Origin: Streptomyces yangpuensis
Lineage (GTDB): Bacteria > Actinomycetota > Actinomycetes > Streptomycetales > Streptomycetaceae
Direction: 5' to 3'
Length of the DNA: 64,000 nt
NCBI RefSeq assembly: GCF_001005295.1
Contig: NZ_LBMK01000006.1
Span: forward strand, 211,110-275,109
Within the stretch, counting starts at the first letter, position 1. The number at the start of each line of letters is the position of its first letter. The notes under the pieces were generated by a model. That model ran no database searches, was not told the origin of the DNA, and saw nothing but the letters and a program-made list of their open reading frames with translations. The position numbers were made by a program, and so were the translations under genes. Below are positions 1-64,000 of this stretch, piece after piece.

Positions 1-35
1 CCGCCCCTGCGGTCGTTCGTCGCATACCGGCCCGG

Positions 36-830
36 TCAGGGCTTCCGGTGGGACGGCGCCTTGCGTGCCTCCTCGGCCGCTTCCCTGGCCTCCCACTCCG
101 CGATCACATCGATCGGCGGCGGCGCCTTCGCCAGGAAGACCCAGGTGAAGTACACGGCGAGCACCATCGGCGGGAGCTTCAGCGCGATCAGCACCCAGCC
201 CAGCTGCGTCGCGTCGCCCCACCAGTACAGCGGGAAGAGGATCGCGTACTTGGCGAGGAAGATCAGCCCCCAGGCCAGGCTGGCCTTGGTGTACGCCTTC
301 TTGCGCCCCGGGTTGCGGGTGCGCCAGGAGAGGTTCTCCTTGAAGACCGGGCCGAGGATCACGCCCAGCAGCGGGAAGCCCACCAGCGCCGAGACCGTGA
401 AGGCCACGCCCAGGCCGACGCCGTAGATCATGCCGGGCAGGTAGAAACCTTTCGCGCTGCCCGTGAAGAGGGCGAAGGCCACGCCCACGCCCACGCCGAA
501 GACCCCGCTGAACGCGTGCTTCACCGTGTCCTTGCGCAGCAGCCGCACGATCACCAGCAGCACGGCGACCGCGCCCGCCGCGATGGCGGACATCTTCACG
601 TCCTTGTTGATCGTGTAGATCATCACGAAGAGCAGCCCGGGGAGCATCGTCTCCACGGTGCCCCGGACGCCTCCGAACGCGTCGAACAGCGCCGCCTGGG
701 TCACGGCCTTCTGGTCCGCGGAGGCCTCGTGCGCCACGTGCGCCTCGTGCGCCACGTGCGCCACTGACGCTTCGGGCGCCGCTGACGCCTCGGCGCCGGG
801 CTCCGGGTTGGTCGGTTTGTCGAGTGACAT
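36..830 (-). CDS. DUF3159 family membrane protein
   Basis: This 264-residue protein has about six hydrophobic segments between residues 60 and 240 and matches the DUF3159 integral membrane family of actinobacteria, whose function is unknown. The first 45 residues are hydrophilic and carry a short repeat (AHVAHE twice), encoded by an 18-base direct repeat near 731-762. The C-terminus is a charged Glu/Arg/Ala tail. It lies 6 bases after the OB-fold gene and is probably the last gene of the kdpD-kdpE-OB-fold-DUF3159 transcription unit. Family assignment is fairly sure; no function can be proposed. Confidence 0.85.
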   Translation of the reverse strand: MSLDKPTNPEPGAEASAAPEASVAHVAHEAHVAHEASADQKAVTQAALFDAFGGVRGTVETMLPGLLFVMIYTINKDVKMSAIAAGAVAVLLVIVRLLRKDTVKHAFSGVFGVGVGVAFALFTGSAKGFYLPGMIYGVGLGVAFTVSALVGFPLLGVILGPVFKENLSWRTRNPGRKKAYTKASLAWGLIFLAKYAILFPLYWWGDATQLGWVLIALKLPPMVLAVYFTWVFLAKAPPPIDVIAEWEAREAAEEARKAPSHRKP

Positions 831-836
831 CGCCGG

Positions 837-1256
837 TTACTGCTCCTGTCCGAGCGGTCGGAGTTCGTACTTCGGGTTGAACAGCACCCGACGGCCGTGA
901 CTCAGCGAGATGCGCCCCGAGGCGATCATGCGTCGCCCGGGCTCGATTCCCACGATCGAGCGACGCCCGAGCCAGACCACGTCCAGCGCGCCGGAGCCGT
1001 CGAACAGCTCCGCCTCCAGGGCGGGGACGCCCGCTCTGGGCCGCAGTGTGACCGTACGCAGGGTGCCGGTCACCTTGACTATCTGGCGGTCGTCGCAGTC
1101 GCAGATCCGCGTACAGCCCGCGGCTTCTGCGTCCTCCTGCAGCTCCGCCGAATGCAGCTCCTCCTGCGAGGTCGACAGCCGCTCGATCATCCGGCGGAAC
1201 CGGCCCGCCGGCCTGGCCGGCCGTGCGGGCTTCTCGGGACGCGGTTCAGCACTCAT
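837..1256 (-). CDS. OB-fold nucleic acid-binding domain protein
   Basis: This 139-residue protein has a basic, Pro/Ala/Arg-rich N-terminus (residues 1-25), then a helical stretch and a compact beta-rich domain (about 50-130). The latter contains the pattern of a single OB-fold (IVKVTGTLRTVTL, LEAELFDGSGALDVVWLGR, ASGRIS), like the small OB-fold proteins found beside DUF3159 genes in actinobacteria. Binding of single-stranded nucleic acid is likely from the fold, but the target is unknown. It starts 25 bases after kdpE and ends 6 bases before the DUF3159 gene, so co-transcription is likely. The Cys-Asp-Cys at residues 53-55 might bind metal; this is a guess. Confidence 0.8.
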   Translation of the reverse strand: MSAEPRPEKPARPARPAGRFRRMIERLSTSQEELHSAELQEDAEAAGCTRICDCDDRQIVKVTGTLRTVTLRPRAGVPALEAELFDGSGALDVVWLGRRSIVGIEPGRRMIASGRISLSHGRRVLFNPKYELRPLGQEQ

Positions 1257-1281
1257 ACAGGAAAGCCTACCGGCGCGCCGA

Positions 1282-1968
1282 CTACCGCTCGAAGCGGTAT
1301 CCCATGCCCGGTTCGGTGATGAAGTGCCGCGGACGTGAGGGGTCCGCTTCCAGCTTGCGCCGCAACTGGGCCATGTAGACCCGCAGATAGTTGGTCTCGG
1401 TGCCGTAGGACGGACCCCAGACCTCCTGGAGCAGCTGCTTCTGGCTGACCAGTTTGCCGCCGTTGCGGACCAGGACCTCCAGCAGGTGCCACTCGGTGGG
1501 CGTCAGCCGTACGTCGCGTCCCTCACGCACCGCCTTCTTGGCGGCCAGGTCCACCGTGAAGCCCTCCGTCGCCACGACCACCTCGTCCTCGCCGGACCCG
1601 GCGGCCGGTTCGGCGCGGCGGACGGCGGCGCGCAGCCGGGCCAGCAGTTCGTCCATCCCGAAGGGCTTGGTCACGTAGTCGTCGGCGCCCGCGTCGAGGG
1701 CCTCGACCTTCTCGTCGGAGCTGTGCCGGGCGGACAGGACCAGGATGGGTACGCGGGTCCAGCCGCGCAGCCCCTTGATCACCTCCACCCCGTCCATGTC
1801 CGGCAGGCCGAGGTCGAGGACGACCACGTCGGGGTGGCGGGCTGCCGCGAGTTCCAGTGCGCTCGCGCCGTCGGTCGCCGCGTCGACCTCGTACTTGCGT
1901 GCCTTGAGATTGATCACGAGGGCTCGGACGATCTGCGGCTCGTCGTCCACCACGAGCACCCGGGTCAT
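1282..1968 (-). CDS. kdpE: KdpE-like OmpR-family response regulator
   Basis: The 228-residue protein has an N-terminal receiver domain (acidic pair DD at 8-9, phospho-acceptor Asp52 in VLDLGLPDMDG, conserved Lys in VTKPFG near 102). A C-terminal OmpR/PhoB winged helix (about 130-225) ends in the typical GMGYRFER. It overlaps the sensor kinase gene by 4 bases (ATGA), so the two are translationally coupled. In classical systems KdpE switches on the KdpFABC potassium pump under K+ limitation or osmotic stress. No kdpABC genes are present in this window, so its target operon is elsewhere or different. Confidence 0.9.
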   Translation of the reverse strand: MTRVLVVDDEPQIVRALVINLKARKYEVDAATDGASALELAAARHPDVVVLDLGLPDMDGVEVIKGLRGWTRVPILVLSARHSSDEKVEALDAGADDYVTKPFGMDELLARLRAAVRRAEPAAGSGEDEVVVATEGFTVDLAAKKAVREGRDVRLTPTEWHLLEVLVRNGGKLVSQKQLLQEVWGPSYGTETNYLRVYMAQLRRKLEADPSRPRHFITEPGMGYRFER

Positions 1969-4604
1969 TGAGGTCCTGCCTTCTGTCGCGTTCTCCGGTC
2001 ACGGTCGTGACCGGTCTGCGGTGCGTCCGCACCGGGGGCTCGGGGGCCGTCCTCGCCGCCGCTTCCGTCGGCGTCCACCGTGCCACGGGCCGGCGGGGGG
2101 CGGTGGGGCACGGCGCGCAGGGTCAGCACCATGGTCAGCCCGCCGCCGGGGGTGTCCTCGGCGGCGAGGGTGCCGTCCATGGACTCCGTGAATCCCCGGG
2201 CGACGGCCAGCCCGAGGCCCACTCCGGCGCCGCGCGGCGCGTCCCCGTACCGCTGGAAAGGGGCGAAGATCCGGTCCTTGGCCTCGTCGGGGACGCCCGG
2301 GCCGCGGTCGACGACCCGCACCTCGACGCGGTCGCCGAGGCAGCTGGCCGCCACCAGCACCGGATTTCCGGCCGGGCTGTACTTGACGGCGTTCTCCACG
2401 ACGTTGGCCACGGCCCGTTCCAGCAGACCGGGATCCACCGCCACCATGGGGAGCGACTCGGGCACGTCCAGCAGCACGCTGTCCTCCGGTACGCCGCCCA
2501 GCGCCATCGGGACCACCTCGTCGAGGTCGATCTCCCGGATCAGCGGGGTGACGGTCCCGGTCTGCAACCGTGACATGTCCAGCAGGTTGCCCACCAGGTG
2601 GTCGAGGCGGTCGGCCCCGTCCTCGATGCCCTCCAGGAGTTCGGCCCGGTCCTCGTCCGACCATTCCACGTCGTCGGAGCGCAGTGAGGTCACGGAGGCC
2701 TTGATGGAGGCCAGCGGGGTCCGCAGGTCATGGCTGACGGCGGCCAGCAGGGCGGTCCGGATCCGGTTGCCCTCGGCCAGCCGGCGGGCCTCCTCCGCCT
2801 CGCCGACCAGCCGCTGGCGGTCCAGGACCACGGCCGCCTGGGCGGCGAAGGCACCGAGCACCCGGCGGTCCTCGGCGGGCAGGACCCGTCCGGAGAGGGC
2901 CAGTGCCATGTGGTCGCCGATGGGCATGTCCACATCGGCGTCCTCGGGCCGGGCGACGGGGTGGGGGCCGACGCTGCCGGCCGGTTTCCATGGCTCCAGG
3001 TCGTTCTGCCGCTCCAGCAGGGCCACCGATTCCATGGCGAAGGTCTCGCGCACCCGTTCCAGCAGCGCGTCCAGGGTGGTCTCCCCCCGCAGCACGCTCC
3101 CGGCGAGGAAGGAGAGGATCTCGGACTCGGCGCGCAGCCGGGCGGCCTGGTGGGTGCGCCGGGCGGCGAGGTCCACCACCGAGGCGACCGAGACGGCCAC
3201 GCCGAAGAAGACGGTGATGGCGACGATGTTCCTGGGGTCGGAGACGGTGAGCCGGTGCAGCGGCGGCGCGAAGAAGTAGTTCAAGAGCAGCGAACCGAGG
3301 GCGGCGGAGGCGAGGGCCGGCCGGAGCCCGCCCAGCAGCGCGGCGGTCACCGTCAGCGCCAGGAACAGCAGCATGTCGTTGGCGAGCCCGAGGTCGGCCT
3401 GGATGTGCGTGAGCAGCAGGCACAGCAGCACGGGGAAGGCCGTTCCGACCACCCAGCCGGCCAGCACCCGGTTGCGGCCGAGCTGGGCCGCGGAGCGGGC
3501 GACGGGCAGGCCGCGTCCCTTGGCGGCCTCCTCGTGGGTGACGATGTGGACGTCGAGGTCGGGTCCCGAGTCGCGGGCCACGCCGGCGCCGACACCGGGA
3601 CCGAAGAGGTACTGCCAGGAGCGGCGGCGGCTGGAGCCGAGCACGATCTGGGTGGCGTTGACCCCGCGCGCGAAGGCGAGCAGGGCGTCGGGGATGTTGT
3701 CGCCGATGACGTGGTGAAACGTTCCTCCGACGTCTTCGACCAGCGTCCGCTGGACCGCGAGCTCCTTCGGCGAGGCCGCGGTCAGGCCGTCGCTGCGGGC
3801 GATGTAGACGGCGAGGATCTCGCTGCCCGAGCCCTTGGCCGCCATCCGTGAGGCACGCCGGACGAGGGTGCGTCCCTCGGGCCCGCCGGTGAGCCCGACG
3901 ACGATCCGCTCCCGCGCCTGCCAGGTCGAACGGATGCCGTGCTCGCCCCGGTACTGCTGGAGGTACTCGTCCGCCCGGTCGGCCACCCACAGCAGCGCGA
4001 GCTCGCGCAGGGCGGTGAGGTTGCCGGGCCGGAAGTAGTTCGAGAGGGCCGCGTCCACCTTCTCGGGCTTGTATATGTTCCCGTGCGCCATGCGCCGGCG
4101 CAGCGCCTGCGGCGACATGTCGACGAGCTCGACCTGGTCGGCGCGGCGGACGACCTCGTCGGGCACGGTCTCCCGCTGCCGCACCCCGGTGATCGACCCG
4201 ACCACGTCCCCGAGGGACTCCAGGTGCTGGATGTTGACGGTGGACACCACGTCGATGCCGGCGCGCAGCAGCTCCTCCACGTCCTGCCAGCGCTTGGCGT
4301 TGCGCGAGCCGGGGACGTTGGTGTGCGCGAGCTCGTCCACGAGTGCGATGGCCGGCCTTCGGGCGAGGAGCGCGTCCACGTCCATCTCGGTGAAGGAGGC
4401 GCCGCGGTGGCGCAGGGTCCTGCGTTCGACCTGTTCGAGGCCGTGGAGCATGACCTCGGTCCGCGGCCGCCCGTGGTGTTCGACGAAGCCGACGACGCAG
4501 TCCGCGCCGCGCTCCGCCCTGCGGTGCCCCTCGGAGAGCATCGCGTAGGTCTTGCCCACACCGGGTGCCGCGCCGAGGTAGATCCTGAGCTTGCCGCGTC
4601 CCAT
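1965..4604 (-). CDS. kdpD: KdpD-like sensor histidine kinase
   Basis: The 879-residue protein has the full KdpD architecture. The N-terminal KdpD domain carries a Walker A motif (GAAPGVGKT at 11-19) and LVDELAHTN near 88. A universal-stress-protein-like domain spans about 235-370. Four closely spaced membrane helices lie at about 385-475, followed by a GAF-like region (510-620). The HisKA box SHDLRTPLASIK (His near 625) and a HATPase domain (710-830) complete it. The reading frame is open further upstream, but the ATG at 4604 gives the family-typical MGRGKLRIYLG start. In other bacteria the USP region can bind c-di-AMP; whether this one does is unknown. The sensor controls the downstream overlapping kdpE. 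Confidence 0.9.
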   Translation of the reverse strand: MGRGKLRIYLGAAPGVGKTYAMLSEGHRRAERGADCVVGFVEHHGRPRTEVMLHGLEQVERRTLRHRGASFTEMDVDALLARRPAIALVDELAHTNVPGSRNAKRWQDVEELLRAGIDVVSTVNIQHLESLGDVVGSITGVRQRETVPDEVVRRADQVELVDMSPQALRRRMAHGNIYKPEKVDAALSNYFRPGNLTALRELALLWVADRADEYLQQYRGEHGIRSTWQARERIVVGLTGGPEGRTLVRRASRMAAKGSGSEILAVYIARSDGLTAASPKELAVQRTLVEDVGGTFHHVIGDNIPDALLAFARGVNATQIVLGSSRRRSWQYLFGPGVGAGVARDSGPDLDVHIVTHEEAAKGRGLPVARSAAQLGRNRVLAGWVVGTAFPVLLCLLLTHIQADLGLANDMLLFLALTVTAALLGGLRPALASAALGSLLLNYFFAPPLHRLTVSDPRNIVAITVFFGVAVSVASVVDLAARRTHQAARLRAESEILSFLAGSVLRGETTLDALLERVRETFAMESVALLERQNDLEPWKPAGSVGPHPVARPEDADVDMPIGDHMALALSGRVLPAEDRRVLGAFAAQAAVVLDRQRLVGEAEEARRLAEGNRIRTALLAAVSHDLRTPLASIKASVTSLRSDDVEWSDEDRAELLEGIEDGADRLDHLVGNLLDMSRLQTGTVTPLIREIDLDEVVPMALGGVPEDSVLLDVPESLPMVAVDPGLLERAVANVVENAVKYSPAGNPVLVAASCLGDRVEVRVVDRGPGVPDEAKDRIFAPFQRYGDAPRGAGVGLGLAVARGFTESMDGTLAAEDTPGGGLTMVLTLRAVPHRPPPARGTVDADGSGGEDGPRAPGADAPQTGHDRDRRTRQKAGPQ

Positions 4605-4726
4605 GGGCTCATTCTCGGGGACGTCCGGACCGCGTACGCACCGATCACGGGCCCCGGGCCGATCTCTGACGGATCCCTGACGCGGCGCGGGCGCCGCACC
4701 GCCGCGGCCGGGCAGCGGCATGCGAA

Positions 4727-4766
4727 AGCCGGTGGGCCCCACCCGAAGGAGTGGGGCCCACCGGCT
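4727..4766 (-). terminator. Strong hairpin terminator downstream of DUF3710
   Basis: A 16-bp perfect inverted repeat (4727-4742 with 4751-4766) encloses an 8-base loop. It sits 52 bases past the stop of the minus-strand dut-DUF3710 unit and 123 bases before the kdpD start. There is no clear U-tract, as is usual for Streptomyces terminators. It separates the dut unit from the kdp unit. Confidence 0.85.
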
Positions 4767-4817
4767 GCGGAGCACGACGCGCCCCCTGTGCGCGGGGGCG
4801 GTCCGGGTCGGCCGGCC

Positions 4818-5603
4818 TCAGCGGACCTCGGTGATCTCCGGGCCGCGCTCGAGCTGGCCCATGCCGCCGCCGAAGCGGGAGCCTTCCTGCTCTTCCGTCG
4901 TCTGCACGCCGTCCGGCACCATCTGGGCGTCGTTCGGCAGCTTCAGGACGATCGGGTCGCGCGGGGCCATCGGGCCGTCGCCGCGGACGACGACGGTGTC
5001 CCGGAAGATCTGCTCCAGCACGCCCGCCGACTCGGGGCGCACCGCGCCCTGGCCGGAGATGACGCCCCGCAGGAACCAGCGCGGGCCGTCGACGCCGACG
5101 AAGCGGACCAGCTGGGCGCCGGTCTGCCCGTCCGGCAGCGGGACGGGGACCTGCGCGCGCAGCTCCCAGCCCAGCGAGCCCTGGACCTCGTCGATGATGC
5201 CGCCCTGCTGGGTGATGCCCGCGGCGATCTCGTCGCGGACCTCGCCCCAGATGCCCTCCTTCTTGGGCGCGGCGAAGGCCTGCAGCTGCACGGCACTGTC
5301 GCCCAGGACCACCGTGGCGGCCACGATCGCGTCCCCGGCCACCTCGACGCGCAGTTCCATGCCGTCGACACCGGGTACGAAGATGCCGCCCAGGTCGACC
5401 CGGCCGTCGGCCGGGTTCCCGAGCACCTCGGAGACGTCCCACGGGCCGTCCGGCCGCGGGGCCGGGGGCAGGTTGATCCGGCGCGGGGCGGCCTCTTCCG
5501 GCTCGCCCGCGCCGTCCTGCTCAGAAGCGGCGACGCCGTCTACGACCTGCTCGGCCGCGCCGCCGTCCTTGGCGGAGTCGTTCTTCTTGCGACGTCCGAA
5601 CAC
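4818..5603 (-). CDS. DUF3710 family protein
   Basis: This 261-residue soluble acidic protein matches the DUF3710 family, found next to dut throughout Actinobacteria. Residues 1-50 are hydrophilic (FGRRKKNDSAKDGG start) and probably disordered. Residues 55-240 form an alternating beta-rich domain with conserved stretches such as GPWDVSEV, VDLGGIFVPG and RWFLRGVISG. The start lies 1 base after the dut stop codon, which indicates translational coupling. No catalytic motif is visible and the function is unknown. Confidence 0.88.
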   Translation of the reverse strand: MFGRRKKNDSAKDGGAAEQVVDGVAASEQDGAGEPEEAAPRRINLPPAPRPDGPWDVSEVLGNPADGRVDLGGIFVPGVDGMELRVEVAGDAIVAATVVLGDSAVQLQAFAAPKKEGIWGEVRDEIAAGITQQGGIIDEVQGSLGWELRAQVPVPLPDGQTGAQLVRFVGVDGPRWFLRGVISGQGAVRPESAGVLEQIFRDTVVVRGDGPMAPRDPIVLKLPNDAQMVPDGVQTTEEQEGSRFGGGMGQLERGPEITEVR

Positions 5604-5604
5604 G

Positions 5605-6150
5605 TCACTGTCCTTCCCGGTCGGTTACGACCGAAGCGTAGCCATTCCCACCCTGCTGACCAGCCCCGGATCCGGCCACGGCCGCATGACCGCCGGTGGA
5701 GCCGAAACCCCCCTCGGCCCGGGCCGAGCCGGGAAGTTCCGCCACCTCGTGGAAGCGCACCTTCTCGACCCGCTGGACAACCAGCTGGGCAATGCGGTCG
5801 AAACGCTCGAACCGGACGCTCTCGCGAGGGTCGAGATTGACCACGATCACCTTGATCTCTCCACGGTACCCGGCATCCACCGTCCCCGGGGCATTCACGA
5901 GCGCGAGCCCGCAGCGCGCGGCCAGGCCCGACCGCGGGTGCACGAAGGCCGCGTACCCGTCGGGCAGGGCGATCGCCACCCCGGTGGGCAGCACCGCGCG
6001 CTCACCGGGCTCCAGCACGGCGGCCTCGGTGGTGACGAGGTCGCAGCCGGCGTCACCGGGGTGACCGTACGCCGGAATGGGAACCTCCGGGTCGACGCGA
6101 CGAATCAGCACGTCGACGTCGTGGCGGGATCCGTTGCTGTTCAGGGACAT
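5605..6150 (-). CDS. dut: dUTP diphosphatase
   Basis: Trimeric dUTPase hydrolyses dUTP to dUMP and pyrophosphate, keeping uracil out of DNA and feeding dTMP synthesis. All signature motifs are present: motif I PGDAGCDL (31-38), motif II HPRSGLA (71-77), and motif III around NAPGTVDAGYRGE (86-98) with the catalytic Asp92. The C-terminal motif V RAEGGFGSTGG (144-154) closes over the substrate. The protein has 181 residues, slightly longer than the usual 150 or so because of a Gly/Ala-rich tail. Its start overlaps the thioesterase stop by 1 base (TGATG) and its stop is 1 base from DUF3710. Confidence 0.97.
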   Translation of the reverse strand: MSLNSNGSRHDVDVLIRRVDPEVPIPAYGHPGDAGCDLVTTEAAVLEPGERAVLPTGVAIALPDGYAAFVHPRSGLAARCGLALVNAPGTVDAGYRGEIKVIVVNLDPRESVRFERFDRIAQLVVQRVEKVRFHEVAELPGSARAEGGFGSTGGHAAVAGSGAGQQGGNGYASVVTDREGQ

Positions 6151-6734
6151 CAGGGGTTCACCTCAAAGGCGCGTGCGCGCCTGACCTGGTCCGGGTCGGC
6201 CATGGCCGCCTGGATCTCCTCGGGCCGTCCGTTGTCGATGAAGTGGTCGACCTTCACTTCGATGAAGAGCGCGTCGGCGCGGACCGCGACCTCGCCCTCC
6301 GGCCCGCCTATCCGGCCCACCGCCGTGCAGTAGATCTTACGGCCGGCGACGGCGGTGACCTCGGCGTCCAGGTGCAGCAGGGTACCCACGGGCACCGGCC
6401 GCACGAAGTCCGTCTCCAGCCGTCCGGTCACGGCGATCACGCGCAGCAGCCAGTTCAGCGAGCCCAGCGTCTCGTCGAGTGCGGTGGCGAGCACCCCGCC
6501 GTGGGCGAGCCCGGGCGCGCCCTGGTGGGCGGGCTTGACAGTGAACTCGGCGGTGACGCGCACGCCGTCGCCGGCCCGGGCCTCCAGGTGGAGTCCGTGC
6601 GGCTGGCCCCCGCCGCAGCCAAAGCAGTGCTCGTAGTGGGCACCGAGGAGCTCACCGGGTGCGGGCGCGTCGGGGTGCCGGACTGGTGCGGCGGCATCGG
6701 CCGGGGGCGTCAACGCTGTGTTTCGTCCACTCAC
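6150..6734 (-). CDS. PaaI-type hotdog-fold thioesterase
   Basis: This protein of about 194 residues contains the hotdog thioesterase pattern HCFGCG...GLH, then PAHQGAPGLAHGGVLATALDET, in which the His-Gly-Gly turn and the acidic residue after it form the acyl-CoA active site. The frame stays open to 7115, but homology begins near the GTG at 6734, preceded by GGTAAGG, and the longer version would run through the divergent DUF3093 gene. It is divergent from DUF3093 and coupled to dut by a 1-base overlap. The acyl-CoA substrate cannot be deduced. Confidence 0.82.
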   Translation of the reverse strand: MSGRNTALTPPADAAAPVRHPDAPAPGELLGAHYEHCFGCGGGQPHGLHLEARAGDGVRVTAEFTVKPAHQGAPGLAHGGVLATALDETLGSLNWLLRVIAVTGRLETDFVRPVPVGTLLHLDAEVTAVAGRKIYCTAVGRIGGPEGEVAVRADALFIEVKVDHFIDNGRPEEIQAAMADPDQVRRARAFEVNP

Positions 6735-6792
6735 AGCCGCAGACCTTACCCGCGCGGCTACCCGCCGGTCGCCTCGTGGCAGGCTTGACGGC

Positions 6793-7251
6793 ATGCAGCT
6801 CTCCACCGCGCACCACGACGAACGCCTGACCGCCCCCCGCTCCTGGTGGGGCATCGCCGTCATGACCGGCCTCGCGGGCGCGCTGATGCTGCTGCCCCTG
6901 GGCACGCTGCCGCTGCTGGCCGGCCTCGTCGGGGGCACCGCGCTGGCCGGTCTGCTGGTGAGCTCGTACGGGTCCGCGCGCGTGCGCGTGATGAACGGGG
7001 CGCTGGCCGTCGGCGACGCGCGGATCCCGGTGTCGGCGCTGGGCGAGCCGGAGATCCTGGACGCCGAGGAGGCACGCGCCTGGCGTACGTACAAGGCGGA
7101 CACCCGGGCCTTCATGCTGATGCGCAGCTACGTGCCGACGGCGGTCCGCATCGAGGTCACCGACGCCGCCGACCCGACCCCGTACGTCTACGTCTCCACC
7201 CGCGAGCCGCAGGCCCTGGTCGCGGCCCTGCGCGCGGCGCGGGCGGCCTGA
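6793..7251 (+). CDS. DUF3093 family membrane protein
   Basis: The 152-residue protein has two adjacent hydrophobic segments (about 15-55: WWGIAVMTGLAGALMLLPLG, then LAGLVGGTALAGLLV), followed by a cytoplasmic domain ending in VSTREPQALVAALRAA. This is the DUF3093 pattern, a family always found beside dut in Streptomyces. The ATG at 6793 was chosen because the upstream frame overlaps the start of the divergent thioesterase and is not family-like. Function is unknown; the domain recalls PH-like membrane-associated modules. Confidence 0.85.
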   Translation: MQLSTAHHDERLTAPRSWWGIAVMTGLAGALMLLPLGTLPLLAGLVGGTALAGLLVSSYGSARVRVMNGALAVGDARIPVSALGEPEILDAEEARAWRTYKADTRAFMLMRSYVPTAVRIEVTDAADPTPYVYVSTREPQALVAALRAARAA

Positions 7252-7270
7252 CGGCACCTGCCCGGAGCCG

Positions 7271-7291
7271 CCGCCCGGCCGCTTCGGGCGG
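7271..7291. terminator. Small bidirectional hairpin between convergent genes
   Basis: A 7-bp GC-only perfect stem (7271-7277 with 7285-7291) with a 7-base loop lies in the 46-base gap between convergent genes. The placement suits a shared terminator, but the stem is short. Confidence 0.5.
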
Positions 7292-7297
7292 AGTGCG

Positions 7298-8227
7298 TCA
7301 GTCGCGCGTGAGGTACTCCGGACCCTCCAGGGCTGCCCTGGTGGCCTCGGGAAGGGGCTCCAGGGGCCGTTCCAGGGGCGGCAGGGCGCGCAGGGCCTCC
7401 CAGGCCACCGCCTGCCTGCGCAGGTCTCCACGGACCTTCTCGGCGAGTTTGCGGGTGTCGCGGCGGTTCATGACCGCTCCGACCGCCGCGCCCACCATGA
7501 ACGGCATGAGGTTCGGCAGGCTGCGGATCATCCGCTTGAGGATCTGCTGGCGCAGTTCGCGCTTCATCTGGCCGCCGAGCGCCGCGTTCAGCGTGGTGGG
7601 CCTGGTCAGGTCCACCCCGCGCTCCTCGGTCCACGCCGTCAGGTAGGCGAACGTGCGCTCCTTGAGGTTGCCGTGCGGCCGCCGGCCGTAGACCTCGTGG
7701 AGTTCCGCGATGAGCTTCAGCTCGATCGCCGCGACGCCGGTGATCTCCGCCGCGAGTTCGGCGGGCATCGCGGGCGGCACGGGCAGCATGGCCGCCGCGC
7801 CGATGCTCGCCCCGACGGTCGCCGAGGCGGCGCAGGCGCCCGAGATCAGCTTGTCGGCCAGCTGGTCGGGGCCGAGGCCGGGGAACTGCGCGCGCAGCGT
7901 CGCGAGGTCCCGGACGGGAACGCGCGGTGCGTTCTCGATGATCCTGTCGGTGACGTAGAGGGCGGCGCCGCGCACGCCTTCGCCGCCCTTGCGCACGCCG
8001 TTCCTGACGGCTTGCAGCCGGCGGCCGCCGGGGCCGCGCCGGGGCCCGTCGCCGGGCTCCGCGTCCGACGCCGCCAGGGCGGCGGCGGAGGGAACGGCGA
8101 GTGCCGCACTGGCGGAGCCGCCGGGGGCTTCGGGACCCGTCTCCGGGTCCGTGGTCACCACCTGCGTCTCCGCCGGATCACCTTGCTTCCGGAAGATGCC
8201 CTTCCGAAACGGTGTCGAGCCAGCCAC
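7298..8227 (-). CDS. Uncharacterised protein, EcsC-like C-terminal half
   Basis: The 309-residue protein has a variable, low-complexity N-terminal third. The conserved part begins near residue 100 (YVTDRIIENAPRVPVRDLA) and holds two Gly/Ala-rich amphipathic hydrophobic stretches: ATVGASIGAAAMLPVPPAMPAE, and near the end FMVGAAVGAVMNRRDTRKLAEKV. The second resembles the end of EcsC-type proteins. That likeness is by eye only. It starts 12 bases after the DUF4193 stop and probably shares its transcript. Function is unknown; membrane association is plausible. Confidence 0.75.
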   Translation of the reverse strand: MAGSTPFRKGIFRKQGDPAETQVVTTDPETGPEAPGGSASAALAVPSAAALAASDAEPGDGPRRGPGGRRLQAVRNGVRKGGEGVRGAALYVTDRIIENAPRVPVRDLATLRAQFPGLGPDQLADKLISGACAASATVGASIGAAAMLPVPPAMPAELAAEITGVAAIELKLIAELHEVYGRRPHGNLKERTFAYLTAWTEERGVDLTRPTTLNAALGGQMKRELRQQILKRMIRSLPNLMPFMVGAAVGAVMNRRDTRKLAEKVRGDLRRQAVAWEALRALPPLERPLEPLPEATRAALEGPEYLTRD

Positions 8228-8239
8228 GGCCGACGCCTC

Positions 8240-8536
8240 TCAGTCGCAGTCGCGACAGATCGGCTGGCCGTTCTTCTCGCGCGCCAGCTGGCTGCGGTGG
8301 TGCACCAGGAAGCAGCTCATGCAGGTGAACTCGTCGGCCTGCTTGGGCAGGACCCGAACGGCCAGCTCCTCGTTGGAGAGGTCCGCACCGGGAAGCTCCA
8401 GGCTCTCGGCCGAGTCGAATTCGTCCATGTCGACGGACGAGGACGACTTCTCATTGCGTCGAGCCTTCAGCTCTTCGATGCTGTCGTTGTCAACGTCGTC
8501 GTCGGTCTTGCGCGGGGTGTCGTAGTCCGTTGCCAT
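8240..8536 (-). CDS. DUF4193 family zinc-ribbon protein
   Basis: This 98-residue acidic protein is typical of DUF4193. It has a disordered Asp/Glu/Ser-rich N-terminus and two CxxC knuckles at the C-terminus (Cys72/Cys75 and Cys94/Cys97) that should bind one zinc ion. The ribosome site GGGGGAGAG lies 8 bases before the ATG. The family is nearly universal and highly conserved in Actinobacteria, but its function is not established. A role touching RNA polymerase has been guessed for such small acidic zinc proteins; nothing here proves it. Confidence 0.92.
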   Translation of the reverse strand: MATDYDTPRKTDDDVDNDSIEELKARRNEKSSSSVDMDEFDSAESLELPGADLSNEELAVRVLPKQADEFTCMSCFLVHHRSQLAREKNGQPICRDCD

Positions 8537-8918
8537 TGTTCGCTCTCCCCCTCTGGGTGTTAGCGGTGTCTCAGCGCACGTAACGCACGAGAGGCCGGAC
8601 TTGTGCCCGACCTGAGGCGGAGATTTTGCCTCACATCAAGGTCTGTTACTCAATCGACACCCAGCCGCCCGCCTGGAGGGGCGATCGGCTGGGATGACGA
8701 CCGGGACCGTACACGGTCCGGGCGCCGTCTTGCACAAACGCCACCCCGTGTATTTCCCGCCATTCGGGGGGCCGGAAACCCGGACGTCCCGGGCGTTCCG
8801 GCCTCCCCCGAGTCACCGAACGCACAGGCCTGGACACCGGCCACTGTGATCGATCACACAGGGGTGGATGTATTCAGAGGCCATGAATTCAGCCAAAAGC
8901 GAACACGGGGTGAGGCTC
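8537..8918. other. 382-base intergenic region upstream of DUF4193
   Basis: This stretch lies between the end of cutS and the start of DUF4193, both on the minus strand. It should hold the DUF4193 promoter. Visible elements are a perfect 14-base palindrome (8845-8858, listed separately) and a 6-bp inverted repeat TGAGGC/GCCTCA (8613-8618, 8628-8633) that may be a weak hairpin or operator. Short open frames here have no homology signals and were not called. Confidence 0.5.
8845..8858. promoter_or_regulatory. Crp-like palindrome (GTG-N6-CAC)
   Basis: The perfect palindrome TGTGATCGATCACA contains GTG-N6-CAC, the consensus reported for Streptomyces Crp. It lies about 310 bases upstream of the DUF4193 start and 60 bases beyond the 3' end of cutS. 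The distance from any start is large, so the regulated gene is uncertain. Confidence 0.45.
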
Positions 8919-10163
8919 TCACAAAGGCAGAGTGACACGCATCACGAGGCCACCGCCCTCCCGGGGCATCGCCTGGATCCTGCCGCCGTGTGCGCGCGCC
9001 ACAGAGCGCGCGATCGACAGACCCAGCCCGACACCCTTGTCACTGCCCGTACGCTCCGTACGCAGCCGCCTGAACGGTTCGAAGAGGTTGTCCACCTCGT
9101 ACGCGGGAACCACGGGACCCGTGTTCGACACCAGGAGCACCGCCTGGCCGTGCTGGGCCTCGGTGGTGACCTCCACCCAGCCGTCCTCCGGCACGTTGTA
9201 CCGGACGGCGTTCTGCACCAGGTTGAGGGCGATCCGCTCCAGCAGGACGCCGTTGCCCTGCACGACGGCCGGCGCGCGCTCGCCGCGGATCTCCACACCC
9301 TTGGCCTCGGCCTCGCCGCGCACCTGGTCGACGGCGCGCGAGGCGACCTCCGCCAGGTCCACGGGCTTGCGCTCGACGATCTGGTTCTCGCTGCGGGCCA
9401 GCAGCAGCAGGCCCTCGACCAGCTGCTCGCTGCGCTCGTTGGTGGCGAGCAGGGTCTTGCCGAGCTGCTGGAGCTCCACCGGGGCGCCCGGGTCCGACAG
9501 GTGCACCTCCAGCAGGGTCCGGTTGATCGCCAGCGGCGTCCGCAGCTCGTGCGAGGCGTTGGCGACGAACCGCTGCTGGGCCGTGAAGGCCCGCTCCAGC
9601 CGGTCGAGCATCTCGTCGAAGGTGTCGGCGAGCTCCTTGAGCTCGTCGTCCGGCCCGTCCAGCTCGATCCGCCGGGTCAGGTCGGAGCCGACCACGCGGC
9701 GGGCGGTACGGGTGATCTTGCCCAGCGGCGAGAGCACCCGGCCGGCCATCGCGTAGCCGAAGGCGAAGGCGATGATGCTCAGCCCCAGCAGGGCCATCAG
9801 CGAGCGGCTCAGCAGGTCGTCCAGGGCGTGCCTGCGCTGTTCGAGGATGCACTGGCCGATCGCCGCGTTGAACTGGTCGGGCGTGAGTTCGAGCCCCACC
9901 ACTCCCGGGCAGGAACTGCTGGTGACCTTCACCTGGCCGCCGACGATCTGGAACGGCAGGGCGTTGCCCTGCCGCAGGGCCTGGGCCGCCAGCAGGTAGA
10001 TGATCGACAGCAGCAGGATGCCCGCGATCAGGAACATCCCGCCGTAGAGCAGGGTGAGGCGTATCCGGATGGTCGGCCTCAGCCACGGGAAGGGACCCTC
10101 GGGCTGGCCGGGGTCCCAGGTCGGTTTCGGTGGCGCCGCCGGTGGCGCCGGAGTGGTCGCCAT
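8919..10163 (-). CDS. cutS: CutS sensor histidine kinase
   Basis: The 414-residue sensor kinase has a proline-rich cytoplasmic N-terminus (1-30) and a first membrane helix (about 36-60). A short extracytoplasmic loop (61-120) contains two cysteines, Cys85 and Cys105. A second helix (121-141), HAMP, the H-box ANASHELRTP (His205) and a HATPase domain follow. Gene order with the regulator 4 bases upstream identifies CutRS, first described in Streptomyces for effects on antibiotic production and later linked to secretion stress. The paired cysteines could form a redox-sensitive disulfide; that is inference. Confidence 0.9.
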   Translation of the reverse strand: MATTPAPPAAPPKPTWDPGQPEGPFPWLRPTIRIRLTLLYGGMFLIAGILLLSIIYLLAAQALRQGNALPFQIVGGQVKVTSSSCPGVVGLELTPDQFNAAIGQCILEQRRHALDDLLSRSLMALLGLSIIAFAFGYAMAGRVLSPLGKITRTARRVVGSDLTRRIELDGPDDELKELADTFDEMLDRLERAFTAQQRFVANASHELRTPLAINRTLLEVHLSDPGAPVELQQLGKTLLATNERSEQLVEGLLLLARSENQIVERKPVDLAEVASRAVDQVRGEAEAKGVEIRGERAPAVVQGNGVLLERIALNLVQNAVRYNVPEDGWVEVTTEAQHGQAVLLVSNTGPVVPAYEVDNLFEPFRRLRTERTGSDKGVGLGLSIARSVARAHGGRIQAMPREGGGLVMRVTLPL

Positions 10164-10167
10164 GCGG

Positions 10168-10821
10168 TCAGATCCGGTATCCGGAACCGGGCACCGTCAC
10201 GATGACGGGCGGCTCGCCCAGCTTGCGGCGCAGGGTCATCACCGTCACACGCACCACGTTGGTGAACGGGTCGGTGTTCTCGTCCCAGGCCTTCTCCAGC
10301 AGCTGCTCGGCGGAGACCACGGTCCCCTCGCTGCGCATGAGGACCTCCAGGACCGCAAACTCCTTCGGGGCCAGCTGCACCTCGCGGCCCTCACGGAACA
10401 CCTCGCGCCGGTTCGGGTCCAGCTTGATGCCGGCCCGCTCCAGTACGGGCGGCAGCGCGACGGTGGTGCGCCGGCCGAGCGCCCGCACCCGGGCGGTGAG
10501 CTCGGTGAAGGCGAAGGGCTTGGGCAGGTAGTCGTCCGCCCCGAGCTCCAGGCCCTCCACGCGGTCGCTCACGTCGCCGGAGGCGGTCAGCATCAGCACC
10601 CGGGTGGGCATGCCGAGCTCGACGATCTTCCGGCAGACGTCGTCACCGTGGACGAGCGGGAGGTCCCGGTCGAGCACCACCACGTCGTAGTCGTTCACGC
10701 CGACCCGCTCCAGGGCGGCGGCGCCGTCGTACACGACGTCCACGGCCATGGCCTCCCGGCGCAGGCCGGTGGCCACCGCATCGGCGAGCAGCTGCTCGTC
10801 CTCGACGACGAGTACGCGCAC
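10168..10821 (-). CDS. cutR: CutR response regulator
   Basis: This 217-residue OmpR-family regulator has a receiver domain (acidic pair at 8-9, phospho-acceptor Asp51 in VVLDRDLP, Lys in LPKPFA). Its winged-helix DNA-binding domain ends in VPGSGYRI. The GTG at 10821 was chosen because GGAGGAAGG lies 8 bases upstream and the receiver begins VRVLVVEDEQ. The frame is open as far as 11328 but has no conserved residues there and would cross the small plus-strand gene. CutS follows after 4 bases. Confidence 0.92.
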   Translation of the reverse strand: MRVLVVEDEQLLADAVATGLRREAMAVDVVYDGAAALERVGVNDYDVVVLDRDLPLVHGDDVCRKIVELGMPTRVLMLTASGDVSDRVEGLELGADDYLPKPFAFTELTARVRALGRRTTVALPPVLERAGIKLDPNRREVFREGREVQLAPKEFAVLEVLMRSEGTVVSAEQLLEKAWDENTDPFTNVVRVTVMTLRRKLGEPPVIVTVPGSGYRI

Positions 10822-11067
10822 GTCGTTTCCTTCCTCCGAGCCCAGAAGGGCACACGTGTATTGCGTCGTACATCCTGCCCGTTTCGGCCGTAAACCGGCT
10901 GTAAGACGGGTCCTGCGGGGGCTCACGGGGCGGAAGTGAGGATTCCCTCGCCCCGAGAGGTTTCTGAGGCCAGGGTGCCGGGGAGGACGTGAGAACACCC
11001 CATCCACTCCCTGACGGCGGTATCGCCACGTGCCGCCGCCGACCCACGAAGAGGGGGCGAACCCATC

Positions 11068-11247
11068 ATGGACGCATTCAGCGCGGGTCTCCTGCAGCGC
11101 ATCAGGGCCACGCAGTCGGATCTCAGGCACGCCCGTGAGACGGGCGACGACTTCCTCGCGGAAGTGGAACAGGCGGAGCTGGAAGACCTGCAGCGCCTGG
11201 CCGCCGAGCACGGCGTCCCGGTCTCGGCCTGCGTTCCCGCCTGCTGA
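11068..11247 (+). CDS. Small conserved-looking protein, 59 aa
   Basis: An ATG preceded by GAGGGGG opens a 59-codon frame. The product is strongly amphipathic and acidic (DAFSAGLLQRIRATQSDL, then ETGDDFLAEVEQAELEDLQRL) and ends VSACVPAC. It looks like a two-helix hairpin with a C-terminal pair of cysteines. Composition and GC-rich third positions are those of a real gene, and a very strong terminator lies 38 bases after the stop. I believe similar small proteins occur in other Streptomyces, but no function is known. Divergent from cutR, 246 bases away. Confidence 0.72.
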   Translation: MDAFSAGLLQRIRATQSDLRHARETGDDFLAEVEQAELEDLQRLAAEHGVPVSACVPAC

Positions 11248-11284
11248 CCGGTCTGCCGGACGGCTGCTGAGCGCCGGCTCCAGA

Positions 11285-11334
11285 ACGTGCGTGGACCCCG
11301 GCCGCCCCCTCGGGCGGCCGGGGTCCACGCACGT
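11285..11334. terminator. Very strong bidirectional terminator hairpin
   Basis: A 23-bp perfect inverted repeat (11285-11307 with 11312-11334) with a 4-base loop CCTC lies between the small plus-strand gene and the convergent inositol phosphatase gene. It would terminate transcription from both sides. Confidence 0.9.
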
Positions 11335-11344
11335 CCGGCCGCGC

Positions 11345-12148
11345 TCAGTCGTGCCAGGCCCCGGCCTCCTCCAGCAGCGGCTGGAGCGAGGCGAACACCG
11401 CCGGGGTGGCGGCCAGGGCCAGCTCGCCCGAGGCCGGCTCCCCCGGGCGGCCGCCGGTCGCGGCCCCCGCCTCGCGGGCGATCAGCTCCCCGGCGGCCAG
11501 GTCCCAGGGGTTCAGGCCGCGCTCGTAGTAGCCGTCCAGGCGTCCCGCGGCCACGTCGCACAGGTCCAGCGCCGCCGAGCCGCCCCGCCTGATGTCCCGC
11601 ACCAGCGGGATGATCCGCTGCGCCACGTCGGCCTGGTGCGCCCGCCGGGTCTGGACGTAGGCGAACCCGGTCCCCACCAGCGCCTGGTCCAGCGGGGCGG
11701 CCGGACGGCAGGCGAGGCGTGCCGGGCCCAGCCAGGCGCCGCCGCCGAGGACGGCGTGGTAGACCTCGCCGCGCATCGGCGCCGCCACGACGCCCACCAC
11801 GGTCTCGCCCTCGTACTCGGCGGCGACGGACACGCCCCAGCTGGGAAGTCCGTAGAGGTAGTTCACGGTGCCGTCCAGCGGGTCGACGACCCACCGCACC
11901 CCGCTGGTCCCCGGGCTGTCCGCGCCCTCCTCGCCCAGCAGCCCGTCCTCGGGGCGCCGCTCGGCGAGGATGCCGGTGATCAGCTTCTCCGCCGCGATGT
12001 CCATCTCGGTCACCACGTCGATGGGGCTGCTCTTCGTCGCCGCCACCGCCAGATCGGCCGGCCGGCCGTCGCGCAGCAGGGCCCCGGCCTGCCGGGCGGC
12101 CTCCATGCCGACCGCCAGCAGTTCGGCCTTCAGTTCTTCGGAGATCAC
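11345..12148 (-). CDS. Inositol monophosphatase family protein
   Basis: The 267-residue protein carries the lithium-sensitive Mg-dependent phosphatase motifs. WVVDPLDGTVNY (about 83-94) binds two metal ions, and the second signature NPWDLAAGELIAREAGA lies near 205-221. Substrates in this family include myo-inositol-1-phosphate, histidinol phosphate and related sugar phosphates; which applies here cannot be told. It starts 16 bases after the ferrochelatase stop on the same strand, so the two are probably one transcript. Confidence 0.9.
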   Translation of the reverse strand: MISEELKAELLAVGMEAARQAGALLRDGRPADLAVAATKSSPIDVVTEMDIAAEKLITGILAERRPEDGLLGEEGADSPGTSGVRWVVDPLDGTVNYLYGLPSWGVSVAAEYEGETVVGVVAAPMRGEVYHAVLGGGAWLGPARLACRPAAPLDQALVGTGFAYVQTRRAHQADVAQRIIPLVRDIRRGGSAALDLCDVAAGRLDGYYERGLNPWDLAAGELIAREAGAATGGRPGEPASGELALAATPAVFASLQPLLEEAGAWHD

Positions 12149-12164
12149 GGTTCCCCTCCTCTTC

Positions 12165-13319
12165 CTAGGCGTACGGGCTGTCCGCGCCCGCGGCGGCCGG
12201 CCGCGGGGCCCGCGCCGGGCAGCAGCCCACCGCGCACAGGTCGTGGCTCTGTCCGAGCGTGCCCACCCAGCACTCCTGCGCCGCCTCGCCGCGCTCCTTG
12301 GCGGCCCGCTCCAGGACGAGCTCCCGTACGGCCTCGGCGAAGCGCGGGTCGGCGCCGACGGTCGCGGAGCGCGCGACGGGCAGGCCCAGTTCGGCGGCCT
12401 TGGCGGTGGCCTCGGTGTCCAGGTCGTACAGGACTTCCATGTGGTCGGAGACGAAGCCGATGGGGACCATGACCACGGCGGGGGCGCCCTCGGCGTGCAG
12501 GGTCTCCAGGTGGTCGCAGATGTCCGGCTCCAGCCACGGGATGTGCGGGGCGCCGCTGCGGGACTGGTAGACGAGCCGCCAGGGGCGGGCGACGCCGGTG
12601 CGCACCGCGACCTCGTCGGCGATCACCCGGGCGACGTCGAGGTGCTGCTTGACGTACGCGCCGCCCTCACCGCCCTCGGTGTGGTCCGGGACGGGGCCGG
12701 AGGTGTCGGCGGCGGCGGTCGGGATGGAGTGCGTGGTGAAGGCGAGGTGCGCGCCGGCGCGTACCTCCTCGGGGAGCGCGTCGAGCGAGGCCACCACGCC
12801 GTCGATCATGGGCTCCACGAAGCCGGGGTGGTTGAAGTAGTGCCGCAGCTTGTCGACGCGCGGCGGCTCCACGCCCTCCTGCTCCAGCGCGGCCAGGGCG
12901 TCGGCCAGGTTCTCGCGGTACTGCCGGCAGCCCGAGTACGAGGCGTAGGCGCTGGTGGCGAGGACCGCGATCCGGCGGCGGCCGTCGGCGGCCATCTCGC
13001 GCATCACGTCGTTCAGGTAGGGGGCCCAGTTCCGGTTGCCCCAGTAGACCGGCAGGTCCAGCCCGTGACCGGCGAAGTCCTTGCGCAGCGCGTCGAGCAG
13101 CTCGCGGTTCTGCCGGTTGATCGGGCTGACCCCGCCGAAACCGAAGTAGTGCTGCCCGACCTCCTTGAGCCGCTCGCGCGGGATGCCGCGCCCGCGGGTG
13201 ACGTTCTCCAGGAACGGCACGACGTCGTCGGGTCCTTCGGGGCCGCCGAAGGAGAGCAGCAGGAGTGCGTCGTACGGGGCGGCGGACTCGGCGCCGGGGG
13301 CACGGAACTGGTCTGACAT
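12165..13319 (-). CDS. hemH: Ferrochelatase (coproporphyrin-type)
   Basis: The enzyme inserts Fe(II) into a porphyrin at the end of haem synthesis. Gram-positive and actinobacterial forms act on coproporphyrin III (also named CpfC). The 384-residue protein shows [15 protein letters not shown] at the N-terminus, [28 protein letters not shown] and [18 protein letters not shown]-terminal Cys set ([18 protein letters not shown]) matches the [2Fe-2S]-binding tail of actinobacterial ferrochelatases. The ATG at 13319 is preferred because the open frame continues for 328 codons without homology. An iron-box-like site lies 68 bases upstream. Confidence 0.95.
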
Positions 13320-13386
13320 GCCTCGAATCCTGCCACCCGGCCGCTGCCCCCGGTAACGGACCCGGGTCCGTCTCACACCCCGGATG

Positions 13387-13405
13387 ACAGGTAAGGTCAC
13401 CCTAA
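13387..13405. promoter_or_regulatory. DmdR1/DtxR-type iron box (candidate)
   Basis: The 19-mer ACAGGTAAGGTCACCCTAA matches the DtxR/DmdR1 consensus TTAGGTTAGGCTAACCTAA at 13 of 19 positions, including both AGG/CCT cores. It lies between the divergent hemH (68 bases away) and MFS (86 bases away) genes, so an Fe-loaded repressor there could control both. Confidence 0.55.
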
Positions 13406-13490
13406 GTTCCTGCCCGTCGCATTCCCGTGCGCGCGCTTCACTGGCAGACGTAACCTGTGTGAGCCAATCCAGTCCCTTACGGAGGGCAGC

Positions 13491-14744
13491 GTGCCCAGTC
13501 CCTACCGCGCGATATTCGCGACCCCCGGCACCAAGGGGTTCACAGCCGCCGGCCTCATAGGCCGGATGCCGCTGTCCATGGTGGGCATCGGTGTCCTCAC
13601 GATGATCACCGAGCTGGGCGGCAGCTACGCCCTCGCCGGCGGGATCACCGCCACCATCGCCCTGTCCGCCGCCGCTGTGGGCCCCCAGGTCTCCCGGCTG
13701 GTCGACCAGCACGGACAGCGCCGGGTGCTGCGCCCCGCCACCCTGGTCGCCGCCGCCTCGGTGACCGGCCTGCTGGCCGCCGCCGCCCGGGGCTGGCCGA
13801 GCTGGACGCTCTTCGTCTTCGCCGTCGTCGCCGGGTGCGTGCCCAGCGTCGGCTCGATGGTCCGGGCCCGCTGGACGGCCCTGTTCCGCGACACCCCCCA
13901 GCTGCACACGGCCTACTCCTTCGAGTCCATCCTCGACGAGGTCTGCTTCATCGTGGGTCCGCCCCTCGCCGCCACGCTCTCGGCCGGCTGGTTCCCCGAG
14001 GCCGGCCCCGTGGTCGCCGTCGTCTTCCTCGTGACGGGCGTGTGGTGGCTGACGGCCCTGACGGCCACCGAGCCGAAGCCGCATCCGCGGCACGAGCACT
14101 CGGACCTCTCGTCCGCGCTGCGCTCCCCCGGCCTGCAGGTACTCGTGGCGACCTTCGTGGCGACCGGCGCGATCTTCGGCTCCGTGGACGTGGCCACCCT
14201 CGCCTTCGCCGAGGAGCACGGCAGCAAGTCCCTCGGCGGCATCTTCCTCGCCGTGTGGGCCTTCGGCTCCTGCCTCGCGGGGATCGTCTTCGGCCTGCTG
14301 CACTTCAAGGGCAAGGCCGAACCTCGCTGGGTGGTGGGCATCAGTGCGATGGCCGTGAGTATGATCCCCCTCCTACTGGCCGGGAACCTTCCGATTCTGG
14401 CCGTGGCGCTCTTCGTCTCGGGCCTCGCCATCGCTCCCACGATGATCACCACGATGGCCCTGATCGAGGCGCACGTACCACACGCGAAGCTGACCGAGGG
14501 CATGACCTGGATCAGCACCGGCCTCGCGGTCGGTATCGCGCTCGGGTCCTCCGTGACCGGCTGGGTCGTCGACGCCGCCGGTGCACGGACCGGGTACGTC
14601 GTCTCCCTCTCGGCGGGGGCGGCCGCGGCGGCGGTTGCGTTCGCGGGATACCGCCGGCTGACGAGGCCGGCGCAAGGGGAGGAGCCTGCAACCGATGGGG
14701 ACGGCGACAGCACGGAACGGCAGCACGGCGACCGCGTGGCGTAA
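13491..14744 (+). CDS. MFS transporter
   Basis: The 417-residue protein has 12 predicted membrane helices with the two-by-six arrangement of major facilitator transporters. Loops such as [17 protein letters not shown] after helix 2 play the role of the MFS A-motif. The GTG start is supported by GGAGGG 5 bases upstream. The C-terminal 17 codons overlap the next gene by 50 bases. Substrate is unknown. Position opposite hemH with a shared iron-box-like site hints at a link to iron or haem, which is inference only. Confidence 0.88.
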
Positions 14745-16023
14745 CTGGGCGGGCAACGTCACCGCCACGCCCACCCGCGTGGTGACCCCGGCATCGGTCG
14801 GGGAGCTCCAGGAGGCGGTCCGCCGGGCCGCCGAGGACGGGCTGCGGGTGAAGGCGGTCGGCACCGGCCACTCCTTCACCGCGGCCGCCGCGACCGACGG
14901 GGTCCTCGTACGGCCCCAGGCGCTGGCGGGGATCCGCTCGGTCGACCGCGCCGCGGGCACCGTCACGGTGGCGGCGGGCACGGCCCTGAAGGACCTCAAC
15001 CGGGCCCTCGCCGCCGAGGGCCTCTCGCTCACCAACATGGGCGACATCATGGAGCAGACGGTCTCCGGCGCCACGAGCACCGGCACCCACGGCACCGGCC
15101 GCGACTCGGCCTCCATCGCCGCCCAGATCCGCTCCATGGAACTGGTCACCGCGGACGGCGAGCTGCTGGTCTGCTCGGAGAAGGAGAACCCCGAGGTCTT
15201 CGCCGCGGCCCGGGTGGGCATCGGCGCGCTCGGCATCGTCACCGCGATCACCTTCGCCGTGGAGCCGCTCTTCTTCCTGACCGCCCGTGAAGAGCCCATG
15301 GGCTTCGACCGGGTGACCGCGGAGTTCGAGGAGCACTTCGCGGAGAACGAGCACTTCGAGTTCTACTGGTTCCCGCACACCGGCAACTGCAACACCAAGC
15401 GCAACAACCGCAGCCAGGGCCCCGCCGCCCCGCCCGGCCCGGTCAGCGGCTGGATCGAGGACGAGCTGCTCTCCAACGGCCTCTTCCAGGCCGTCAACAC
15501 ACTGGGCCGCGCGGTCCCGGCCACCATCCCCTCCATCGCCCGCGTGGCCAGCCGTGCCCTGTCGGCGCGCACCTACACCGACATCCCGTACAAGGTGTTC
15601 ACCAGCCCGCGCCGGGTGCGGTTCGTGGAGATGGAGTACGCCCTCCCGCGCGAGGCCGTGGTGGAGGCGCTGCGGGAGCTGCGGGCGATGGTCGACCGCT
15701 CCCGGCTGCGGATCAGCTTCCCGGTGGAGGTCCGGACGGCCCCGGCGGACGACATCGCGCTGTCCACGGCCTCGGGGCGCGACACGGCCTACATCGCGGT
15801 GCACATGTACCGGGGCACCCCGTACCAGGCGTACTTCACCGCGGCCGAGCAGATCTTCACCGCGCACGGCGGGCGCCCGCACTGGGGCAAGGTGCACACC
15901 CGGGACGCCGCGTACTTCTCCCGGATCTACCCGCGCTTCGGCGAGTTCACCGCGCTGCGCGACCGCCTCGACCCGGACCGGGTCTTCGGCAACGACTACC
16001 TGCGGCGCGTCCTGGGGGCCTGA
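14695..16023 (+). CDS. FAD-linked oxidase, aldonolactone oxidase family
   Basis: The 442-residue protein has an N-terminal PCMH-type FAD-binding domain (about 18-180: VVTPASVGELQEAV, VGTGHSFTAAA, GATSTGTHGTG). A C-terminal ALO domain ends in the conserved HWGKVHT and RLDPDRVFGNDYLRR. Relatives oxidise D-arabinono-1,4-lactone, L-gulono-1,4-lactone or alditols with O2. No His was seen where covalent FAD would attach in the first domain (GTGHS does contain one candidate). The ATG is preceded by GGGGAGGAG and lies inside the MFS gene (50-base overlap). Confidence 0.88.
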   Translation: MGTATARNGSTATAWRNWAGNVTATPTRVVTPASVGELQEAVRRAAEDGLRVKAVGTGHSFTAAAATDGVLVRPQALAGIRSVDRAAGTVTVAAGTALKDLNRALAAEGLSLTNMGDIMEQTVSGATSTGTHGTGRDSASIAAQIRSMELVTADGELLVCSEKENPEVFAAARVGIGALGIVTAITFAVEPLFFLTAREEPMGFDRVTAEFEEHFAENEHFEFYWFPHTGNCNTKRNNRSQGPAAPPGPVSGWIEDELLSNGLFQAVNTLGRAVPATIPSIARVASRALSARTYTDIPYKVFTSPRRVRFVEMEYALPREAVVEALRELRAMVDRSRLRISFPVEVRTAPADDIALSTASGRDTAYIAVHMYRGTPYQAYFTAAEQIFTAHGGRPHWGKVHTRDAAYFSRIYPRFGEFTALRDRLDPDRVFGNDYLRRVLGA

Positions 16024-16029
16024 GGCAGG

Positions 16030-16815
16030 TCAGGGGGCACTCGTCCGCGGCGACGGCGTCGCACCGCCGGCGCTCGGCGCCGTCGGCGGGGCCGGGTCGG
16101 GCGCCGACGGTGTGGGGGTCGGCGCCGGCCCGTGCGTCGGCGCCGAGGGGCCCGGCGCCGGCTCGCCGGAGCGTGACGGTCCGGGGTCCGGAGCCGGGCT
16201 CCGGCTCCCGTCAGGCCGGGAGGGGGTCGGGGAGGTCCCCGGCCCGGGGGTGCCGGCGCCGCCCCGCCGCCCTTTCTCCCCGTCGGCCGGACCGTGTTCG
16301 GGCGGGGCGGGATCCTCGCCCGCCGTGCGGGTTCCGCCGGAGAAGAGGGTGCCGCCGCCGCTGCTGACGGAGGTGCCTGCCAGCGCCTCGTAGGTGCCGA
16401 GGCCGCCGATGGCGAGGGCGAAGGCGGCGCCGGAGGCCACCGCGGTGCGCTTCCATCCGCGCATCCGGGTGCCGTGCACGGTGGCCGCGCCGAACTCCTG
16501 CGCCGGGCCCGCGGCCGCCGCGGCCTCCCCCTCCTCGTGGTGCGGCGGCACCTGACGGGCCCTCGGCCGGGTGCTCTCGCGCAGCCGGCCGCCGGTGCGC
16601 CGGAACAGGTGCTGGATGACGGGTCCGCCCGCGGTGGTGACGACGCTGACCACACCGGCGCCGAGGATGGTCCCGTAGACGCCCATCTTCGAGGCGAGCA
16701 GGGCGGCGGCGACGGTGGCGAGGGAGGATCCGGCGACCTGGGCCACGCTCAGGTCGAGCTTCTTCGCCTCCGGTTCAACCCCGGCGTCACCCGTCGTCCT
16801 CCGGCCCATCGCCAT
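16030..16815 (-). CDS. Membrane protein with Pro/Ser/Gly-rich tail
   Basis: I do not recognise this 261-residue protein. It has a glycine/alanine-rich hydrophobic stretch at about 24-66 (probably one or two membrane helices) and a second at about 125-145 (AVASGAAFALAIGGLGTYEALAG). Its last 110 residues are Pro/Ser/Gly/Ala-rich and should be extended, probably on the outside. Such proteins are common near sepH in Streptomyces. It converges with the lactone-oxidase gene, 6 bases away. The low-complexity tail may vary in length between strains. Confidence 0.7.
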   Translation of the reverse strand: MAMGRRTTGDAGVEPEAKKLDLSVAQVAGSSLATVAAALLASKMGVYGTILGAGVVSVVTTAGGPVIQHLFRRTGGRLRESTRPRARQVPPHHEEGEAAAAAGPAQEFGAATVHGTRMRGWKRTAVASGAAFALAIGGLGTYEALAGTSVSSGGGTLFSGGTRTAGEDPAPPEHGPADGEKGRRGGAGTPGPGTSPTPSRPDGSRSPAPDPGPSRSGEPAPGPSAPTHGPAPTPTPSAPDPAPPTAPSAGGATPSPRTSAP

Positions 16816-17336
16816 CCCCTGTGTGTCCGGCCTCTCGTGCTTCCGCTCTTTCAGCAGTTACTGACAGCTGAGCGAAGGGGATAGTTCCGTTTCGGGTGAT
16901 TCTGTGAAGCAGGACACCCGCGACAAGTCGGCACACAAGGGCGGGACCCGACAGCGGGCAGCCCAACTCCCGCCGTCCGAGGAAACTTCGGCGGCGCGGC
17001 GGTCCACCCAGGTGGCCCGAATGGAGTACTGTGGCGAGCCCTGGGTCTGTCCTTCCTTTCGGATGTCCGGACCCGGGAGAGGGGGCCGGCTGACGGAAAG
17101 CGGCACTCGAAGACCGGCGATGCCGCGGCATTGCACGGTTCCTGCTGCGCACAGTAACCACTTGGTCACTGTGCGTGCCCAACAGGTAACCGTGCCATAA
17201 CGGCGATCAAGGGCGCATGCCCGACACGCCGGTTTAACTCGGCAAGGTTGTGGCAGGCTGCACCCGGGCAGGCCACACTCGACTAGCGGAAGCAGCGACG
17301 CACGTGACGTCGGCAGGCACCACCCGGGAGGTCCCC
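16816..17336. other. 521-base regulatory region upstream of sepH
   Basis: This divergent gap separates the Pro-rich membrane protein and sepH. Codon pattern does not support the short open frames inside it. It contains a 28-base near-palindrome at 17148-17175 and tandem GTnAC repeats (listed separately). It must hold the sepH promoter and that of the divergent gene; no clear -10/-35 pair could be fixed by eye. Confidence 0.55.
17148..17201. promoter_or_regulatory. Tandem AfsQ1/GlnR-like sites
   Basis: GTAAC-N6-GTCAC (17154-17169) fits the GTnAC-N6-GTnAC pattern described for AfsQ1 and resembles GlnR half-sites. It is embedded in a 28-base palindrome with only two mismatched pairs. A second copy GTAAC-N6-ATAAC follows at 17186-17201, 32 bases on. 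The sepH start is 136 bases downstream. Confidence 0.45.
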
Positions 17337-18362
17337 ATGCCCGAACTGCGTGTCGTGGCCGTCTCCAATGACGGCACACGACTGGTGCTCAAGGCTGCGG
17401 ACAGTACGGAGTACACGCTTCCGATCGACGAGCGGCTTCGGGCTGCGGTACGCAACGACCGCGCGCGCCTGAACCAGATCGAGATCGAGGTCGAGAGCCA
17501 CCTCCGCCCCCGCGACATCCAGGCGCGCATACGAGCCGGTGCCTCCGCGGAGGAGGTCGCTCAACTCGCCGGCATCCCCGTCGACCGCGTCCGCCGCTTC
17601 GAGGGCCCCGTGCTCGCCGAGCGCGCCTTCATGGCCGAACGCGCCCGCAAGACCCCGGTGCGCCGCCCCGGCGAGAACACCGGGCCGCAGCTGGGCGAGG
17701 CCGTGCAGGAACGCCTCACCCTGCGCGGGGCCGAGAAGGACTCCGTCCAGTGGGACTCGTGGCGCCGCGACGACGGCACCTGGGAGGTCCTCCTGGTCTA
17801 CCGGGTCGCCGGTGAACCCCACGCGGCCAGCTGGACCTACGACCCGCCGCGCCGGCTGGTCGTGGCCGTGGACGACGAGGCGCGTTCGCTGATCGGTGAG
17901 TCGGAGGACCTGCCGGCGGCGCCGGAGCCGAGCTTCCCCTTCGTACCGAGGATCGCGCGCCTGCCGCGCGACCGGCCGCTGGACCGTGCCCTGGACCGGC
18001 AGCTGGAGCGGGTCGAGCCCCGGCCCGCGCCCGTACCGGAGCCGGAGGAGGAGCGGGACACGCTGACCAGCCTGCTGGAGGCGGTACCGAGCTTCCGCGG
18101 TGACATGATCGTCCCCGAGCGCACCGAGCCGACGGACACCGAACCGGAGGCGGAGGAGCCGCCGGCTCCCGCCGCGTCGGCGGGTGCGGGCGCCGCGTAC
18201 GCGGACGTCCTGATGCCCCGGACGGTGGCGGGCCATCGCGACCGGCTGACGGGCACCACCGACCGGCAGGCCGAGGCCGACGGGGTCCGCCCCGGGCGCC
18301 GCGCGGCCGTGCCGAGCTGGGACGAGATCGTCTTCGGCACCCGCCGCAAGAAGCAGGAGTAG
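17337..18362 (+). CDS. sepH: SepH, FtsZ-binding cell division protein
   Basis: The 341-residue protein begins MPELRVVAVSNDGTRLVLKA and carries the DUF3071 domain (about 1-165). A helix-turn-helix at about 70-90 (ASAEEVAQLAGIPVDRVRRF) is the part known to contact FtsZ and stimulate its assembly in Streptomyces and mycobacteria. The second half is acidic and disordered, ending in the conserved PSWDEIVFGTRRKKQE. The ATG at 17337 was chosen because GGGAGG lies 5 bases before it and the family always starts there. It acts at the division septum, mainly in sporulation. Confidence 0.95.
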   Translation: MPELRVVAVSNDGTRLVLKAADSTEYTLPIDERLRAAVRNDRARLNQIEIEVESHLRPRDIQARIRAGASAEEVAQLAGIPVDRVRRFEGPVLAERAFMAERARKTPVRRPGENTGPQLGEAVQERLTLRGAEKDSVQWDSWRRDDGTWEVLLVYRVAGEPHAASWTYDPPRRLVVAVDDEARSLIGESEDLPAAPEPSFPFVPRIARLPRDRPLDRALDRQLERVEPRPAPVPEPEEERDTLTSLLEAVPSFRGDMIVPERTEPTDTEPEAEEPPAPAASAGAGAAYADVLMPRTVAGHRDRLTGTTDRQAEADGVRPGRRAAVPSWDEIVFGTRRKKQE

Positions 18363-18363
18363 C

Positions 18364-18394
18364 CCCGGGGGCCGGGCAGCGCCCGGCCCCCGGG
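18364..18394. terminator. Bidirectional terminator after sepH
   Basis: A 14-bp perfect GC stem (18364-18377 with 18381-18394) and a 3-base loop begin 1 base after the sepH stop. It ends 3 bases before the stop of the convergent sulfurtransferase gene. Confidence 0.85.
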
Positions 18395-18397
18395 CCG

Positions 18398-19243
18398 CTA
18401 CTGGGGGTCCGGACCCGTGGCCACCGGACGGGCCGGGTCCGCGCACCAGTGCGACCAGCTGCCCGCGTAGAGGTCGGACTCGATACCGGCCACCGCCAGG
18501 GCGAGCACCTCATGGGCTCCGGAGACTCCCGAGCCGCAGTACACACCCACGGGCCTCCCCTCCGAGGCGCCGAGCGCCTCGAACCGGGCCCGCAGTGCGT
18601 CCGCCGGCAGGAAGCGGCCGTCGGGGCCCACGTTCTCGGTGGTCGGGGCCGACAGTGCGCCCGGGATGTGGCCGCCCACCGGGTCGATCGGCTCCACCTC
18701 TCCGCGGTACCTCTCCCCCGCCCGGGCGTCGAGGAGGACGCCTTCGCGCGCCCGCAGCGCCGCCGCGTCGGCGTCGAGCAGCCCGAGAGCACCCGGGGTT
18801 GGCTTGAAATCGCCCTCAACCGGAATCACCCGTTCGGCCGTGAGTTCGCCTCCCGCCGCCGTCCACGCGGCCAGGCCGCCGTCCAGGACTCGCACGTTCG
18901 GGTGACCCGTCCAGCGCAGCAGCCACCACGCGCGGGCCGCCGCCCAGCCCTGGCCGCCGTCGTACACGACCACGGGCGCGTCCGCCAGGACCCCGGCCCT
19001 GCGCATCGCCGCGCCGAAGGCCTCCGCGTCCGGCAGCGGGTGGCGTCCGCCCGACCCGGCCGGACCTGCCAGTTCACGGTCGAGATCGACGTACGCGGCG
19101 CCCGGCAGGTGTCCGGCCTCGTACGCGGGCCGCTGGTCGGGGCCGCCGAGCTGCCAGCGGACGTCGAGCAGGACCGGCGGCCGGGAGCCCGCCAGCTCGT
19201 TCCCCAGTTCGGCGGCGGAAAGGATCGCAGTGTTCGCAGTCAT
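18398..19243 (-). CDS. Sulfurtransferase with two rhodanese domains
   Basis: The 281-residue protein has two tandem rhodanese modules, as in thiosulfate or 3-mercaptopyruvate sulfurtransferases. The first (about 8-130) has DGGQGWAAARAWW in place of an active-site loop and no catalytic Cys. The second (150-275) carries Cys236 in the loop CGSGVSG, which favours thiosulfate or mercaptopyruvate as sulfur donor. The ATG at 19243 has GGAGGAAG 9 bases upstream. An ATG three codons earlier is too close to that site. It is followed at once by the sepH terminator. Confidence 0.9.
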   Translation of the reverse strand: MTANTAILSAAELGNELAGSRPPVLLDVRWQLGGPDQRPAYEAGHLPGAAYVDLDRELAGPAGSGGRHPLPDAEAFGAAMRRAGVLADAPVVVYDGGQGWAAARAWWLLRWTGHPNVRVLDGGLAAWTAAGGELTAERVIPVEGDFKPTPGALGLLDADAAALRAREGVLLDARAGERYRGEVEPIDPVGGHIPGALSAPTTENVGPDGRFLPADALRARFEALGASEGRPVGVYCGSGVSGAHEVLALAVAGIESDLYAGSWSHWCADPARPVATGPDPQ

Positions 19244-19418
19244 GCCGGCCATCTTCCTCCCCGCCCGGCACCCGCGTAACAGGGCCGTCATCAGCGGGGC
19301 ACCCTGTTCCGGTCAACTCCGTTCCGGACCACCGGAATGCGGCGCGGTCGGGGCGCGCCGCGTGCGCCGGAGTGGAACCATCAGCACCGGTGACGGCACG
19401 ACGGAGGAGACGGCTGAC

Positions 19419-20210
19419 ATGACCGAGGCAGCGGAAGCGACCCGGCGCACCCCCGGCACCCCGTGCTGGGTGAGTCTCATGGTGCACGGCCTCGGGAGCA
19501 CCGAGGACTTCTACGCCGACCTGTTCGGGTGGGAGTACGTGCCCGGGCCGGAGCAGCTCGGGCCGTACGTCCGTGCCGTGCTGGACGGCCACGAGGTGGC
19601 GGGGATCGGCGAGATGCCGCCCGACGGACATCTTCCGATGGCGTGGACCACGTACCTGGCCACGGACGACGCCGACGCGACCGCCGAGTCGGTCCGGGCG
19701 TGCGGCGGCACGGTCGCGGTGGGACCGCTGGACGCCGGTATCGCGGGGCGGGTGGCGATCTGCTCGGACCCGCTGGGCGCGGTCTTCGGGCTGTGGCAGG
19801 CGCAGGCCCACCTGGGCGCCCGGCCGCACGGCGGGCCGGGCACCCCCGTCTGGCACGAGCTGATCACCCAGGACACCTCGACGGTCGGCAAGTTCTACGA
19901 GCACGTATTCGGCCACGAGGCACAGACCCATGCCACCGCCGCGGACGATTTCGACCACCTCACGCTGAACCTGGCGGGGCGGCCCGTCGCCGCCGTGCAC
20001 GGCGTGGGCCGTTCGCTGCCGCACGACCGGGGTCCGCACTGGCTGGCCTACTTCGAGGTGGAGGACACCGACGCCGCCGCGAGCCGGGTCGAGGAGCTCG
20101 GCGGACGCGTCGTCGACCCGCCCCGGGAGGGCATGCGCGGACGGCAGGCCACGGTCGCGGACCCGGAGGGCGCGGTGTTCGCCCTCCTGCGCCCACAGCG
20201 TCCTCAGTGA
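19419..20210 (+). CDS. VOC family protein with two glyoxalase-like domains
   Basis: The 263-residue protein contains two copies of the vicinal-oxygen-chelate fold, about 14-128 and 140-260. Each begins with a PCW/PVWHEL strand plus FYADLFGWE or FYEHVFGHE and ends with a DPxGAVFxLxxxQ pattern. In Streptomyces such double-domain proteins are usually annotated as hydroxylases or glyoxalase-like proteins, but the substrate is unknown. RBS GGAGGAGA precedes the ATG. The last 7 bases overlap the end of the convergent MFS gene. Confidence 0.87.
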   Translation: MTEAAEATRRTPGTPCWVSLMVHGLGSTEDFYADLFGWEYVPGPEQLGPYVRAVLDGHEVAGIGEMPPDGHLPMAWTTYLATDDADATAESVRACGGTVAVGPLDAGIAGRVAICSDPLGAVFGLWQAQAHLGARPHGGPGTPVWHELITQDTSTVGKFYEHVFGHEAQTHATAADDFDHLTLNLAGRPVAAVHGVGRSLPHDRGPHWLAYFEVEDTDAAASRVEELGGRVVDPPREGMRGRQATVADPEGAVFALLRPQRPQ

Positions 20211-21472
20211 GTCTCCCGCGGCGCCGGCGGCCGGCCGAAGTGGCGGGCGGTGGGCGCCAGCGCGGCCGCCGCGGGCACGAGGAAGCAGGCCGCGGCGCAT
20301 GCGCCGAGGACCGGGGTGACCCCGAAGGTGTCGATGGCCGGGGCGATCAGGGCCAGGCCCACCGGGGCGAGGCCGTAGGACACGAGGAAGTCCAGTGAGG
20401 AGACCCGGGCGAGCTTGTCCGGGGCGACCTCGCGCTGCGTGGCGGTGAACCAGGGCACGTTGAACAGTTCGATACCGATACCGGCGACCGCGTAGGCACC
20501 GATCACCACGGCCGGGTGCACGGGGAACATCAGGCTCAGCGGCGCGAAGCCGTAGGCGGCCAGGCCCGCGAAGGCCGCCCAGCCCTGGGAGCGCGGCCGG
20601 AGGCGGGCGGTGACCAGGGCGCCGCCGAGCGCGCCCACGGTGTAGGCCGTCATGGCGGCGGCCAGGACCCACTCGGTGGCGTAGCGGTCACGGCTGATCA
20701 GGGGCAGGGCGACGCTGGTGGCGGAGTAGCCGAGCGCGATCACGGCGGTCAGGGCGCCCAGTCCCGCGAGGAACCAGGGGTGGCGGCGGGCCTCGCGTAT
20801 CCCGTCGACGAACTCGGCGCGCAGCGACGCCCGCCGCGGCCGGGGCGCGTCGTCCGGCGCTGCGGCCGTGGCCCCCCGGCCCGGCAGGAGTGCGGCGACC
20901 AGCCAGAGCAGGCCGATCCCGAGCAGCAGGGTCGCGACGCCGGTGAAGGCCGCGAGCAGCGCCGTCAGGGCCGGCCCGGCCAGGGTGGAGGCGCGTACGG
21001 CCAGGGTCGTCGCGGCGTTGGCCTGCTGCCTGCGGTCGGCGTCGACGACCTCGGCCGTGAGCGCCTGGAAGGCGGGGCGGCAGGCCCCCTGGCCGGCGCC
21101 GGCCAGGGCGGCGGCGACGGTCATCAGCAGGAGCGAGCGGCCGAGTCCGACCGCGAGGAGGGGTGCTGCCGCCGCGGCAGCCAGGGCGGACCAGAGCACG
21201 ACGGCCCGGCGGGAGTGACGGTCGGCCAGCACCCCGCCGACGGCCACCGCGACGAGGAAGCCGGCCGTGCGCGCCGCGAGGACGAGCCCCAGGCCGGCCG
21301 CGCCCAGTTCCCGTTGCAGCACGGCGAGGCCCAGGACGAAGGGCAGGGCCCAGGTCGCGAGTCCGGAGGCGGTGGTGCCCGCCCACAGACGCAGGAAGGC
21401 GATGTCGCGCAGGACGGAACGTGCCTGCGGTGGACGGCTCTTGGACTCCGTGGGGGCAGGTGTGGTCGCCAC
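20204..21472 (-). CDS. MFS transporter, EntS-like exporter candidate
   Basis: The 422-residue protein has about 12 hydrophobic helices in the MFS_3/EntS arrangement (FLRLWAGTTASGLATWALPFVLGL start; GGVLADRHSRR A-motif after helix 2). Relatives export siderophores or drugs. It begins with GTG, with AGGAG 9-10 bases upstream. It is divergent from the metal-chelate uptake operon and separated from it by 141 bases that contain a Zur-like box. The likely role is secretion of the chelator made by the neighbouring genes; this rests on context only. Confidence 0.82.
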   Translation of the reverse strand: MATTPAPTESKSRPPQARSVLRDIAFLRLWAGTTASGLATWALPFVLGLAVLQRELGAAGLGLVLAARTAGFLVAVAVGGVLADRHSRRAVVLWSALAAAAAAPLLAVGLGRSLLLMTVAAALAGAGQGACRPAFQALTAEVVDADRRQQANAATTLAVRASTLAGPALTALLAAFTGVATLLLGIGLLWLVAALLPGRGATAAAPDDAPRPRRASLRAEFVDGIREARRHPWFLAGLGALTAVIALGYSATSVALPLISRDRYATEWVLAAAMTAYTVGALGGALVTARLRPRSQGWAAFAGLAAYGFAPLSLMFPVHPAVVIGAYAVAGIGIELFNVPWFTATQREVAPDKLARVSSLDFLVSYGLAPVGLALIAPAIDTFGVTPVLGACAAACFLVPAAAALAPTARHFGRPPAPRETH

Positions 21473-21494
21473 GATGTGGTGCTCCTCATTCCAT

Positions 21495-21515
21495 TAATGA
21501 AAACGATAACCATTA
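21495..21515. promoter_or_regulatory. Zur/Fur-like operator (candidate)
   Basis: TAATGAAAACGATAACCATTA has palindromic ends (TAATG...CATTA). Its core agrees with the Streptomyces Zur-box pattern TGAAAATGATTTTCA at 11 of 15 positions. It lies 22 bases upstream of the MFS start and 98 bases upstream of the lipoprotein start, the right place to control both. The right half-site is imperfect. Confidence 0.5.
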
Positions 21516-21613
21516 CAGTACTCTGTGAACGCGGCGCTCCCGCCCGGTGCACGACCACGTCCGCATCCCCCCACACCCACGCCCACACCCACGCCCTCCC
21601 CGACGGAGATTCC

Positions 21614-22651
21614 ATGCGCCACCGCGCCCGAACCGGCCTTGCCCTGACCCTCGTTCTCGCTTCCGCGGCCGCCGCCGCGGGCTGCGCGACCACCCCCGAC
21701 CGCGGCACGGACCGCACCGCGGCGGGTGCGGCCGCCGCCCGGACCGCAGTCACCAGCTGCGGCAGCCGGCTCTCCTTCGACGGACCCCCGAAACGCGCCG
21801 TCGCCCTGGACCAGACCTCCACCGAGACCCTCCTCGAACTGGGCCTCCAGGACCGGATGGCCGGGACGGCCAACCTCAAGACGAAGATTCCCGCGCAGTA
21901 CCAGGAGGCCTACGCCAAGGTCCCGGTGATCGCCCCCAAGATCGCGACCGGTGAGCAACTGCGTGCCGCCACACCCGATTTCGTGGTGGCCGGCTCCACC
22001 GACCTCTACACGAAGGACCGGGCGGGCACCCGGGAGGAACTGGCCGCCCTCCAGGTCCCCGCCTTCGTCAGCGCGGTGGACTGCCCCCAGCAGAACGAGG
22101 CCGGGAAGTCCCCCTTCGAACTGCTCTTCTCCGACTACGAAGCGCTGGGGAAGGTCTTCGGGGCCGAGGACCGGGCCGCCGCCCTCGCCCGGGAGCAGCG
22201 CGCCGCCGTCGCCAAGGCCGGCGAGAGCGCCGCCGGCACGGCCCGGGACGGGAAGCAGCCCACCGTCGTCTACCTCTACTCCGTCTTCAACGGCATGCCG
22301 TACGTGGCGGGCCGGACCGGCCTGCCCAGCGAGATGAGCCGGATCGTCGGCGCGCGAAACGCCTTCGACGACGTGGAGGAGGACTGGCCGGAGGTGTCCT
22401 GGGAGGAGGTCGCGCGGCGGAACCCGGACTTCATCGTGATCGGCGACCTGTCCGAGCGCGGCCGGCCGGGCGACAGCGCCGCCGAGAAGCGCAGGGCGAT
22501 GGCCGAGGACCCGGTGGTCTCCAAGCTGGCGGCGGTGCGCGACAACAGGATCGTCGAGGTTCCCGGCATCGAACTGGACCCGTCCGTACGGTCCGTGCAC
22601 GCACTGGGCCTGCTGGCGGCCGGGATGAAGGACCTCGGGTATGTCCGCTGA
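21614..22651 (+). CDS. Metal-chelate ABC transporter binding lipoprotein
   Basis: The 345-residue protein is a periplasmic-binding-type lipoprotein of the FepB/BtuF class. It has a signal peptide with hydrophobic core LALTLVLASAAAAAG, a lipidated Cys24, and the fold-typical PKRAVALDQTSTETLLELGL near 58-77. RNPDFIVIGDLSE and a conserved C-terminal LAAGMKDLGY follow. The ATG at 21614 has GGAGA 6 bases upstream and is the only start giving a signal peptide. It overlaps the permease gene by 11 bases. Ligand is unknown; a metal chelate is likely given the neighbours. Confidence 0.92.
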   Translation: MRHRARTGLALTLVLASAAAAAGCATTPDRGTDRTAAGAAAARTAVTSCGSRLSFDGPPKRAVALDQTSTETLLELGLQDRMAGTANLKTKIPAQYQEAYAKVPVIAPKIATGEQLRAATPDFVVAGSTDLYTKDRAGTREELAALQVPAFVSAVDCPQQNEAGKSPFELLFSDYEALGKVFGAEDRAAALAREQRAAVAKAGESAAGTARDGKQPTVVYLYSVFNGMPYVAGRTGLPSEMSRIVGARNAFDDVEEDWPEVSWEEVARRNPDFIVIGDLSERGRPGDSAAEKRRAMAEDPVVSKLAAVRDNRIVEVPGIELDPSVRSVHALGLLAAGMKDLGYVR

Positions 22652-23825
22652 CGCGGCCGGCCGGGCCCGGCCGGCCGCCCCGGCAACGGATCTCGCGCCG
22701 GAACCGGCACCGGCCGCGGCGACGGGCCCGTCCGTCGGCCTGCTGCACCCCTCGGCCCGCACCCCGGGCCCGGCCGCCGCCGTGCCGCCCCCGCCGTCCG
22801 CGGCGGCCCCCCGGTACGGTCCCGCGCGGGCCGGGCTGCTGACCGCCATGGCGGTCGTACTGGCCGCTTCGGTGGCGGCCGCCACCCGGGTCGGCACCGC
22901 CGACGTGGGATGGACCGACCTGGCCCGGGTGTTCGGAGCGCGGCTCGGGCTGGACACCGAACCGCTGCCGCCGCTGCTGGACTCGCTCGTCTGGGACCTG
23001 CGGCTGCCGCGGGTCCTGATGGCGGCCCTGGTCGGCGCCGCGCTCGCGGTCTGCGGCACGGTGCTCCAGGCCGTCACGCGCAACGCCCTCGCCGATCCGT
23101 ACCTGCTCGGGGTCTCCTCGGGCGCCGGGGCGGGAGCGGTCGCCGTGGTCGTGCTCGGCGCCGGCGCCGGCACCCTCGGCGTCACCGGCGGGGCGCTCGC
23201 CGGGGCGCTGCTGGCGTTCGCGGGGCTGCTGCTCCTGCTGCGCCGCACGGGACTGGACTCGGTCCGTATCGTGCTGACCGGTGTGGTCGTCGGTCAGCTC
23301 TTCACCGCCCTGACCTCGCTCGCCCTGATGGCCTCGGCGGACGCCGACACGACGCGTGCCGTCACCCACTGGCTGCTGGGCTCGATGGCCCCGGCCCGCT
23401 GGGACGCCGTGGTGGTCTGCGCGGTCGTCACCCCCCTGGGACTGGGCGCCGCCTGGCTGTGCGCGAACGCCCTCGACGGTCTCGCCTTCGGCGCGGACAC
23501 CGCCGCCTCCCTGGGGATCGGCGTACGGCGCACCCGGATGCTGCTGCTGGTGGTGACGGCCGTGCTGACCTCGGTCGCGGTGGCCACCGTCGGCGCCATC
23601 GGATTCGTCGGGCTGATCGTCCCGCACGGGGTGCGCTTCCTGGCCGGGCCGCTGCACCGGGTGCTGCTGCCCCACGCGGCGCTCGCGGGCGCGGTGTTCC
23701 TGGTGTGGACCGACGCCCTGGCGCGGGTGGTCTTCGCGCCCCGGGAGGTGCCCGTCGGCGTGGTCACCGCGCTGATCGGGGTCCCGCTGTTCCTCGTCGT
23801 CCTGCGCAGGAGGGGGGAGCTGTGA
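22641..23825 (+). CDS. FecCD-family ABC transporter permease
   Basis: The 394-residue protein starts with about 60 residues of Pro/Ala-rich, probably disordered sequence, longer than usual for the family. A FecCD permease with about nine to ten membrane helices follows. Typical motifs are LRLPRVLMAALVGAALAVCGTVLQAVTRNALADPYLLGVSSGA, and near the end AIGFVGLIVPHGVRFLAGP. The permease should work as a homodimer with the binding lipoprotein (11-base overlap upstream) and the ATPase (4-base GTGA overlap downstream). Confidence 0.93.
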   Translation: MSADAAGRARPAAPATDLAPEPAPAAATGPSVGLLHPSARTPGPAAAVPPPPSAAAPRYGPARAGLLTAMAVVLAASVAAATRVGTADVGWTDLARVFGARLGLDTEPLPPLLDSLVWDLRLPRVLMAALVGAALAVCGTVLQAVTRNALADPYLLGVSSGAGAGAVAVVVLGAGAGTLGVTGGALAGALLAFAGLLLLLRRTGLDSVRIVLTGVVVGQLFTALTSLALMASADADTTRAVTHWLLGSMAPARWDAVVVCAVVTPLGLGAAWLCANALDGLAFGADTAASLGIGVRRTRMLLLVVTAVLTSVAVATVGAIGFVGLIVPHGVRFLAGPLHRVLLPHAALAGAVFLVWTDALARVVFAPREVPVGVVTALIGVPLFLVVLRRRGEL

Positions 23826-24637
23826 GGATCACCGCCGAAGGGCTGAGCTGGTCGGTCTCGGGCACGCCCGTCGTCCGCCGGGTCGGCCTGGACATCGCAC
23901 CGGGCGAGACCGTCGGGCTGATCGGCCCCAACGGCTCGGGCAAGTCCTCGCTGCTGCGCTGCCTGGCCGGGCTGCGCGTGCCCGACGAGGGCACGGTGCG
24001 CTACGACGGCGTGTCCGTACGGGACTTGAGCGCCCGCACGATCGCCCGCCGGGTCGCCTTCGTCGCGCAGGACTCCGGTCTCGACACCGACCTGCGCGTG
24101 GCCGACGTGGTCGGGCTGGGCCGGACCCCGTTCCGTGACCGCTGGCGCGGACCGGACGCCCACGACCGGGCCGTGGTCGCCGCCGCGCTCGAACGCGTGG
24201 GACTCACCGCGCTCGCCGGGCGCCCGTGGAAGTCCCTGTCCGGCGGGGAGCGCCAACGGGCCCACATCGCGCGGGCGTTCGCGCAGCAGCCGTACGGGCT
24301 GCTGCTGGACGAGCCCACCAACCACCTCGATGTGAAGCACCAGCTGGAGCTGATGGAGCTGCTGTCCGGAGCCGATCAGACGGTTCTGGTCGCGCTGCAC
24401 GACCTGGGCCTGGCCGCCCGCCACTGCGACCGGCTGCTGCTGCTGTACGGCGGCCGGCTGGTCGCCTCCGGTGCTCCCGCCGACGTCCTGACCCCGGAGA
24501 ACCTCGCCCGGTTCTTCGAGGTGGACGCCGAACTGTCCGCCGACGCCCTGGGCCGGCCGGCGGTCACCTACCGCGGGCCCCTGCGCGGCACCGCGCCCCG
24601 GGCCCCCTCCACGTCCGCTTCCCCGTCCGCCCCCTGA
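23822..24637 (+). CDS. FepC-type ABC transporter ATPase
   Basis: The 271-residue ATPase has Walker A GPNGSGKSS, signature LSGGERQRAHIARA, Walker B LLLDEPTNHLD and the switch His in VALHDLGLA. It energises the FecCD-type permease and begins with a GTG that overlaps the permease stop (GTGA). The C-terminal 25 residues (Pro/Ser/Ala-rich) extend past the normal end of the domain. This is the last transport gene; 45 bases separate it from the DUF364 gene. Confidence 0.93.
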   Translation: MRITAEGLSWSVSGTPVVRRVGLDIAPGETVGLIGPNGSGKSSLLRCLAGLRVPDEGTVRYDGVSVRDLSARTIARRVAFVAQDSGLDTDLRVADVVGLGRTPFRDRWRGPDAHDRAVVAAALERVGLTALAGRPWKSLSGGERQRAHIARAFAQQPYGLLLDEPTNHLDVKHQLELMELLSGADQTVLVALHDLGLAARHCDRLLLLYGGRLVASGAPADVLTPENLARFFEVDAELSADALGRPAVTYRGPLRGTAPRAPSTSASPSAP

Positions 24638-24682
24638 ATCCCCTCCCGGCCCCTCCCGATCCGCGCTCCGACAAGGAAACCC

Positions 24683-25525
24683 ATGACGAACCCCGCCCCC
24701 ACGACGACCACCGCTCCCCCGGCCGGCGTCGACGCCCTGATCGAGGCCGTACTGGCCGGCGAGCACGGGCCACTGCCCTCCGGGCTGACGGCGACCAGCG
24801 TGTTCTGGATCCACCACGGCACCCGGCTGGCCGGCGGCGACACCACCTACCTCAACCAGTACGTCCTGGTCCGGCTCGGCGGCGCCTTCGGCGGCTGCGC
24901 CTTCGAGGCCGGTGAGATCGACCCGGCGATCTGCCGCGACTCCTCCGGCGCCCCGCTGGACGTCCTGCTGCGTGAGGCACCGCGCCCGCTGCGGATCGCC
25001 GCCCTCGACGCCTACCTGGCCTTCCGGCACCCGCACCGCGACTCCGGGGCCGAGCCGGTCACCCTCCCCGCCGGTACCCCCGAGGTGCGGGCGAGGGCCC
25101 GCGACGCGGCCATCGCCGGGCTGCTGGACATCGACCGCGGGGCCGCGGTCGGCCTCATCGGCGTGGTGAACCCGCTGGTCGCGGCGATCCGCGAGCGCGG
25201 CGGCGCACCGCTGCCCTGCGACTTCAACCTCCGTACCACCCAGTGGGGCGACCCCGTCACCACCGACATGCACGAGGTGCTGGAGCGCGCCGACGCCGTC
25301 GTCGCCACCGGCATGACCCTGAGCAACGGCTCCTTCGACACCATCCTCGACCGCTGCCGCACGCGGGGGATCCCGCTCGTCGTGTACGCCCAGAGCGGCA
25401 GCGCCGTGGCCCGTGCCTTCCTCGGCGCCGGGGTGACCGCCCTGTCCGCCGAGCCCTTCCCCTTCTCCCAGTTCAGCGCCGACCCGACCACCCTGTACCG
25501 CTACCGGACGGCGGGCCCGGCGTGA
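24683..25525 (+). CDS. DUF364-type Rossmann-like protein
   Basis: The 280-residue protein matches DUF364 (sometimes with an N-terminal DUF4213 part), a family labelled putative heavy-metal chelation. The N-terminal part contains FWIHHGTRLAGGDTTYLNQYVLVRLGGAFGGCAFE. The C-terminal Rossmann-like part has AVGLIGVVNPLVAAIRERG, then ADAVVATGMTLSNGSFDTIL and a final PFPFSQFSADPTTLYRYRTAGPA. RBS AAGGA lies 5 bases upstream. The next gene starts inside its stop codon (GTGA). Relatives are encoded next to FecBCD-type transporters, but no enzyme activity is established. Here it could bind or modify the chelator. Confidence 0.85.
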   Translation: MTNPAPTTTTAPPAGVDALIEAVLAGEHGPLPSGLTATSVFWIHHGTRLAGGDTTYLNQYVLVRLGGAFGGCAFEAGEIDPAICRDSSGAPLDVLLREAPRPLRIAALDAYLAFRHPHRDSGAEPVTLPAGTPEVRARARDAAIAGLLDIDRGAAVGLIGVVNPLVAAIRERGGAPLPCDFNLRTTQWGDPVTTDMHEVLERADAVVATGMTLSNGSFDTILDRCRTRGIPLVVYAQSGSAVARAFLGAGVTALSAEPFPFSQFSADPTTLYRYRTAGPA

Positions 25526-26559
25526 TCGCGGCGACCCGCCGGAACTCCCCCGGCGCCGACCGCCGCGGCGCCGGGCACGCCTCCTGCCACCACGGCGAGA
25601 TCCTCCAGGGCGTCTTCCTGGACGCCGCCGGGCGCCGGTGCGCCGGGCTGGTCACCCTGCCGATGAGCGGGCCGGGCAGCGGGGCCGAGTTCACCCGGCG
25701 GCCCGGCACCCCGCCGGAGCGGCTCACCGTACGGCCCGCGGACCGTACGAAAGCGGCGCGCGCGGCGGTCCTGGCCATCGAGGAGTGCGCCCTGCGCCGC
25801 GGGGAGCCGCCGTGCGGCGGGGAGCTGCGGATCTCCGGTGACATCCCGGTGGGGCTGGGCATGGGCAGCTCCACCAGTGACGTCATCGCGGTGGTCCGGG
25901 CGGTCGCGGACTCCTACGGGATACGGCTCCCGGCCGCCGCCGTCGCCCGGCTCGCGGTCCGTGCCGAGCTGGCCTGCGACCCGCTGATGCTCGACGCCCG
26001 CCCGGTGCTCTTCGCCCAGCGCGAGGGGCGGGTGCTGGAGGTGCTCGGCCACCGTCTGCCGTCCCTCGTGGTCGTGGGCTGCGCCCTGGGCGGGGGCGCG
26101 CCCGTGGACACGCTCTCGCTCCCCGCCCGTGAGTACGACGACCACGACGTCCGCGCCTTCGAGCGTCTGCGCGTGCTGCTGCGGCGGGCGGTGACCACCG
26201 GTGACGCCGCACTGCTCGGCCGGGTGGCGACGGCCAGTGCCCGGCGCGGGCAGCGGCTGCTGCGCCATCCGGAGTTCGACGCGCTCGTCGGCATCGCCCG
26301 GCGGCTCGGGGCCGTGGGCGTGCAGATCGCGCACAGCGGGGCGGTGGCCGGGCTGCTGCTGGACCCGTCCGCACCGGGGCTGCACCACCGGGTCCGCGGC
26401 TGCCTGCGGGCCCTGGAGGGCGAGGGCATCCCCGCCACCCGCACGTTCACGACCTTCCCGACGACCAAGGAGTCCCCGAGTGGACCAGCACATCGCGGAG
26501 GCCATCGGCCGACCGGACCTGATACGCCTCGACGACCGGCTCGTGTGTCTGCGCTTTGA
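25522..26559 (+). CDS. GHMP kinase, PduX-like amino acid kinase candidate
   Basis: The 345-residue protein begins at a GTG overlapping the previous stop. Residues 18-30 (GHASCHHGEILQG) resemble the PGSCGELIQG start of PduX, the L-threonine kinase of cobalamin synthesis. Residues 109-120 (PVGLGMGSSTSD) are the GHMP phosphate-binding loop, close to the GxGMASSTAD form of PduX. A C-terminal GHMP region (IAHSGAVAGLLLDP) follows. Product is therefore likely an O-phospho amino acid (Thr or Ser). Its 3' end overlaps the next gene by an unusually long 80 bases. Confidence 0.82.
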   Translation: MIAATRRNSPGADRRGAGHASCHHGEILQGVFLDAAGRRCAGLVTLPMSGPGSGAEFTRRPGTPPERLTVRPADRTKAARAAVLAIEECALRRGEPPCGGELRISGDIPVGLGMGSSTSDVIAVVRAVADSYGIRLPAAAVARLAVRAELACDPLMLDARPVLFAQREGRVLEVLGHRLPSLVVVGCALGGGAPVDTLSLPAREYDDHDVRAFERLRVLLRRAVTTGDAALLGRVATASARRGQRLLRHPEFDALVGIARRLGAVGVQIAHSGAVAGLLLDPSAPGLHHRVRGCLRALEGEGIPATRTFTTFPTTKESPSGPAHRGGHRPTGPDTPRRPARVSAL

Positions 26560-27478
26560 GACGATGAAGGTGGTCTCCGCCCTCGCCGCGGTCCGCCACC
26601 TGCTCGACACGGGCGTGGTGCGGCGCGGTGACACCCTGCTGGACAGCTCCAGCGGGATCTACGCGTACGCCCTCGCGCTGGCCTGTCACCGGTACGGCAT
26701 GCGCTGCCACATCGTCGGCTCGACGACGGTCGACCACACCCTGCGCACCCAACTCGCCGTGCTCGGCGCGACGCTGGAGCAGATGGAGCCCTGCAGCGAC
26801 CTGAAGCTGGACCAGAAGCGGCGCGTCGAGCGGGTCCACGAGATCCTCGCCGAACACCCCGGGCACCACTGGATGCGCCAGTACCACGACGACGTCCACT
26901 ACCTGGGCTACCGGGCCGTGGCCGACCTGATCCGCGGGGCCACGGACGGTGCGGAGCTCACCCTCGTCGGCGGGGTCGGCTCGGGCGCCTCCACCGGAGC
27001 CCTCGCCCACTACCTGCGCGAGGACGCGCCCGGCACCGAGCTGGTCGGCGTGCAGCCCTTCGGCAGTGTCACCTTCGGCGCGGAGCACGTCGCCGACCCG
27101 GAGATCATCATCGCCGGGATCGGCAGTTCCATCCCGTTCGGGAACGTCCGGCACGCGTCGTACGACACGCTCCACTGGATCTCGTTCGAGGCCGCCCTGT
27201 CCGGCAGCGTCGACCTGCTGCGCCGGCACGCGGTGTTCGCCGGGCTGTCCACCGGGGCCGGCTATCTGGCGGCGCGCTGGGAGCGAGCCCGGTCGCCGCG
27301 GCGCACGGTCCTCTTCGTCGCCGCCGACACCGGCCACCGGTACGTGGACACCGTGTACGCGCGGCACCGGGAGGCCGTCCCCGTCGGCTCGCTGGCCCCG
27401 CGGCAGGTGGCGGGCCGGGACGGGCTGGCCCTGCCCTGGTCCCGGATGGACTGGAACCGGGCGGACCCTCCGTCGTAG
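26480..27478 (+). CDS. Fold-type II PLP enzyme, SbnA/cysteine-synthase-like
   Basis: The 332-residue protein is a divergent member of the cysteine synthase family. Lys30 in FETMKVVSA is the expected Schiff-base lysine. LLDSSSGIYAYALALACHRYGM replaces the SSGNTG loop, GVGSGASTGALAHYL is the glycine-rich phosphate-binding loop, and FVAADTGHRYVDTVY matches the C-terminal DSG motif. SbnA of staphyloferrin B synthesis, which uses O-phospho-L-serine, is a useful comparison. The GTG at 26480 has AAGGAG 8 bases upstream and lies 80 bases inside the kinase gene. The stop is 1 base from the tRNA-Cys gene. Confidence 0.83.
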   Translation: MDQHIAEAIGRPDLIRLDDRLVCLRFETMKVVSALAAVRHLLDTGVVRRGDTLLDSSSGIYAYALALACHRYGMRCHIVGSTTVDHTLRTQLAVLGATLEQMEPCSDLKLDQKRRVERVHEILAEHPGHHWMRQYHDDVHYLGYRAVADLIRGATDGAELTLVGGVGSGASTGALAHYLREDAPGTELVGVQPFGSVTFGAEHVADPEIIIAGIGSSIPFGNVRHASYDTLHWISFEAALSGSVDLLRRHAVFAGLSTGAGYLAARWERARSPRRTVLFVAADTGHRYVDTVYARHREAVPVGSLAPRQVAGRDGLALPWSRMDWNRADPPS

Positions 27479-27550
27479 AGACCGTGGCGGGATTCGAACC
27501 CGCGTCACCGGATTTGCAGTCCGGCCCCTGGGCCACTCGGGCACACGGTC
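27479..27550 (-). tRNA. tRNA-Cys (GCA)
   Basis: Read on the minus strand, the 7-bp acceptor stem GACCGTG/CACGGTC, the anticodon stem CCGGA/TCCGG with loop CTGCAAA (anticodon GCA), and the T-arm GCGGG-TTCGAAT-CCCGC all pair perfectly. The discriminator is U, as expected for tRNA-Cys. No CCA is encoded. The 3' end touches the stop of the convergent PLP-enzyme gene. Confidence 0.95.
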
Positions 27551-27797
27551 GTGGTGGCGCTTCGGGTACGACCGTAGGCGCACCGCGCGGCGAGGTGAAG
27601 GGAGCGCCGCGGCCCGACACACGACTGCCATACGCCGTTCACGGACCGCGCCGGGCGCGGCCGTCGGGGGCCGTCGGGGGCCGCCGGCCGGAGGTGCGAA
27701 GGCGTCGTGGGGGTGCTGCAATGAGCTGGTGGGCTGCCCCGCAGTGTGGCGGCTCACGACGCGGTCACCCCCACCGCATCGCACATGAGGAGTGGTG

Positions 27798-28244
27798 ATG
27801 AGCGACGAGATCAGCGAAGACATCGAAACGATGGGGCCGGTCGACTACCTGGTCGTCGAGTTCCCCGGCAACAGGATGACCGGCGAGGGCCTGCCCCTGC
27901 TCGTCGATCTCGTGGATCGCGGCATCATCCGCATCCTCGACCTGGTCTTCGTCCGCAAGGATGCCGATGGTTCGGTCGTCGCCCTGGAGCTGAAGGACGC
28001 AGGCGGCGGCGAGATGGACCTGACCGTCTTCGAGGGTGCGGCCTCGGGCCTGCTCGGCCAGGACGACATCGACGAGGCCGGTGCCGCCCTGGAGGCCGGC
28101 AACTCCGCCGGGATCCTGGTGTACGAGAACGTCTGGGCGGCGCCGTTCGCCCGCGCCCTGCGCCGCGGCGGTGCGCAGCTGGTGGCCGGCGGCCGGATTC
28201 CCGTCCAGGCGCTGCTGGCCTCGCTCGACGCCATGGAGGCGTGA
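27798..28244 (+). CDS. DUF6325 family protein
   Basis: This 148-residue acidic protein matches the DUF6325 family: MGPVDYLVVEFPG, GIIRILDLVFVRKDADGSV, SAGILVYENVWAAPFARALRRGGAQLV. These small soluble proteins are widespread in actinobacteria and usually lie beside SHOCT-domain genes, as here. AGGAG lies 5 bases before the ATG; a GTG two codons earlier is a possible alternative. Function is unknown; the neighbours suggest envelope or osmotic stress. Confidence 0.88.
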   Translation: MSDEISEDIETMGPVDYLVVEFPGNRMTGEGLPLLVDLVDRGIIRILDLVFVRKDADGSVVALELKDAGGGEMDLTVFEGAASGLLGQDDIDEAGAALEAGNSAGILVYENVWAAPFARALRRGGAQLVAGGRIPVQALLASLDAMEA

Positions 28245-28365
28245 GCCCGAGCCGGGGGCGGCAGGCGGGCAGCGGCCCGGCCTGCGGCCTTTGGCACCTG
28301 ACGACCCGCGGACCGGACGCGCACGGCGGCCGTCCGCCCCAAGGCAACCAGGGAGATGACGCCCC

Positions 28366-28659
28366 ATGCCCGGACTTCTTCGCGGTGTAGCCCGTACCGC
28401 CGTCGTGGCCGGAACCGCCACCGCGGTGTCCAACCGCGTCTCGCGGCGGCAGGCGGGCCGCTGGCAGCAGCAGGAATACGAACAGCAGCAGGCGTACCAA
28501 CAGCAGCAGGCCCCTCCCCCTCCCCCGCCCCCGGCCCCGCCCGCCGGCGACGACATGAGCAGCAAGCTCGACCAGTTGCAGAAGCTGGGCGAGCTGAAGG
28601 CCCAGGGACTGCTGACCGAGGAGGAGTTCGCCCAGCAGAAGAGCAGACTCCTCGGCTGA
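28366..28659 (+). CDS. SHOCT domain protein
   Basis: The 97-residue protein has a short basic and hydrophobic N-terminus (residues 1-25), a Gln-rich then poly-Pro linker (33-62), and a C-terminal SHOCT helix pair (LDQLQKLGELKAQGLLTEEEFAQQKSRLLG). SHOCT domains are short oligomerisation modules. It is typically paired with the DUF6325 protein encoded 121 bases upstream. Role unknown. Confidence 0.9.
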   Translation: MPGLLRGVARTAVVAGTATAVSNRVSRRQAGRWQQQEYEQQQAYQQQQAPPPPPPPAPPAGDDMSSKLDQLQKLGELKAQGLLTEEEFAQQKSRLLG

Positions 28660-28698
28660 GGAGCCGGTCGGTCACGGGGGACGGGAAGGGATGACCCC

Positions 28699-30066
28699 AT
28701 GACGGCACCGCGTACCCCGGCACCGGCATCCGCCGAACCGCCCGCGGAGGGCGACCGGTTGCGGGACATGCTGCGCACGCCGGGCTACCTGAAACTCCTC
28801 GTCCTGTGCGCCCTCATCGGCATCCCCGTCTCCCTCGCGGCGTTCTGGTTCCTGGTCGGGCTCCACGAGCTGGAGCACCTGATGTGGACCGACCTCCCGG
28901 AGGCGTTCGGCTGGAGCGCCCCGCCCTGGTGGTGGCCGCTGCCGCTGCTGCTGGTGGCCGGTGTCCTGGTCGGGCTGGTGGTGACCCGGCTGCCCGGCGC
29001 GGGCGGGCACATCCCCGCCTCGGGACTGCACGCCGGAGGTGCCTCCTCCGCCGCGCTGCCGGGCGTGATCCTGGCGGCCGTGCTCAGCCTGCCGCTGGGT
29101 GCGACCCTCGGCCCGGAGGCCCCGCTGATCGCCCTCGGCGGGGGGCTCGCGCTGCTCTTCCGGGACCTGGCGCAGGCGCCCGCGACCCCGCAGAGCACGG
29201 CCATCCTGGGTGCGGCCGGCGCCGCGGCGGCCATCTCCGCGATCTTCGGCAATCCGCTGATCGGTGCCGTGCTGCTGATGGAGGTGGCCGGCGTGGGCGG
29301 ACCGCAACTGTTCGCGATCATGCTGCCGGCCCTGCTCTCCAGCGGGGTCGGCGAGCTGGTGTTCACCGGCTTCGGCCGCTGGACGGGCCTGTCGACGGGC
29401 AGCCTGACGCTGGACCTGGACACGCCCTTCCCCCGCCTCGACGCCCCCGACGTGCTGTGGTCGCTGCTCCTGGCGGCCGTCATGGGCGTCTTCATGCACA
29501 TGGTGCTGGCCGGCGGCCGGTTCGCCTCCGTGTACGTGGCCCGGCGGCCGGTGGCCCACACGGCCGTCTGCGCCGTGGCGGCGGGTGCCTTCGGCGCCCT
29601 GTACGCGCTCGTCACCGGCAACTCCCCCGTCGACGTGGCGTCCTCGGGCCAGGCCGTGATGGGCAGCATGGCCGCCGATCCGCAGGCCTGGGGCATCGGG
29701 GCGCTGATCGCGGTCCTGCTGTGCAAGGGCGCGGCGTACGCGCTCTGTCTGGGCAGCCTGCGCGGCGGCCCGATCTTCCCCGCTCTGTTCCTGGGCGCGG
29801 CCGCGGGCGTGCTGGTCGCACCGCTGCCCGGGCTGGGCGTCATACCGGGCATGGCGGCCGGCATGGCGGCCGCGGCCACCTGTGCGCTGCGGCTGCCGGT
29901 CAGCAGCGTGGTGCTCGTCGTGCTGCTGCTCGGCAGCGGCGCGATGATCCCCGTGATCATCCTCGCGTCCGTGGTCGCCTTCGTGGTGACCGAACTGCTG
30001 CCGCCCGGGCCCGAGGTCCCCCCTGTGGGCAGGGCGGTCGCAGTCCCCGCGGCCGGGGCGAAGTGA
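28699..30066 (+). CDS. ClC-type chloride channel / H+-Cl- antiporter
   Basis: The 455-residue membrane protein has the ClC fold with about 11 hydrophobic helices. Motifs are GAGGHIPASGLHAGG (equivalent of the GSGIP loop), LGPEAPLIALGGG near 137-149 and GPIFPALFLGAAAG. The usual GREGP is GPEAP here, keeping the gating Glu and the Pro but replacing Arg and the second Gly. No CBS domains are present. It is probably co-transcribed with the DUF7144 gene 14 bases downstream. Chloride or another anion is moved, possibly coupled to protons. Confidence 0.9.
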   Translation: MTAPRTPAPASAEPPAEGDRLRDMLRTPGYLKLLVLCALIGIPVSLAAFWFLVGLHELEHLMWTDLPEAFGWSAPPWWWPLPLLLVAGVLVGLVVTRLPGAGGHIPASGLHAGGASSAALPGVILAAVLSLPLGATLGPEAPLIALGGGLALLFRDLAQAPATPQSTAILGAAGAAAAISAIFGNPLIGAVLLMEVAGVGGPQLFAIMLPALLSSGVGELVFTGFGRWTGLSTGSLTLDLDTPFPRLDAPDVLWSLLLAAVMGVFMHMVLAGGRFASVYVARRPVAHTAVCAVAAGAFGALYALVTGNSPVDVASSGQAVMGSMAADPQAWGIGALIAVLLCKGAAYALCLGSLRGGPIFPALFLGAAAGVLVAPLPGLGVIPGMAAGMAAAATCALRLPVSSVVLVVLLLGSGAMIPVIILASVVAFVVTELLPPGPEVPPVGRAVAVPAAGAK

Positions 30067-30080
30067 GGAAGGAGCACGTC

Positions 30081-30521
30081 ATGACGAGTCATGCGGGCGG
30101 AGCACGCCCGAACGGCGCGGTGCCGACCGCGCGGAAGGGCGGCTTCAGCGCCCGCAACGGCTGGCTGCTCTTCGCCGGATTCCTGATGATCTTCGGCGGA
30201 CTGATGATGGTGTTCTCGGGCATCTCCGCGCTCGCCAGGGACGACGTCTTCATCCCCACCCCGCACTACGCCTACGAGCTGGACCTCACGGGCTGGGGCT
30301 GGATCCACCTCATCCTGGGCGTCGTGATCTTCTTCGCCGGATTCGCCGTGATCAAGGGCGCACTGTGGGCCCGCATCGTCGGCCTGGCGCTGGCGGGCCT
30401 CAGCATGGTCGCGAGCTTCATGTGGCTCCCGTACACGCCGTTCTGGGCGCTGGTGCTCCTGGCGGTCGACGGTCTGATCGTCTGGGCCCTGTGCACGGCA
30501 CCCGGTTTCCTGGAGGACTGA
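30081..30521 (+). CDS. DUF7144 family membrane protein
   Basis: The 146-residue protein has four hydrophobic helices after a 25-residue basic leader. The layout and the sequence GWLLFAGFLMIFGGLMMVFSGISAL and WGWIHLILGVVIFFAGFAVIKGALWARIVGL match small four-helix membrane proteins now grouped as DUF7144. AAGGAG precedes the ATG. It is 14 bases after ClC and 6 bases before the kinase-epimerase gene. Function unknown. Confidence 0.85.
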   Translation: MTSHAGGARPNGAVPTARKGGFSARNGWLLFAGFLMIFGGLMMVFSGISALARDDVFIPTPHYAYELDLTGWGWIHLILGVVIFFAGFAVIKGALWARIVGLALAGLSMVASFMWLPYTPFWALVLLAVDGLIVWALCTAPGFLED

Positions 30522-30527
30522 TCCCGG

Positions 30528-32042
30528 ATGCCGGTGGAAGCCGCGCCGCCGACTCCGCTGGTGCTCGTCGTCGGGGTGTCCGGCTCGGGCAAGACCACGG
30601 TGGCCCGGCTGCTCGCGGAACGGCTCGGCTGGCCTTACCGGGACGCCGACGAGTTCCACTCCCCGGCCAGCCGGGCCAAGATGGCCGCCGGGCACCCCCT
30701 CGACGACGCCGACCGTGCCCCCTGGCTCGCCGCCATCGGCGCCTGGATGGACCAGGAGGCCGCGGCGCACCGCCCGGCGGTGGTCACCTGCTCGGCGCTC
30801 AAGCGCTCCTACCGGGACCGGCTGCTGCGGGGCCGGCCCGGGGTGCGCCTGCTGTACCTGCACGGCACGCCGGACCTCGTACGGGCCCGCCTGGGGGCCC
30901 GGCACGGCCACTTCTTCCCGCCGGCCCTGCTGGACAGCCAGTTCGCCGACCTGCAGGAACCGGGGCCCGACGAGCACCCCGTCGTCGTCGAGGTCGACCA
31001 GCCGCCGGAGGCCGTGGCGGCGGCCGCGCTCTCCCTGCTGGACCTCGCCGCCCCGTCCCCGCCGTCCGAGGAGACCCCCATGCCCGAGCAGACGCCCCGG
31101 TCCGCCGGCCCCACGGGTGAGCAGTGGGAGCTGCGCCACGGCGGGCAGCGGGCCGTCGTCGTCGAACTCGGGGGCGCCCTGCGCCACTACGAGGCCGACG
31201 GAGTGCCCCTGCTGGACGGGTTCGCCGCCGACGAGCCGGTCACCTCGGGCCGCGGTCAGCTGCTGGTGCCCTGGCCCAACCGGGTGGGCGGCGGCCGCTA
31301 CCGCTTCGACGGCGCCGACCTGCAGCTCCCGCTGAGCGAGCCGGAGCGGCGCAACGCGATCCACGGACTGCTGCGCTGGACCCCGTGGCGGCTGCTCGCC
31401 CACTCCGGCGACGCGGTCCGGGTGGGGGCCACCCTCCACCCGCAGCCCGGATATCCCTTCCTGCTGGAGGTGTACGCCGAGTACCGGCTGGGCGACGACG
31501 GCCTGACGGTGCTGGTCCGCGCCGTCAACGCGGGCCCCACGAGGGCCCCGTACGGGGTGGGGCAGCACCCGTACCTGACGGTAGGCACCGGTCTCGTCGA
31601 CACGGCGCTGCTCACCGTGCCCGCCCGCCACCGGCTGACCACCGGCGAGGAGGGCCTGCCGACGGGCGAGGAGCCCGTCGAGGGCACCGCGTACGACTTC
31701 CGCACCGCCCGGCCCATCGGCACGCAGGCGTTGGACACCGCCTTCACCGGACTCGAACGCGACACGGAGGGGCGGGCCGTGGTGCGGCTGGCGCACCCGT
31801 CGGGGCAGCGCGGTACCGACCTGTGGCTCGGCGAGGGCACCCGGTACGTGCAGATCTACACGGGCGACACCCTCGCAGAGCCCGGGCGGCGTCGGCGCGG
31901 TGTCGCCGTGGAGCCCATGTCCTGCCCCGCGGACGCCTTCCGGACCGGCAGCGGCCTCACCGTCCTGGAGCCCGGCGCCGGCCATGTGCTCCGCTGGGGC
32001 CTGCGCCCCTGGAGAAGCGCGGACCCGGACGGGACCCGATGA
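30528..32042 (+). CDS. Gluconokinase-aldose 1-epimerase fusion
   Basis: One 504-codon frame encodes two enzymes. Residues 1-170 are a GntK-type gluconokinase (Walker A GVSGSGKTT, RDADEFHSPASRAKMAAGHPL, CSALKRSYRDRL, HFFPPALLDSQFADLQEP) that would phosphorylate gluconate. Residues 195-495 are an aldose 1-epimerase/mutarotase (LVPWPNRVGGGRY, NAIHGLLRW with a catalytic His, GVGQHPYLTVG with the second His, and a Glu in AVEPMSCPADAF). The linker is about 20 residues of Pro/Ser/Glu. An internal ATG at codon 185 (31080) has GAGGAG 6 bases upstream, so a free epimerase could also be made. Confidence 0.88.
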   Translation: MPVEAAPPTPLVLVVGVSGSGKTTVARLLAERLGWPYRDADEFHSPASRAKMAAGHPLDDADRAPWLAAIGAWMDQEAAAHRPAVVTCSALKRSYRDRLLRGRPGVRLLYLHGTPDLVRARLGARHGHFFPPALLDSQFADLQEPGPDEHPVVVEVDQPPEAVAAAALSLLDLAAPSPPSEETPMPEQTPRSAGPTGEQWELRHGGQRAVVVELGGALRHYEADGVPLLDGFAADEPVTSGRGQLLVPWPNRVGGGRYRFDGADLQLPLSEPERRNAIHGLLRWTPWRLLAHSGDAVRVGATLHPQPGYPFLLEVYAEYRLGDDGLTVLVRAVNAGPTRAPYGVGQHPYLTVGTGLVDTALLTVPARHRLTTGEEGLPTGEEPVEGTAYDFRTARPIGTQALDTAFTGLERDTEGRAVVRLAHPSGQRGTDLWLGEGTRYVQIYTGDTLAEPGRRRRGVAVEPMSCPADAFRTGSGLTVLEPGAGHVLRWGLRPWRSADPDGTR

Positions 32043-33001
32043 CCCGGCCCCCCGGACCTCCCGGACCTCCCGCGCCGCGGCCCATGAGCACGGAGGACTT
32101 CCGGACGCTGTACGAGCGGCTGCGCCGGGCGGCGCGGTCCGGCACGGAGGGCGGCCGGCGCGGGGCGCTGCGCCACCTGACCCCGGCCCGTGTCGCGGCG
32201 GCCGCGGCCGAGGTCCGGCTCGGACGCACGGTGTCCCTGGCCGCTCCGATCGAGACCCGGCCGGGCCCGGACAACCCCGAGCCGGCGAAACACCGGATGA
32301 CCGGCCCCGCCACCGGGGAGGCCGGGGCCGACGGGCTGCACTTCGCCCTCGACCGGTTCGCCATGAACGTCCACGGGGACGCGGACAGCCACCTCGACGC
32401 GCTGAACCACGTGCTGTACGACGGCGAGCTCTACGACGGGGTCCCGGCCGGCGACCCGACGGCCCCGGAGGTCCGTTCCCTCTCCGTGGACCTGGTCCGG
32501 GAGGGCATCGTCGGACGGGGTGTGCTGCTGGACGTGCCGCGGCTGCGCGGCGTGCCCTGGCTGGAGCCGGGCGACCACGTGACGGTGGAGGACCTGACGG
32601 CCGCCGAGGCGGCCGAGGGGGTCCGCGTCGGCCCCGGGGACCTGCTGCTGGTCCGGGTGGGTCACCGGCGCCGCCGCCGGGAGCTGGGGGCGTGGGAGGC
32701 GGCCCGGGCCAGGGCGGGCCTGCACCCGCGGGCCCTGACGTTTCTGGCCGAGCGGGAGGTGTCGGTCCTGGGCGGCGACGGCAACAACGACACCGCCCCC
32801 AGCGCGGTGGCGGACGTCGCCTTCCCCGTGCACGTCCTGGCGGTGCACGCGATGGGCGTGCACCTCATGGACTACCTGCAGTTCGAGGAACTGGCGGGCG
32901 CCTGCGCACGGGCCGGCCGCTGGAGCTTCCTGTGCGTGGTCGCGCCGCTGCGCCTGCCCGGTGCCACCGGCTCCCCCGTGAACCCGGTCGCCGTGCTGTG
33001 A
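32039..33001 (+). CDS. Cyclase family protein (metal-dependent hydrolase)
   Basis: The 320-residue protein belongs to the cyclase family that includes kynurenine formamidase. The metal-binding motif appears as HGDADSHLDALNH (near 115-127), with further family signatures RGVLLDVPRLRGVPWLEPGDHVTVEDL and LLVRVGHRRRR. A late AVHAMGVHLMDYLQFEELA segment completes it. The ATG overlaps the previous stop (ATGA). An internal ATG at codon 18 is an alternative. Members open amide or ester rings. Placed between epimerase and GMC oxidoreductase, a lactone is a possible substrate, but this is speculation. Confidence 0.83.
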   Translation: MTRPPGPPGPPAPRPMSTEDFRTLYERLRRAARSGTEGGRRGALRHLTPARVAAAAAEVRLGRTVSLAAPIETRPGPDNPEPAKHRMTGPATGEAGADGLHFALDRFAMNVHGDADSHLDALNHVLYDGELYDGVPAGDPTAPEVRSLSVDLVREGIVGRGVLLDVPRLRGVPWLEPGDHVTVEDLTAAEAAEGVRVGPGDLLLVRVGHRRRRRELGAWEAARARAGLHPRALTFLAEREVSVLGGDGNNDTAPSAVADVAFPVHVLAVHAMGVHLMDYLQFEELAGACARAGRWSFLCVVAPLRLPGATGSPVNPVAVL

Positions 33002-33033
33002 CGGCGGTCCCTAACCCAAGGACGGTGGTCGAC

Positions 33034-34614
33034 GTGGGCGACTCCTCCCCCTACGACGTCATCATCATCGGCACCGGCGCCGGGGGCGGTACCCTCGCCC
33101 ACCGGCTGGCGCCCTCCGGCAAGCGCGTGCTCCTCCTCGAACGCGGCGGCTGGCTGCCGCGGGAGCGGGACAACTGGGAGTCCAAGGCCGTGTTCGTCCG
33201 GGGCAAGTACCGGGCCCCGGAGTTCTGGTTCGACCGGCACGGCAACGAGTTCCCGCCCGAGGTCAACTACTACGTCGGCGGCAACACCAAGTTCTACGGA
33301 GCCGCCCTCTTCCGGCTGCGGCCCGAGGACTTCGGCGAGATCCGCCACCACGGCGGCGTCTCCCCCGCCTGGCCGCTGCGGTACGAGGACCTGGAGCCGT
33401 ACTACACGCAGGCCGAGCACCTCTACCGCGTGCACGGGCGGCACGGGGAGGACCCCGGCGAGGGCCCGGCGAGCGCGCAGTACGCCTACCCGCCGGTCGA
33501 ACACGAGCCGCGCATCCAGCAGTTGAGCGACGACCTGGAGAGGAAGGGACTGCACCCCTTCCACCTGCCCATCGGGGTCGACCTGGTGCAGGACGCCGAC
33601 GGACGGGCCGTCCCCTCCAGCGTGTGCATCCGCTGCAACCGGGTGGACGGCTTCCCCTGCCTGGTGCGCGGCAAGTCCGACGCCCAGGTGATCTGCGTGG
33701 AGCCCGCCCTCGAACACCCCGGCGTGGAACTGGTCACCGGCGCCCACGTGGTCCGGCTGGAGACCGACCCGGCCGGGCGCAGCGTCACCGCCGTCGTCGT
33801 CAGGCTGCCGGACGGCCGCGAGACCCGGTTCTCCGCGGATGTCGTGGTCGTCTCCTGCGGGGCGGTCAACTCCGCCGCCCTGTTGCTGGCCTCGGCCAAC
33901 GACCGTCACCCCCGCGGGCTGGCCAACAGCTCCGACGTGGTGGGCCGGCACTACATGCGGCACAACAACCTGGCCCTGATGGCGGTGTCGAAGGAGCCCA
34001 ACCCCACGCAGTTCCAGAAGACCCTCGCGCTGCACGACTGGTACCTGGGCGCGGACGACTGGGACTTCCCGCTGGGCGGCATCCAGATGCTGGGCAAGTC
34101 GGACGCCGAGCAGATCCACGGCGAGGCGCCGCGCTGGGCCGGAGCGGTCACCCCGGACCTGCCCTTCGAGGTACTCGCGCACCACGCGGTCGACTTCTGG
34201 CTGTGCGGCGAGGACCTTCCGCAGCCCGGCAACCGGGTCACCCTGGACGGTGACGGCGCCATCCACCTCGCACTCGACGAGAAGAACAACACCGAGGGCC
34301 TGAAGCGGCTGCGGCACAAGCTCCAGAGCATGCTCGGCCACCTGGGCATGCACGAGCACCACCTGCTGTCGCACAGCATCTACCTGCACAAGGGCATGCC
34401 GATCGGGGCGACCGCGCACCAGGCGGGCACCGTACGCTTCGGCACGGACCCGGCCTCCTCCGCACTGGACCTCAACTGCAAGGCGCACGACCTCGACAAC
34501 CTGTACGTGGTCGACACGAGCTTCTTCCCGAGCATCGGCGCGGTCAACCCGTCCCTGACCGCGATCGCCAACGCCCTGCGGGTCGGCGACCACCTCCTGG
34601 CCCGGCTGAACTGA
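33034..34614 (+). CDS. GMC family FAD oxidoreductase
   Basis: The protein of about 526 residues begins with the FAD-binding YDVIIIGTGAGGGTLAHRLA, continues with VNYYVGGNTKFYGAAL and ends with VVDTSFFPSIGAVNPSLTAIANALRVGDHLL, the GMC C-terminal signature. A Cys-rich loop CIRCNRVDGFPC near residue 200 is typical of the subgroup that includes membrane-associated sugar or sugar-acid dehydrogenases. The GTG at 33034 is my choice because AAGGA lies 11 bases upstream. A GTG at 32998 overlapping the previous stop is possible. Substrate probably an aldose or aldonate. Confidence 0.88.
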   Translation: MGDSSPYDVIIIGTGAGGGTLAHRLAPSGKRVLLLERGGWLPRERDNWESKAVFVRGKYRAPEFWFDRHGNEFPPEVNYYVGGNTKFYGAALFRLRPEDFGEIRHHGGVSPAWPLRYEDLEPYYTQAEHLYRVHGRHGEDPGEGPASAQYAYPPVEHEPRIQQLSDDLERKGLHPFHLPIGVDLVQDADGRAVPSSVCIRCNRVDGFPCLVRGKSDAQVICVEPALEHPGVELVTGAHVVRLETDPAGRSVTAVVVRLPDGRETRFSADVVVVSCGAVNSAALLLASANDRHPRGLANSSDVVGRHYMRHNNLALMAVSKEPNPTQFQKTLALHDWYLGADDWDFPLGGIQMLGKSDAEQIHGEAPRWAGAVTPDLPFEVLAHHAVDFWLCGEDLPQPGNRVTLDGDGAIHLALDEKNNTEGLKRLRHKLQSMLGHLGMHEHHLLSHSIYLHKGMPIGATAHQAGTVRFGTDPASSALDLNCKAHDLDNLYVVDTSFFPSIGAVNPSLTAIANALRVGDHLLARLN

Positions 34615-34627
34615 CCTCCGCCCCGGG

Positions 34628-34652
34628 CCCCGCCGGTCACCGACCGGCGGGG
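34628..34652 (+). terminator. Terminator after GMC oxidoreductase gene
   Basis: An 11-bp perfect GC-rich stem (34628-34638 with 34642-34652) with loop ACC begins 13 bases past the GMC stop. It would limit read-through into the SDR gene, so the SDR and oxidase genes may have their own promoter in the following 180 bases. Confidence 0.75.
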
Positions 34653-34690
34653 ACCTGCGAGAGCCTGCGCGGACCTGCGCGGACCTGCGC
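34651..34690 (+). repeat. Four tandem 10-base repeats
   Basis: Units of GGACCTGCGC occur four times in a row (the first ends in A and the second reads GAGCCTGCGC). They lie in the gap before the SDR gene, just after the terminator. A further GC hairpin lies at 34728-34746. Function unknown. Confidence 0.8.
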
Positions 34691-34835
34691 CGACCGGAGG
34701 AAGATCCTCGGCCGAACGGCCCAACCGGGGCCCGCCCGGCGGGCCCGCCGCCACAGCCGGTGATTACGTGGGCGGTCGGTCCGGCCGCCCGCGGCCCGGC
34801 CGCGCCGGGCCCGCTCGTCGAGGAGGCAGCACAAC

Positions 34836-35675
34836 GTGGATTCCACCGTCGGCGCACCGCAGGGTGTGAATCCGGCTCACCTGCTGAAGGGCCAGAAGGC
34901 GCTGGTCACGGGCGCCAACTCCGGTATCGGGAAGGCGACCGCCATCGGGCTCGGCAGGGCCGGCGCCGACGTGGTCGTGAACTACGTGGCGGACCAGGAG
35001 TCCGCCGAGGCGGTCGTCCGGGAGATCACCTCCTTCGGGGTGCGCGCGGCGGCGTACGAGGCGGACGTGTCCCAGGAGGACCAGGTCGTCGCCATGGTGG
35101 AGCGGATGGTCCGGGAGTTCGGGACGATCGACATCATGGTCGCCAACGCCGGCCTGCAACGCGACGCCCCGTTCACCGAGATGACCCTCGCCCAGTGGCA
35201 GAAGGTCCTGGACGTCAACCTGACGGGCCAGTTCCTGTGCGCGCGGGAGGCGACGAAGGAGTTCCTGCGGCGCGGCGTGGTACCCGAGGTGTCCCGGGCG
35301 GCCGGGAAGATCATCTGCATGAGCTCGGTGCACCAGATCATTCCGTGGGCGGGGCACGTCAACTACGCCTCCTCCAAGGGCGGCGTGCAGATGATGATGG
35401 AAACCCTGGCCCAGGAGCTGGCGCCGCAGAAGATCCGGGTGAACGCGGTCGCCCCCGGAGCCATCAGGACGCCGATCAACCGCGACGCCTGGGAGACCGA
35501 ACAGGCCCGCGAGGACCTGCTGAAGCTGATCCCGTACGACCGGATCGGCGACCCGGAGGACATCGCCAACGCGGTCGTCGCCCTCGCCTCCGACCTTCTG
35601 GACTACGTGGTGGGGGCCACTCTCTACGTCGACGGCGGGATGACCCTCTTCCCCGGATTCGCCACCGGCGGCTGA
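34836..35675 (+). CDS. SDR oxidoreductase, glucose 1-dehydrogenase-like
   Basis: The 279-residue short-chain dehydrogenase has the NAD(P) motif TGANSGIGKA (25-34), NAG (in VANAGLQR), the catalytic Ser in CMSSVHQ and the YxxxK in NYASSKGG, plus a C-terminal VDGGMTLFPGF. Length and the GMTLFP end fit the glucose 1-dehydrogenase group, which makes gluconolactone from beta-D-glucose. GTG start with GAGGAGG about 10 bases upstream. It sits between the GMC gene and the quinol oxidase genes, 39 bases before the latter. Confidence 0.88.
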   Translation: MDSTVGAPQGVNPAHLLKGQKALVTGANSGIGKATAIGLGRAGADVVVNYVADQESAEAVVREITSFGVRAAAYEADVSQEDQVVAMVERMVREFGTIDIMVANAGLQRDAPFTEMTLAQWQKVLDVNLTGQFLCAREATKEFLRRGVVPEVSRAAGKIICMSSVHQIIPWAGHVNYASSKGGVQMMMETLAQELAPQKIRVNAVAPGAIRTPINRDAWETEQAREDLLKLIPYDRIGDPEDIANAVVALASDLLDYVVGATLYVDGGMTLFPGFATGG

Positions 35676-35714
35676 CCGCTCCCCCTCCGCCAGGTCCTAG
35701 CAGCGAAGGCACGC

Positions 35715-37166
35715 ATGCACACGATGTTCCAGCTGCTGGCGGCGGACGCGCCGGCCCAGCTGCTCCCGGCCCGACAGCTCATGGCCTTCACCCTCGCCTC
35801 GCACATCATCCTGGTACCGCTGGGCGTGGCCCTGCCCTTCATCACCCTGCTGATGCACTACCGCGGCATCCGCCGCGACGACCCCACCGCCCTGCTGCTG
35901 GCACGGCGGTGGTCGGCCGTCATGGCGGTGCAGTTCGCCGTCGGCGTCGTCACCGGCACCGTCCTGTCCTTCGAGTTCGGGCTGCTCTGGCCGGGGCTCA
36001 TGGGCAAGTGGGGCGACGTGTTCGGCATCGGCTTCGGTGTCGAGGCCTGGGCCTTCTTCCTCGAAGCGGTGCTCATCGCGATCTACCTGTACGGCTGGCG
36101 CCGGCTGAAGCCCCGTACGCACTTCCTGCTCGGCCTCCCGCTGCCGGCCGCCGCGCTGATGGGGGCGTTCGGCATCCTGGCCGCCAATTCGTGGATGAAC
36201 ACACCGCGGGGCTTCACCCTCGACTCCGCGGGCAACCCGGTCGACGTGAACATCTGGAAGGCCGTCTTCACCCCCATGTTCGGCCCGCAGTACTGGCACT
36301 TCGTCGTGGCGATGGTGCTGACCGCGGGATACGTGGTGGCCGGGGTCTACGCCGTCGGCTGGCTGCGCGGCCGCCGGGACCACTACCACCGGCTCGGCTT
36401 CACCGTCCCCTTCACCGTCGCCGCCGTCGCCACCCCGATCCAGCTCTTCCTCGGCGACTCCATCGCCCGGCAGGTGTTCCACAAGCAGCCGGTGAAGTTC
36501 GCCGCCCTGGAGATCGTCTGGGAGACCGACACCCACGTCCCCGAGTACCTGTTCGGCCGGCTGCACCCGGACGGAACGGTCTCGGGCGGTATCAAGGTCC
36601 CGCAGCTCGACTCCATCCTGGCCGGCTTCAGCCCGGACACGAAGGTGATCGGGCTGTCCTCGGTGCCCGAGAGCGACCGGCCGAACGCCACGCAGGCGAC
36701 CATCGCCCACTGGGCCTTCGACCTCATGGCCGTGATCGGGTCCGTGCTGGTGCTGCTCGCCCTCTGGTACGCCCTGGTCTGGTGGCGGCGCCGCAGGCTG
36801 CCGGAGTCCAAGTGGTTCTGGCGCAGCGCCGCCTGCGCGGGGGTCGCCTCCGTCGTGGCCGTGGAATGCGGCTGGGTCGCCACCGAGGTGGGGCGCCAGC
36901 CGTGGATCGTCTACCAGAACATGCGGGTCGCCGAGGCCGTCACCGCGACGCGCTCGACCACCTTGTGGATCATGTTCGGGCTGGTGATCGTGGTGTACGT
37001 GTTCGTCTTCGGCGCGTTCCTCGCCGTCCTGCTGAAGATGCGCACCCGATGGCGGCTCGCCGACGCGCAGGAGGGGGCGGGGCGTCCGGTCGAGCCACCG
37101 GAGGCGGACACACCGTACGGACCGCGCTCGTCCGTGGCATCGGCCTCCCGGGACGGCAGCCCGTGA
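35715..37166 (+). CDS. cydA: Cytochrome bd-type quinol oxidase subunit I
   Basis: The 483-residue protein has about nine membrane helices and the key residues of CydA. His30 (LASHIILVP) is a haem ligand, and EVGRQPWIVYQNMRVAEAV near 391-409 carries the GRQPW motif and the Met haem ligand. The quinol loop is short, as in the cyanide-insensitive CioA branch. It reduces O2 with electrons from quinol and conserves less energy than haem-copper oxidases. Its stop is overlapped by the GTG of subunit II. No cydDC assembly genes are in the window, so they must lie elsewhere. Confidence 0.92.
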   Translation: MHTMFQLLAADAPAQLLPARQLMAFTLASHIILVPLGVALPFITLLMHYRGIRRDDPTALLLARRWSAVMAVQFAVGVVTGTVLSFEFGLLWPGLMGKWGDVFGIGFGVEAWAFFLEAVLIAIYLYGWRRLKPRTHFLLGLPLPAAALMGAFGILAANSWMNTPRGFTLDSAGNPVDVNIWKAVFTPMFGPQYWHFVVAMVLTAGYVVAGVYAVGWLRGRRDHYHRLGFTVPFTVAAVATPIQLFLGDSIARQVFHKQPVKFAALEIVWETDTHVPEYLFGRLHPDGTVSGGIKVPQLDSILAGFSPDTKVIGLSSVPESDRPNATQATIAHWAFDLMAVIGSVLVLLALWYALVWWRRRRLPESKWFWRSAACAGVASVVAVECGWVATEVGRQPWIVYQNMRVAEAVTATRSTTLWIMFGLVIVVYVFVFGAFLAVLLKMRTRWRLADAQEGAGRPVEPPEADTPYGPRSSVASASRDGSP

Positions 37167-38224
37167 CCGCCGACGTCATCGCCTTCGTGCTGCTGCTCGC
37201 CGTGACCGCCTACACCTGCGCGGGCGGCACCGACTACGGGGCCGGCTTCTGGGACCTGACCGCGGGAGGGACGGAGCGGGGCAAGCGGCCCCGGTGGCTC
37301 ATCGACCACGCCATGGCCCCGGTGTGGGAGGTCAACAACGTCTGGCTGATCTTCATCTTCGTCATCATGTGGACGGGGTTCCCGGTCTTCTTCCAGACGG
37401 TGTTCTCCGCGATGTGGGTACCGCTCGCGCTGGCCGCCGTCGGCATGGTCCTGCGCGGCGCCGGCTTCGCCTTCCGCAAGGCCTCGCAGCGGATCGCCGG
37501 GCGGCGCCTGTTCGGGACCCTGTTCGCCGTGTCCTCGCTTCTGACGCCCTTCTTCCTCGGCGCGGCCGTCGGCGGGATCGCCTCCGGCCGGGTCGCGCTC
37601 GGTACGGAGGCCTCGGCGAAGGCCTGGTCCAACCCCACCTCCCTCATGTTCGGGCTGCTGGCCATCGCGACCACGGCCTTCCTCGGCGCCGTGTTCCTCT
37701 CCGGCGACGCCCGCCGCTTCGACGCGCCCGATCTGGTCGACCACTTCCGGGGGCGGGCCCTGGCCTCGCTGGCCGTGGTGGCCGTACTGGCCGTGGTCGC
37801 GCTGTTCGTCACCCGCACGGACGCCCCGCACATCTGGCACGGCCTCACCCACGGCGTGGGGCTCGGCTTCGTCCTCCTGGCCGCGGCGGCCACTTTCGCC
37901 ACGGCGTGGCTGCTGCTGCGCCCGCCGGGGACCTGGGTACGCGTCACGGCCGTCGGGGTCGTCGCGGCGGCGGTCCTCGCCTGGGGCATGGCCCAGCGTC
38001 CCTACCTCATCCCCACCTCGCTGACGGTCGCCGACGCCGCGGGTGCCCCGTCCACCCTGACGTGGCTGGTGTTCGTCACCCTGGTCTCGCTGGTGATCGT
38101 CGCCCCGGCCGTCTTCCTCCTGTACTGGCTGGACACGCACGGCGAGCTGGAGTCGCTCACCGACACCGACCTGCGGCGCCGCGGCGGCGCCGCCGGACCG
38201 GGCGAGGGCGCCGATGGGGCCTGA
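37163..38224 (+). CDS. cydB: Cytochrome bd-type quinol oxidase subunit II
   Basis: The 353-residue membrane protein has CydB features: the helix-1 start IAFVLLLAVTAYTCAGGTDYGAGFWDL, HAMAPVWEVNNVWLIF, FFQTVFSAMWVPL and about eight helices. GTG start overlaps the cydA stop (GTGA), showing tight coupling. It forms the heterodimer with subunit I in the cytoplasmic membrane. The C-terminal 25 residues are charged and Gly-rich. The antiporter gene follows after 42 bases. Confidence 0.92.
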   Translation: MTADVIAFVLLLAVTAYTCAGGTDYGAGFWDLTAGGTERGKRPRWLIDHAMAPVWEVNNVWLIFIFVIMWTGFPVFFQTVFSAMWVPLALAAVGMVLRGAGFAFRKASQRIAGRRLFGTLFAVSSLLTPFFLGAAVGGIASGRVALGTEASAKAWSNPTSLMFGLLAIATTAFLGAVFLSGDARRFDAPDLVDHFRGRALASLAVVAVLAVVALFVTRTDAPHIWHGLTHGVGLGFVLLAAAATFATAWLLLRPPGTWVRVTAVGVVAAAVLAWGMAQRPYLIPTSLTVADAAGAPSTLTWLVFVTLVSLVIVAPAVFLLYWLDTHGELESLTDTDLRRRGGAAGPGEGADGA

Positions 38225-38266
38225 GGGCCGTCCGCCGCAGCGGAAAGACCGGAGGGGAACGCCGTC

Positions 38267-40033
38267 GTGAACGAGGACCGGATCCTCCTCGGCATCGCCC
38301 TCACGGTGGGGCTGGCCGCCTCCTGCCAGATCCTCGCCGGAAAGCTGCGCGTACCGGCGCTGCTCCTGCTGCTGCCGGCCGGTTTCGTCGCCGGGGCACT
38401 GACCGACGTCATCCATCCGGACAACCTGCTCGGGCCGGAGTTCTCCGCCCTGGTCTCCCTGTCGGTGGCGGTGATCCTGTACGACGCCGGGCTCGGGCTC
38501 GACGTGAGCCGGCTCACCGGCCGCACCCGGGGGATCGTCGGCCGGCTGCTGGCGACCGGCGTCCTCGTCACCTTCCTGGCCGTCGGCGCCGTCGCCCCCG
38601 CCCTGTTCGGCATGTCCCTGGCCAGTGCCGCGATGGTGGGCGTGATCCTCGTGGTGTCGGGCCCGACGGTCGTGGGGCCCCTCCTCGAATACGTGCGGCC
38701 CACCGACAGGCTGCGGCGCGTCCTGGTCTGGGAGGGGACGCTGATCGACCCGATCGGCGGCATCCTCGGGGCGCTCGTCTTCCACGCCGTCTCCTCCTCG
38801 CAGGCCGACCTGGGCCGGGGCTACCAGCTGGGCCAGTTCGCGATCAGCATGGGCGTCGGCCTGGTCGGCGGCGTCGTGGGCGTCGCCCTGCTGTGGCTGA
38901 CGCTGCGCGTGCTGCGGCTCGGCGAGACGCTCGGCACGATCGCCCAGCTGGCCGTGGTGATCGTGGTGGCGGCGGGATGCGACGTCGTCCGTGACGACAC
39001 CGGACTGATCGCCGCGACCGTCACCGGTCTGGCCGTCGCCAACCTCCCCGGTTTCGACATGCCCGCCCGGCGGCCCTTCTTCGAGACGCTGGTCCAGCTG
39101 ATCATCGGCCTGCTGTTCGTCTCGATCTCCTCGACCGTCACCCCGGCCTCCCTGCGGCCCGTACTGCTCCCCTCGCTCGCCCTCGTCGCGTTCCTGGTCC
39201 TGGTCGTACGGCCGCTGGTCGCCTTCCTTTCCACGGGGAGGTCGGGGCTGACCCGCGGGGAGCGTGGGTTCATCGGCTGGATGGCCCCGCGCGGCATCGT
39301 CGCCGCCTCCACGGCCTCCGCCTTCGCCACCACCCTGTCCGACCAGGGTCTGGCCGGGGCGGGGAAGATCCTGCCCGTCACCTTCCTGGTGATCGTGGGA
39401 ACCGTCCTGCTCTACGCCCTGACCGCCGCGCCCGTGGCCCGCAGGCTCGGCGTCGTCCGCCCGTCCCGCTCACGTCCCCTGCTGGTCGGCGGCGACCACT
39501 GGGTCGTCGACCTGGGCAGGGCCCTGCGGTCGGCCGGACTCGACGTCCTCATGTGGGCCGGCGACGAGGACGAGCGGGAGCGGATCAAGGACGCCGGACT
39601 CGAACTGGCCCAGGGGGAGCTCCTGGCCACGGCCACCAATCCGCGCGCCCGGCTGGAGGGCGTCACCACCGTCTTCCTGCTCACGGACGACGACGACTTC
39701 AACGCCCTGGCCTCGGTCGTGGTGGAGGGCAACGTCGAGGGGCCCGTCTACCGGGTCGCGCCCCCGCACGAGGGTCACGGCGTCGTCGCCCCCTACACGG
39801 GCGGCGACGTCCTCTTCGGCGCCCGTCTGGTCCGGCACGTCCTGGCCGAGCGGTACCGGCGGGGCGCCCGGTACCTGGTGCAGCCTGCTTCCCGGCCGGT
39901 CCCGGCGGGCTCCGAGACGCTGTTCGTGGTACGCGGCGACGGCAGGCTCCACCCGGTCACCGAGGGCGGGACCGTCTCCCCGGCGGCGGACGACCTCCTC
40001 GTCCTGCTCGGTCCCGTACCGCGTCCGGAGTGA
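38267..40033 (+). CDS. Cation:proton antiporter with C-terminal TrkA-like domain
   Basis: The 588-residue protein starts with a GTG preceded by GGAGGGG. Residues 1-390 form about 12-13 helices of a CPA-type Na+/H+ or K+/H+ antiporter (conserved VILYDAGLGL, VSGPTVVGPLLEYVRP with acidic residues nearby, and ARRPFFETLVQLIIGLLFV). Residues 400-585 form a soluble Rossmann-like TrkA-N region plus a C-terminal part that would gate transport by nucleotide or ion binding. In other bacteria such domains respond to NAD(H) or c-di-AMP. The stop codon lies inside a 15-base tandem repeat. Confidence 0.88.
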   Translation: MNEDRILLGIALTVGLAASCQILAGKLRVPALLLLLPAGFVAGALTDVIHPDNLLGPEFSALVSLSVAVILYDAGLGLDVSRLTGRTRGIVGRLLATGVLVTFLAVGAVAPALFGMSLASAAMVGVILVVSGPTVVGPLLEYVRPTDRLRRVLVWEGTLIDPIGGILGALVFHAVSSSQADLGRGYQLGQFAISMGVGLVGGVVGVALLWLTLRVLRLGETLGTIAQLAVVIVVAAGCDVVRDDTGLIAATVTGLAVANLPGFDMPARRPFFETLVQLIIGLLFVSISSTVTPASLRPVLLPSLALVAFLVLVVRPLVAFLSTGRSGLTRGERGFIGWMAPRGIVAASTASAFATTLSDQGLAGAGKILPVTFLVIVGTVLLYALTAAPVARRLGVVRPSRSRPLLVGGDHWVVDLGRALRSAGLDVLMWAGDEDERERIKDAGLELAQGELLATATNPRARLEGVTTVFLLTDDDDFNALASVVVEGNVEGPVYRVAPPHEGHGVVAPYTGGDVLFGARLVRHVLAERYRRGARYLVQPASRPVPAGSETLFVVRGDGRLHPVTEGGTVSPAADDLLVLLGPVPRPE

Positions 40034-40065
40034 CCGCGTCCGGGGTGACCGCGTCCGGGGTGACC
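40021..40065 (+). repeat. Three tandem 15-base repeats over a stop codon
   Basis: GCGTCCGGAGTGACC is followed by two copies of GCGTCCGGGGTGACC. The antiporter stop codon TGA is in the first copy, and each further copy would again supply an in-frame TGA. Expansion therefore leaves the protein unchanged. Confidence 0.9.
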
Positions 40066-40232
40066 GCCTCCCGGTCTCGCCACCGGCGGCATGCGGAGGG
40101 CGGGAGACGGCCTTACCGTGGGGCCGAAAGCCGTCCCGAACCGCGAACCGGAGGTCGGAGGTCACACGTGCCGTTGCCGCACAGGCGCACGAAGGCGCCC
40201 GCCGGGCCACCGGACGCCCGCTCCGGTCCCTG

Positions 40233-41522
40233 ATGTCCTGGGCCTCCCGCTTCCGGCTGCTGCAGTACACGAAGGCCAGCCTCTGGATCGTGCCGCTGAT
40301 CGGTCTGGTCCTCGGCGTACTGCTGGCGGAATGGGCCGTCTCCGTGGACGCCACGGAGTGGCTCCCGGCCGGCTGGCGGTACTCCGCCTCGACGGCCGGC
40401 GGCGTACTCACCGCCATCGTCGGCGCGATGATCGCCCTGCTCGGATTCGTCGTCACGATCGGCGTGCTCGTCGTCCAGCAGGCGACGGGCACCCTGTCCC
40501 CGCGCTACATGCGCCTGTGGTACCGCGACCGGCTGCAGAAGGCCGTGCTGGCCACCTTCACCGGGACCTTCTCCTTCTCCTTCGCCCTGCTGCGCAGCAT
40601 CGAGTCCGACTCCGTGCCCGACCTCGGGGTCACCATGGCCGGGTCGGCCGTGTCCGTCAGCCTGTTGCTGCTGCTCGTCTACCTCAACCGGTTCACCCAC
40701 AACCTCCGGCCCGTGGCCATCGCCGGCCTGGTCGGACGGATGGGCGAGGAGGTCCTGGCACGCGGGGAGGCCGCGGTCCTCGGCGCCGCGCCGCGCGCGG
40801 GCGACCCCGTACCGCCTCCGGCCGGCGGTCCGGTCACCTACGTTCGGTCCGAACGCGGCGGTGTGATCCAGGCGTTCCACCCGGAACGGCTCACGGCCCT
40901 GGCGGCGCGCCACGACTGCCTCCTCGTGGTCACCCGCCTGGTCGGCGACTACGTACCGCCGGGCGCCGTCGTCGTCGAGGTGCACGGCGCAGGCCCGGCC
41001 CCCGCGGCGCGGCGGGTGACCGGACTGATCGCCTTCGGCTCCGAGCGGACCATCGAGCAGGACCCGGCGTTCGCGCTGCGGGTCCTCGTGGACATCGCCG
41101 TCCGGGCGCTCTCCCCCGCCGTGAACGACCCGACCACCGCGGTCCAGGTGCTCAACCGGATCGAGACGTTCCTCCACACGGTCGGCCGCACCGGCCTGCG
41201 CAACCGCTACGTGCTGGCCGACCGGGACGGCACGCCGCGGCTGGTGGTGCAGGGCCGGGACTGGGAGGACTACCTCCAGCTGGCCGTGACCGAGATCCGC
41301 GAGTACGGCACCTCGTCCGTCCAGATCTGCCGGCGGCTGCGCGCCCTGCTGGAGGGCCTGCTTACCGCCCTGCCCCCGGGCCCCCTGCCGGCCGTCCACA
41401 CCGAACTGACCCTGCTGCGGGAGGCCGTCGAGCGCGAGTACCCCGACCCCGCCCGCCGCACCCGTGCCCGCACCCCCGACCCCCAGGGCATCGGTGCCCG
41501 CCCCCGCCCCCGCTCCGACTGA
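40233..41522 (+). CDS. DUF2254 family membrane protein
   Basis: The 429-residue protein matches DUF2254. Four membrane helices lie in the first 160 residues (LWIVPLIGLVLGVLLAEWAVS, GVLTAIVGAMIALLGFVVTIGVLVVQQATG, and two more). A large soluble domain with GVIQAFHPERLTALAARH, DPAFALRVLVDIAVRALSPAVNDPTTAVQVLNRIE and a Pro/Arg-rich tail follows. The conserved LSPAVNDPTTA stretch is diagnostic. Function is unknown. The protein ends 4 bases before the stop of the convergent thymidine kinase gene and closes the plus-strand accessory block. Confidence 0.9.
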   Translation: MSWASRFRLLQYTKASLWIVPLIGLVLGVLLAEWAVSVDATEWLPAGWRYSASTAGGVLTAIVGAMIALLGFVVTIGVLVVQQATGTLSPRYMRLWYRDRLQKAVLATFTGTFSFSFALLRSIESDSVPDLGVTMAGSAVSVSLLLLLVYLNRFTHNLRPVAIAGLVGRMGEEVLARGEAAVLGAAPRAGDPVPPPAGGPVTYVRSERGGVIQAFHPERLTALAARHDCLLVVTRLVGDYVPPGAVVVEVHGAGPAPAARRVTGLIAFGSERTIEQDPAFALRVLVDIAVRALSPAVNDPTTAVQVLNRIETFLHTVGRTGLRNRYVLADRDGTPRLVVQGRDWEDYLQLAVTEIREYGTSSVQICRRLRALLEGLLTALPPGPLPAVHTELTLLREAVEREYPDPARRTRARTPDPQGIGARPRPRSD

Positions 41523-41526
41523 CCGG

Positions 41527-42177
41527 TCAGCCGGAGGTGACGGGGAGGACGTCCGGGGAGAGGGCGGCGGCGTGGGCCGCGGCGGAGGTCATGCGGCGGC
41601 GGTGGTGGCGGCGGCAGAGGACCTCGTAGCCGATCTCCTCCGACGGGCGGTTCACGTCACCGACGACGACCTGCTCGCCCTCGACGACCATCACGCCGCC
41701 GACCGTGCGGGCGTTGTGGGTGGCGCGGGCGCCGCACCAGCACAGGGCCTCGACCTGGAGCTGCTCTATCCGGTCGGCGAGTTCGATCAGGCGCTGCGAG
41801 CCCGGGAAGAGCTTCGTGCGGAAGTCCGTGGTGATACCGAAGGCGAAGACGTCCTTGTCGAGGTCGTCTACGATCCTGGCCAGCTGGTCGATCTGCTCCG
41901 GAGCCAGGAACTGGGCCTCGTCGACGATCACGTAGTCCGCCTTGCCGCCCTGGGACAGCTCGCCCACGAGGTAGGCGTAGAGGTCCATGGCGTCGGCGAC
42001 CTCGACCGCCTCGGTGACCAGGCCCAGACGCGAGGACAGCTTGCCCTCGCCGGCCCGGTCCTGGCGGGTGAAGATCACGCCCTGCAGGCCGCGGGCCGAG
42101 CGGTTGTGCGTGATCTGGAGCGCCAGAGTGCTCTTTCCGCAGTCCATCGTTCCGGAGAAGAACACCAGCTCGGGCAT
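41527..42177 (-). CDS. tdk: Thymidine kinase
   Basis: The 216-residue type II thymidine kinase phosphorylates thymidine for dTMP salvage. It has the P-loop SGTMDCGKST (8-17), YVIVDEAQFL (Walker B), GITTDFRTKLFPGS, a lasso region with CWCGARATHNAR and a C-terminal CRRHH. The cysteines and His form the structural zinc site. The start at 42177 gives the standard MPELVFFSG start; the open frame goes further without homology. Zinc-containing tetramer in the cytoplasm. First codon lies 62 bases after the phosphatase stop. Confidence 0.95.
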   Translation of the reverse strand: MPELVFFSGTMDCGKSTLALQITHNRSARGLQGVIFTRQDRAGEGKLSSRLGLVTEAVEVADAMDLYAYLVGELSQGGKADYVIVDEAQFLAPEQIDQLARIVDDLDKDVFAFGITTDFRTKLFPGSQRLIELADRIEQLQVEALCWCGARATHNARTVGGVMVVEGEQVVVGDVNRPSEEIGYEVLCRRHHRRRMTSAAAHAAALSPDVLPVTSG

Positions 42178-42239
42178 GGGAAGTACGGACCTTTCGGGTC
42201 GTGGGCGGGTACGGGGGTGGCGGCCGGAGACCGGACCGG

Positions 42240-43442
42240 TCAGGTGCGGATTTCGAGCAGCGGGACGAGCTGTTCCGCCGCGGTCATGGAGCCGTGCATT
42301 CCGGTGAGTGCCGACTCGTTCGGCTCGTTGCGCGAAGCGGTGATCGCGACATCGGCCTGGGCCGCCGCGACGACGTCGCCGATCCGGCCGAGCACGCGCT
42401 CGTCGCACTCCCCGGGCGGGCCGAACCATCCCAGTTCCAGGGCCTCTTCGCGGCTCGCGACCCAGAAGCGGTCGCCGAGCACCTCGCGCCACACGGTCAG
42501 CACGTCGGCCTCCGCCCCCGGCACCGCGTACACGTGCCGGGCCCGGCCCTCGCCGCCCAGCAGGGCGACGCCGGCGCCCAGCTCCCAGTCCTCGTCGAAG
42601 TCGATCCGCGCGTCCTCGTCGAAGGGGACGTCGACCATGCCGTGGTCGGCGGTCACGTACAGCGCGGTGCGCGGCGGAAGCTGCTCGGCGAGCCGCTGGA
42701 CGAGCCGGTCCACGTACATGAGCTGGCCGCGCCAGGCGTCCGAGTCCACGCCGTGGCGGTGTCCGGCCCCGTCGAGCTCGCTGTAGTAGGTGTAGACGAG
42801 CGAGCGGTCACCGGCGGCGAGGCGTTCGGCGGCCACGTCCATCCGCTCCTCGCCGGTCATCCGGCCGAGGAAGGTGCCGCCGCTCAGGGCGACCTTGGTG
42901 AGCGGGGTGGTCTGGAAGGCGGGCGAGGACACCTGCGCGGTCGCCACGCCGGCCTTGTCGGCCTCGTGGAAGACCGTCGGGTACGGCTGCCACGGCTTCG
43001 GCGGCGCCCACGGGTGCCAGCGGAGCTGGTTCATCAGCTCGCCGGTGGCCGGGTTGCGGACGGCGTAGCCGGGCAGTCCGTGGCGGGCGGGCGGCAGCCC
43101 GGTGCCGACGGAGGCCAGCGAGGTGGCGGTGGTCGCCGGGAAGCCCGCGGTGATCGGGCGCCCGGTGCCGCCGCGCGAGCTGCCGAGCAGGGAGGTGAGG
43201 TAGGGGGCCTCGTCCGGGTGGGCCCTGATCTGCTCCCAGCCCATGCCGTCGACGAGGAAGACGCAGTTGCGGTCGGCCGGGGTCAGCTCCGCGATGGCGG
43301 CGGTGTAGCCGGGGACGCCCTGGCCGGCCACGAGCGTCGGCAGCAGGTCGGCTAGCGAGCCGGCGCCATACTCCGGGACGGGGGCGCCGGCGAGGTCCAG
43401 CAGCTCGGGCTCGGTCCAGTCCTGCGGTGCGGAGTACGCCAT
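42240..43442 (-). CDS. Alkaline phosphatase superfamily phosphodiesterase/NPP
   Basis: The 400-residue protein is a type I phosphodiesterase/nucleotide pyrophosphatase-like member of the alkaline phosphatase superfamily. The nucleophile is in AGFPATTATSLASVGTGLPP (Thr following Ala-Thr), the metal-binding Asp in CVFLVDGMGW, HGLPGYAV, the DGAGHRHG metal site, and TADHGMVDVP. No signal peptide is seen, so it should be cytoplasmic. Its ATG shares one base with the stop of the DUF5998 gene (TGATG). Substrate unknown, but a nucleotide or phosphonate-type ester is typical. Confidence 0.88.
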   Translation of the reverse strand: MAYSAPQDWTEPELLDLAGAPVPEYGAGSLADLLPTLVAGQGVPGYTAAIAELTPADRNCVFLVDGMGWEQIRAHPDEAPYLTSLLGSSRGGTGRPITAGFPATTATSLASVGTGLPPARHGLPGYAVRNPATGELMNQLRWHPWAPPKPWQPYPTVFHEADKAGVATAQVSSPAFQTTPLTKVALSGGTFLGRMTGEERMDVAAERLAAGDRSLVYTYYSELDGAGHRHGVDSDAWRGQLMYVDRLVQRLAEQLPPRTALYVTADHGMVDVPFDEDARIDFDEDWELGAGVALLGGEGRARHVYAVPGAEADVLTVWREVLGDRFWVASREEALELGWFGPPGECDERVLGRIGDVVAAAQADVAITASRNEPNESALTGMHGSMTAAEQLVPLLEIRT

Positions 43443-44041
43443 CAGCGGGCGGAGGGGGTGGAGGTCGCCGCGGTCGCCTCGGAGAGGGCCTGCGCGAAGA
43501 CCAGGGTCTGGCGCACCGCCTCCGGTCCGTCGCCGGCCTCGCTGACCCGCAGGCTGAGGTCGTCGGCGGTGGAGTTGCCGGTGTAGCCGTGGTCGGAGTC
43601 GCAGTTGGGGTCGCCGCAGGCGGCCGGCTCCAGGTCGATCCGGGAGACCGCGCCCCAGCCGATGGTCAGGACGACCTCGCGGGGCAGGGTGCCGGGGGTG
43701 TAGGACTCCGGGTTCGCGACGACGCGGCTCAGCACCACGGAGGAGATGCTGGAGAGCTTGACCGACTCGGTGGAGGTCGTCGCGTACGGGGACGGGGACC
43801 CGGCGTCGGCGGCCTGCTCGTCGGTGTGGCTGACGATGAAGCGGTTGCCGGTCAGGACGAGCACGGTGACGTGGCGGCGCACCTCGTTGGAGTCGAAGGT
43901 CGTCTCCTGGTGGACCAGGTACGACGAGATCGGCTCGCCGCCCACCGCGGCCTCCACCGCCTCGGCCACGAGGGCCGGGTAGTAGCCGCTGCGCTCGATC
44001 GCCGTGCGCAGCCCCTGGGTCGTCGTACCGGATTTCGCCAT
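43442..44041 (-). CDS. DUF5998 family protein
   Basis: The 199-residue soluble protein belongs to DUF5998, conserved in actinobacteria next to the phosphatase gene. Conserved parts are LRTAIERSGYYPALVAEAVE, YLVHQETTFDSNEVRRHVTVLVLTGNRFIVSHTDE and a CGDPNCDSDHGYTGN segment with two Cys and a His that may bind metal. The frame is open for another 990 codons upstream, all antisense-like; the ATG at 44041 gives the family start MAKSGTTTQGLR. Function unknown. Confidence 0.88.
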   Translation of the reverse strand: MAKSGTTTQGLRTAIERSGYYPALVAEAVEAAVGGEPISSYLVHQETTFDSNEVRRHVTVLVLTGNRFIVSHTDEQAADAGSPSPYATTSTESVKLSSISSVVLSRVVANPESYTPGTLPREVVLTIGWGAVSRIDLEPAACGDPNCDSDHGYTGNSTADDLSLRVSEAGDGPEAVRQTLVFAQALSEATAATSTPSAR

Positions 44042-44091
44042 GGGGTCAATGGTAAGGCCCCTCGGGTGCCCTCCTACCGCGCCGTACCCGG

Positions 44092-46821
44092 TCAGTAACT
44101 GGGGAGGGTCCGCGGCCCGAGATCGCCGCGGGCGGGCGGATGGGCGACCCGGACGGTGGCGCTGAGCACGGAGATCCCCTCGACGGCGACGACGACGGGC
44201 TCCAGGCAGACGCCGATCACCTCCGGATGGTCGTCGACGAGCCGGGACAGCCGCAGGAGCACCTCCTCCAGGGCGGGGGTGTCGACGGGGTCGCTGCCGC
44301 GCCAGCCGAAGAGGAGGGGAGCGGCGCGGATGGACCGGATCAGTCCGGCGGCGTCCCGGTCGGTGGCGGGGACCAGCCGGTGGGCGGTGTCGCCGAGCAG
44401 CTCGGAGGCGACCCCGGCGAGCCCGAAGGAGAGGACGGCGCCGGCGGCCGGGTCGATGACGGACCGGACGACGGTGTCGACACCGCGCGGCACCATGGCC
44501 TGGATCACGGGCTGGAGCTCGGCGGGCTTGCCGAGCGCGTCGGTGAGTTCCTCGTACGAGCGCCGCAGCTCGGCCTCGTTCGTGAGGTCGAGCCGTACGC
44601 CGCCCAGGTCCGCGCGGTGGCGCAGGTGCGGGGCGGTGGTCTTGAGGGCGACCGGGTAGCCCAGGATCCCGGCGGCCCGGACGGCGGCGTCGGGGCTGGG
44701 CGCGGGGAGCGTGGGCAGGACGCGGATCCCGTAGCGGGCGAGCAGCTCGCGGGCGTCCGGGTCGCTCAGGGTCAGCACGGCCCCGCCGTCGACGTCCGCG
44801 AGCAGCCCGGCGAGCTGGGCCGCGGCGCCGGCCTCGTCGATGTCCTCGTACTCGGGGACCTGCCCGGCGTCGGCGAGGGCCCGCCGCCACTGTCCGTAGC
44901 GCACGGCCTCCGCGACGGCTTTCACGGCGCGCTCGGCGGCGGGGTAGCTGGGGATGCGGTCCGCGTCGGCGGTGGTGGCGCCGGGTGCGCGGGTCGCGGA
45001 CAGGGCCTGCACCAGCTCGGCCAGTTCCACGTGCACGACCGTCACCGGCTTGCCGGGGGCCTCGGCGACGGCCTCGCGGAGCGCGTCGGCCAGGTCGTCG
45101 GCGAGGGCGTGCTCGCTGACCCACGGGATGGCGGTCACGACCACCGCGTCGCAGTCGTCGGAGGTGAGGGCGGCGGCCAGGGCGGTGCGGAAGTCCTCCG
45201 GGGACGCCGCGGTCGTCAGGTCCAGGGGCGGCAGCGGCCGCAGGCCCTGGGTGAGGCAGGCGTCGTAGGTGAGGACGCCGAGGGACTCGGAGTTGCCGAG
45301 GATGGCGATCCGGGGTCCGGCGGGCAGGGGCTGCGAGGCCAGCAGCAGGCCGACGTCCACCAGCTCGGTGACCGTGTCGACCCGGATGACGCCGGCCTGC
45401 CGCAGCAGGGCGGAGACGGTGTCCTCCGACAGGCGGGTGCCGGGGACGACGTGTCCGGCGGGGGTGTGGCGGCCGCCCTTGGCGACGACCACGGGCTTGA
45501 CTGCGGCGGTCCGGCGGGCGAGGCGGGTGAACTTCCGCGGGTTGCCGAGGGTTTCGAGGTAGAGCAGGGCGACGTCGGTCGCCTCGTCCTCGTACCAGTA
45601 CTGGAGGATGTCGTTGCCGGAGACGTCGGCCCGGTTCCCGGCGGAGACGAAGGAGGACAGGCCTTCGCCGCGCCGGAGCAGCGCCGAGAGCAGGGCGATG
45701 CCGATCGCCCCGGACTGGGTGAACAGGCCGGTGCGGCCGCGCACCGGCATCGGCGCGGGGGTCAGGGAGGCGTTGAGCTCCACCTCCGGGGCGGTGTTGA
45801 TCACCCCGTAGGCGTTGGGTCCGATGAGACGCATCCCGTACGAGCGCACCTGCCGCAGCAGCTCGCGCTGGCGGGCCAGCCCGGCCGGGCCGCTGTCCCC
45901 GTACCCGGCGGAGAGGACGACGAGCCCCTGCACGCCGTGCTCGCCGCAGGCGGCCACCGCGTCCGGGACCCGGTCGGCCGGGACGGCGATCACCGCGAGG
46001 TCGACGGGGGCGCCGATGGCCCCGACGGTGCGGTAGGCGCGCACCCCGTCGAGGAGGTCGCGGGTGACGGCCTCGTTGACGGCGTAGAGGTGGCCGTGGA
46101 AGCCGCTGTCGCGGAGGTTGCGCAGTGCGGCCGCGCCCACGCCGGCGCCGGAACGGCTGACGCCGACGACCGCCACCGAGCCGGGGGCCAGCAGGCGCTG
46201 CACGGAGCGGGCCTCGGCGCGCTGTTCCCGGGCGCGCTGCACGGCCAGGGACTCGGCGGTGGGTTCGAGGTCGAGGGTGAGGTGGACGGACCCGTCCTCG
46301 AAGCTGCGCTTCTGCTGGTAGCCGACGTCCGTGAACACCTTGATCATCTTGGTGTTGGCGGGCAGCACCTCGGCGGCGAACCGGCGGATGCCGCGCTCGC
46401 GGGCCACCGCGCCGATGTGTTCGAGGAGTGCGGAGGCGACGCCGCGGCCCTGGTGGGCGTCCTGGACGAGGAAGGCGACCTCCGCCTCGTCGGCGGGGGC
46501 TGAGGCGGGCCGGCCGTCGGGGCCGATGCGGTCGTAGCGGACGGTGCCGATGAACTCCTCGCCGACGGTCGCGGCGAGGCCCACCCGGTCCACGTAGTCG
46601 TGGTGCGTGAAGCGGTGCACGTCGCGGTCGGAGAGGCGGGGGTAGGGCGCGAAGAAGCGGTAGTACTTCGACTCGTCCGAGACCTGCTCGTAGAAGCTGA
46701 CGAGCCGGCCCGCGTCCTCGGTGGTGATGGGCCGGATCCGGGCGGTGCCGCCATCGCGGAGGACGACGTCGGCTTCCCAGTGGGCCGGGTAGGACGGGTC
46801 CGACTCTATGGTCATGCGCAT
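44092..46821 (-). CDS. GNAT-acyl-CoA synthetase (NDP-forming) fusion
   Basis: The 909-residue protein has an N-terminal GNAT acetyltransferase domain (about 1-190: DVVLRDGGTARIRPITTED, VAFLVQDAHQGRGVASALLEHIG). A CoA-binding and ligase-like part (220-640: GSVAVVGVSRS, FTQSGAIGIALLSALLRRG) and a C-terminal ATP-grasp domain (700-900: LLARYGIRVLPT, LRHRADLGGVRLDL) follow. This GNAT-first order is like SlPatA of S. lividans, which acetylates acetoacetyl-CoA synthetase; other Pat proteins have GNAT last. The ACD core Cys/Gly motif reads GPNAYGV. A lysine acetyltransferase role is likely; substrate-level acetate production is not. Confidence 0.9.
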   Translation of the reverse strand: MRMTIESDPSYPAHWEADVVLRDGGTARIRPITTEDAGRLVSFYEQVSDESKYYRFFAPYPRLSDRDVHRFTHHDYVDRVGLAATVGEEFIGTVRYDRIGPDGRPASAPADEAEVAFLVQDAHQGRGVASALLEHIGAVARERGIRRFAAEVLPANTKMIKVFTDVGYQQKRSFEDGSVHLTLDLEPTAESLAVQRAREQRAEARSVQRLLAPGSVAVVGVSRSGAGVGAAALRNLRDSGFHGHLYAVNEAVTRDLLDGVRAYRTVGAIGAPVDLAVIAVPADRVPDAVAACGEHGVQGLVVLSAGYGDSGPAGLARQRELLRQVRSYGMRLIGPNAYGVINTAPEVELNASLTPAPMPVRGRTGLFTQSGAIGIALLSALLRRGEGLSSFVSAGNRADVSGNDILQYWYEDEATDVALLYLETLGNPRKFTRLARRTAAVKPVVVAKGGRHTPAGHVVPGTRLSEDTVSALLRQAGVIRVDTVTELVDVGLLLASQPLPAGPRIAILGNSESLGVLTYDACLTQGLRPLPPLDLTTAASPEDFRTALAAALTSDDCDAVVVTAIPWVSEHALADDLADALREAVAEAPGKPVTVVHVELAELVQALSATRAPGATTADADRIPSYPAAERAVKAVAEAVRYGQWRRALADAGQVPEYEDIDEAGAAAQLAGLLADVDGGAVLTLSDPDARELLARYGIRVLPTLPAPSPDAAVRAAGILGYPVALKTTAPHLRHRADLGGVRLDLTNEAELRRSYEELTDALGKPAELQPVIQAMVPRGVDTVVRSVIDPAAGAVLSFGLAGVASELLGDTAHRLVPATDRDAAGLIRSIRAAPLLFGWRGSDPVDTPALEEVLLRLSRLVDDHPEVIGVCLEPVVVAVEGISVLSATVRVAHPPARGDLGPRTLPSY

Positions 46822-46961
46822 ACCTTACGGCCGGACCGGGGCGGACAGCGCTCGCGCGGCGTAGTAGGCAAGCCGGGTCAGACCGGTGCAAGCTGGGGAA
46901 GGTCGAGGAGCGGCGGCATTCGGGCCGGAGGTCGGTCGGAGCATTCGGGGTGCCGTGAGAG

Positions 46962-46977
46962 ACTGGTCTAGACAACG
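46962..46977. promoter_or_regulatory. DasR-type operator (dre) upstream of ptsH
   Basis: ACTGGTCTAGACAACG matches the published 16-base dre consensus A(G/C)TGGTCTAGACCA(G/C)T at 14 of 16 positions, with an intact TGGTCTAGAC core. It ends 23 bases before the ptsH start, a position suited to repression. DasR is the GlcNAc-responsive GntR regulator known to control pts genes in S. coelicolor. Confidence 0.75.
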
Positions 46978-47000
46978 TTGAGAACCTGAAGGGCATCACC

Positions 47001-47282
47001 ATGGCAGAGCGCCGCGTCAACGTCGGTTGGGCCGAGGGCCTTCACGCTCGTCCCGCCTCGATCTTCGTCCGTGCGACGACCGCTTCCGGCGTCCCGGTGA
47101 CCATCGCGAAGTCCGGTGGCGACCCCGTCAACGCCGCCTCCATGCTGGCGGTGCTGGGCCTGGGCGCGCAGGGTGGCGAGGAGATCGTCCTCGCCTCCGA
47201 GGCCGAGGGTGCGGAGGCCGCACTGGACCGCCTCGCGAAGCTGGTCGCCGAGGGTCTCGAAGAGCTCCCCGAGACCGTCTGA
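47001..47282 (+). CDS. ptsH: HPr phosphocarrier protein
   Basis: The 93-residue protein is the PTS phosphocarrier HPr. His15 (EGLHARPAS) receives phosphate from enzyme I and passes it to sugar-specific EIIA. Ser47 in NAASMLAVLGLGA is the equivalent of the regulatory Ser46, although Streptomyces is not known to use it. Length is close to the usual 85-90. The gene stands alone, with a dre site upstream and a terminator downstream, and is divergent from the acyltransferase fusion. Confidence 0.96.
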   Translation: MAERRVNVGWAEGLHARPASIFVRATTASGVPVTIAKSGGDPVNAASMLAVLGLGAQGGEEIVLASEAEGAEAALDRLAKLVAEGLEELPETV

Positions 47283-47317
47283 CCCTTCGGGTTCACCCCG
47301 CATCACGCGAACGGCGA

Positions 47318-47346
47318 AGCCGCGGCCCCGGACGGGGGCCGCGGCT
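47318..47346 (+). terminator. Terminator after ptsH
   Basis: A 12-bp perfect stem (47318-47329 with 47335-47346), almost all GC, with a 5-base loop lies 36 bases beyond the ptsH stop. The remaining 177 bases to the convergent GntR gene show no other clear signals. Confidence 0.8.
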
Positions 47347-47523
47347 GCGTCGTTCTCCGGTACGGAAGGCCTGGGGAACCGGCCGCCCGGTAATTCGGCT
47401 CCGCCGAAAAGGCCCGGCCCGATTCGCGCCGCGCGGCATCGCACGCGGTCCACCGGAATTCGGCGCAGCGAATTACTCAGCGCACGGAATTCGCACGGTG
47501 CCATCCTTTGTATACGGCTCCTG

Positions 47524-48201
47524 TTAATGCCGGCCGCTCGACATGTTTACGGCAGGTTGCGAAGTGCTCACCGCCGGCCGCTTCCGCAGCCGGTGCGCGG
47601 CGGCCACGCGATCGGCGTGGACCGCGGTCAGCGTCCGCGCCCGCTCGGCGTCCCCGCGCGCCACCGCGTCCACGATCGCGCCGTGCTCCGCCCAGGACTC
47701 CACGGGCCGGGCCGGCGCCTCCACCACGTACATCCACGCCACCTTGTGCCGCATCTGCGTGAGCAGCGCGATCAGCCCCGGGCTGCCGGAAGCCTGCGCG
47801 AGCGTCTCGTGGAACCAGCCGCCGAGCGACCGCAGGTCCTCGCCCTGCCCCCGCCTGGCCCGTTCCTGACCCAGCCTGACCAGCCCCCGCAGCACCTTGA
47901 GGTGCGCGTCGGTGCGGCGCCGGGCGGCCCGGGCGGCCGCCAGCGGCTCCAACAGCATCCGCAGCTCCAGGAGGTCCGCGGCCTCCTGCGCCGTCGGCTC
48001 GGCCACACAGGCCCCGGCGTGGCGCCGCGTGGTCACGAAGCCCTCGGACTCCAGGGTCCGCAGGGCCTCGCGGACCGGGACGCGCGAGACCCCGTACCGG
48101 CGGGCCAGCACCTCCTCGGTCAGCCGACCTCCCGGTTCGAACACCCCGGAGACGATGTCGTCGCGAATTGCCGTGCATACCGCGTGCGCAGGAATACGCA
48201 A
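47524..48201 (-). CDS. GntR-family transcription regulator (FCD type)
   Basis: The 225-residue regulator has an N-terminal winged helix (AIRDDIVSGVFEPGGRLTEEVLARRYGVSRVPVREALRTLESEGFV, about 10-65). An all-helical FCD ligand domain (90-210: LLELRMLLEPLAAARAARR, FHETLAQASGSPGLIALL) follows. The start is a TTG (48201) with GGAGG 7 bases upstream; the preceding Val codon is GTC and cannot start. Ligand and targets are unknown. The FCD-type subfamily usually binds organic acids. It lies convergent to ptsH and upstream of nothing it could obviously control. Confidence 0.87.
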   Translation of the reverse strand: MRIPAHAVCTAIRDDIVSGVFEPGGRLTEEVLARRYGVSRVPVREALRTLESEGFVTTRRHAGACVAEPTAQEAADLLELRMLLEPLAAARAARRRTDAHLKVLRGLVRLGQERARRGQGEDLRSLGGWFHETLAQASGSPGLIALLTQMRHKVAWMYVVEAPARPVESWAEHGAIVDAVARGDAERARTLTAVHADRVAAAHRLRKRPAVSTSQPAVNMSSGRH

Positions 48202-48330
48202 GACCGAACCTCCGCCTATTTCCGATCGCCAGTCCCCGTGCGCACACGCGCACGCCACGACTCTATTGCAGCACAGCATAATTTCGAGAGCGGACGGAAA
48301 TCCGAAACATTGCACCCGGATGCAAAAACA

Positions 48331-48361
48331 CGAAGACCCCGGCTCGGGAGCGGGGTCTTCG
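48331..48361 (-). terminator. Terminator of the M23 peptidase gene
   Basis: An 11-bp perfect stem (48331-48341 with 48351-48361) and 9-base loop lies 47 bases past the M23 stop on the minus strand. On that strand the hairpin is followed by the sequence TGTTTTTGC, a partial U-tract. Confidence 0.85.
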
Positions 48362-48407
48362 TGAAGCTGTGCGCTGCACGCGCGCCGCGGTGGGCGGCGC
48401 CGAGGGG

Positions 48408-49208
48408 TCAGAGGCTGACGCCGTGCGAGCGCAGGTAGGCGATCGGGTCGATGTCCGAGCCGTACTGCGAGCCGGTGCGGGCCTCGAAGTGCAGGTGCGG
48501 GCCGCTGGAGTTGCCGGTGGATCCCGACAGGCCGATCTGCTGGCCCGGGGTGACCTGCTGGCCGACGGAGACGTTCAGCGAGGACAGGTGGCCGTACTGC
48601 GTGAAGGTGCCGTCGTTGTGCTTGATGACGACGTTGTTGCCGTACGCGCCGCCCCAGCCCGCCTCGACGACGGTACCGAAGCCCACTGCCTGAACCGAGG
48701 TGCCGGAGGCGGCGTGGAAGTCGATGCCGGTGTGGCTGCCGGAGGACCACATGCCGCCGCCCGCCTTGTACTGCGTGCTGACGTAGGAGTCGGCCAGCGG
48801 CGAGACGAAGGTGTTGAGGCGCTTGCGCTCCTCCTCGCGGGCGGCGCGCTCGGCGGCCTCGCGCTCGGCCTTCGCCTTGGCCTCGGCGAGGCGCTTGGCC
48901 TCGGCGGCCTTCTGCTTGGCGTCGGCCTCGGCCTGGGCCTTGGCGGCGGCGTGCTCGGCGGCGCGCTGCTGGGACTCGGCCTGGTCCTGGATGTCGCCCG
49001 CGAGGTCCTCGGCGACGACGACGGCACCCAGCCCGTTCTCCGGGGCGGAGCTGCTGTGGTTGTCCGCGGCGAAGGCCGGGGCGGCGAGGGAGCCGACCAC
49101 ACCCGTGGTGGCGATCGCGGCGATACCGGCGTAGCCGGCGGTCTTCTTGCTCAGGCGGCTGGAACCACGGTGCTTGCCGGTACCAGCGGGACGACTGCCA
49201 AACGCCAT
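48408..49208 (-). CDS. Secreted M23 family metallopeptidase
   Basis: The 266-residue protein has a twin-basic signal peptide (RLSKKTAGYAGIAAIATTGVVGSLAAPAFA, cleavage near residue 47) and an Ala/Glu/Lys-rich coiled coil (70-130). A LytM/M23 endopeptidase domain (140-262) has the zinc ligands His159 and Asp163 (HTGIDFH) and His240 (HLHF), with His207 and His238 as catalytic partners. It should cut peptidoglycan cross-links outside the cell. Expression is likely turned off by c-di-AMP through the riboswitch upstream. Confidence 0.95.
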   Translation of the reverse strand: MAFGSRPAGTGKHRGSSRLSKKTAGYAGIAAIATTGVVGSLAAPAFAADNHSSSAPENGLGAVVVAEDLAGDIQDQAESQQRAAEHAAAKAQAEADAKQKAAEAKRLAEAKAKAEREAAERAAREEERKRLNTFVSPLADSYVSTQYKAGGGMWSSGSHTGIDFHAASGTSVQAVGFGTVVEAGWGGAYGNNVVIKHNDGTFTQYGHLSSLNVSVGQQVTPGQQIGLSGSTGNSSGPHLHFEARTGSQYGSDIDPIAYLRSHGVSL

Positions 49209-49235
49209 GAAGGGTTTGATCCTTTCCTTCCTTCT

Positions 49236-49400
49236 CGCCTACCGGGTTAGCTGACGGGTTCGGAGCAGGAAGGTCTCCTACGGACCTCCTCTTGCGAGGG
49301 AGTCCGATTCACCCCAGGGACTGATGTGGGTCCCCGGCTCCCCAGGCTCGCGCCTGACGGGGACTCGGCGATCGCTGCCCGGTGCCGCGGGTGCGGCGGG
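49236..49400 (-). ncRNA. c-di-AMP riboswitch (ydaO/yuaA type)
   Basis: Read on the minus strand the leader contains all the hallmark pieces of the ydaO motif: GGGGAGCCGGGGACCCAC, GGGGTGAATC, a G-rich AGGAGACCTTCC stretch and the near-invariant 3' part CCGAACCCGTCAGCTAACC followed by GGTAGGCG. It ends 27 bases before the M23 ATG. The 5' boundary is approximate. High c-di-AMP should favour termination or block translation of the peptidase. Confidence 0.92.
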
Positions 49401-49515
49401 CACAACTGACGGACAGCACGGCCGACGCTAGGCGGATCATCAGTCAATCGCCAAACAGACGCGCCTTTTTGTTGCGTACGCCACATCACATACAAGCAAC
49501 CTCACCACTAAACGG

Positions 49516-49551
49516 ACAAAAGAGGCTCCGGCGGAAAACCGCCGGAGCCTC
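49516..49551 (-). terminator. Intrinsic terminator after the M16 operon
   Basis: A 13-bp perfect stem (49522-49534 with 49539-49551) with an AAAA loop is followed on the minus strand by TCTTTTGT, a classical U-tract. This is the best rho-independent terminator in the window. It sits between the M16 peptidase stop (49646) and the riboswitch of the next gene. Confidence 0.95.
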
Positions 49552-49592
49552 GTGCGAAGTGCGTCGGCCGCCCGTCATCCGGGCGTCCTTTA

Positions 49593-49658
49593 CGTCAGTT
49601 GGTGACGTGCGTCAGTTGGTGATGACCACGACGTCGACCACGACGTCAGTTGGTGACG
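49593..49658 (-). repeat. Triplicated 3' end of the M16 gene
   Basis: The 15-base CGTCAGTTGGTGACG (last residues VTN plus stop, antisense) occurs at 49593-49607, 49610-49624 (one mismatch) and 49644-49658. Between the last two lies a tandem 12-base GACCACGACGTC (49624-49635, 49636-49647). The true stop is in the 49644-49658 copy. Confidence 0.85.
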
Positions 49659-51037
49659 ACCGTGACCTCACCGATCCCGAGGGCCCGCACCGGCTCCTCG
49701 ATCTGCGCGGCGTCGCCCACCAGGACCGTGACGAGCCGGTCCGCCGGGAACGCCTTCACGACCGCCGTGGTCGCCTCCACCGTGCCGGTTTCGGCCAACT
49801 GCGCGTACAGCTGCGCCTGGTAGTCGTCCGGCAGCTCCTGCTCGACCTGGTCGGCCAGGGTACCGGCGACCGAGGCGGCCGTCTCGAACTTCAGCGGGGC
49901 CACGCCCACCAGGTTCTGCACGGCCACATCGCGCTCGGCGTCGGTCAGACCGCCCTCCGCGAGGGTGCGCAGCACCTTCCAGAGGTCCTCCAGCGCCGGG
50001 CCGGTGTTGGGGGTGTCCACCGAGCCGCTGATGGCGAGCATGGAGGCGCCCTTGCCGTCGGCGGTGGAGCGCAGCACCTGGCCGAAGGCCCGCACGCCGT
50101 AGGTGTACCCCTTCTCCTCGCGCAGCACCTTGTCCAGGCGGGAGGTCAGAGTGCCCCCGAGGCAGTAGGTGCCGAGCACCTGGGCCGCCCAGACGCGGTC
50201 GTGGCGGTCCGGCCCGATGCGGCCGATCAGCAGCTGCGTCTGGACCGCGCCGGGCCGGTCGACGATGACCACGCGGCCGGTGTCGTCGGCGGTCACGGGA
50301 GGCACGGGGCGGGCCTCGGCGGTGTCGCCGGTCCAGGCGCCCAGGGTGTCCGCCAGTACGGCGTCCAGGTCGATGCCGGTCAGGTCGCCGACGACCACCG
50401 CGGTGGCGGTGGCGGGGCGTACGTGGGCCTCGTAGAAGGCGCGTACGGCGGCGGCGTCGATCCGGGCGACCGTCTCCTCGGTGCCCTGGCGCGGCCGGGA
50501 GATCCGCAGGGAGGCCGGGAAGAGCTCCGCGGAGAGCTGCTTGGCGGCGCGGCGCTGCGGGTTGGCCAGCTCGTGCGGGATCTCGTCGAGCCGGTTGCGC
50601 ACCAGCCGGTCCACCTCTGCGTCGGCGAAGGCGGGGGCGCGCAGCGCCTCGGCGAGCAGGCCCAGCGCCTTGGCCAGCCGGGAGGCCGGGACCTCCAGGG
50701 AGACCCGCAGGCCCGGGTGGTCGGCGTGCGCGTCGAGGGTGGCTCCGCAGCGCTCCAGCTCGGCGGCGAACTCCTCGGCGGAGTGCTTGTCGGTGCCCTC
50801 CGACAGGGCGCGCGCCATGATGGTCGCCACGCCGTCCAGGCCCTCGGGCTCGGCGTCGAGCGGCGCGGCCAGGTTGATCTCGACCGCGACGACCTGCTGG
50901 CCCGGGCGGTGGCAGCGCAGCAGGGTCAGCCCGTTGGGCAGCGTCCCGCGCTCGGGGGCCGGGAAGGCCCACGGCTGCGGCTCGCCGGCCTGCGGGCGCG
51001 GGTGGAAGGTCATCGTGACGGCTGCGGTGTCGCTCAC
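49646..51037 (-). CDS. M16 family peptidase, non-catalytic subunit
   Basis: The 463-residue protein has the two-domain M16 fold (RGTLPNGLTLLRCHRPG near 30, EEKGYTYGVRAF near 305, LADTLGAWTG). The HxxEH zinc motif is absent, with ALSEGTDKHSAEEF where it should be. The conserved R and Y of the RxxY substrate motif are present. It is presumably the partner of the upstream HxxEH protein, as in mitochondrial MPP or bacterial M16B heterodimers. The GTG start overlaps the partner's stop (GTGA). Confidence 0.9.
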   Translation of the reverse strand: MSDTAAVTMTFHPRPQAGEPQPWAFPAPERGTLPNGLTLLRCHRPGQQVVAVEINLAAPLDAEPEGLDGVATIMARALSEGTDKHSAEEFAAELERCGATLDAHADHPGLRVSLEVPASRLAKALGLLAEALRAPAFADAEVDRLVRNRLDEIPHELANPQRRAAKQLSAELFPASLRISRPRQGTEETVARIDAAAVRAFYEAHVRPATATAVVVGDLTGIDLDAVLADTLGAWTGDTAEARPVPPVTADDTGRVVIVDRPGAVQTQLLIGRIGPDRHDRVWAAQVLGTYCLGGTLTSRLDKVLREEKGYTYGVRAFGQVLRSTADGKGASMLAISGSVDTPNTGPALEDLWKVLRTLAEGGLTDAERDVAVQNLVGVAPLKFETAASVAGTLADQVEQELPDDYQAQLYAQLAETGTVEATTAVVKAFPADRLVTVLVGDAAQIEEPVRALGIGEVTVVTN

Positions 51038-52407
51038 TGCTCCGCCCCCTCGTTCTCGTCGCTGTCGGCGTTCTCTTCGCCCTCGTCGCCCTCGGCCCCG
51101 TCCGCCGCGAGCGGCTCGTAGACGAGCACCGCGCGGTTGTCCGGGCGCAGTCGGGCCGCGGCCACGGCCTGCACCTCCTCGGCGGTGATGTCGAGGACGC
51201 GCTGGACGGCGGTGAGGGCCAGCTGCGGGTCGCCGAAGAGCACCGCGTACCGGCACAGTTCGTCGGCGCGGCCGGCCACCGTGCTCAGCCGGTCCAGCCA
51301 TTCGCGCTCCAGCTGCGCCTGGGCGCGCTCCATCTCCTCGGCGGTCGGGCCCTCGGCGGCGAACCGCGCGAGCTCCTCGTCGACGGCCGCCTCGATGGCG
51401 GGGATCTCGACCCCGCTGGAGGTCTTGACGTCCAGCCAGCCCAGGGACGGCGCCCCGGCCAGGCGCAGCATGCCGAAGCCGGCGGCGACGGCCGTCTGGT
51501 CGCGGCGTACGAGGCGGTTGTGCAGCAGCGAGGACTCGCCGCCGCCCAGGATGGTCAGGGCCACGTCGGCGGCGTCGCACTCGCGGGTGCCGTCGTGCGG
51601 AAGCCGGTAGGCGGCCATCAGCGCGCGGGCCGGGACCTCCTCGACGATCTCCTCGCGCAGCTGCTCGCCGATGACGTCGGGCAGCGAGCCGTCGCGCGGC
51701 GGCTGCTTGCCGTCGTGGGAGGGGATGGTGCCGAAGTACTTCTCGATCCAGGCGAGCGTCCGCTCCGGGTCGATGTCCCCGACGACCGACAGCACCGCGT
51801 TGTTGGGTGCGTAGTACGTACGGAAGAAGGTGCGCGCGTCCTCCAGGGAGGCGGCGTCCAGGTCGGCCATGGAGCCGATCGGGGTGTGGTGGTACGGGTG
51901 GCCCTCGGGGTACGCGAGGGCGGTCAGCCGCTCGAAGGCGGTGCCGTACGGGACGTTGTCGTAGCGCTGCCGGCGCTCGTTCTTGACGACGTCGCGCTGG
52001 TTCTCCATGGACTCGTCGTCCAGGGCGGCCAGCAGGGACCCCATGCGGTCCGCCTCCAGCCAGAGCGCGAGCTCCAGCTGGTGGGTCGGCATCGTCTCGA
52101 AGTAGTTGGTGCGCTCGAAGCTCGTGGTGCCGTTCAGGGAACCGCCGGCGCCCTGGACGAGCTCGAAGTGGCCGTTGCCCGGTACGCTCGCCGAACCCTG
52201 GAACATCAGGTGCTCGAAGAGGTGAGCCAGGCCGGTACGCCCCTTGACTTCGTGGCGCGAGCCGACGTCGTACCAGAGGCAGACCGCGGCGACCGGGGTC
52301 AGGTGGTCCTCGGACAGCACCACGCGCAGGCCGTTGGCCAGCCGGTGCTCGGTCGCTGTCAGGCCGCCGGAGCCGGCCTGGGCTGTGGCCGTGTGACCCA
52401 TGGGCAT
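51034..52407 (-). CDS. M16 family zinc peptidase, catalytic subunit
   Basis: The 457-residue protein carries the inverted zinc motif HLFEH (His62-Glu65-His66) in GLAHLFEHLMFQGS, with the distal Glu near VVKNERRQRYDNVPYG. It has no signal peptide, so it should work in the cytoplasm as a heterodimer with the protein encoded next, whose gene it overlaps by 4 bases. Its C-terminus is a Glu/Asp-rich tail. Substrates are probably short peptides or unfolded fragments. Confidence 0.93.
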   Translation of the reverse strand: MPMGHTATAQAGSGGLTATEHRLANGLRVVLSEDHLTPVAAVCLWYDVGSRHEVKGRTGLAHLFEHLMFQGSASVPGNGHFELVQGAGGSLNGTTSFERTNYFETMPTHQLELALWLEADRMGSLLAALDDESMENQRDVVKNERRQRYDNVPYGTAFERLTALAYPEGHPYHHTPIGSMADLDAASLEDARTFFRTYYAPNNAVLSVVGDIDPERTLAWIEKYFGTIPSHDGKQPPRDGSLPDVIGEQLREEIVEEVPARALMAAYRLPHDGTRECDAADVALTILGGGESSLLHNRLVRRDQTAVAAGFGMLRLAGAPSLGWLDVKTSSGVEIPAIEAAVDEELARFAAEGPTAEEMERAQAQLEREWLDRLSTVAGRADELCRYAVLFGDPQLALTAVQRVLDITAEEVQAVAAARLRPDNRAVLVYEPLAADGAEGDEGEENADSDENEGAEQ

Positions 52408-52641
52408 GTGGTCCCTTCGATCGCGATGCAGAGATTTCCGTCAGACCTGCCACTGTATGCAAGCGCGTCGGCCACCGGATAAGTTCCCGGCCCAGACCTG
52501 GGTCGGAGTCGGCGTTGTCGGCGCCTCGGGCCACAATGGTCGGCGTCGTACCCCGCCGGACACCGGCGGGACCCAGCCAGACCCCGCCAGACCAGCCAGA
52601 CACCCAGCACATCCCATTCTTGGTTAAGGAGCCGCGCAGCG

Positions 52642-55098
52642 ATGGCCCGCCGCAGCACGAAGACCCCGCCGCCGGAGGATTTCGAGGAGAAGATCCTCGA
52701 CATCGACGTCGTCGACGAAATGCAGGGCTCCTTCCTCGAGTACGCGTACTCGGTGATCTACTCCCGTGCCCTGCCCGACGCCCGGGACGGCATGAAGCCG
52801 GTGCACCGGCGCATCGTCTACCAGATGAACGAGATGGGGCTGCGTCCCGACCGCGGGTACGTGAAGTGCGCCCGCGTCGTCGGCGAGGTCATGGGCAAGC
52901 TCCACCCGCACGGCGACGCCTCCATCTACGACGCCCTCGTGCGCATGGCCCAGCCCTTCTCGATGCGCCTGCCGCTGGTCGACGGCCACGGCAACTTCGG
53001 TTCGCTCGGCAACGACGACCCGCCGGCCGCGATGCGCTACACCGAGTGCCGGATGGCCGACGCCACGTCGCTGATGACGGAGTCGATCGACGAGGACACC
53101 GTCGACTTCACCGCCAACTACGACGGCCAGGAGCAGGAGCCGGTGGCGCTGCCCGCCGCCTACCCGAACCTGCTGGTCAACGGCGCGTCCGGGATCGCGG
53201 TCGGCATGGCGACCAACATGCCCCCGCACAACCTCGGCGAGGTCATCGCCGCCGCCCGCCACCTGATCCGCTACCCGCACGCGGACCTGGAGGCGCTGAT
53301 GCGCTTCGTCCCGGGTCCCGACCTGCCGACGGGCGGCCGGATCGTCGGGCTCTCGGGCATCAAGGACGCCTACGAGAACGGCCGCGGCTCCTTCAAGATC
53401 CGCGCGACGGTGACCGTGGAGAACGTGACGGCCCGCCGCAAGGGTCTGGTCGTCACCGAACTGCCCTTCACGGTCGGCCCCGAGAAGGTCATCGCGAAGA
53501 TCAAGGACCTGGTCGGCTCCAAGAAGCTGCAGGGCATCGCCGACGTCAAGGACCTCACCGACCGCGCCCACGGCCTGCGCCTGGTCATCGAGATCAAGAA
53601 CGGCTTCCACCCGGAGGCCGTGCTGGAGCAGCTCTACAAGCTGACGCCGATGGAGGAGTCCTTCGGCATCAACAACGTGGCGCTGGTGGACGGGCAGCCG
53701 CTCACCCTCGGCCTCAAGGAGCTGCTGGAGGTCTACCTCGACCACCGCTTCGAGGTCGTCCGGCGGCGCAGCGAGTTCCGCCGCACCAAGCGCCGGGACC
53801 GGCTGCACCTCGTCGAGGGCCTGCTGGTGGCCCTCATCGACATCGACGAGGTCATCCGGCTCATCCGCGACAGCGAGAACTCCGCCCAGGCCAAGGCCCG
53901 GCTCATGGAGCGGTTCTCGCTGAGCGAGACCCAGACCCAGTACATCCTGGACACCCCGCTGCGCCGGCTCACCAAGTTCGACCGCCTGGAGCTGGAGTCC
54001 GAGCGCGACCGGCTGACGGGCGAGATCGACGAGCTGACCGGGATCCTGGAGTCGGACAACGAGCTGCGCAAGCTGGTCTCCGCGGAACTGGCCGCCGTCG
54101 CCAAGAAGTTCGGCACCGAGCGCCGTACGGTCCTGCTGGAGTCGGCGGGCACCGCGGTGGCGGCCGTCCCGCTGGAGGTCGCGGACGACCCGTGCCGGGT
54201 GCTGCTGTCCTCGACGGGCCTGCTGGCCCGTACGGCGAACGGCGAGCCGCTGCCGCAGGACGAGGGCGGCGCCCGGGCCAAACACGACCTGATCGTCTCG
54301 CAGGTCGCCGCGACCGCACGGGCCGACGTGGGCGTGGTCACCTCCGCGGGCCGGCTGCTGCGGCTCTCGGTGATCGACCTGCCGCAGCTGCCGGACACGC
54401 ACGCCGCGCCCAACCTCGCGGGCGGTGCGCCGGTCTCGGAGTTCCTCTCCGGGCTGGAGCCGGACGAGAAGGTGATCTGCCTGACCTCGCTGGACGAGTC
54501 CTCGCAGGGGCTGGCGCTGGGCACCGAGCAGGGCGTGGTCAAGCGCGTCGTGCCGGACTACCCGGCCAACAAGGACGAGCTGGAGGTCATCACCCTCAAG
54601 GACGGTGACCGGATCGTCGGCGCGGTCGAGCTGCGCACGGGCGAGGAGGACCTGGTCTTCATCACCGACGACGCCCAGCTGCTGCGCTACCCGGCGGGCC
54701 AGGTGCGCCCGCAGGGCCGCCCGGCGGGCGGTATGGCGGGCATCAAGCTCTCCCAGAACGCCAAGGTGATCCACTTCTCGGCGGTCGACCCGGGCCGGGA
54801 CGCCGTGGTGTTCACGGTGGCCGGTTCGCACGGGACCCTGGACGACTCGATGCTGTCGGGGAAGCTGACCCCCTTCGACCAGTACCCACGCAAGGGCCGG
54901 GCCACCGGCGGCGTGCGCTGCCAGCGGTTCCTGAAGGGCGAGGACCTGCTGGTGCTGGCCTGGGCCGGCGGCGCGCCCGCCCGGGCGGCGGCGGCGAACG
55001 GCGCCCCGGCCGAGCTGCCGGCGACCGATCCGCGCCGGGACGGCTCGGGGGCGCCGCTGCCGGCGGCGGTGGCGACGCTGGCAGGGCCCGCACTGTAG
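52642..55098 (+). CDS. parC: DNA topoisomerase IV subunit A
   Basis: The 818-residue protein is a type IIA topoisomerase A subunit. [12 protein letters not shown], the breakage-reunion Tyr133 ([10 protein letters not shown]), [17 protein letters not shown] (quinolone region) and a C-terminal beta-pinwheel (from about 500) ending in an acidic/Ala/Gly tail are visible. At the position equivalent to GyrA Ser83 there is Ala93, and Asp97 matches GyrA Asp87. It lacks the GyrA box near 530 as far as I can see, which favours ParC. The gene is divergent from the M16 operon. Confidence 0.88.
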
Positions 55099-55109
55099 GA
55101 GGTTCCAGA

Positions 55110-55150
55110 CCGTTCGGGTGGTACGTCCGGGGGACGTATCACCCGAACGG
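55110..55150 (+). terminator. Terminator after parC
   Basis: A long hairpin of 19 pairs (one G-U) with a GGG loop spans 55110-55150, 12 bases past the parC stop. The sequence after it reads ACTAGTGTTTTCC, a short T-tract. It separates parC from the nuclease-TerD gene. Confidence 0.85.
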
Positions 55151-55205
55151 CGACTAGTGTTTTCCCTCTTGGCACTGTCGGGTGGGGCGGGAGAACACAG
55201 AGCTG

Positions 55206-57296
55206 ATGAGTCGTCGGTCGGGCGGACTGATCGGGGACTGGGCCGAGGCCCAGCGCCGGATGCAGCAGACGCAGCAGATCCAGCACCGCGAGGCGGAACA
55301 CCGGCAGCGCGCGTACGAACGGGAGGCGGCCCGGGGGCAGCGCGAGCAGCAGGCCGCCTACCGGCAGCATCGCGAGGCCGAGGCACGACGGCGGACGGAG
55401 CGCATCGAGGCGGAGGTCGCCGCGCTCCAGGGACTGCTGGCCGCGGGCTGCCGGGCACCGGCGTTCCGTACGGCCGCACTGGTCAGGCCGGAGCAGCTGG
55501 AGCCCTTCGCCCCGGGGAATCTCGCCCACCCGCTGCCGATGCCGCGCCTTGAGCAGTTCCAGCAGCAGAGCAGCGGCTGGACCCTCGGCCCGAACCGCCG
55601 GGCGCAGGCGGAGCGCGAGGCACACGCCCGCTACACCCAGGCCTGGCAGGCGGCGCACGCTGCGGAGATGCAACGGCAGCAGCAACTGACGGCCTACCGG
55701 CAGCAGTACGACCGGTGGGCGGCGCAGCAGCTTGCCGGAATCCGGGAGCACAACAACGGTCTCGCCGAGCTGGCCAGGGCGCTGCGCGCGGGTGACGCAG
55801 AGGCCGCCGTGGAGTACTTCTCGGCCGCCCTCTTCGCTTCCACCGCCTGGCCCGAGGCGCTGCCGAGACAGCTGGCCGCCGCGTACGATCCGGGCGCGCG
55901 CGAGCTGGTGCTGGACTGGCAGCTGCCGGGCTTCCAGGTGGTGCCCGAGGCCAAGTCGGTCCGGTACATGCCGAGCACGGACCAGGACAAGGAGACGGCT
56001 CGCCCCGCCACGCAACGTCGCGCCCTGTACCGGGACCTGCTGGCGCAGTGCCTGCTGCTGGTGGTGCACGAGCTCTACGCGGCGGACGAGTTCGGCGCGC
56101 TGGAGTCCGTCGTGGTCAACGGCTTCGTGGACGACCACGATCCGGTGACCGGGCAGGAGGCGCGCATCGTGCTCGCCTCGGTGCCGGCGCCGCGCAGCAC
56201 CTTCACCGGGCTCCGGCTGGAGCAAGTCAGCGCGGTGGACTGCCTGGTGGAGGGGTTGCGCGGACAGCTGTCGGCGCGGCCCGACCAGCTGACGGCCGTA
56301 CGCGCCGGGCGCAGGCCCGACGAGGTCGGCGGCGGAGTCGTCAGCCACGGCGGGCACACGGGCGACGAGGAGGACGAGCCGGACCTCTTCGCCATGGACC
56401 CGATCGCCTTCGAGAACCTGGTGGCGGAGCTCTTCCGGGCGATGGGCATGGAGGCGGTCACCACACAGCGGTCCGGCGACGGCGGCGTCGACATCGAGGC
56501 GAACGACCCTTCCCCGATCACCGGCGGCCGGATCGTGGTCCAGGTCAAGCGCTACCGCAACACCGTGCCGCCCACCGCGGTACGGGACCTGTACGGCACG
56601 GTCCAGGACAAGGGCGCGAACAAGGGGGTGCTGGTCACCACCTCGTCCTTCGGGCCGACGTCGTACACATTCTCCAACGGCAAGCCGCTGGAGTTGGTTC
56701 CCGGGGAGAAGCTGGTGGAGCTCCTGCACCAGTACGGGCTGCGCGGGCGCCTCGGCGGCGGCCCGGGGGCGTCGGCCCCGGCGCGGCGCGCTCCCGATCC
56801 CGAGCCGTCGGCCGACCACAACGTGCTCGGCATGTCCTGGTCCGGCCGGGTCGCTCTGGACGTGTGCGCCCTGGTCTGCGCGGGCAACCGGGTGCTCAGC
56901 GAGGACCACTTCGTGTTCTTCAACAACCCGCGCACACCGGACGGTTCGGTACGCGCCCGGGCGCACGCGGCGCCCGACAAGGCGGCGCTGGAGGTCTCCT
57001 TCGACGCGCTGCCGCGCGAGGCCGACCGGCTGGTGCTCGTGGCCGCCGTCGACCCGGAGGCCGATCCGCACGCCGACCTGGCCGGTTTCACCGATGCCCG
57101 GATCCGGCTGCTGGACTCGGCGGGCACGGAGGCAGGGCAGCTGGAGGTCTCCGACGGCCGGGCCGGGGAGACCGCGCTGGTGCTCGGCTCGTTCCGGCGC
57201 CGGTCGAACGGCGACTGGGACTTCGTGATCGGCGGCAAGGGCTACCGGGGCGGCCTGGAGGACCTGCTGCGCGAGTACGGCGTCGAGGTCGCCTAA
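55206..57296 (+). CDS. Mrr-type nuclease fused to a TerD domain
   Basis: The 696-residue protein starts with a Gln/Arg-rich coiled coil (1-70), followed by an unrecognised helical and beta region (75-385). An Mrr-like restriction endonuclease domain (392-515) has FENLVAELF, DGGVDIEAND and QVKRYRN forming the PD-(D/E)xK site. A C-terminal TerD domain (541-696) has LDVCALVCAGNRVLSEDHFVFFNNP and the calcium-type acidic cluster. The ATG at 55206 was preferred over a GTG at 55182. TerD domains bind Ca2+ and occur in stress and phage-defence systems. No methylase is nearby. Confidence 0.9.
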   Translation: MSRRSGGLIGDWAEAQRRMQQTQQIQHREAEHRQRAYEREAARGQREQQAAYRQHREAEARRRTERIEAEVAALQGLLAAGCRAPAFRTAALVRPEQLEPFAPGNLAHPLPMPRLEQFQQQSSGWTLGPNRRAQAEREAHARYTQAWQAAHAAEMQRQQQLTAYRQQYDRWAAQQLAGIREHNNGLAELARALRAGDAEAAVEYFSAALFASTAWPEALPRQLAAAYDPGARELVLDWQLPGFQVVPEAKSVRYMPSTDQDKETARPATQRRALYRDLLAQCLLLVVHELYAADEFGALESVVVNGFVDDHDPVTGQEARIVLASVPAPRSTFTGLRLEQVSAVDCLVEGLRGQLSARPDQLTAVRAGRRPDEVGGGVVSHGGHTGDEEDEPDLFAMDPIAFENLVAELFRAMGMEAVTTQRSGDGGVDIEANDPSPITGGRIVVQVKRYRNTVPPTAVRDLYGTVQDKGANKGVLVTTSSFGPTSYTFSNGKPLELVPGEKLVELLHQYGLRGRLGGGPGASAPARRAPDPEPSADHNVLGMSWSGRVALDVCALVCAGNRVLSEDHFVFFNNPRTPDGSVRARAHAAPDKAALEVSFDALPREADRLVLVAAVDPEADPHADLAGFTDARIRLLDSAGTEAGQLEVSDGRAGETALVLGSFRRRSNGDWDFVIGGKGYRGGLEDLLREYGVEVA

Positions 57297-57458
57297 GAAC
57301 TGTCCCGTCATCCCCGGCGGATCAGCGCGCGGCGTCAGATGCGGTGCATCGCAAGGCGGAGGGGCGTCCTCATATCGGGCATATTCGGGCATTCCGACAA
57401 CGCGGCGAGGTGCCGTAGCCGTCGTCGTGCGCCCGCCGGGGATGACGGGCCAGCCCTT
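57295..57458. mobile_element. MITE-like element with terminal inverted repeats
   Basis: Perfect 17-bp inverted repeats (57304-57320 and 57433-57449), extendable outward to about 26 bp with three mismatches, flank 112 bases that carry no credible gene. The left repeat starts at the stop codon of the nuclease gene and the right one ends 2 bases before the COG0523 stop. No transposase is present. It resembles the small non-coding repeats scattered in Streptomyces genomes. A long-range stem in the 3' UTR is the alternative. Confidence 0.55.
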
Positions 57459-57460
57459 GG

Positions 57461-58588
57461 CTAGACCCTGTCGTCAACCTCTGCGTCCGGGTCGGGCACC
57501 CCTTCGGCCTCGATCTCGACCTCTGCTTCAGCTTCGGGCGGGGCCGCGGGCCGGGGCCGGTCCACGTAGCGGAGCACGCCCCACATGCTCTCGGGGTTCG
57601 CGTCCTGCGGGGCTTCCTCTCGGCAGGCCTCCAACGCGCGCACCAGTCCCTCGCCGTCGGTGCCCGCGCCGATCAGGACCAGCTGCGTCAGGCGTGCTTC
57701 GCCCCGCCCCCAGGGCTGCGGGGCGAAGCGCAGGAAGCGGCCGACCGCCTGGACCTCGTAGCGCTCGTCGTGTCCGGGGACCCCGAACCACACGAAGCCC
57801 TTGATCCGGTAGAGCCCGGCCGGCCGCCGGTCGAGGAAGTCCATGAACCGGCGCGGGGAGAGGGCCTGCTCCGAGCGGAACTCCGTGCTCTCGTAGGCGG
57901 TGTGCGCGTGGGCACAGTGGTCGTGACCCTCGGCCTCCGCGAGGAGGTCCTCGAAGGACAGCTGTCCCCGGGTCTCGGTCCAGGGCCGGCGGTCGAAGAG
58001 CAGTTCCGGGTCGATACGGCCGTGGTCGGCGCCCACGACCGGGGTGCCCGGCCCACAGAGCGCGGCCAGTTCGGTCTCGATCCTGGCCTGTTCGCGCGCG
58101 TCGACCCGGTCGGTCTTGTTGAGCACCACCAGGTCCGCGACGGCGAGGTGGCGGTCGGTCTCCGGGTGCCGGGCCCTGGTCCCGTCGAACTCCGCCGCGT
58201 CCACGACCTGCACCATGCCGCCGTACCGGACGGCCGGGTTCTCGCTGGCCACCAGCATGCGGATCATTTCCTGGGGTTCGGCCAGGCCGCTCGCCTCGAT
58301 GACGATCACGTCGATCCGGTGGACGGGCGCGGAGAGCTTCTCCAGGTAGGCGTCCAGCTCGCTGCCGTCGACGGCGCAGCACAGGCAGCCGCCCCCGAGG
58401 GAGACCATCGAGTCCCCGACCTGGCCGGCCACCGACATCGCGTCGATCTCGATGGATCCGAAGTCGTTGACGACGACCCCGATGCGGGTGCCGCCGCGGC
58501 TCGCCAGGAGATGGTTCAGCATTGTGGTCTTCCCGGATCCGAGGAATCCGGCGAGGACGACGACGGGGATGGGCTGCCTGCTGTTCAC
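57461..58588 (-). CDS. COG0523 CobW/HypB/UreG-family metallochaperone GTPase
   Basis: The protein of about 375 residues is a G3E P-loop GTPase: Walker A GFLGSGKTT near 11-19, the CxCC metal motif GGCLCCA near 68-74, EASGLAEP, and NKTD (LNKTDRVD). The C-terminal CobW_C domain has FMDFLDRRPAGLYRIKGFVWF. COG0523 proteins deliver Zn, Co or other metals to client enzymes. A His-containing stretch GHDHCAHAH (about 240-250) could bind metal. The GTG at 58588 gives the normal N-terminus; no good RBS is seen. It follows the citrate synthase gene by 31 bases. Confidence 0.92.
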   Translation of the reverse strand: MNSRQPIPVVVLAGFLGSGKTTMLNHLLASRGGTRIGVVVNDFGSIEIDAMSVAGQVGDSMVSLGGGCLCCAVDGSELDAYLEKLSAPVHRIDVIVIEASGLAEPQEMIRMLVASENPAVRYGGMVQVVDAAEFDGTRARHPETDRHLAVADLVVLNKTDRVDAREQARIETELAALCGPGTPVVGADHGRIDPELLFDRRPWTETRGQLSFEDLLAEAEGHDHCAHAHTAYESTEFRSEQALSPRRFMDFLDRRPAGLYRIKGFVWFGVPGHDERYEVQAVGRFLRFAPQPWGRGEARLTQLVLIGAGTDGEGLVRALEACREEAPQDANPESMWGVLRYVDRPRPAAPPEAEAEVEIEAEGVPDPDAEVDDRV

Positions 58589-58619
58589 CCGGTCGATCGT
58601 AGTCAGGCCCGGCGCCCGG

Positions 58620-59780
58620 TCAGTCCAGCAGCGGCACCGGCTGCGGCGGGGTGGGTCCCGTGTACCGGGCGGCAGGCCGGATGATCTTCGAATCGGTGGC
58701 CTGCTCCAGGATGTTCGCGCTCCAGCCGACGACCCGGGCGGCACAGAAGGTCGGGGTGAACATCTCACGCGGCAGTCCGCACAGCTCCATGACCACGCCT
58801 GCGTAGAACTCCACGTTGGTGTGCAGTTCCCGGCCCGGCTTCAGCTCGGCGAGGATCTCCTCCACCTGGCGCTCGACCTCCACGGCGAAGTCCACGAGGG
58901 GGCCGCCGAAGCCGAGGGCGATGTCGCGCAGCATGCGCGAGCGGGGGTCCTCGGTGCGGTAGACGGGGTGCCCGAAGCCCATGATCCGGTCGCCGGCGAG
59001 GACCCGTTCACGGATCCACGGCCCGATCCGGTCCACGGTGCCGATCGCGTCGAGGGTGTCCAGGGCCCGGCTGGGGGCGCCTCCGTGCAGCGGGCCGGAG
59101 AGCGCGCCGATGGCCCCGGTCAGGCAGGCGGCGACGTCGGCGCCGGTGGAGGCGATCACGCGGGCGGTGAACGTCGACGCGTTGAAGCCGTGGTCGACGG
59201 TGGATATCAGGTACCGCTCGACCGCGCGGGCGCGGACCGGATCGGGCTCCTCGCCGGTCAGCATGTAGAGGTAGTTGGCGGCGTACGGGAGGTCCTCGCG
59301 AGGCTCGACCGGCTCCAGGCCCAGGCCCAGCCGGTGCAGGGCGGTCAGCAGAGTCGGCACCGCGGCGCAGGCGGCCAGGGCGTCCGCCGCGCGGCGCGCC
59401 GGGTCGAGGTCGTACACCGGACGGAAGCCGGCGGACGCGCCGAGCAGCGAGAGCGCGGTGCGCAGCCCGGCAAGCGGTCCGGAGAGCCGGCCGGCGCGGG
59501 CGATGCCCGGCAGGGCCTCGCGCACCTCGTCGGGCAGTCGGCGCAGCCCGGCGGTCTCGGCGGCGAAGGCGGCCCGCTCGGCGGCGTCCGCCGGGAGCGT
59601 GCCGCGGAACATCAGGTGCCACACGTCCTCGAAACTGCGGCCGGCGGCGAGCTCCACGGCCGAGTACTGGCGGTAGTGGTAGAAGCCCTCGCGGCCCCGG
59701 ACGTCGCCCAGCTCGGTCTCGGTGACCACGACTCCCGCGAGGCCCCGCGGTCCTTCGATGGTGGTGTCGGTGGTGTTCAT
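58620..59780 (-). CDS. Citrate synthase family protein (Asp to Glu at active site)
   Basis: The 386-residue protein has the citrate synthase pattern. GPLHGGAPSRAL (His274 equivalent) and MGFGHPVYRTEDPR (His320 equivalent) are intact. The third catalytic motif reads NVEFYAGVV, with Glu in place of the usual Asp375. It may make citrate or methylcitrate from acyl-CoA and an oxoacid, or have altered specificity. The ATG at 59780 was chosen; the frame continues 17 codons upstream (an ATG at 59792 is possible). It is divergent from an HTH-fused paralogue 80 bases away. Confidence 0.88.
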   Translation of the reverse strand: MNTTDTTIEGPRGLAGVVVTETELGDVRGREGFYHYRQYSAVELAAGRSFEDVWHLMFRGTLPADAAERAAFAAETAGLRRLPDEVREALPGIARAGRLSGPLAGLRTALSLLGASAGFRPVYDLDPARRAADALAACAAVPTLLTALHRLGLGLEPVEPREDLPYAANYLYMLTGEEPDPVRARAVERYLISTVDHGFNASTFTARVIASTGADVAACLTGAIGALSGPLHGGAPSRALDTLDAIGTVDRIGPWIRERVLAGDRIMGFGHPVYRTEDPRSRMLRDIALGFGGPLVDFAVEVERQVEEILAELKPGRELHTNVEFYAGVVMELCGLPREMFTPTFCAARVVGWSANILEQATDSKIIRPAARYTGPTPPQPVPLLD

Positions 59781-59799
59781 GCATCGACCATCCATGATG

Positions 59800-59829
59800 G
59801 ATTCAATCCGTGTCAATGTTGATTGAATC
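59800..59829. promoter_or_regulatory. Perfect inverted repeat between citrate synthase paralogues
   Basis: GATTCAATC (59800-59808) and GATTGAATC (59821-59829) are perfect inverse copies 12 bases apart, in a noticeably AT-rich divergent promoter. They sit 19 bases before the first gene's start and 31 bases before the second's. This is a good operator candidate for the HTH domain of the HTH-citrate synthase protein. Confidence 0.65.
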
Positions 59830-59860
59830 AATGCATGCGTCCATCTGTAGGGTGTTCGGC

Positions 59861-61096
59861 ATGAGTGACCAGACGGACGGCGGACGCAGGCTCAGCACGC
59901 AGGAGGCGGCGCGGGTGCTCGGCGTCAAGCCGGCGACGGTGTACGCCTATGTCAGCCGGGGCCAGCTGGCCAGCCGCCGCGATCCGGCCGGGCGGGGCAG
60001 CAGCTTCGACGCCGCCGAGGTGGAGGCGCTGGCCCGCCGCAGCCGGCGCGAGGCGGCGGCTCCCGCCGCCGGCGAGCTCTCCGTCCGCACGGCGCTCACC
60101 CTCATCGAACCCGACCGGTTCTACTTCCGGGGCGTCGATGCCGTGGCCCTGGCCTCGCGGTACCGCTACGAGGAGGTCGCCGAGTGGCTCTGGACGGGAA
60201 CGCTCACCCCGGGGACCCGGTTCACCGCTCCCCCGGAGGTGCTGGAGGCGGCCCGCCGGGCGGTGGACGCCCTGCCGGCGCACAGCGGCCCGGTCGACCG
60301 TCTGCGGGTGGCGGTCGCCGCCGCCGCGGTCGCGGATCCGCTGCGCTTCGACCTGTCGGAGGAGGCCGTGCTCGGCTCCGCCCGCTGCCTGATCCCGACG
60401 CTGGCCGGCGCACTGCCCGCGGTGGGCGCCGGGTGGGCCGGTGACGGCCGGATCGCCCGGCAGCTGTGGTCCCGGCTGACCCCGCGGGAGCCGGACCCGG
60501 ACGCCCTCGCCGTGCTGGACCTGGCGCTGGCGCTGCTGGTCGACCACGACCTGGCCGCCTCCACACTGGCCGTACGGGTGGCGGCGTCGGCGCGCGCGCA
60601 TCCGTACGCGGCGGTGTCGGCCGGGCTCGGCGCCCTCGAAGGGCCGCTGCACGGCGCCGCCGGGCGGCTCGCGCACCGGATGCTGGTGGAGGTCCTCGAA
60701 CAGGGCGGAGCCGCGCCGGTGATCGCCGAGTACCTGCGGGCCGGACGCCGGGTCCCGGGCCTGGGCCACCGCCTCTACCAGGGCCAGGACCCCCGGGCGG
60801 GGGCGTTGTTCGCCCGCCTGGAAGGGCTGGACCAGGCCGGTCCCGCTCTGGCCGCGGCCCGCGAGGTGGCCTCGGTGATGGCCCGTCAGGGCGGGCCGCA
60901 CGCCAACGTGGACCTGGCGCTGGCGGTCCTGACGGTGTCGTGCGGCATGGCCGCCGAGGCCGGGGAGACGGTCTTCGCGGTGGCCCGCACGGCGGGCTGG
61001 ATCGCCCACGCGCTGGAGGAGTACCAGGAACGCCCCCTGCGCATGCGGCCGAGCGGCCAGTACCACGGGCCCCGCCCGCCCCGGCCGATGCCCTGA
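59861..61096 (+). CDS. Citrate synthase fused to a helix-turn-helix domain
   Basis: The 411-residue protein begins with an excisionase/MerR-like helix-turn-helix (about 10-55: RLSTQEAARVLGVKPATVYAYVSRGQLASRRDP), followed by a citrate synthase domain (75-400). That domain has GPLHGAAGRLAHRM, PGLGHRLYQGQDPR and NVDLALAVLTV, which retains the catalytic Asp lost in the paralogue. This pairing suggests a regulator that senses a citrate synthase ligand. The ATG at 59861 was preferred because the upstream frame runs through the inverted repeat. Divergent from the other paralogue. Confidence 0.9.
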   Translation: MSDQTDGGRRLSTQEAARVLGVKPATVYAYVSRGQLASRRDPAGRGSSFDAAEVEALARRSRREAAAPAAGELSVRTALTLIEPDRFYFRGVDAVALASRYRYEEVAEWLWTGTLTPGTRFTAPPEVLEAARRAVDALPAHSGPVDRLRVAVAAAAVADPLRFDLSEEAVLGSARCLIPTLAGALPAVGAGWAGDGRIARQLWSRLTPREPDPDALAVLDLALALLVDHDLAASTLAVRVAASARAHPYAAVSAGLGALEGPLHGAAGRLAHRMLVEVLEQGGAAPVIAEYLRAGRRVPGLGHRLYQGQDPRAGALFARLEGLDQAGPALAAAREVASVMARQGGPHANVDLALAVLTVSCGMAAEAGETVFAVARTAGWIAHALEEYQERPLRMRPSGQYHGPRPPRPMP

Positions 61097-61214
61097 ACGA
61101 CGTCCGCCGCCGTCCCACCGGTGGCGACCGGACCACGCGGGACGTGAGTGGCGTATCCGACAAGCGGGGCGCGAACGTTCCGCTCGGGCCGGGGCCGACC
61201 TACCGTTGCTGCCC

Positions 61215-62831
61215 ATGCGGTTCCCCCACATGAGCGCTCGGCGCCTCGGGCTGCCCAGACGGGCGGTCTCGCAGATCCTCCTGACCCAGCTGGCCATCGC
61301 CGCCGGTGTCGTCGTCCTGGCCACGGGACTGTTCCTCGCGCCGCTCGGCGCCCAGCTCGACGACCAGGCCATGCGGCGCGCCCTGGCCATCGCACAGAGC
61401 GCCGCCGCCGACCCCGCGATCGCCGCCGGCCTCCTGGACTCCGAGGCATCGGCGGACGGCCCGGTGCAGGCCTCCGCCGAACGGATCCGCCGGGCGACCG
61501 GCGCCGAGTACGTGGTCGTCCTCGACCTGGACGGCATCCGCCGCTCGCACCCCAGCCCCGACCGGATCGGGCTGCCCGTCTCCACCGACCCCGGCGACGC
61601 CCTGGCCGGCCGCGAGGTCATGGAGATCGACGACGGCACCCTGGGACGCTCCGCACGCGGCAAGGTCCCGCTCCTCGCCGCCGACGGCGAGATCGTCGGC
61701 GCGGTCTCCGTCGGCATCGCCTACGACAGCGTCCGCGACCGCCTGCTCGGGGCCGTCCCGGGCCTGCTCGCCTACGCCGGCGGCGCCCTGGCCGCGGGCG
61801 CCCTCGCCGCCTACCTCCTCTCCCGCAGGATCCAGCGCCAGACCCGTGACCTGGCCTTCTCCGACATAGCCGGCCTGCTCGCCGAACGCGAGGCCATGCT
61901 GCACTCCATCCGCGAAGGCGTGATCGCCCTCGCCCCGGACGGCCGCGTCCGGCTGGTCAACGACGAGGCCGCCCGCCTGCTGGGCCTCGCCCCGGACTCC
62001 CCCGGCGCCTTCGCTGGCCGCCCGCTGGACGACGTCCTCACCGCCGGCCGCACCGCCGACGTGCTCTCCGGCCGCGTGTCGGGCCGGGACCTGCTCACCG
62101 TCCAGGGCCCCCGCGTCCTGGTCGCCAACCGCATGCCCACCGCGGACGGAGGCGCCGTCGCCACCCTGCGCGACCGCACCGAGCTGGAACACCTGAGCCG
62201 CGAACTCGACTCCACCCGTGGTCTGATCGACGCACTGCGCGCCCAGGACCACGAGCACGCCAACCGCCTCCACACCCTCCTCGGCCTGCTGGAGCTGGGC
62301 CTGCACGAGGAGGCGGTGGAATTCGTCACCGAAGTCGTCGGCGTGCACCGCACGACCGCGGAACAGGTCACCGAGAAGGTCCACGACCCGCTGCTCGCCG
62401 CCCTGCTCGTGGGCAAGGCGACGGTCGCCGCCGAACGCGGCATCCCCCTGCGGCTGGCGTCCGCCACCCTCCTTCCCGACCGCCTGGTCGACCCGGGCGG
62501 GCTCGTCACGATCGTCGGCAACCTGGTGGACAACGCCCTGGACGCCGCCGCCGGCGGAGCGGCGCCCTGGGTCGAGGTGGAACTGCGCGCGGAGGGCCGC
62601 ACCGCCGTCCTGCGGGTGCGCGACAGCGGCCCCGGAGTCCCCGCCGGGCGCCGCGAGGAGATCTTCACCGAGGGCTGGTCGACCAAGCAGCCCAGGGCCC
62701 ACCGCGAGCGCGGGCTGGGCCTCGCCCTCGTACGCCGCCTCGCGGAGCGGCAGGGCGGCAGCGCCCGGGCCGGTGAAGCAGCGGACGGAGGGGCGGAATT
62801 CTCCGTCGTACTCCCGGAGGCCCTGCGATGA
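61215..62831 (+). CDS. CitA/DcuS-type sensor histidine kinase
   Basis: The protein of about 538 residues has an N-terminal membrane helix (about 20-45), a periplasmic PAS-like sensor (50-175: YVVVLDLDGIRRSHPSPDRIGLPV) and a second helix (180-205). A cytoplasmic PAS (230-320) is followed by the unusual kinase core DHEHANRLHTLLGLLELG with the phospho-accepting His near 355, and a HATPase domain. This is the CitA/DcuS group, which senses C4- and C6-carboxylates. ATG at 61230 is an alternative start. It overlaps the regulator by 4 bases (ATGA). Confidence 0.9.
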   Translation: MRFPHMSARRLGLPRRAVSQILLTQLAIAAGVVVLATGLFLAPLGAQLDDQAMRRALAIAQSAAADPAIAAGLLDSEASADGPVQASAERIRRATGAEYVVVLDLDGIRRSHPSPDRIGLPVSTDPGDALAGREVMEIDDGTLGRSARGKVPLLAADGEIVGAVSVGIAYDSVRDRLLGAVPGLLAYAGGALAAGALAAYLLSRRIQRQTRDLAFSDIAGLLAEREAMLHSIREGVIALAPDGRVRLVNDEAARLLGLAPDSPGAFAGRPLDDVLTAGRTADVLSGRVSGRDLLTVQGPRVLVANRMPTADGGAVATLRDRTELEHLSRELDSTRGLIDALRAQDHEHANRLHTLLGLLELGLHEEAVEFVTEVVGVHRTTAEQVTEKVHDPLLAALLVGKATVAAERGIPLRLASATLLPDRLVDPGGLVTIVGNLVDNALDAAAGGAAPWVEVELRAEGRTAVLRVRDSGPGVPAGRREEIFTEGWSTKQPRAHRERGLGLALVRRLAERQGGSARAGEAADGGAEFSVVLPEALR

Positions 62832-63529
62832 ACGAGACCCCGATCCACGTATTGGTCGTCGACGACGACATGCGTGTTGCCCTGATCAACGCGGCGTACG
62901 TGGCGAAGGTTCCCGGTTTCCGGGTGGTGGCGCAGGCCCATTCGGCTGCGGAGGCACTGGACTTCCTCTCCGTCCACCCCGTGGATCTGGTCCTCCTGGA
63001 CCACTACCTCCCCGACGGCAGCGGCCTGGACCTGGTCCGCCGCCTGCGCCAGCGCGGCGACGGCACCGATGTGATCATGGTCACCGCCGCCCGGGACCTC
63101 GCCACCGTGCAGGCAGCCATGCGCCTCGGGGCCCTCCAGTACCTGGTCAAGCCGTTCACCTTCGCCGGGCTGCGTGCCCGGCTGGAGGCGTACGGCTCGC
63201 TGCGCCGCACCCTGGACACGGGCGGTGAGGCCGAACAGGCCGAGGTGGACCGGATCTTCGGCGCCCTCGCCGGTGCGAGCTCCGTGAACGAACTCCCCAA
63301 GGGCCACTCCCCCACCACGGCGGAGCTGGTCCGCCAGGTCCTGCGCTCCGCCGACGGCCCCCTGTCCACCCAGCAGATCGCCGACCGGGCGGGCATCAGC
63401 CGGCAGACCGCCCAGCGCTACCTGAAACTCCTCGAACGCTCCGGCCGCGTCTCGCTGGCCCTGCGTTACGGGGAGACCGGCCGCCCGGAGCACCGCTACA
63501 CCTGGCTCCCGCCGCAGGGCCCGGCCTGA
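62828..63529 (+). CDS. CitB/DcuR-type response regulator
   Basis: The 233-residue regulator has a receiver domain (VVDDDMRVALIN, phospho-acceptor Asp near 57 in LVLLDHYLPDG, Lys in LVKPFTF). A C-terminal IclR/DeoR-like helix-turn-helix (STQQIADRAGISRQTAQRYLKLLE) follows. It is coupled to the CitA-type kinase. With a sodium:solute symporter gene just downstream on the opposite strand, the system probably controls carboxylate uptake in response to the external acid. Confidence 0.93.
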   Translation: MNETPIHVLVVDDDMRVALINAAYVAKVPGFRVVAQAHSAAEALDFLSVHPVDLVLLDHYLPDGSGLDLVRRLRQRGDGTDVIMVTAARDLATVQAAMRLGALQYLVKPFTFAGLRARLEAYGSLRRTLDTGGEAEQAEVDRIFGALAGASSVNELPKGHSPTTAELVRQVLRSADGPLSTQQIADRAGISRQTAQRYLKLLERSGRVSLALRYGETGRPEHRYTWLPPQGPA

Positions 63530-63596
63530 CGCCTCCGGCCGGGCTCCGTCGACCGGGCCCCTCCGGTTGCCGCGCCTCCGCTCGGATGCCCGCGGC

Positions 63597-64000
63597 TCAG
63601 ACCGCTCCGGCGCCCGTCAGCGAACGGACCTCCGTCTCCGCGTACTTGGCCTCGTCCGGTTCCTCGCCCGAGGTGACCGTGCCCAGCCAGCCGGCCAGGA
63701 AGCCCAGCGGGATCGAGACGATACCCGGGTTCTGCAACGGGAAGAGCTGGAAGTCCACAGCCGGGAACAGCGACTCCGGGCTGCCCGACACCACGGGCGA
63801 GACCACCACGAGCAGCACGGCCGGGACCAGGCCCCCGTACACCGACCAGACGGCTCCCCGCGTGGTGAATCCGCGCCAGAAGAGCGAGTACAGCAGCACC
63901 GGCAGGTTGGCCGAGGCGGCCACCGCGAAGGCCAGTCCCACCAGGAACGCCACGTTCAGGTCCTGGGCGAGCAGTCCGAGGGCGATGGCCACCGCCCCGA
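63597..64000 (-). CDS. Sodium:solute symporter (ActP-like), 3' part
   Basis: The last 134 or so codons of a solute:sodium symporter are visible, and the frame is open at the right edge. LGLLAQDLNVAFLVGLAFAVAASANLPVLLYSLFWRGFTTRGAVWSVYGGL matches ActP/MctP acetate and monocarboxylate symporters. FPLQNPGIVSIPLGFLAGWLGT and a Glu-rich tail close the protein. At least three membrane helices are in this part. It ends 67 bases from the response regulator gene, which may control it. Confidence 0.85.
   Translation of the reverse strand, partial: GAVAIALGLLAQDLNVAFLVGLAFAVAASANLPVLLYSLFWRGFTTRGAVWSVYGGLVPAVLLVVVSPVVSGSPESLFPAVDFQLFPLQNPGIVSIPLGFLAGWLGTVTSGEEPDEAKYAETEVRSLTGAGAV

What the first reader, a model, noticed from the sequence alone, without database searches (positions are those of the whole stretch)
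58620..61096. Divergent citrate-synthase pair, one fused to a DNA-binding HTH, with an operator-like repeat
The plus-strand paralogue begins with a MerR/Xis-like HTH and keeps the catalytic residues; the minus-strand one has Glu for the catalytic Asp (NVEFY). A perfect 9-bp inverted repeat lies between them. Inference: the fusion senses acetyl-CoA/oxaloacetate or citrate and controls both genes. A CitA-type sensor follows directly, adding to a carboxylate-sensing theme.
Basis: partly seen in the sequence, partly recalled or inferred. Interest (0 to 1): 0.7.

Follow-up and report, generated by a model that had tools for sequence, protein, structure and literature searches.

The report
Gene regulators built from citrate synthase
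A citrate-synthase-like protein carrying a DNA-binding head sits beside a conserved DNA signal in several kinds of bacteria, which suggests that an old metabolic enzyme was turned into a family of gene switches; no description of it turned up in the papers searched.

Summary
The pair is real. The plus gene (59861-61096) is a winged HTH fused to a complete citrate-synthase (CS) fold. The minus gene (58620-59780) is a CS whose Glu at the catalytic Asp is fixed in its family (108/108 rows), not a lesion. The conserved signal overlaps it: core GTCAATGTTGAT (59812-59823) plus half-site ATCAAT (59827-59832); the core motif is in 79/80 relatives.

This signal follows the HTH-CS gene across phyla while the divergent neighbour changes. 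A matrix trained only on Streptomyces has its best hit of a whole 9-13 kb locus in the HTH-CS upstream gap in 16/21 Pseudomonadota/Deinococcota loci (shuffled matrices: mean 1.8). In 296 class genomes, all 32 exact sites in HTH-CS genomes lie at that locus or at a mobile copy of its CS target. The 41 HTH-CS domains sampled form one group.

Best reading: a family of one-component regulators that sense through a CS active site. Ligand, sign and residual catalysis are unknown. The nearby DcuS/CitA-type kinase was found near it only in Streptomyces.

The parts
59861..61096 (+). HTH-CS: 411-aa protein, winged HTH fused to a citrate-synthase domain; proposed regulator
   Evidence: Pfam HTH_17 + Citrate_synt; matches in 53 of 296 class genomes, own included; AlphaFold2 model pLDDT 85.3, CS fold Z 35.3
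59891..60040 (+). HTH_17 domain (residues 11-60), recognition-helix region ATVYAYVSRG
   Evidence: T[VL]YAYVSRG-type helix nearly invariant among relatives
60077..61051 (+). Citrate-synthase domain (residues 73-397), active-site residues H229, H264, H303, R312, D351, R376, R396 present
58620..59780 (-). Partner citrate synthase (386 aa, PRK12350 subfamily, Glu324 at the catalytic Asp position); proposed target gene
59781..59860 (.). Divergent intergenic control region (80 bp)
   Evidence: starts set by alignment to relatives
59812..59823 (+). Operator core GTCAATGTTGAT (imperfect palindrome RTCAA-NN-TTGAY)
   Evidence: motif in 79 of 80 named relatives; unique as exact match in own genome; same class of element in Pseudomonadota and Deinococcota
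59827..59832 (+). Third half-site ATCAAT, 3 nt after the core (spacing differs by lineage)
59811..59816 (-). Predicted -35 hexamer TTGACA of the partner CS promoter, overlapping the operator core (by eye)
   Evidence: sequence; TGTCAA conserved in 77 to 79 of 79 rows per column
59848..59853 (+). Candidate -10 TAGGGT of HTH-CS, 7 nt before its ATG (possibly leaderless; by eye)
   Evidence: sequence; TACGGT shortly before the ATG in several relatives
59800..59829 (.).
   Evidence: exact in 1 of 79 relatives tested
61206..62831 (+). DcuS/CitA-type sensor histidine kinase (neighbour, not judged part of the system)
   Evidence: synteny
62828..63529 (+). DcuR/DpiA-type response regulator (neighbour, not judged part of the system)

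Best explanation
HTH-CS is a one-component, enzyme-derived transcription factor. A winged HTH at its N-terminus binds the operator RTCAA-NN-TTGAY plus a third RTCAA half-site, and a dimeric citrate-synthase domain serves as the ligand sensor. In Streptomyces it controls mainly the divergent partner CS gene, whose likely -35 hexamer (TTGACA) is part of the operator. In other bacteria the same regulator type controls other divergent metabolic genes. Shown computationally: domain make-up, single grouping of the sampled fusions in a tree, a shared operator that tracks the regulator and not the target, and its place in the target promoter. Inferred: direct binding by HTH-CS, dimer arrangement, a ligand in the CS pocket (an oxo- or hydroxy-di/tricarboxylate, an acyl-CoA or a CS product). 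The sign is unresolved; repression lifted by ligand is slightly favoured because the operator covers the target's -35.
For: (a) Operator prediction across phyla: a matrix from 7 distinct Streptomyces 14-mers has its best hit of the locus in the HTH-CS upstream gap in 16 of 21 Pseudomonadota/Deinococcota loci, 11 of 14 taking one per genus; column-shuffled matrices give a mean of 1.76 of 21, the reversed matrix 1. In three of the five misses (L167, L182, L183) the best hit is in the divergent promoter before the same-strand gene run that ends with HTH-CS. (b) In 28 of 30 non-Streptomyces Actinomycetota loci the best hit of the locus also lies within 300 nt upstream of HTH-CS. (c) Specificity: 38 exact sites in 296 genomes; 32 lie in 31 HTH-CS genomes, all at the HTH-CS/CS locus or, once, at a mobile CS copy. 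(d) Targets differ while the site stays. (e) 41 HTH-CS domains are one side of a branch, SH-aLRT 100. (f) 45 of 47 genomes with the partner CS also have HTH-CS. (g) Arg329 and Arg401 equivalents are kept in 156 of 156 HTH-CS, even where catalytic residues are gone.
Against: No binding, expression or ligand data exist here. MtrA binds a probe from this intergenic region in S. coelicolor (PMC12323332, passages), so another regulator acts there too. Two Streptomyces (G018, G112) keep an intact-looking HTH-CS without CS and without any exact operator in the genome, so the gene can persist without this target. 22 of 53 HTH-CS genomes lack the exact motif. Of these 22, 17 had their upstream region fetched: 14 show a variant (eight of them with a degenerate first half-site), G018 and G112 show nothing and G131 could not be read. 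Two fusions (L166, L168) and L196 lack the canonical site. One of the 28 first ranks (L146) is a partly matching site, not a clean core. Most HTH-CS keep the full catalytic set, so an enzymatic role is not excluded. One of 500 shuffled matrices also reached 16 of 21. In the own genome 19 one-mismatch cores (reversed control 3) were not followed.
Confidence: 0.8

Rival explanations
1. HTH-CS is a trigger enzyme: a still active citrate or methylcitrate synthase-like enzyme that also represses or activates its neighbour, with DNA binding coupled to turnover or substrate occupancy.
For: Catalytic residues are kept in most members: His274eq 154 of 156, His320eq 151 of 156, Asp375eq 154 of 156; complete CS fold.
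Against: Members L030, L031, L033 and L195 lack the His320 equivalent, and L166 and L168 lack most of the catalytic set, yet keep the HTH and the Arg residues. The Asn242 equivalent is Ala in 126 of 156.
Confidence: 0.3
2. The conserved element is the site of another, global regulator (MtrA, GlnR or the like) and the HTH of the fusion is irrelevant to it.
For: EMSA of MtrA on the SCO5831-SCO5832 intergenic probe (PMC12323332, passages).
Against: The published MtrA site TTGACTTAACTGTCCA resembles the neighbouring conserved block (13 of 16 letters of the consensus at -40 to -25), not the operator core. The operator follows HTH-CS into Pseudomonadota and Deinococcota with unrelated targets, and exact sites in HTH-CS genomes occur only at this locus and once at a mobile CS copy, which does not suit a global regulator.
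Confidence: 0.06
3. The two genes are simply co-inherited isozymes; the HTH is a relic, and the motif is a conserved promoter.
For: The motif contains the likely -35 of the CS gene.
Against: The same motif lies before genes unrelated to CS, together with HTH-CS. It includes a third half-site whose spacing is lineage-specific, not expected of a -35/-10 promoter.
Confidence: 0.04

Closest known systems
Citrate synthase family PF00285 (B. subtilis CitA, M. tuberculosis CitA, PrpC)
   Same: Whole CS fold and active-site residues; the partner is in NCBIfam PRK12350 and shares Glu with a B. subtilis CS (2c6x)
   Different: HTH-CS carries a winged HTH, forms its own group and sits as a regulator would, with its own operator
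Enzyme-derived one-component regulators (BirA, PutA, MocR/PdxR, ROK, B. subtilis PurR; recalled)
   Same: Works like them: a metabolic-enzyme fold joined to DNA binding at a divergent target
   Different: No citrate-synthase-fold member was seen in the listings of the literature searches made here
MerR-type / excisionase-type (HTH_17) DNA-binding domains, e.g. BldC (recalled)
   Same: HTH_17 domain above cut-off; MerR and excise models hit below cut-off; modelled HTH with a strand pair, residues 10-66
   Different: The effector is a CS domain; the operator lies at and upstream of the predicted target -35, not shown to be in the -35/-10 spacer
SCO5831/SCO5832 (citA3/citA4) of S. coelicolor
   Same: Citrate-synthase pair before the two-component system SCO5829/5828 (PMC9739823 and PMC12323332, passages read)
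   Different: In the passages read they are treated as citrate synthases, with no mention of an HTH or of regulation by them

Membership tests
Citrate synthase (PF00285) | Profile match over the whole domain | tested here: met
   Minus gene 354.9 bits, plus gene 211 bits, cut-off 27
Citrate synthase (PF00285) | Catalytic His, His, Asp | tested here: met
   Plus gene: all three. Minus gene: both His, but Asp is Glu, as in all 108 partner rows with the column
Citrate synthase (PF00285) | Citrate synthase activity | not testable with these tools
   No assay
PRK12350 citrate synthase subfamily (partner gene) | NCBIfam cut-off score | tested here: met
   333.7 bits against 332; Ensifer partner 476 bits
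MerR family regulator | MerR/MerR_1 profile above cut-off | tested here: not met
   23.6 against 28.2 and 21.0 against 21.6 bits
MerR family regulator | Operator within a 19-20 bp -35/-10 spacer | tested here: inconclusive
   The operator core overlaps the predicted -35 and extends upstream of it; no mapped transcription start
One-component enzyme-derived regulator (works-like class) | DNA-binding and ligand-binding domains in one chain | tested here: met
   HTH_17 and Citrate_synt in one chain; CS fold in the model
One-component enzyme-derived regulator (works-like class) | Own operator that travels with the regulator | tested here: met
One-component enzyme-derived regulator (works-like class) | Ligand-dependent DNA binding | not testable with these tools
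   Needs EMSA and ligand assays
CitA/DcuS two-component partner | Conserved linkage to HTH-CS | tested here: not met
   Near in 63 of 80 named relatives and in the three Streptomyces loci L158-L160, but in none of 31 non-Streptomyces loci (E 1e-20, loci of limited length)

The most novel reading that the evidence does not exclude
A cross-phylum family of transcription factors (Actinomycetota, Pseudomonadota, Deinococcota) uses a complete citrate-synthase active site as a sensor. All descend from one fusion, share one operator code, and have been redeployed to control whichever 2-oxoacid, 2-hydroxyacid or acyl-CoA pathway lies divergently beside them.
Probability: 0.7. Interest if true: 0.82.

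Novelty: new variant of a known kind. Interest (0 to 1): 0.74.

Why it matters
Proteins annotated as 'citrate synthase' or 'citrate synthase family protein' in many records would be gene regulators. That would remove false isozymes from metabolic models and give a ready operator code for finding their targets. It would also supply a regulator type with a very well studied enzyme pocket, useful for metabolite biosensors. Because the same operator lies beside different pathways, each neighbour is a testable guess at the ligand. It also bears on why this genome and S. coelicolor (PMC12323332, passage) carry four citrate-synthase-like genes.

Tried and rejected
Glu as a lesion of this gene: rejected. 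Fusion and partner as a recent tandem duplication: not supported; HTH-CS domains group apart from partner CS (quick tree, SH-aLRT only, long branches L166, L168, L151; one own-genome row, L001, fell out because its reading frame was not recovered). A shared sensing module with the DcuS/CitA-type kinase: not supported by synteny. Other operator copies in the own genome: GTCAAYRTTGAT is unique as an exact match; 19 one-mismatch sites, more than the 3 of the reversed control, were not followed. Own other CS genes L001 and L003 lack the motif (best scores 8.5 and 6.7).

Structure search: the CS part matches at Z 35; the HTH part was barely tested by that search. Literature: no paper on an HTH-citrate synthase regulator in the listings (one search matched 4,314 papers, of which 10 were listed); only titles and abstract starts were seen, apart from four papers read in passages. 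A search for D375E with citrate synthase found nothing. The HTH-CS of Pseudomonadota and Deinococcota come from the plasmid collection only, so their chromosomes are unsampled.

Rows dropped or set by hand before counts: L146-L150 and L158-L160 (same places as L022, L023, L030, L034, L029, L012, L021, L016), L012 and L021 (no CS, no motif) and L016 were left out. L163 gave no N-terminal hit. In one search the gaps of L169, L170, L171 and L184 were set by eye because annotation is missing or starts overlap. In one search the promoter of the gene run, not the gap next to HTH-CS, was used for L167, L182 and L183. One of the 7 training 14-mers comes from a second site in L134. HTH-CS start positions are projected from alignment. 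The 80 named loci are the best 80 of 586 confirmed in a capped list; 78 are titled Streptomyces, one [Kitasatospora], one Actinobacteria bacterium.
Full report
WHAT IS IN THE WINDOW. The window lies in a 7.65-Mb Streptomyces-like genome (G000, contig 6) whose nearest named relative for this gene is Streptomyces virginiae (96% identity). The genome has four Citrate_synt genes. Two of them form the divergent pair. The plus gene, 59861-61096, encodes 411 aa: HTH_17 at residues 11-60 (E 2e-8) and Citrate_synt at residues 73-397 (211 bits). The minus gene, 58620-59780, encodes 386 aa (Citrate_synt 355 bits; just above the cut-off of NCBIfam PRK12350). The 80-bp gap between them is hidden in the raw ORF list because both frames stay open upstream. 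An AlphaFold2 model of the plus protein (mean pLDDT 85.3, pTM 0.78) shows an HTH with a strand pair at about residues 10-66 and, from residue 73 on, a citrate-synthase fold (VIA-align Z 35.3, rmsd 2.4 over 319 residues to P. aeruginosa PrpC; several CS within 1 Z unit).

ACTIVE SITES. Residue roles follow the pig citrate synthase numbering, which I recall. Among 156 HTH-CS proteins (at least 80 of them near relatives, so not independent) the equivalents of Arg329 and Arg401 are invariant (156/156), Arg421 is kept in 154, His274 in 154, His320 in 151, Asp375 in 154 and His238 in 152. The exceptions are informative. L030, L031, L033 and L195 lack the His320 equivalent. L168 (Cupriavidus) and L166 (Paraburkholderia) lack most of the catalytic set. 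All of these keep the HTH and the arginines. In the partner, Glu at the Asp375 position is present in 108 of 108 rows with that column (112 rows in all), including four alphaproteobacterial partners, and in a B. subtilis CS (alignment to 2c6x). The own genome's third CS (L003) also has NVEF.

CO-OCCURRENCE AND PHYLOGENY. In 296 class genomes HTH-CS occurs in 53 (E <= 1e-40) and the partner in 47 (E <= 1e-100); 45 have both. The two partner-only genomes are draft assemblies of about 500 and 880 contigs. Of the eight HTH-CS-only genomes three are Streptomyces that lost or are losing the CS gene. In a 73-row quick tree all 41 HTH-CS domains lie on one side of a branch (SH-aLRT 100), and partner CS group with ordinary CS, not as sister of HTH-CS.

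THE OPERATOR. Anchored alignment of 79 of 80 named intergenic regions shows two blocks of near-invariant columns: a promoter-side block for the CS gene and the element TGTCAATATTGATTGAATCAATA. The core RTCAA-NN-TTGAY (12 nt) is followed by a third half-site RTCAA. The gap after the core is 3 nt in 21 loci and 4 nt in 6 (Actinomycetota), 5 nt in 2, 6 nt in 13 (mostly one other actinobacterial group, plus Deinococcus) and 7 nt in 19, among them all 18 Pseudomonadota loci with a core (whose printed numbers are one higher). In this window the core is 59812-59823 and the third half-site 59827-59832. The core overlaps TTGACA (59811-59816, minus strand), the likely -35 of the CS gene. A TTGA[CT] box lies exactly 14 nt before the core in 63 of 79 relatives. 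A ribosome-binding-site-like string for CS was found in 59 of 79 and lies 43-44 nt away in 43 of these; the distance to the projected HTH-CS start ranges from 16 to 109 nt. So the element looks like part of the CS promoter. The exact core occurs once in the own genome.

THE ELEMENT FOLLOWS THE REGULATOR, NOT THE TARGET. Twenty-one HTH-CS loci of Pseudomonadota and Deinococcota plasmid or chromid records were read; 18 carry gene annotation. In 15 of these 18 the gene directly upstream is divergent: CS in Agrobacterium, Ensifer, Pararhizobium and Chelatococcus; CoA-transferase in Azospirillum (two) and Ewingella; 2-hydroxyacid dehydrogenase in two Comamonas; MFS transporter in Thioclava and Caballeronia; DUF2332 in Pseudoroseomonas; HMGL-like in Deinococcus; AtuA in Cupriavidus; a ring-hydroxylating oxygenase in Paraburkholderia fungorum. 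In the other three (L167, L182, L183) HTH-CS is the last gene of a same-strand run. In Actinomycetota beyond Streptomyces the divergent ORF is the partner CS in 22 of 30 loci; in four (L153, L161, L162, L198) it is an HMGL-like protein by sequence (only L161 profile-tested; best NCBIfam hit NifV homocitrate synthase, below cut-off).

A position matrix made only from 7 distinct Streptomyces 14-mers was then applied. In 16 of the 21 loci the best hit on both strands of the whole 9-13 kb locus lies in the HTH-CS upstream gap, on average 1.2% of the locus. With one locus per genus it is 11 of 14. Column-shuffled matrices give a mean of 1.76 (500 draws; one draw also reached 16) and the reversed matrix gives 1. 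Of the five misses, L167, L182 and L183 have the best hit at 2037, 2103 and 2090, in the divergent promoter before the gene run that ends with HTH-CS. The other two, L166 and L168, are the fusions with ruined active sites and a changed helix (YTY for YAY); by eye they carry TCGA variants. In 28 of 30 non-Streptomyces Actinomycetota loci the best hit lies within 300 nt upstream of the HTH-CS start (misses L147, rank 2, and L196, rank 28; the L146 hit is only a partial core). In all, 58 of the 73 loci tabulated have an exact RTCAANNTTGAY.

SPECIFICITY. The exact pattern GTCAAYRTTGATN{4,8}TCAAY has 38 sites in 37 of 296 class genomes. Thirty-one of these genomes have HTH-CS and hold 32 sites; all lie at the HTH-CS/CS locus, except one in front of a CS copy inside a mobile element in G208. 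One more lies beside the partner CS of G251. Five are in genomes without HTH-CS. The reversed pattern has one site. Twenty-two of the 53 HTH-CS genomes lack the exact pattern; of 17 of these whose upstream region was fetched, 14 show variants, while G018 and G112, which lost the CS gene, show nothing and G131 could not be read.

MECHANISM. Shown by computation: architecture, grouping, operator, promoter overlap. Inferred: HTH-CS binds the operator as a dimer or pair of dimers, and the CS pocket is the sensor, since the carboxylate-binding arginines are the most conserved part even where catalysis must be lost. The targets (acyl-CoA/2-oxoacid condensing enzymes, CoA-transferases, hydroxyacid dehydrogenases) fit a CS-like ligand. 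The sign is open; repression is slightly favoured by the overlap with the -35.

WHAT IS KNOWN. In S. coelicolor the corresponding pair is SCO5831/SCO5832 (citA3/citA4). That these are the orthologues, and that SCO5831 is the HTH-CS, is my inference from gene order; no S. coelicolor sequence was examined. MtrA binds a probe from between them (PMC12323332, passages); the predicted MtrA site resembles the neighbouring block, not the operator. SCO5831 is listed as a citrate-synthase-like protein in two more papers (PMC8981147, PMC7324645; passages). None of the passages mentions an HTH or regulation by this protein. The listings showed no description of such a regulator; the library lacks most subscription journals.

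VERDICT. Regulators made from enzymes are a known kind; a citrate-synthase-based family with an operator shared across phyla looks like a new variant.

Noticed in passing
L008/L225 and L224 (G101), L014/L221 and L223 (G208): In two Streptomyces the partner CS gene is interrupted after codon 49 and 40 (both ...EGFYHYRQ); the rest lies about 163 kb and 115 kb away. The sequence right after the break is nearly identical in both, which suggests that an integrative element uses this gene as its attachment site.
   Followed up: partly
L222 (G208:C53:673667-674893): The inserted stretch in G208 carries its own intact-looking CS copy with the same operator in front, while the only HTH-CS of that genome lies 20 kb away: a possible replacement target gene on a mobile element.
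   Followed up: partly
L012 and L021 (G018, G112); L016 (G261): Streptomyces that lost the CS gene keep HTH-CS; two have no exact operator anywhere in the genome, the third keeps the operator and a CS remnant.
   Followed up: partly
L003 (G000:C4:203748-204761): A third CS of the own genome also has Glu at the catalytic Asp (NVEF) and groups with the partner family.
   Followed up: no
L161, L153, L162, L198; L180: In some Actinomycetota and a Deinococcus the divergent gene is HMGL-like (L161 and L180 profile-tested) instead of CS: an unrelated fold whose known relatives also join acyl-CoA to 2-oxoacids (the last point recalled).
   Followed up: partly
L166 and L168: The two fusions with ruined active sites also have a changed recognition helix (YTY for YAY) and, by eye, TCGA-type sites, a possible specificity switch.
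   Followed up: partly
L022-L028, L032: One actinobacterial group keeps TTGAT and GTCAAT but has a degenerate first half-site (GATATATTGATTnnnGTCAATAT or similar).
   Followed up: no
52642-63992: parC, a CobW-type GTPase, this pair and the kinase form conserved synteny among the relatives (75, 77 and 63 of 80 loci, some cut by contig ends); a MctC/ActP-like transporter was seen in 41.
   Followed up: partly
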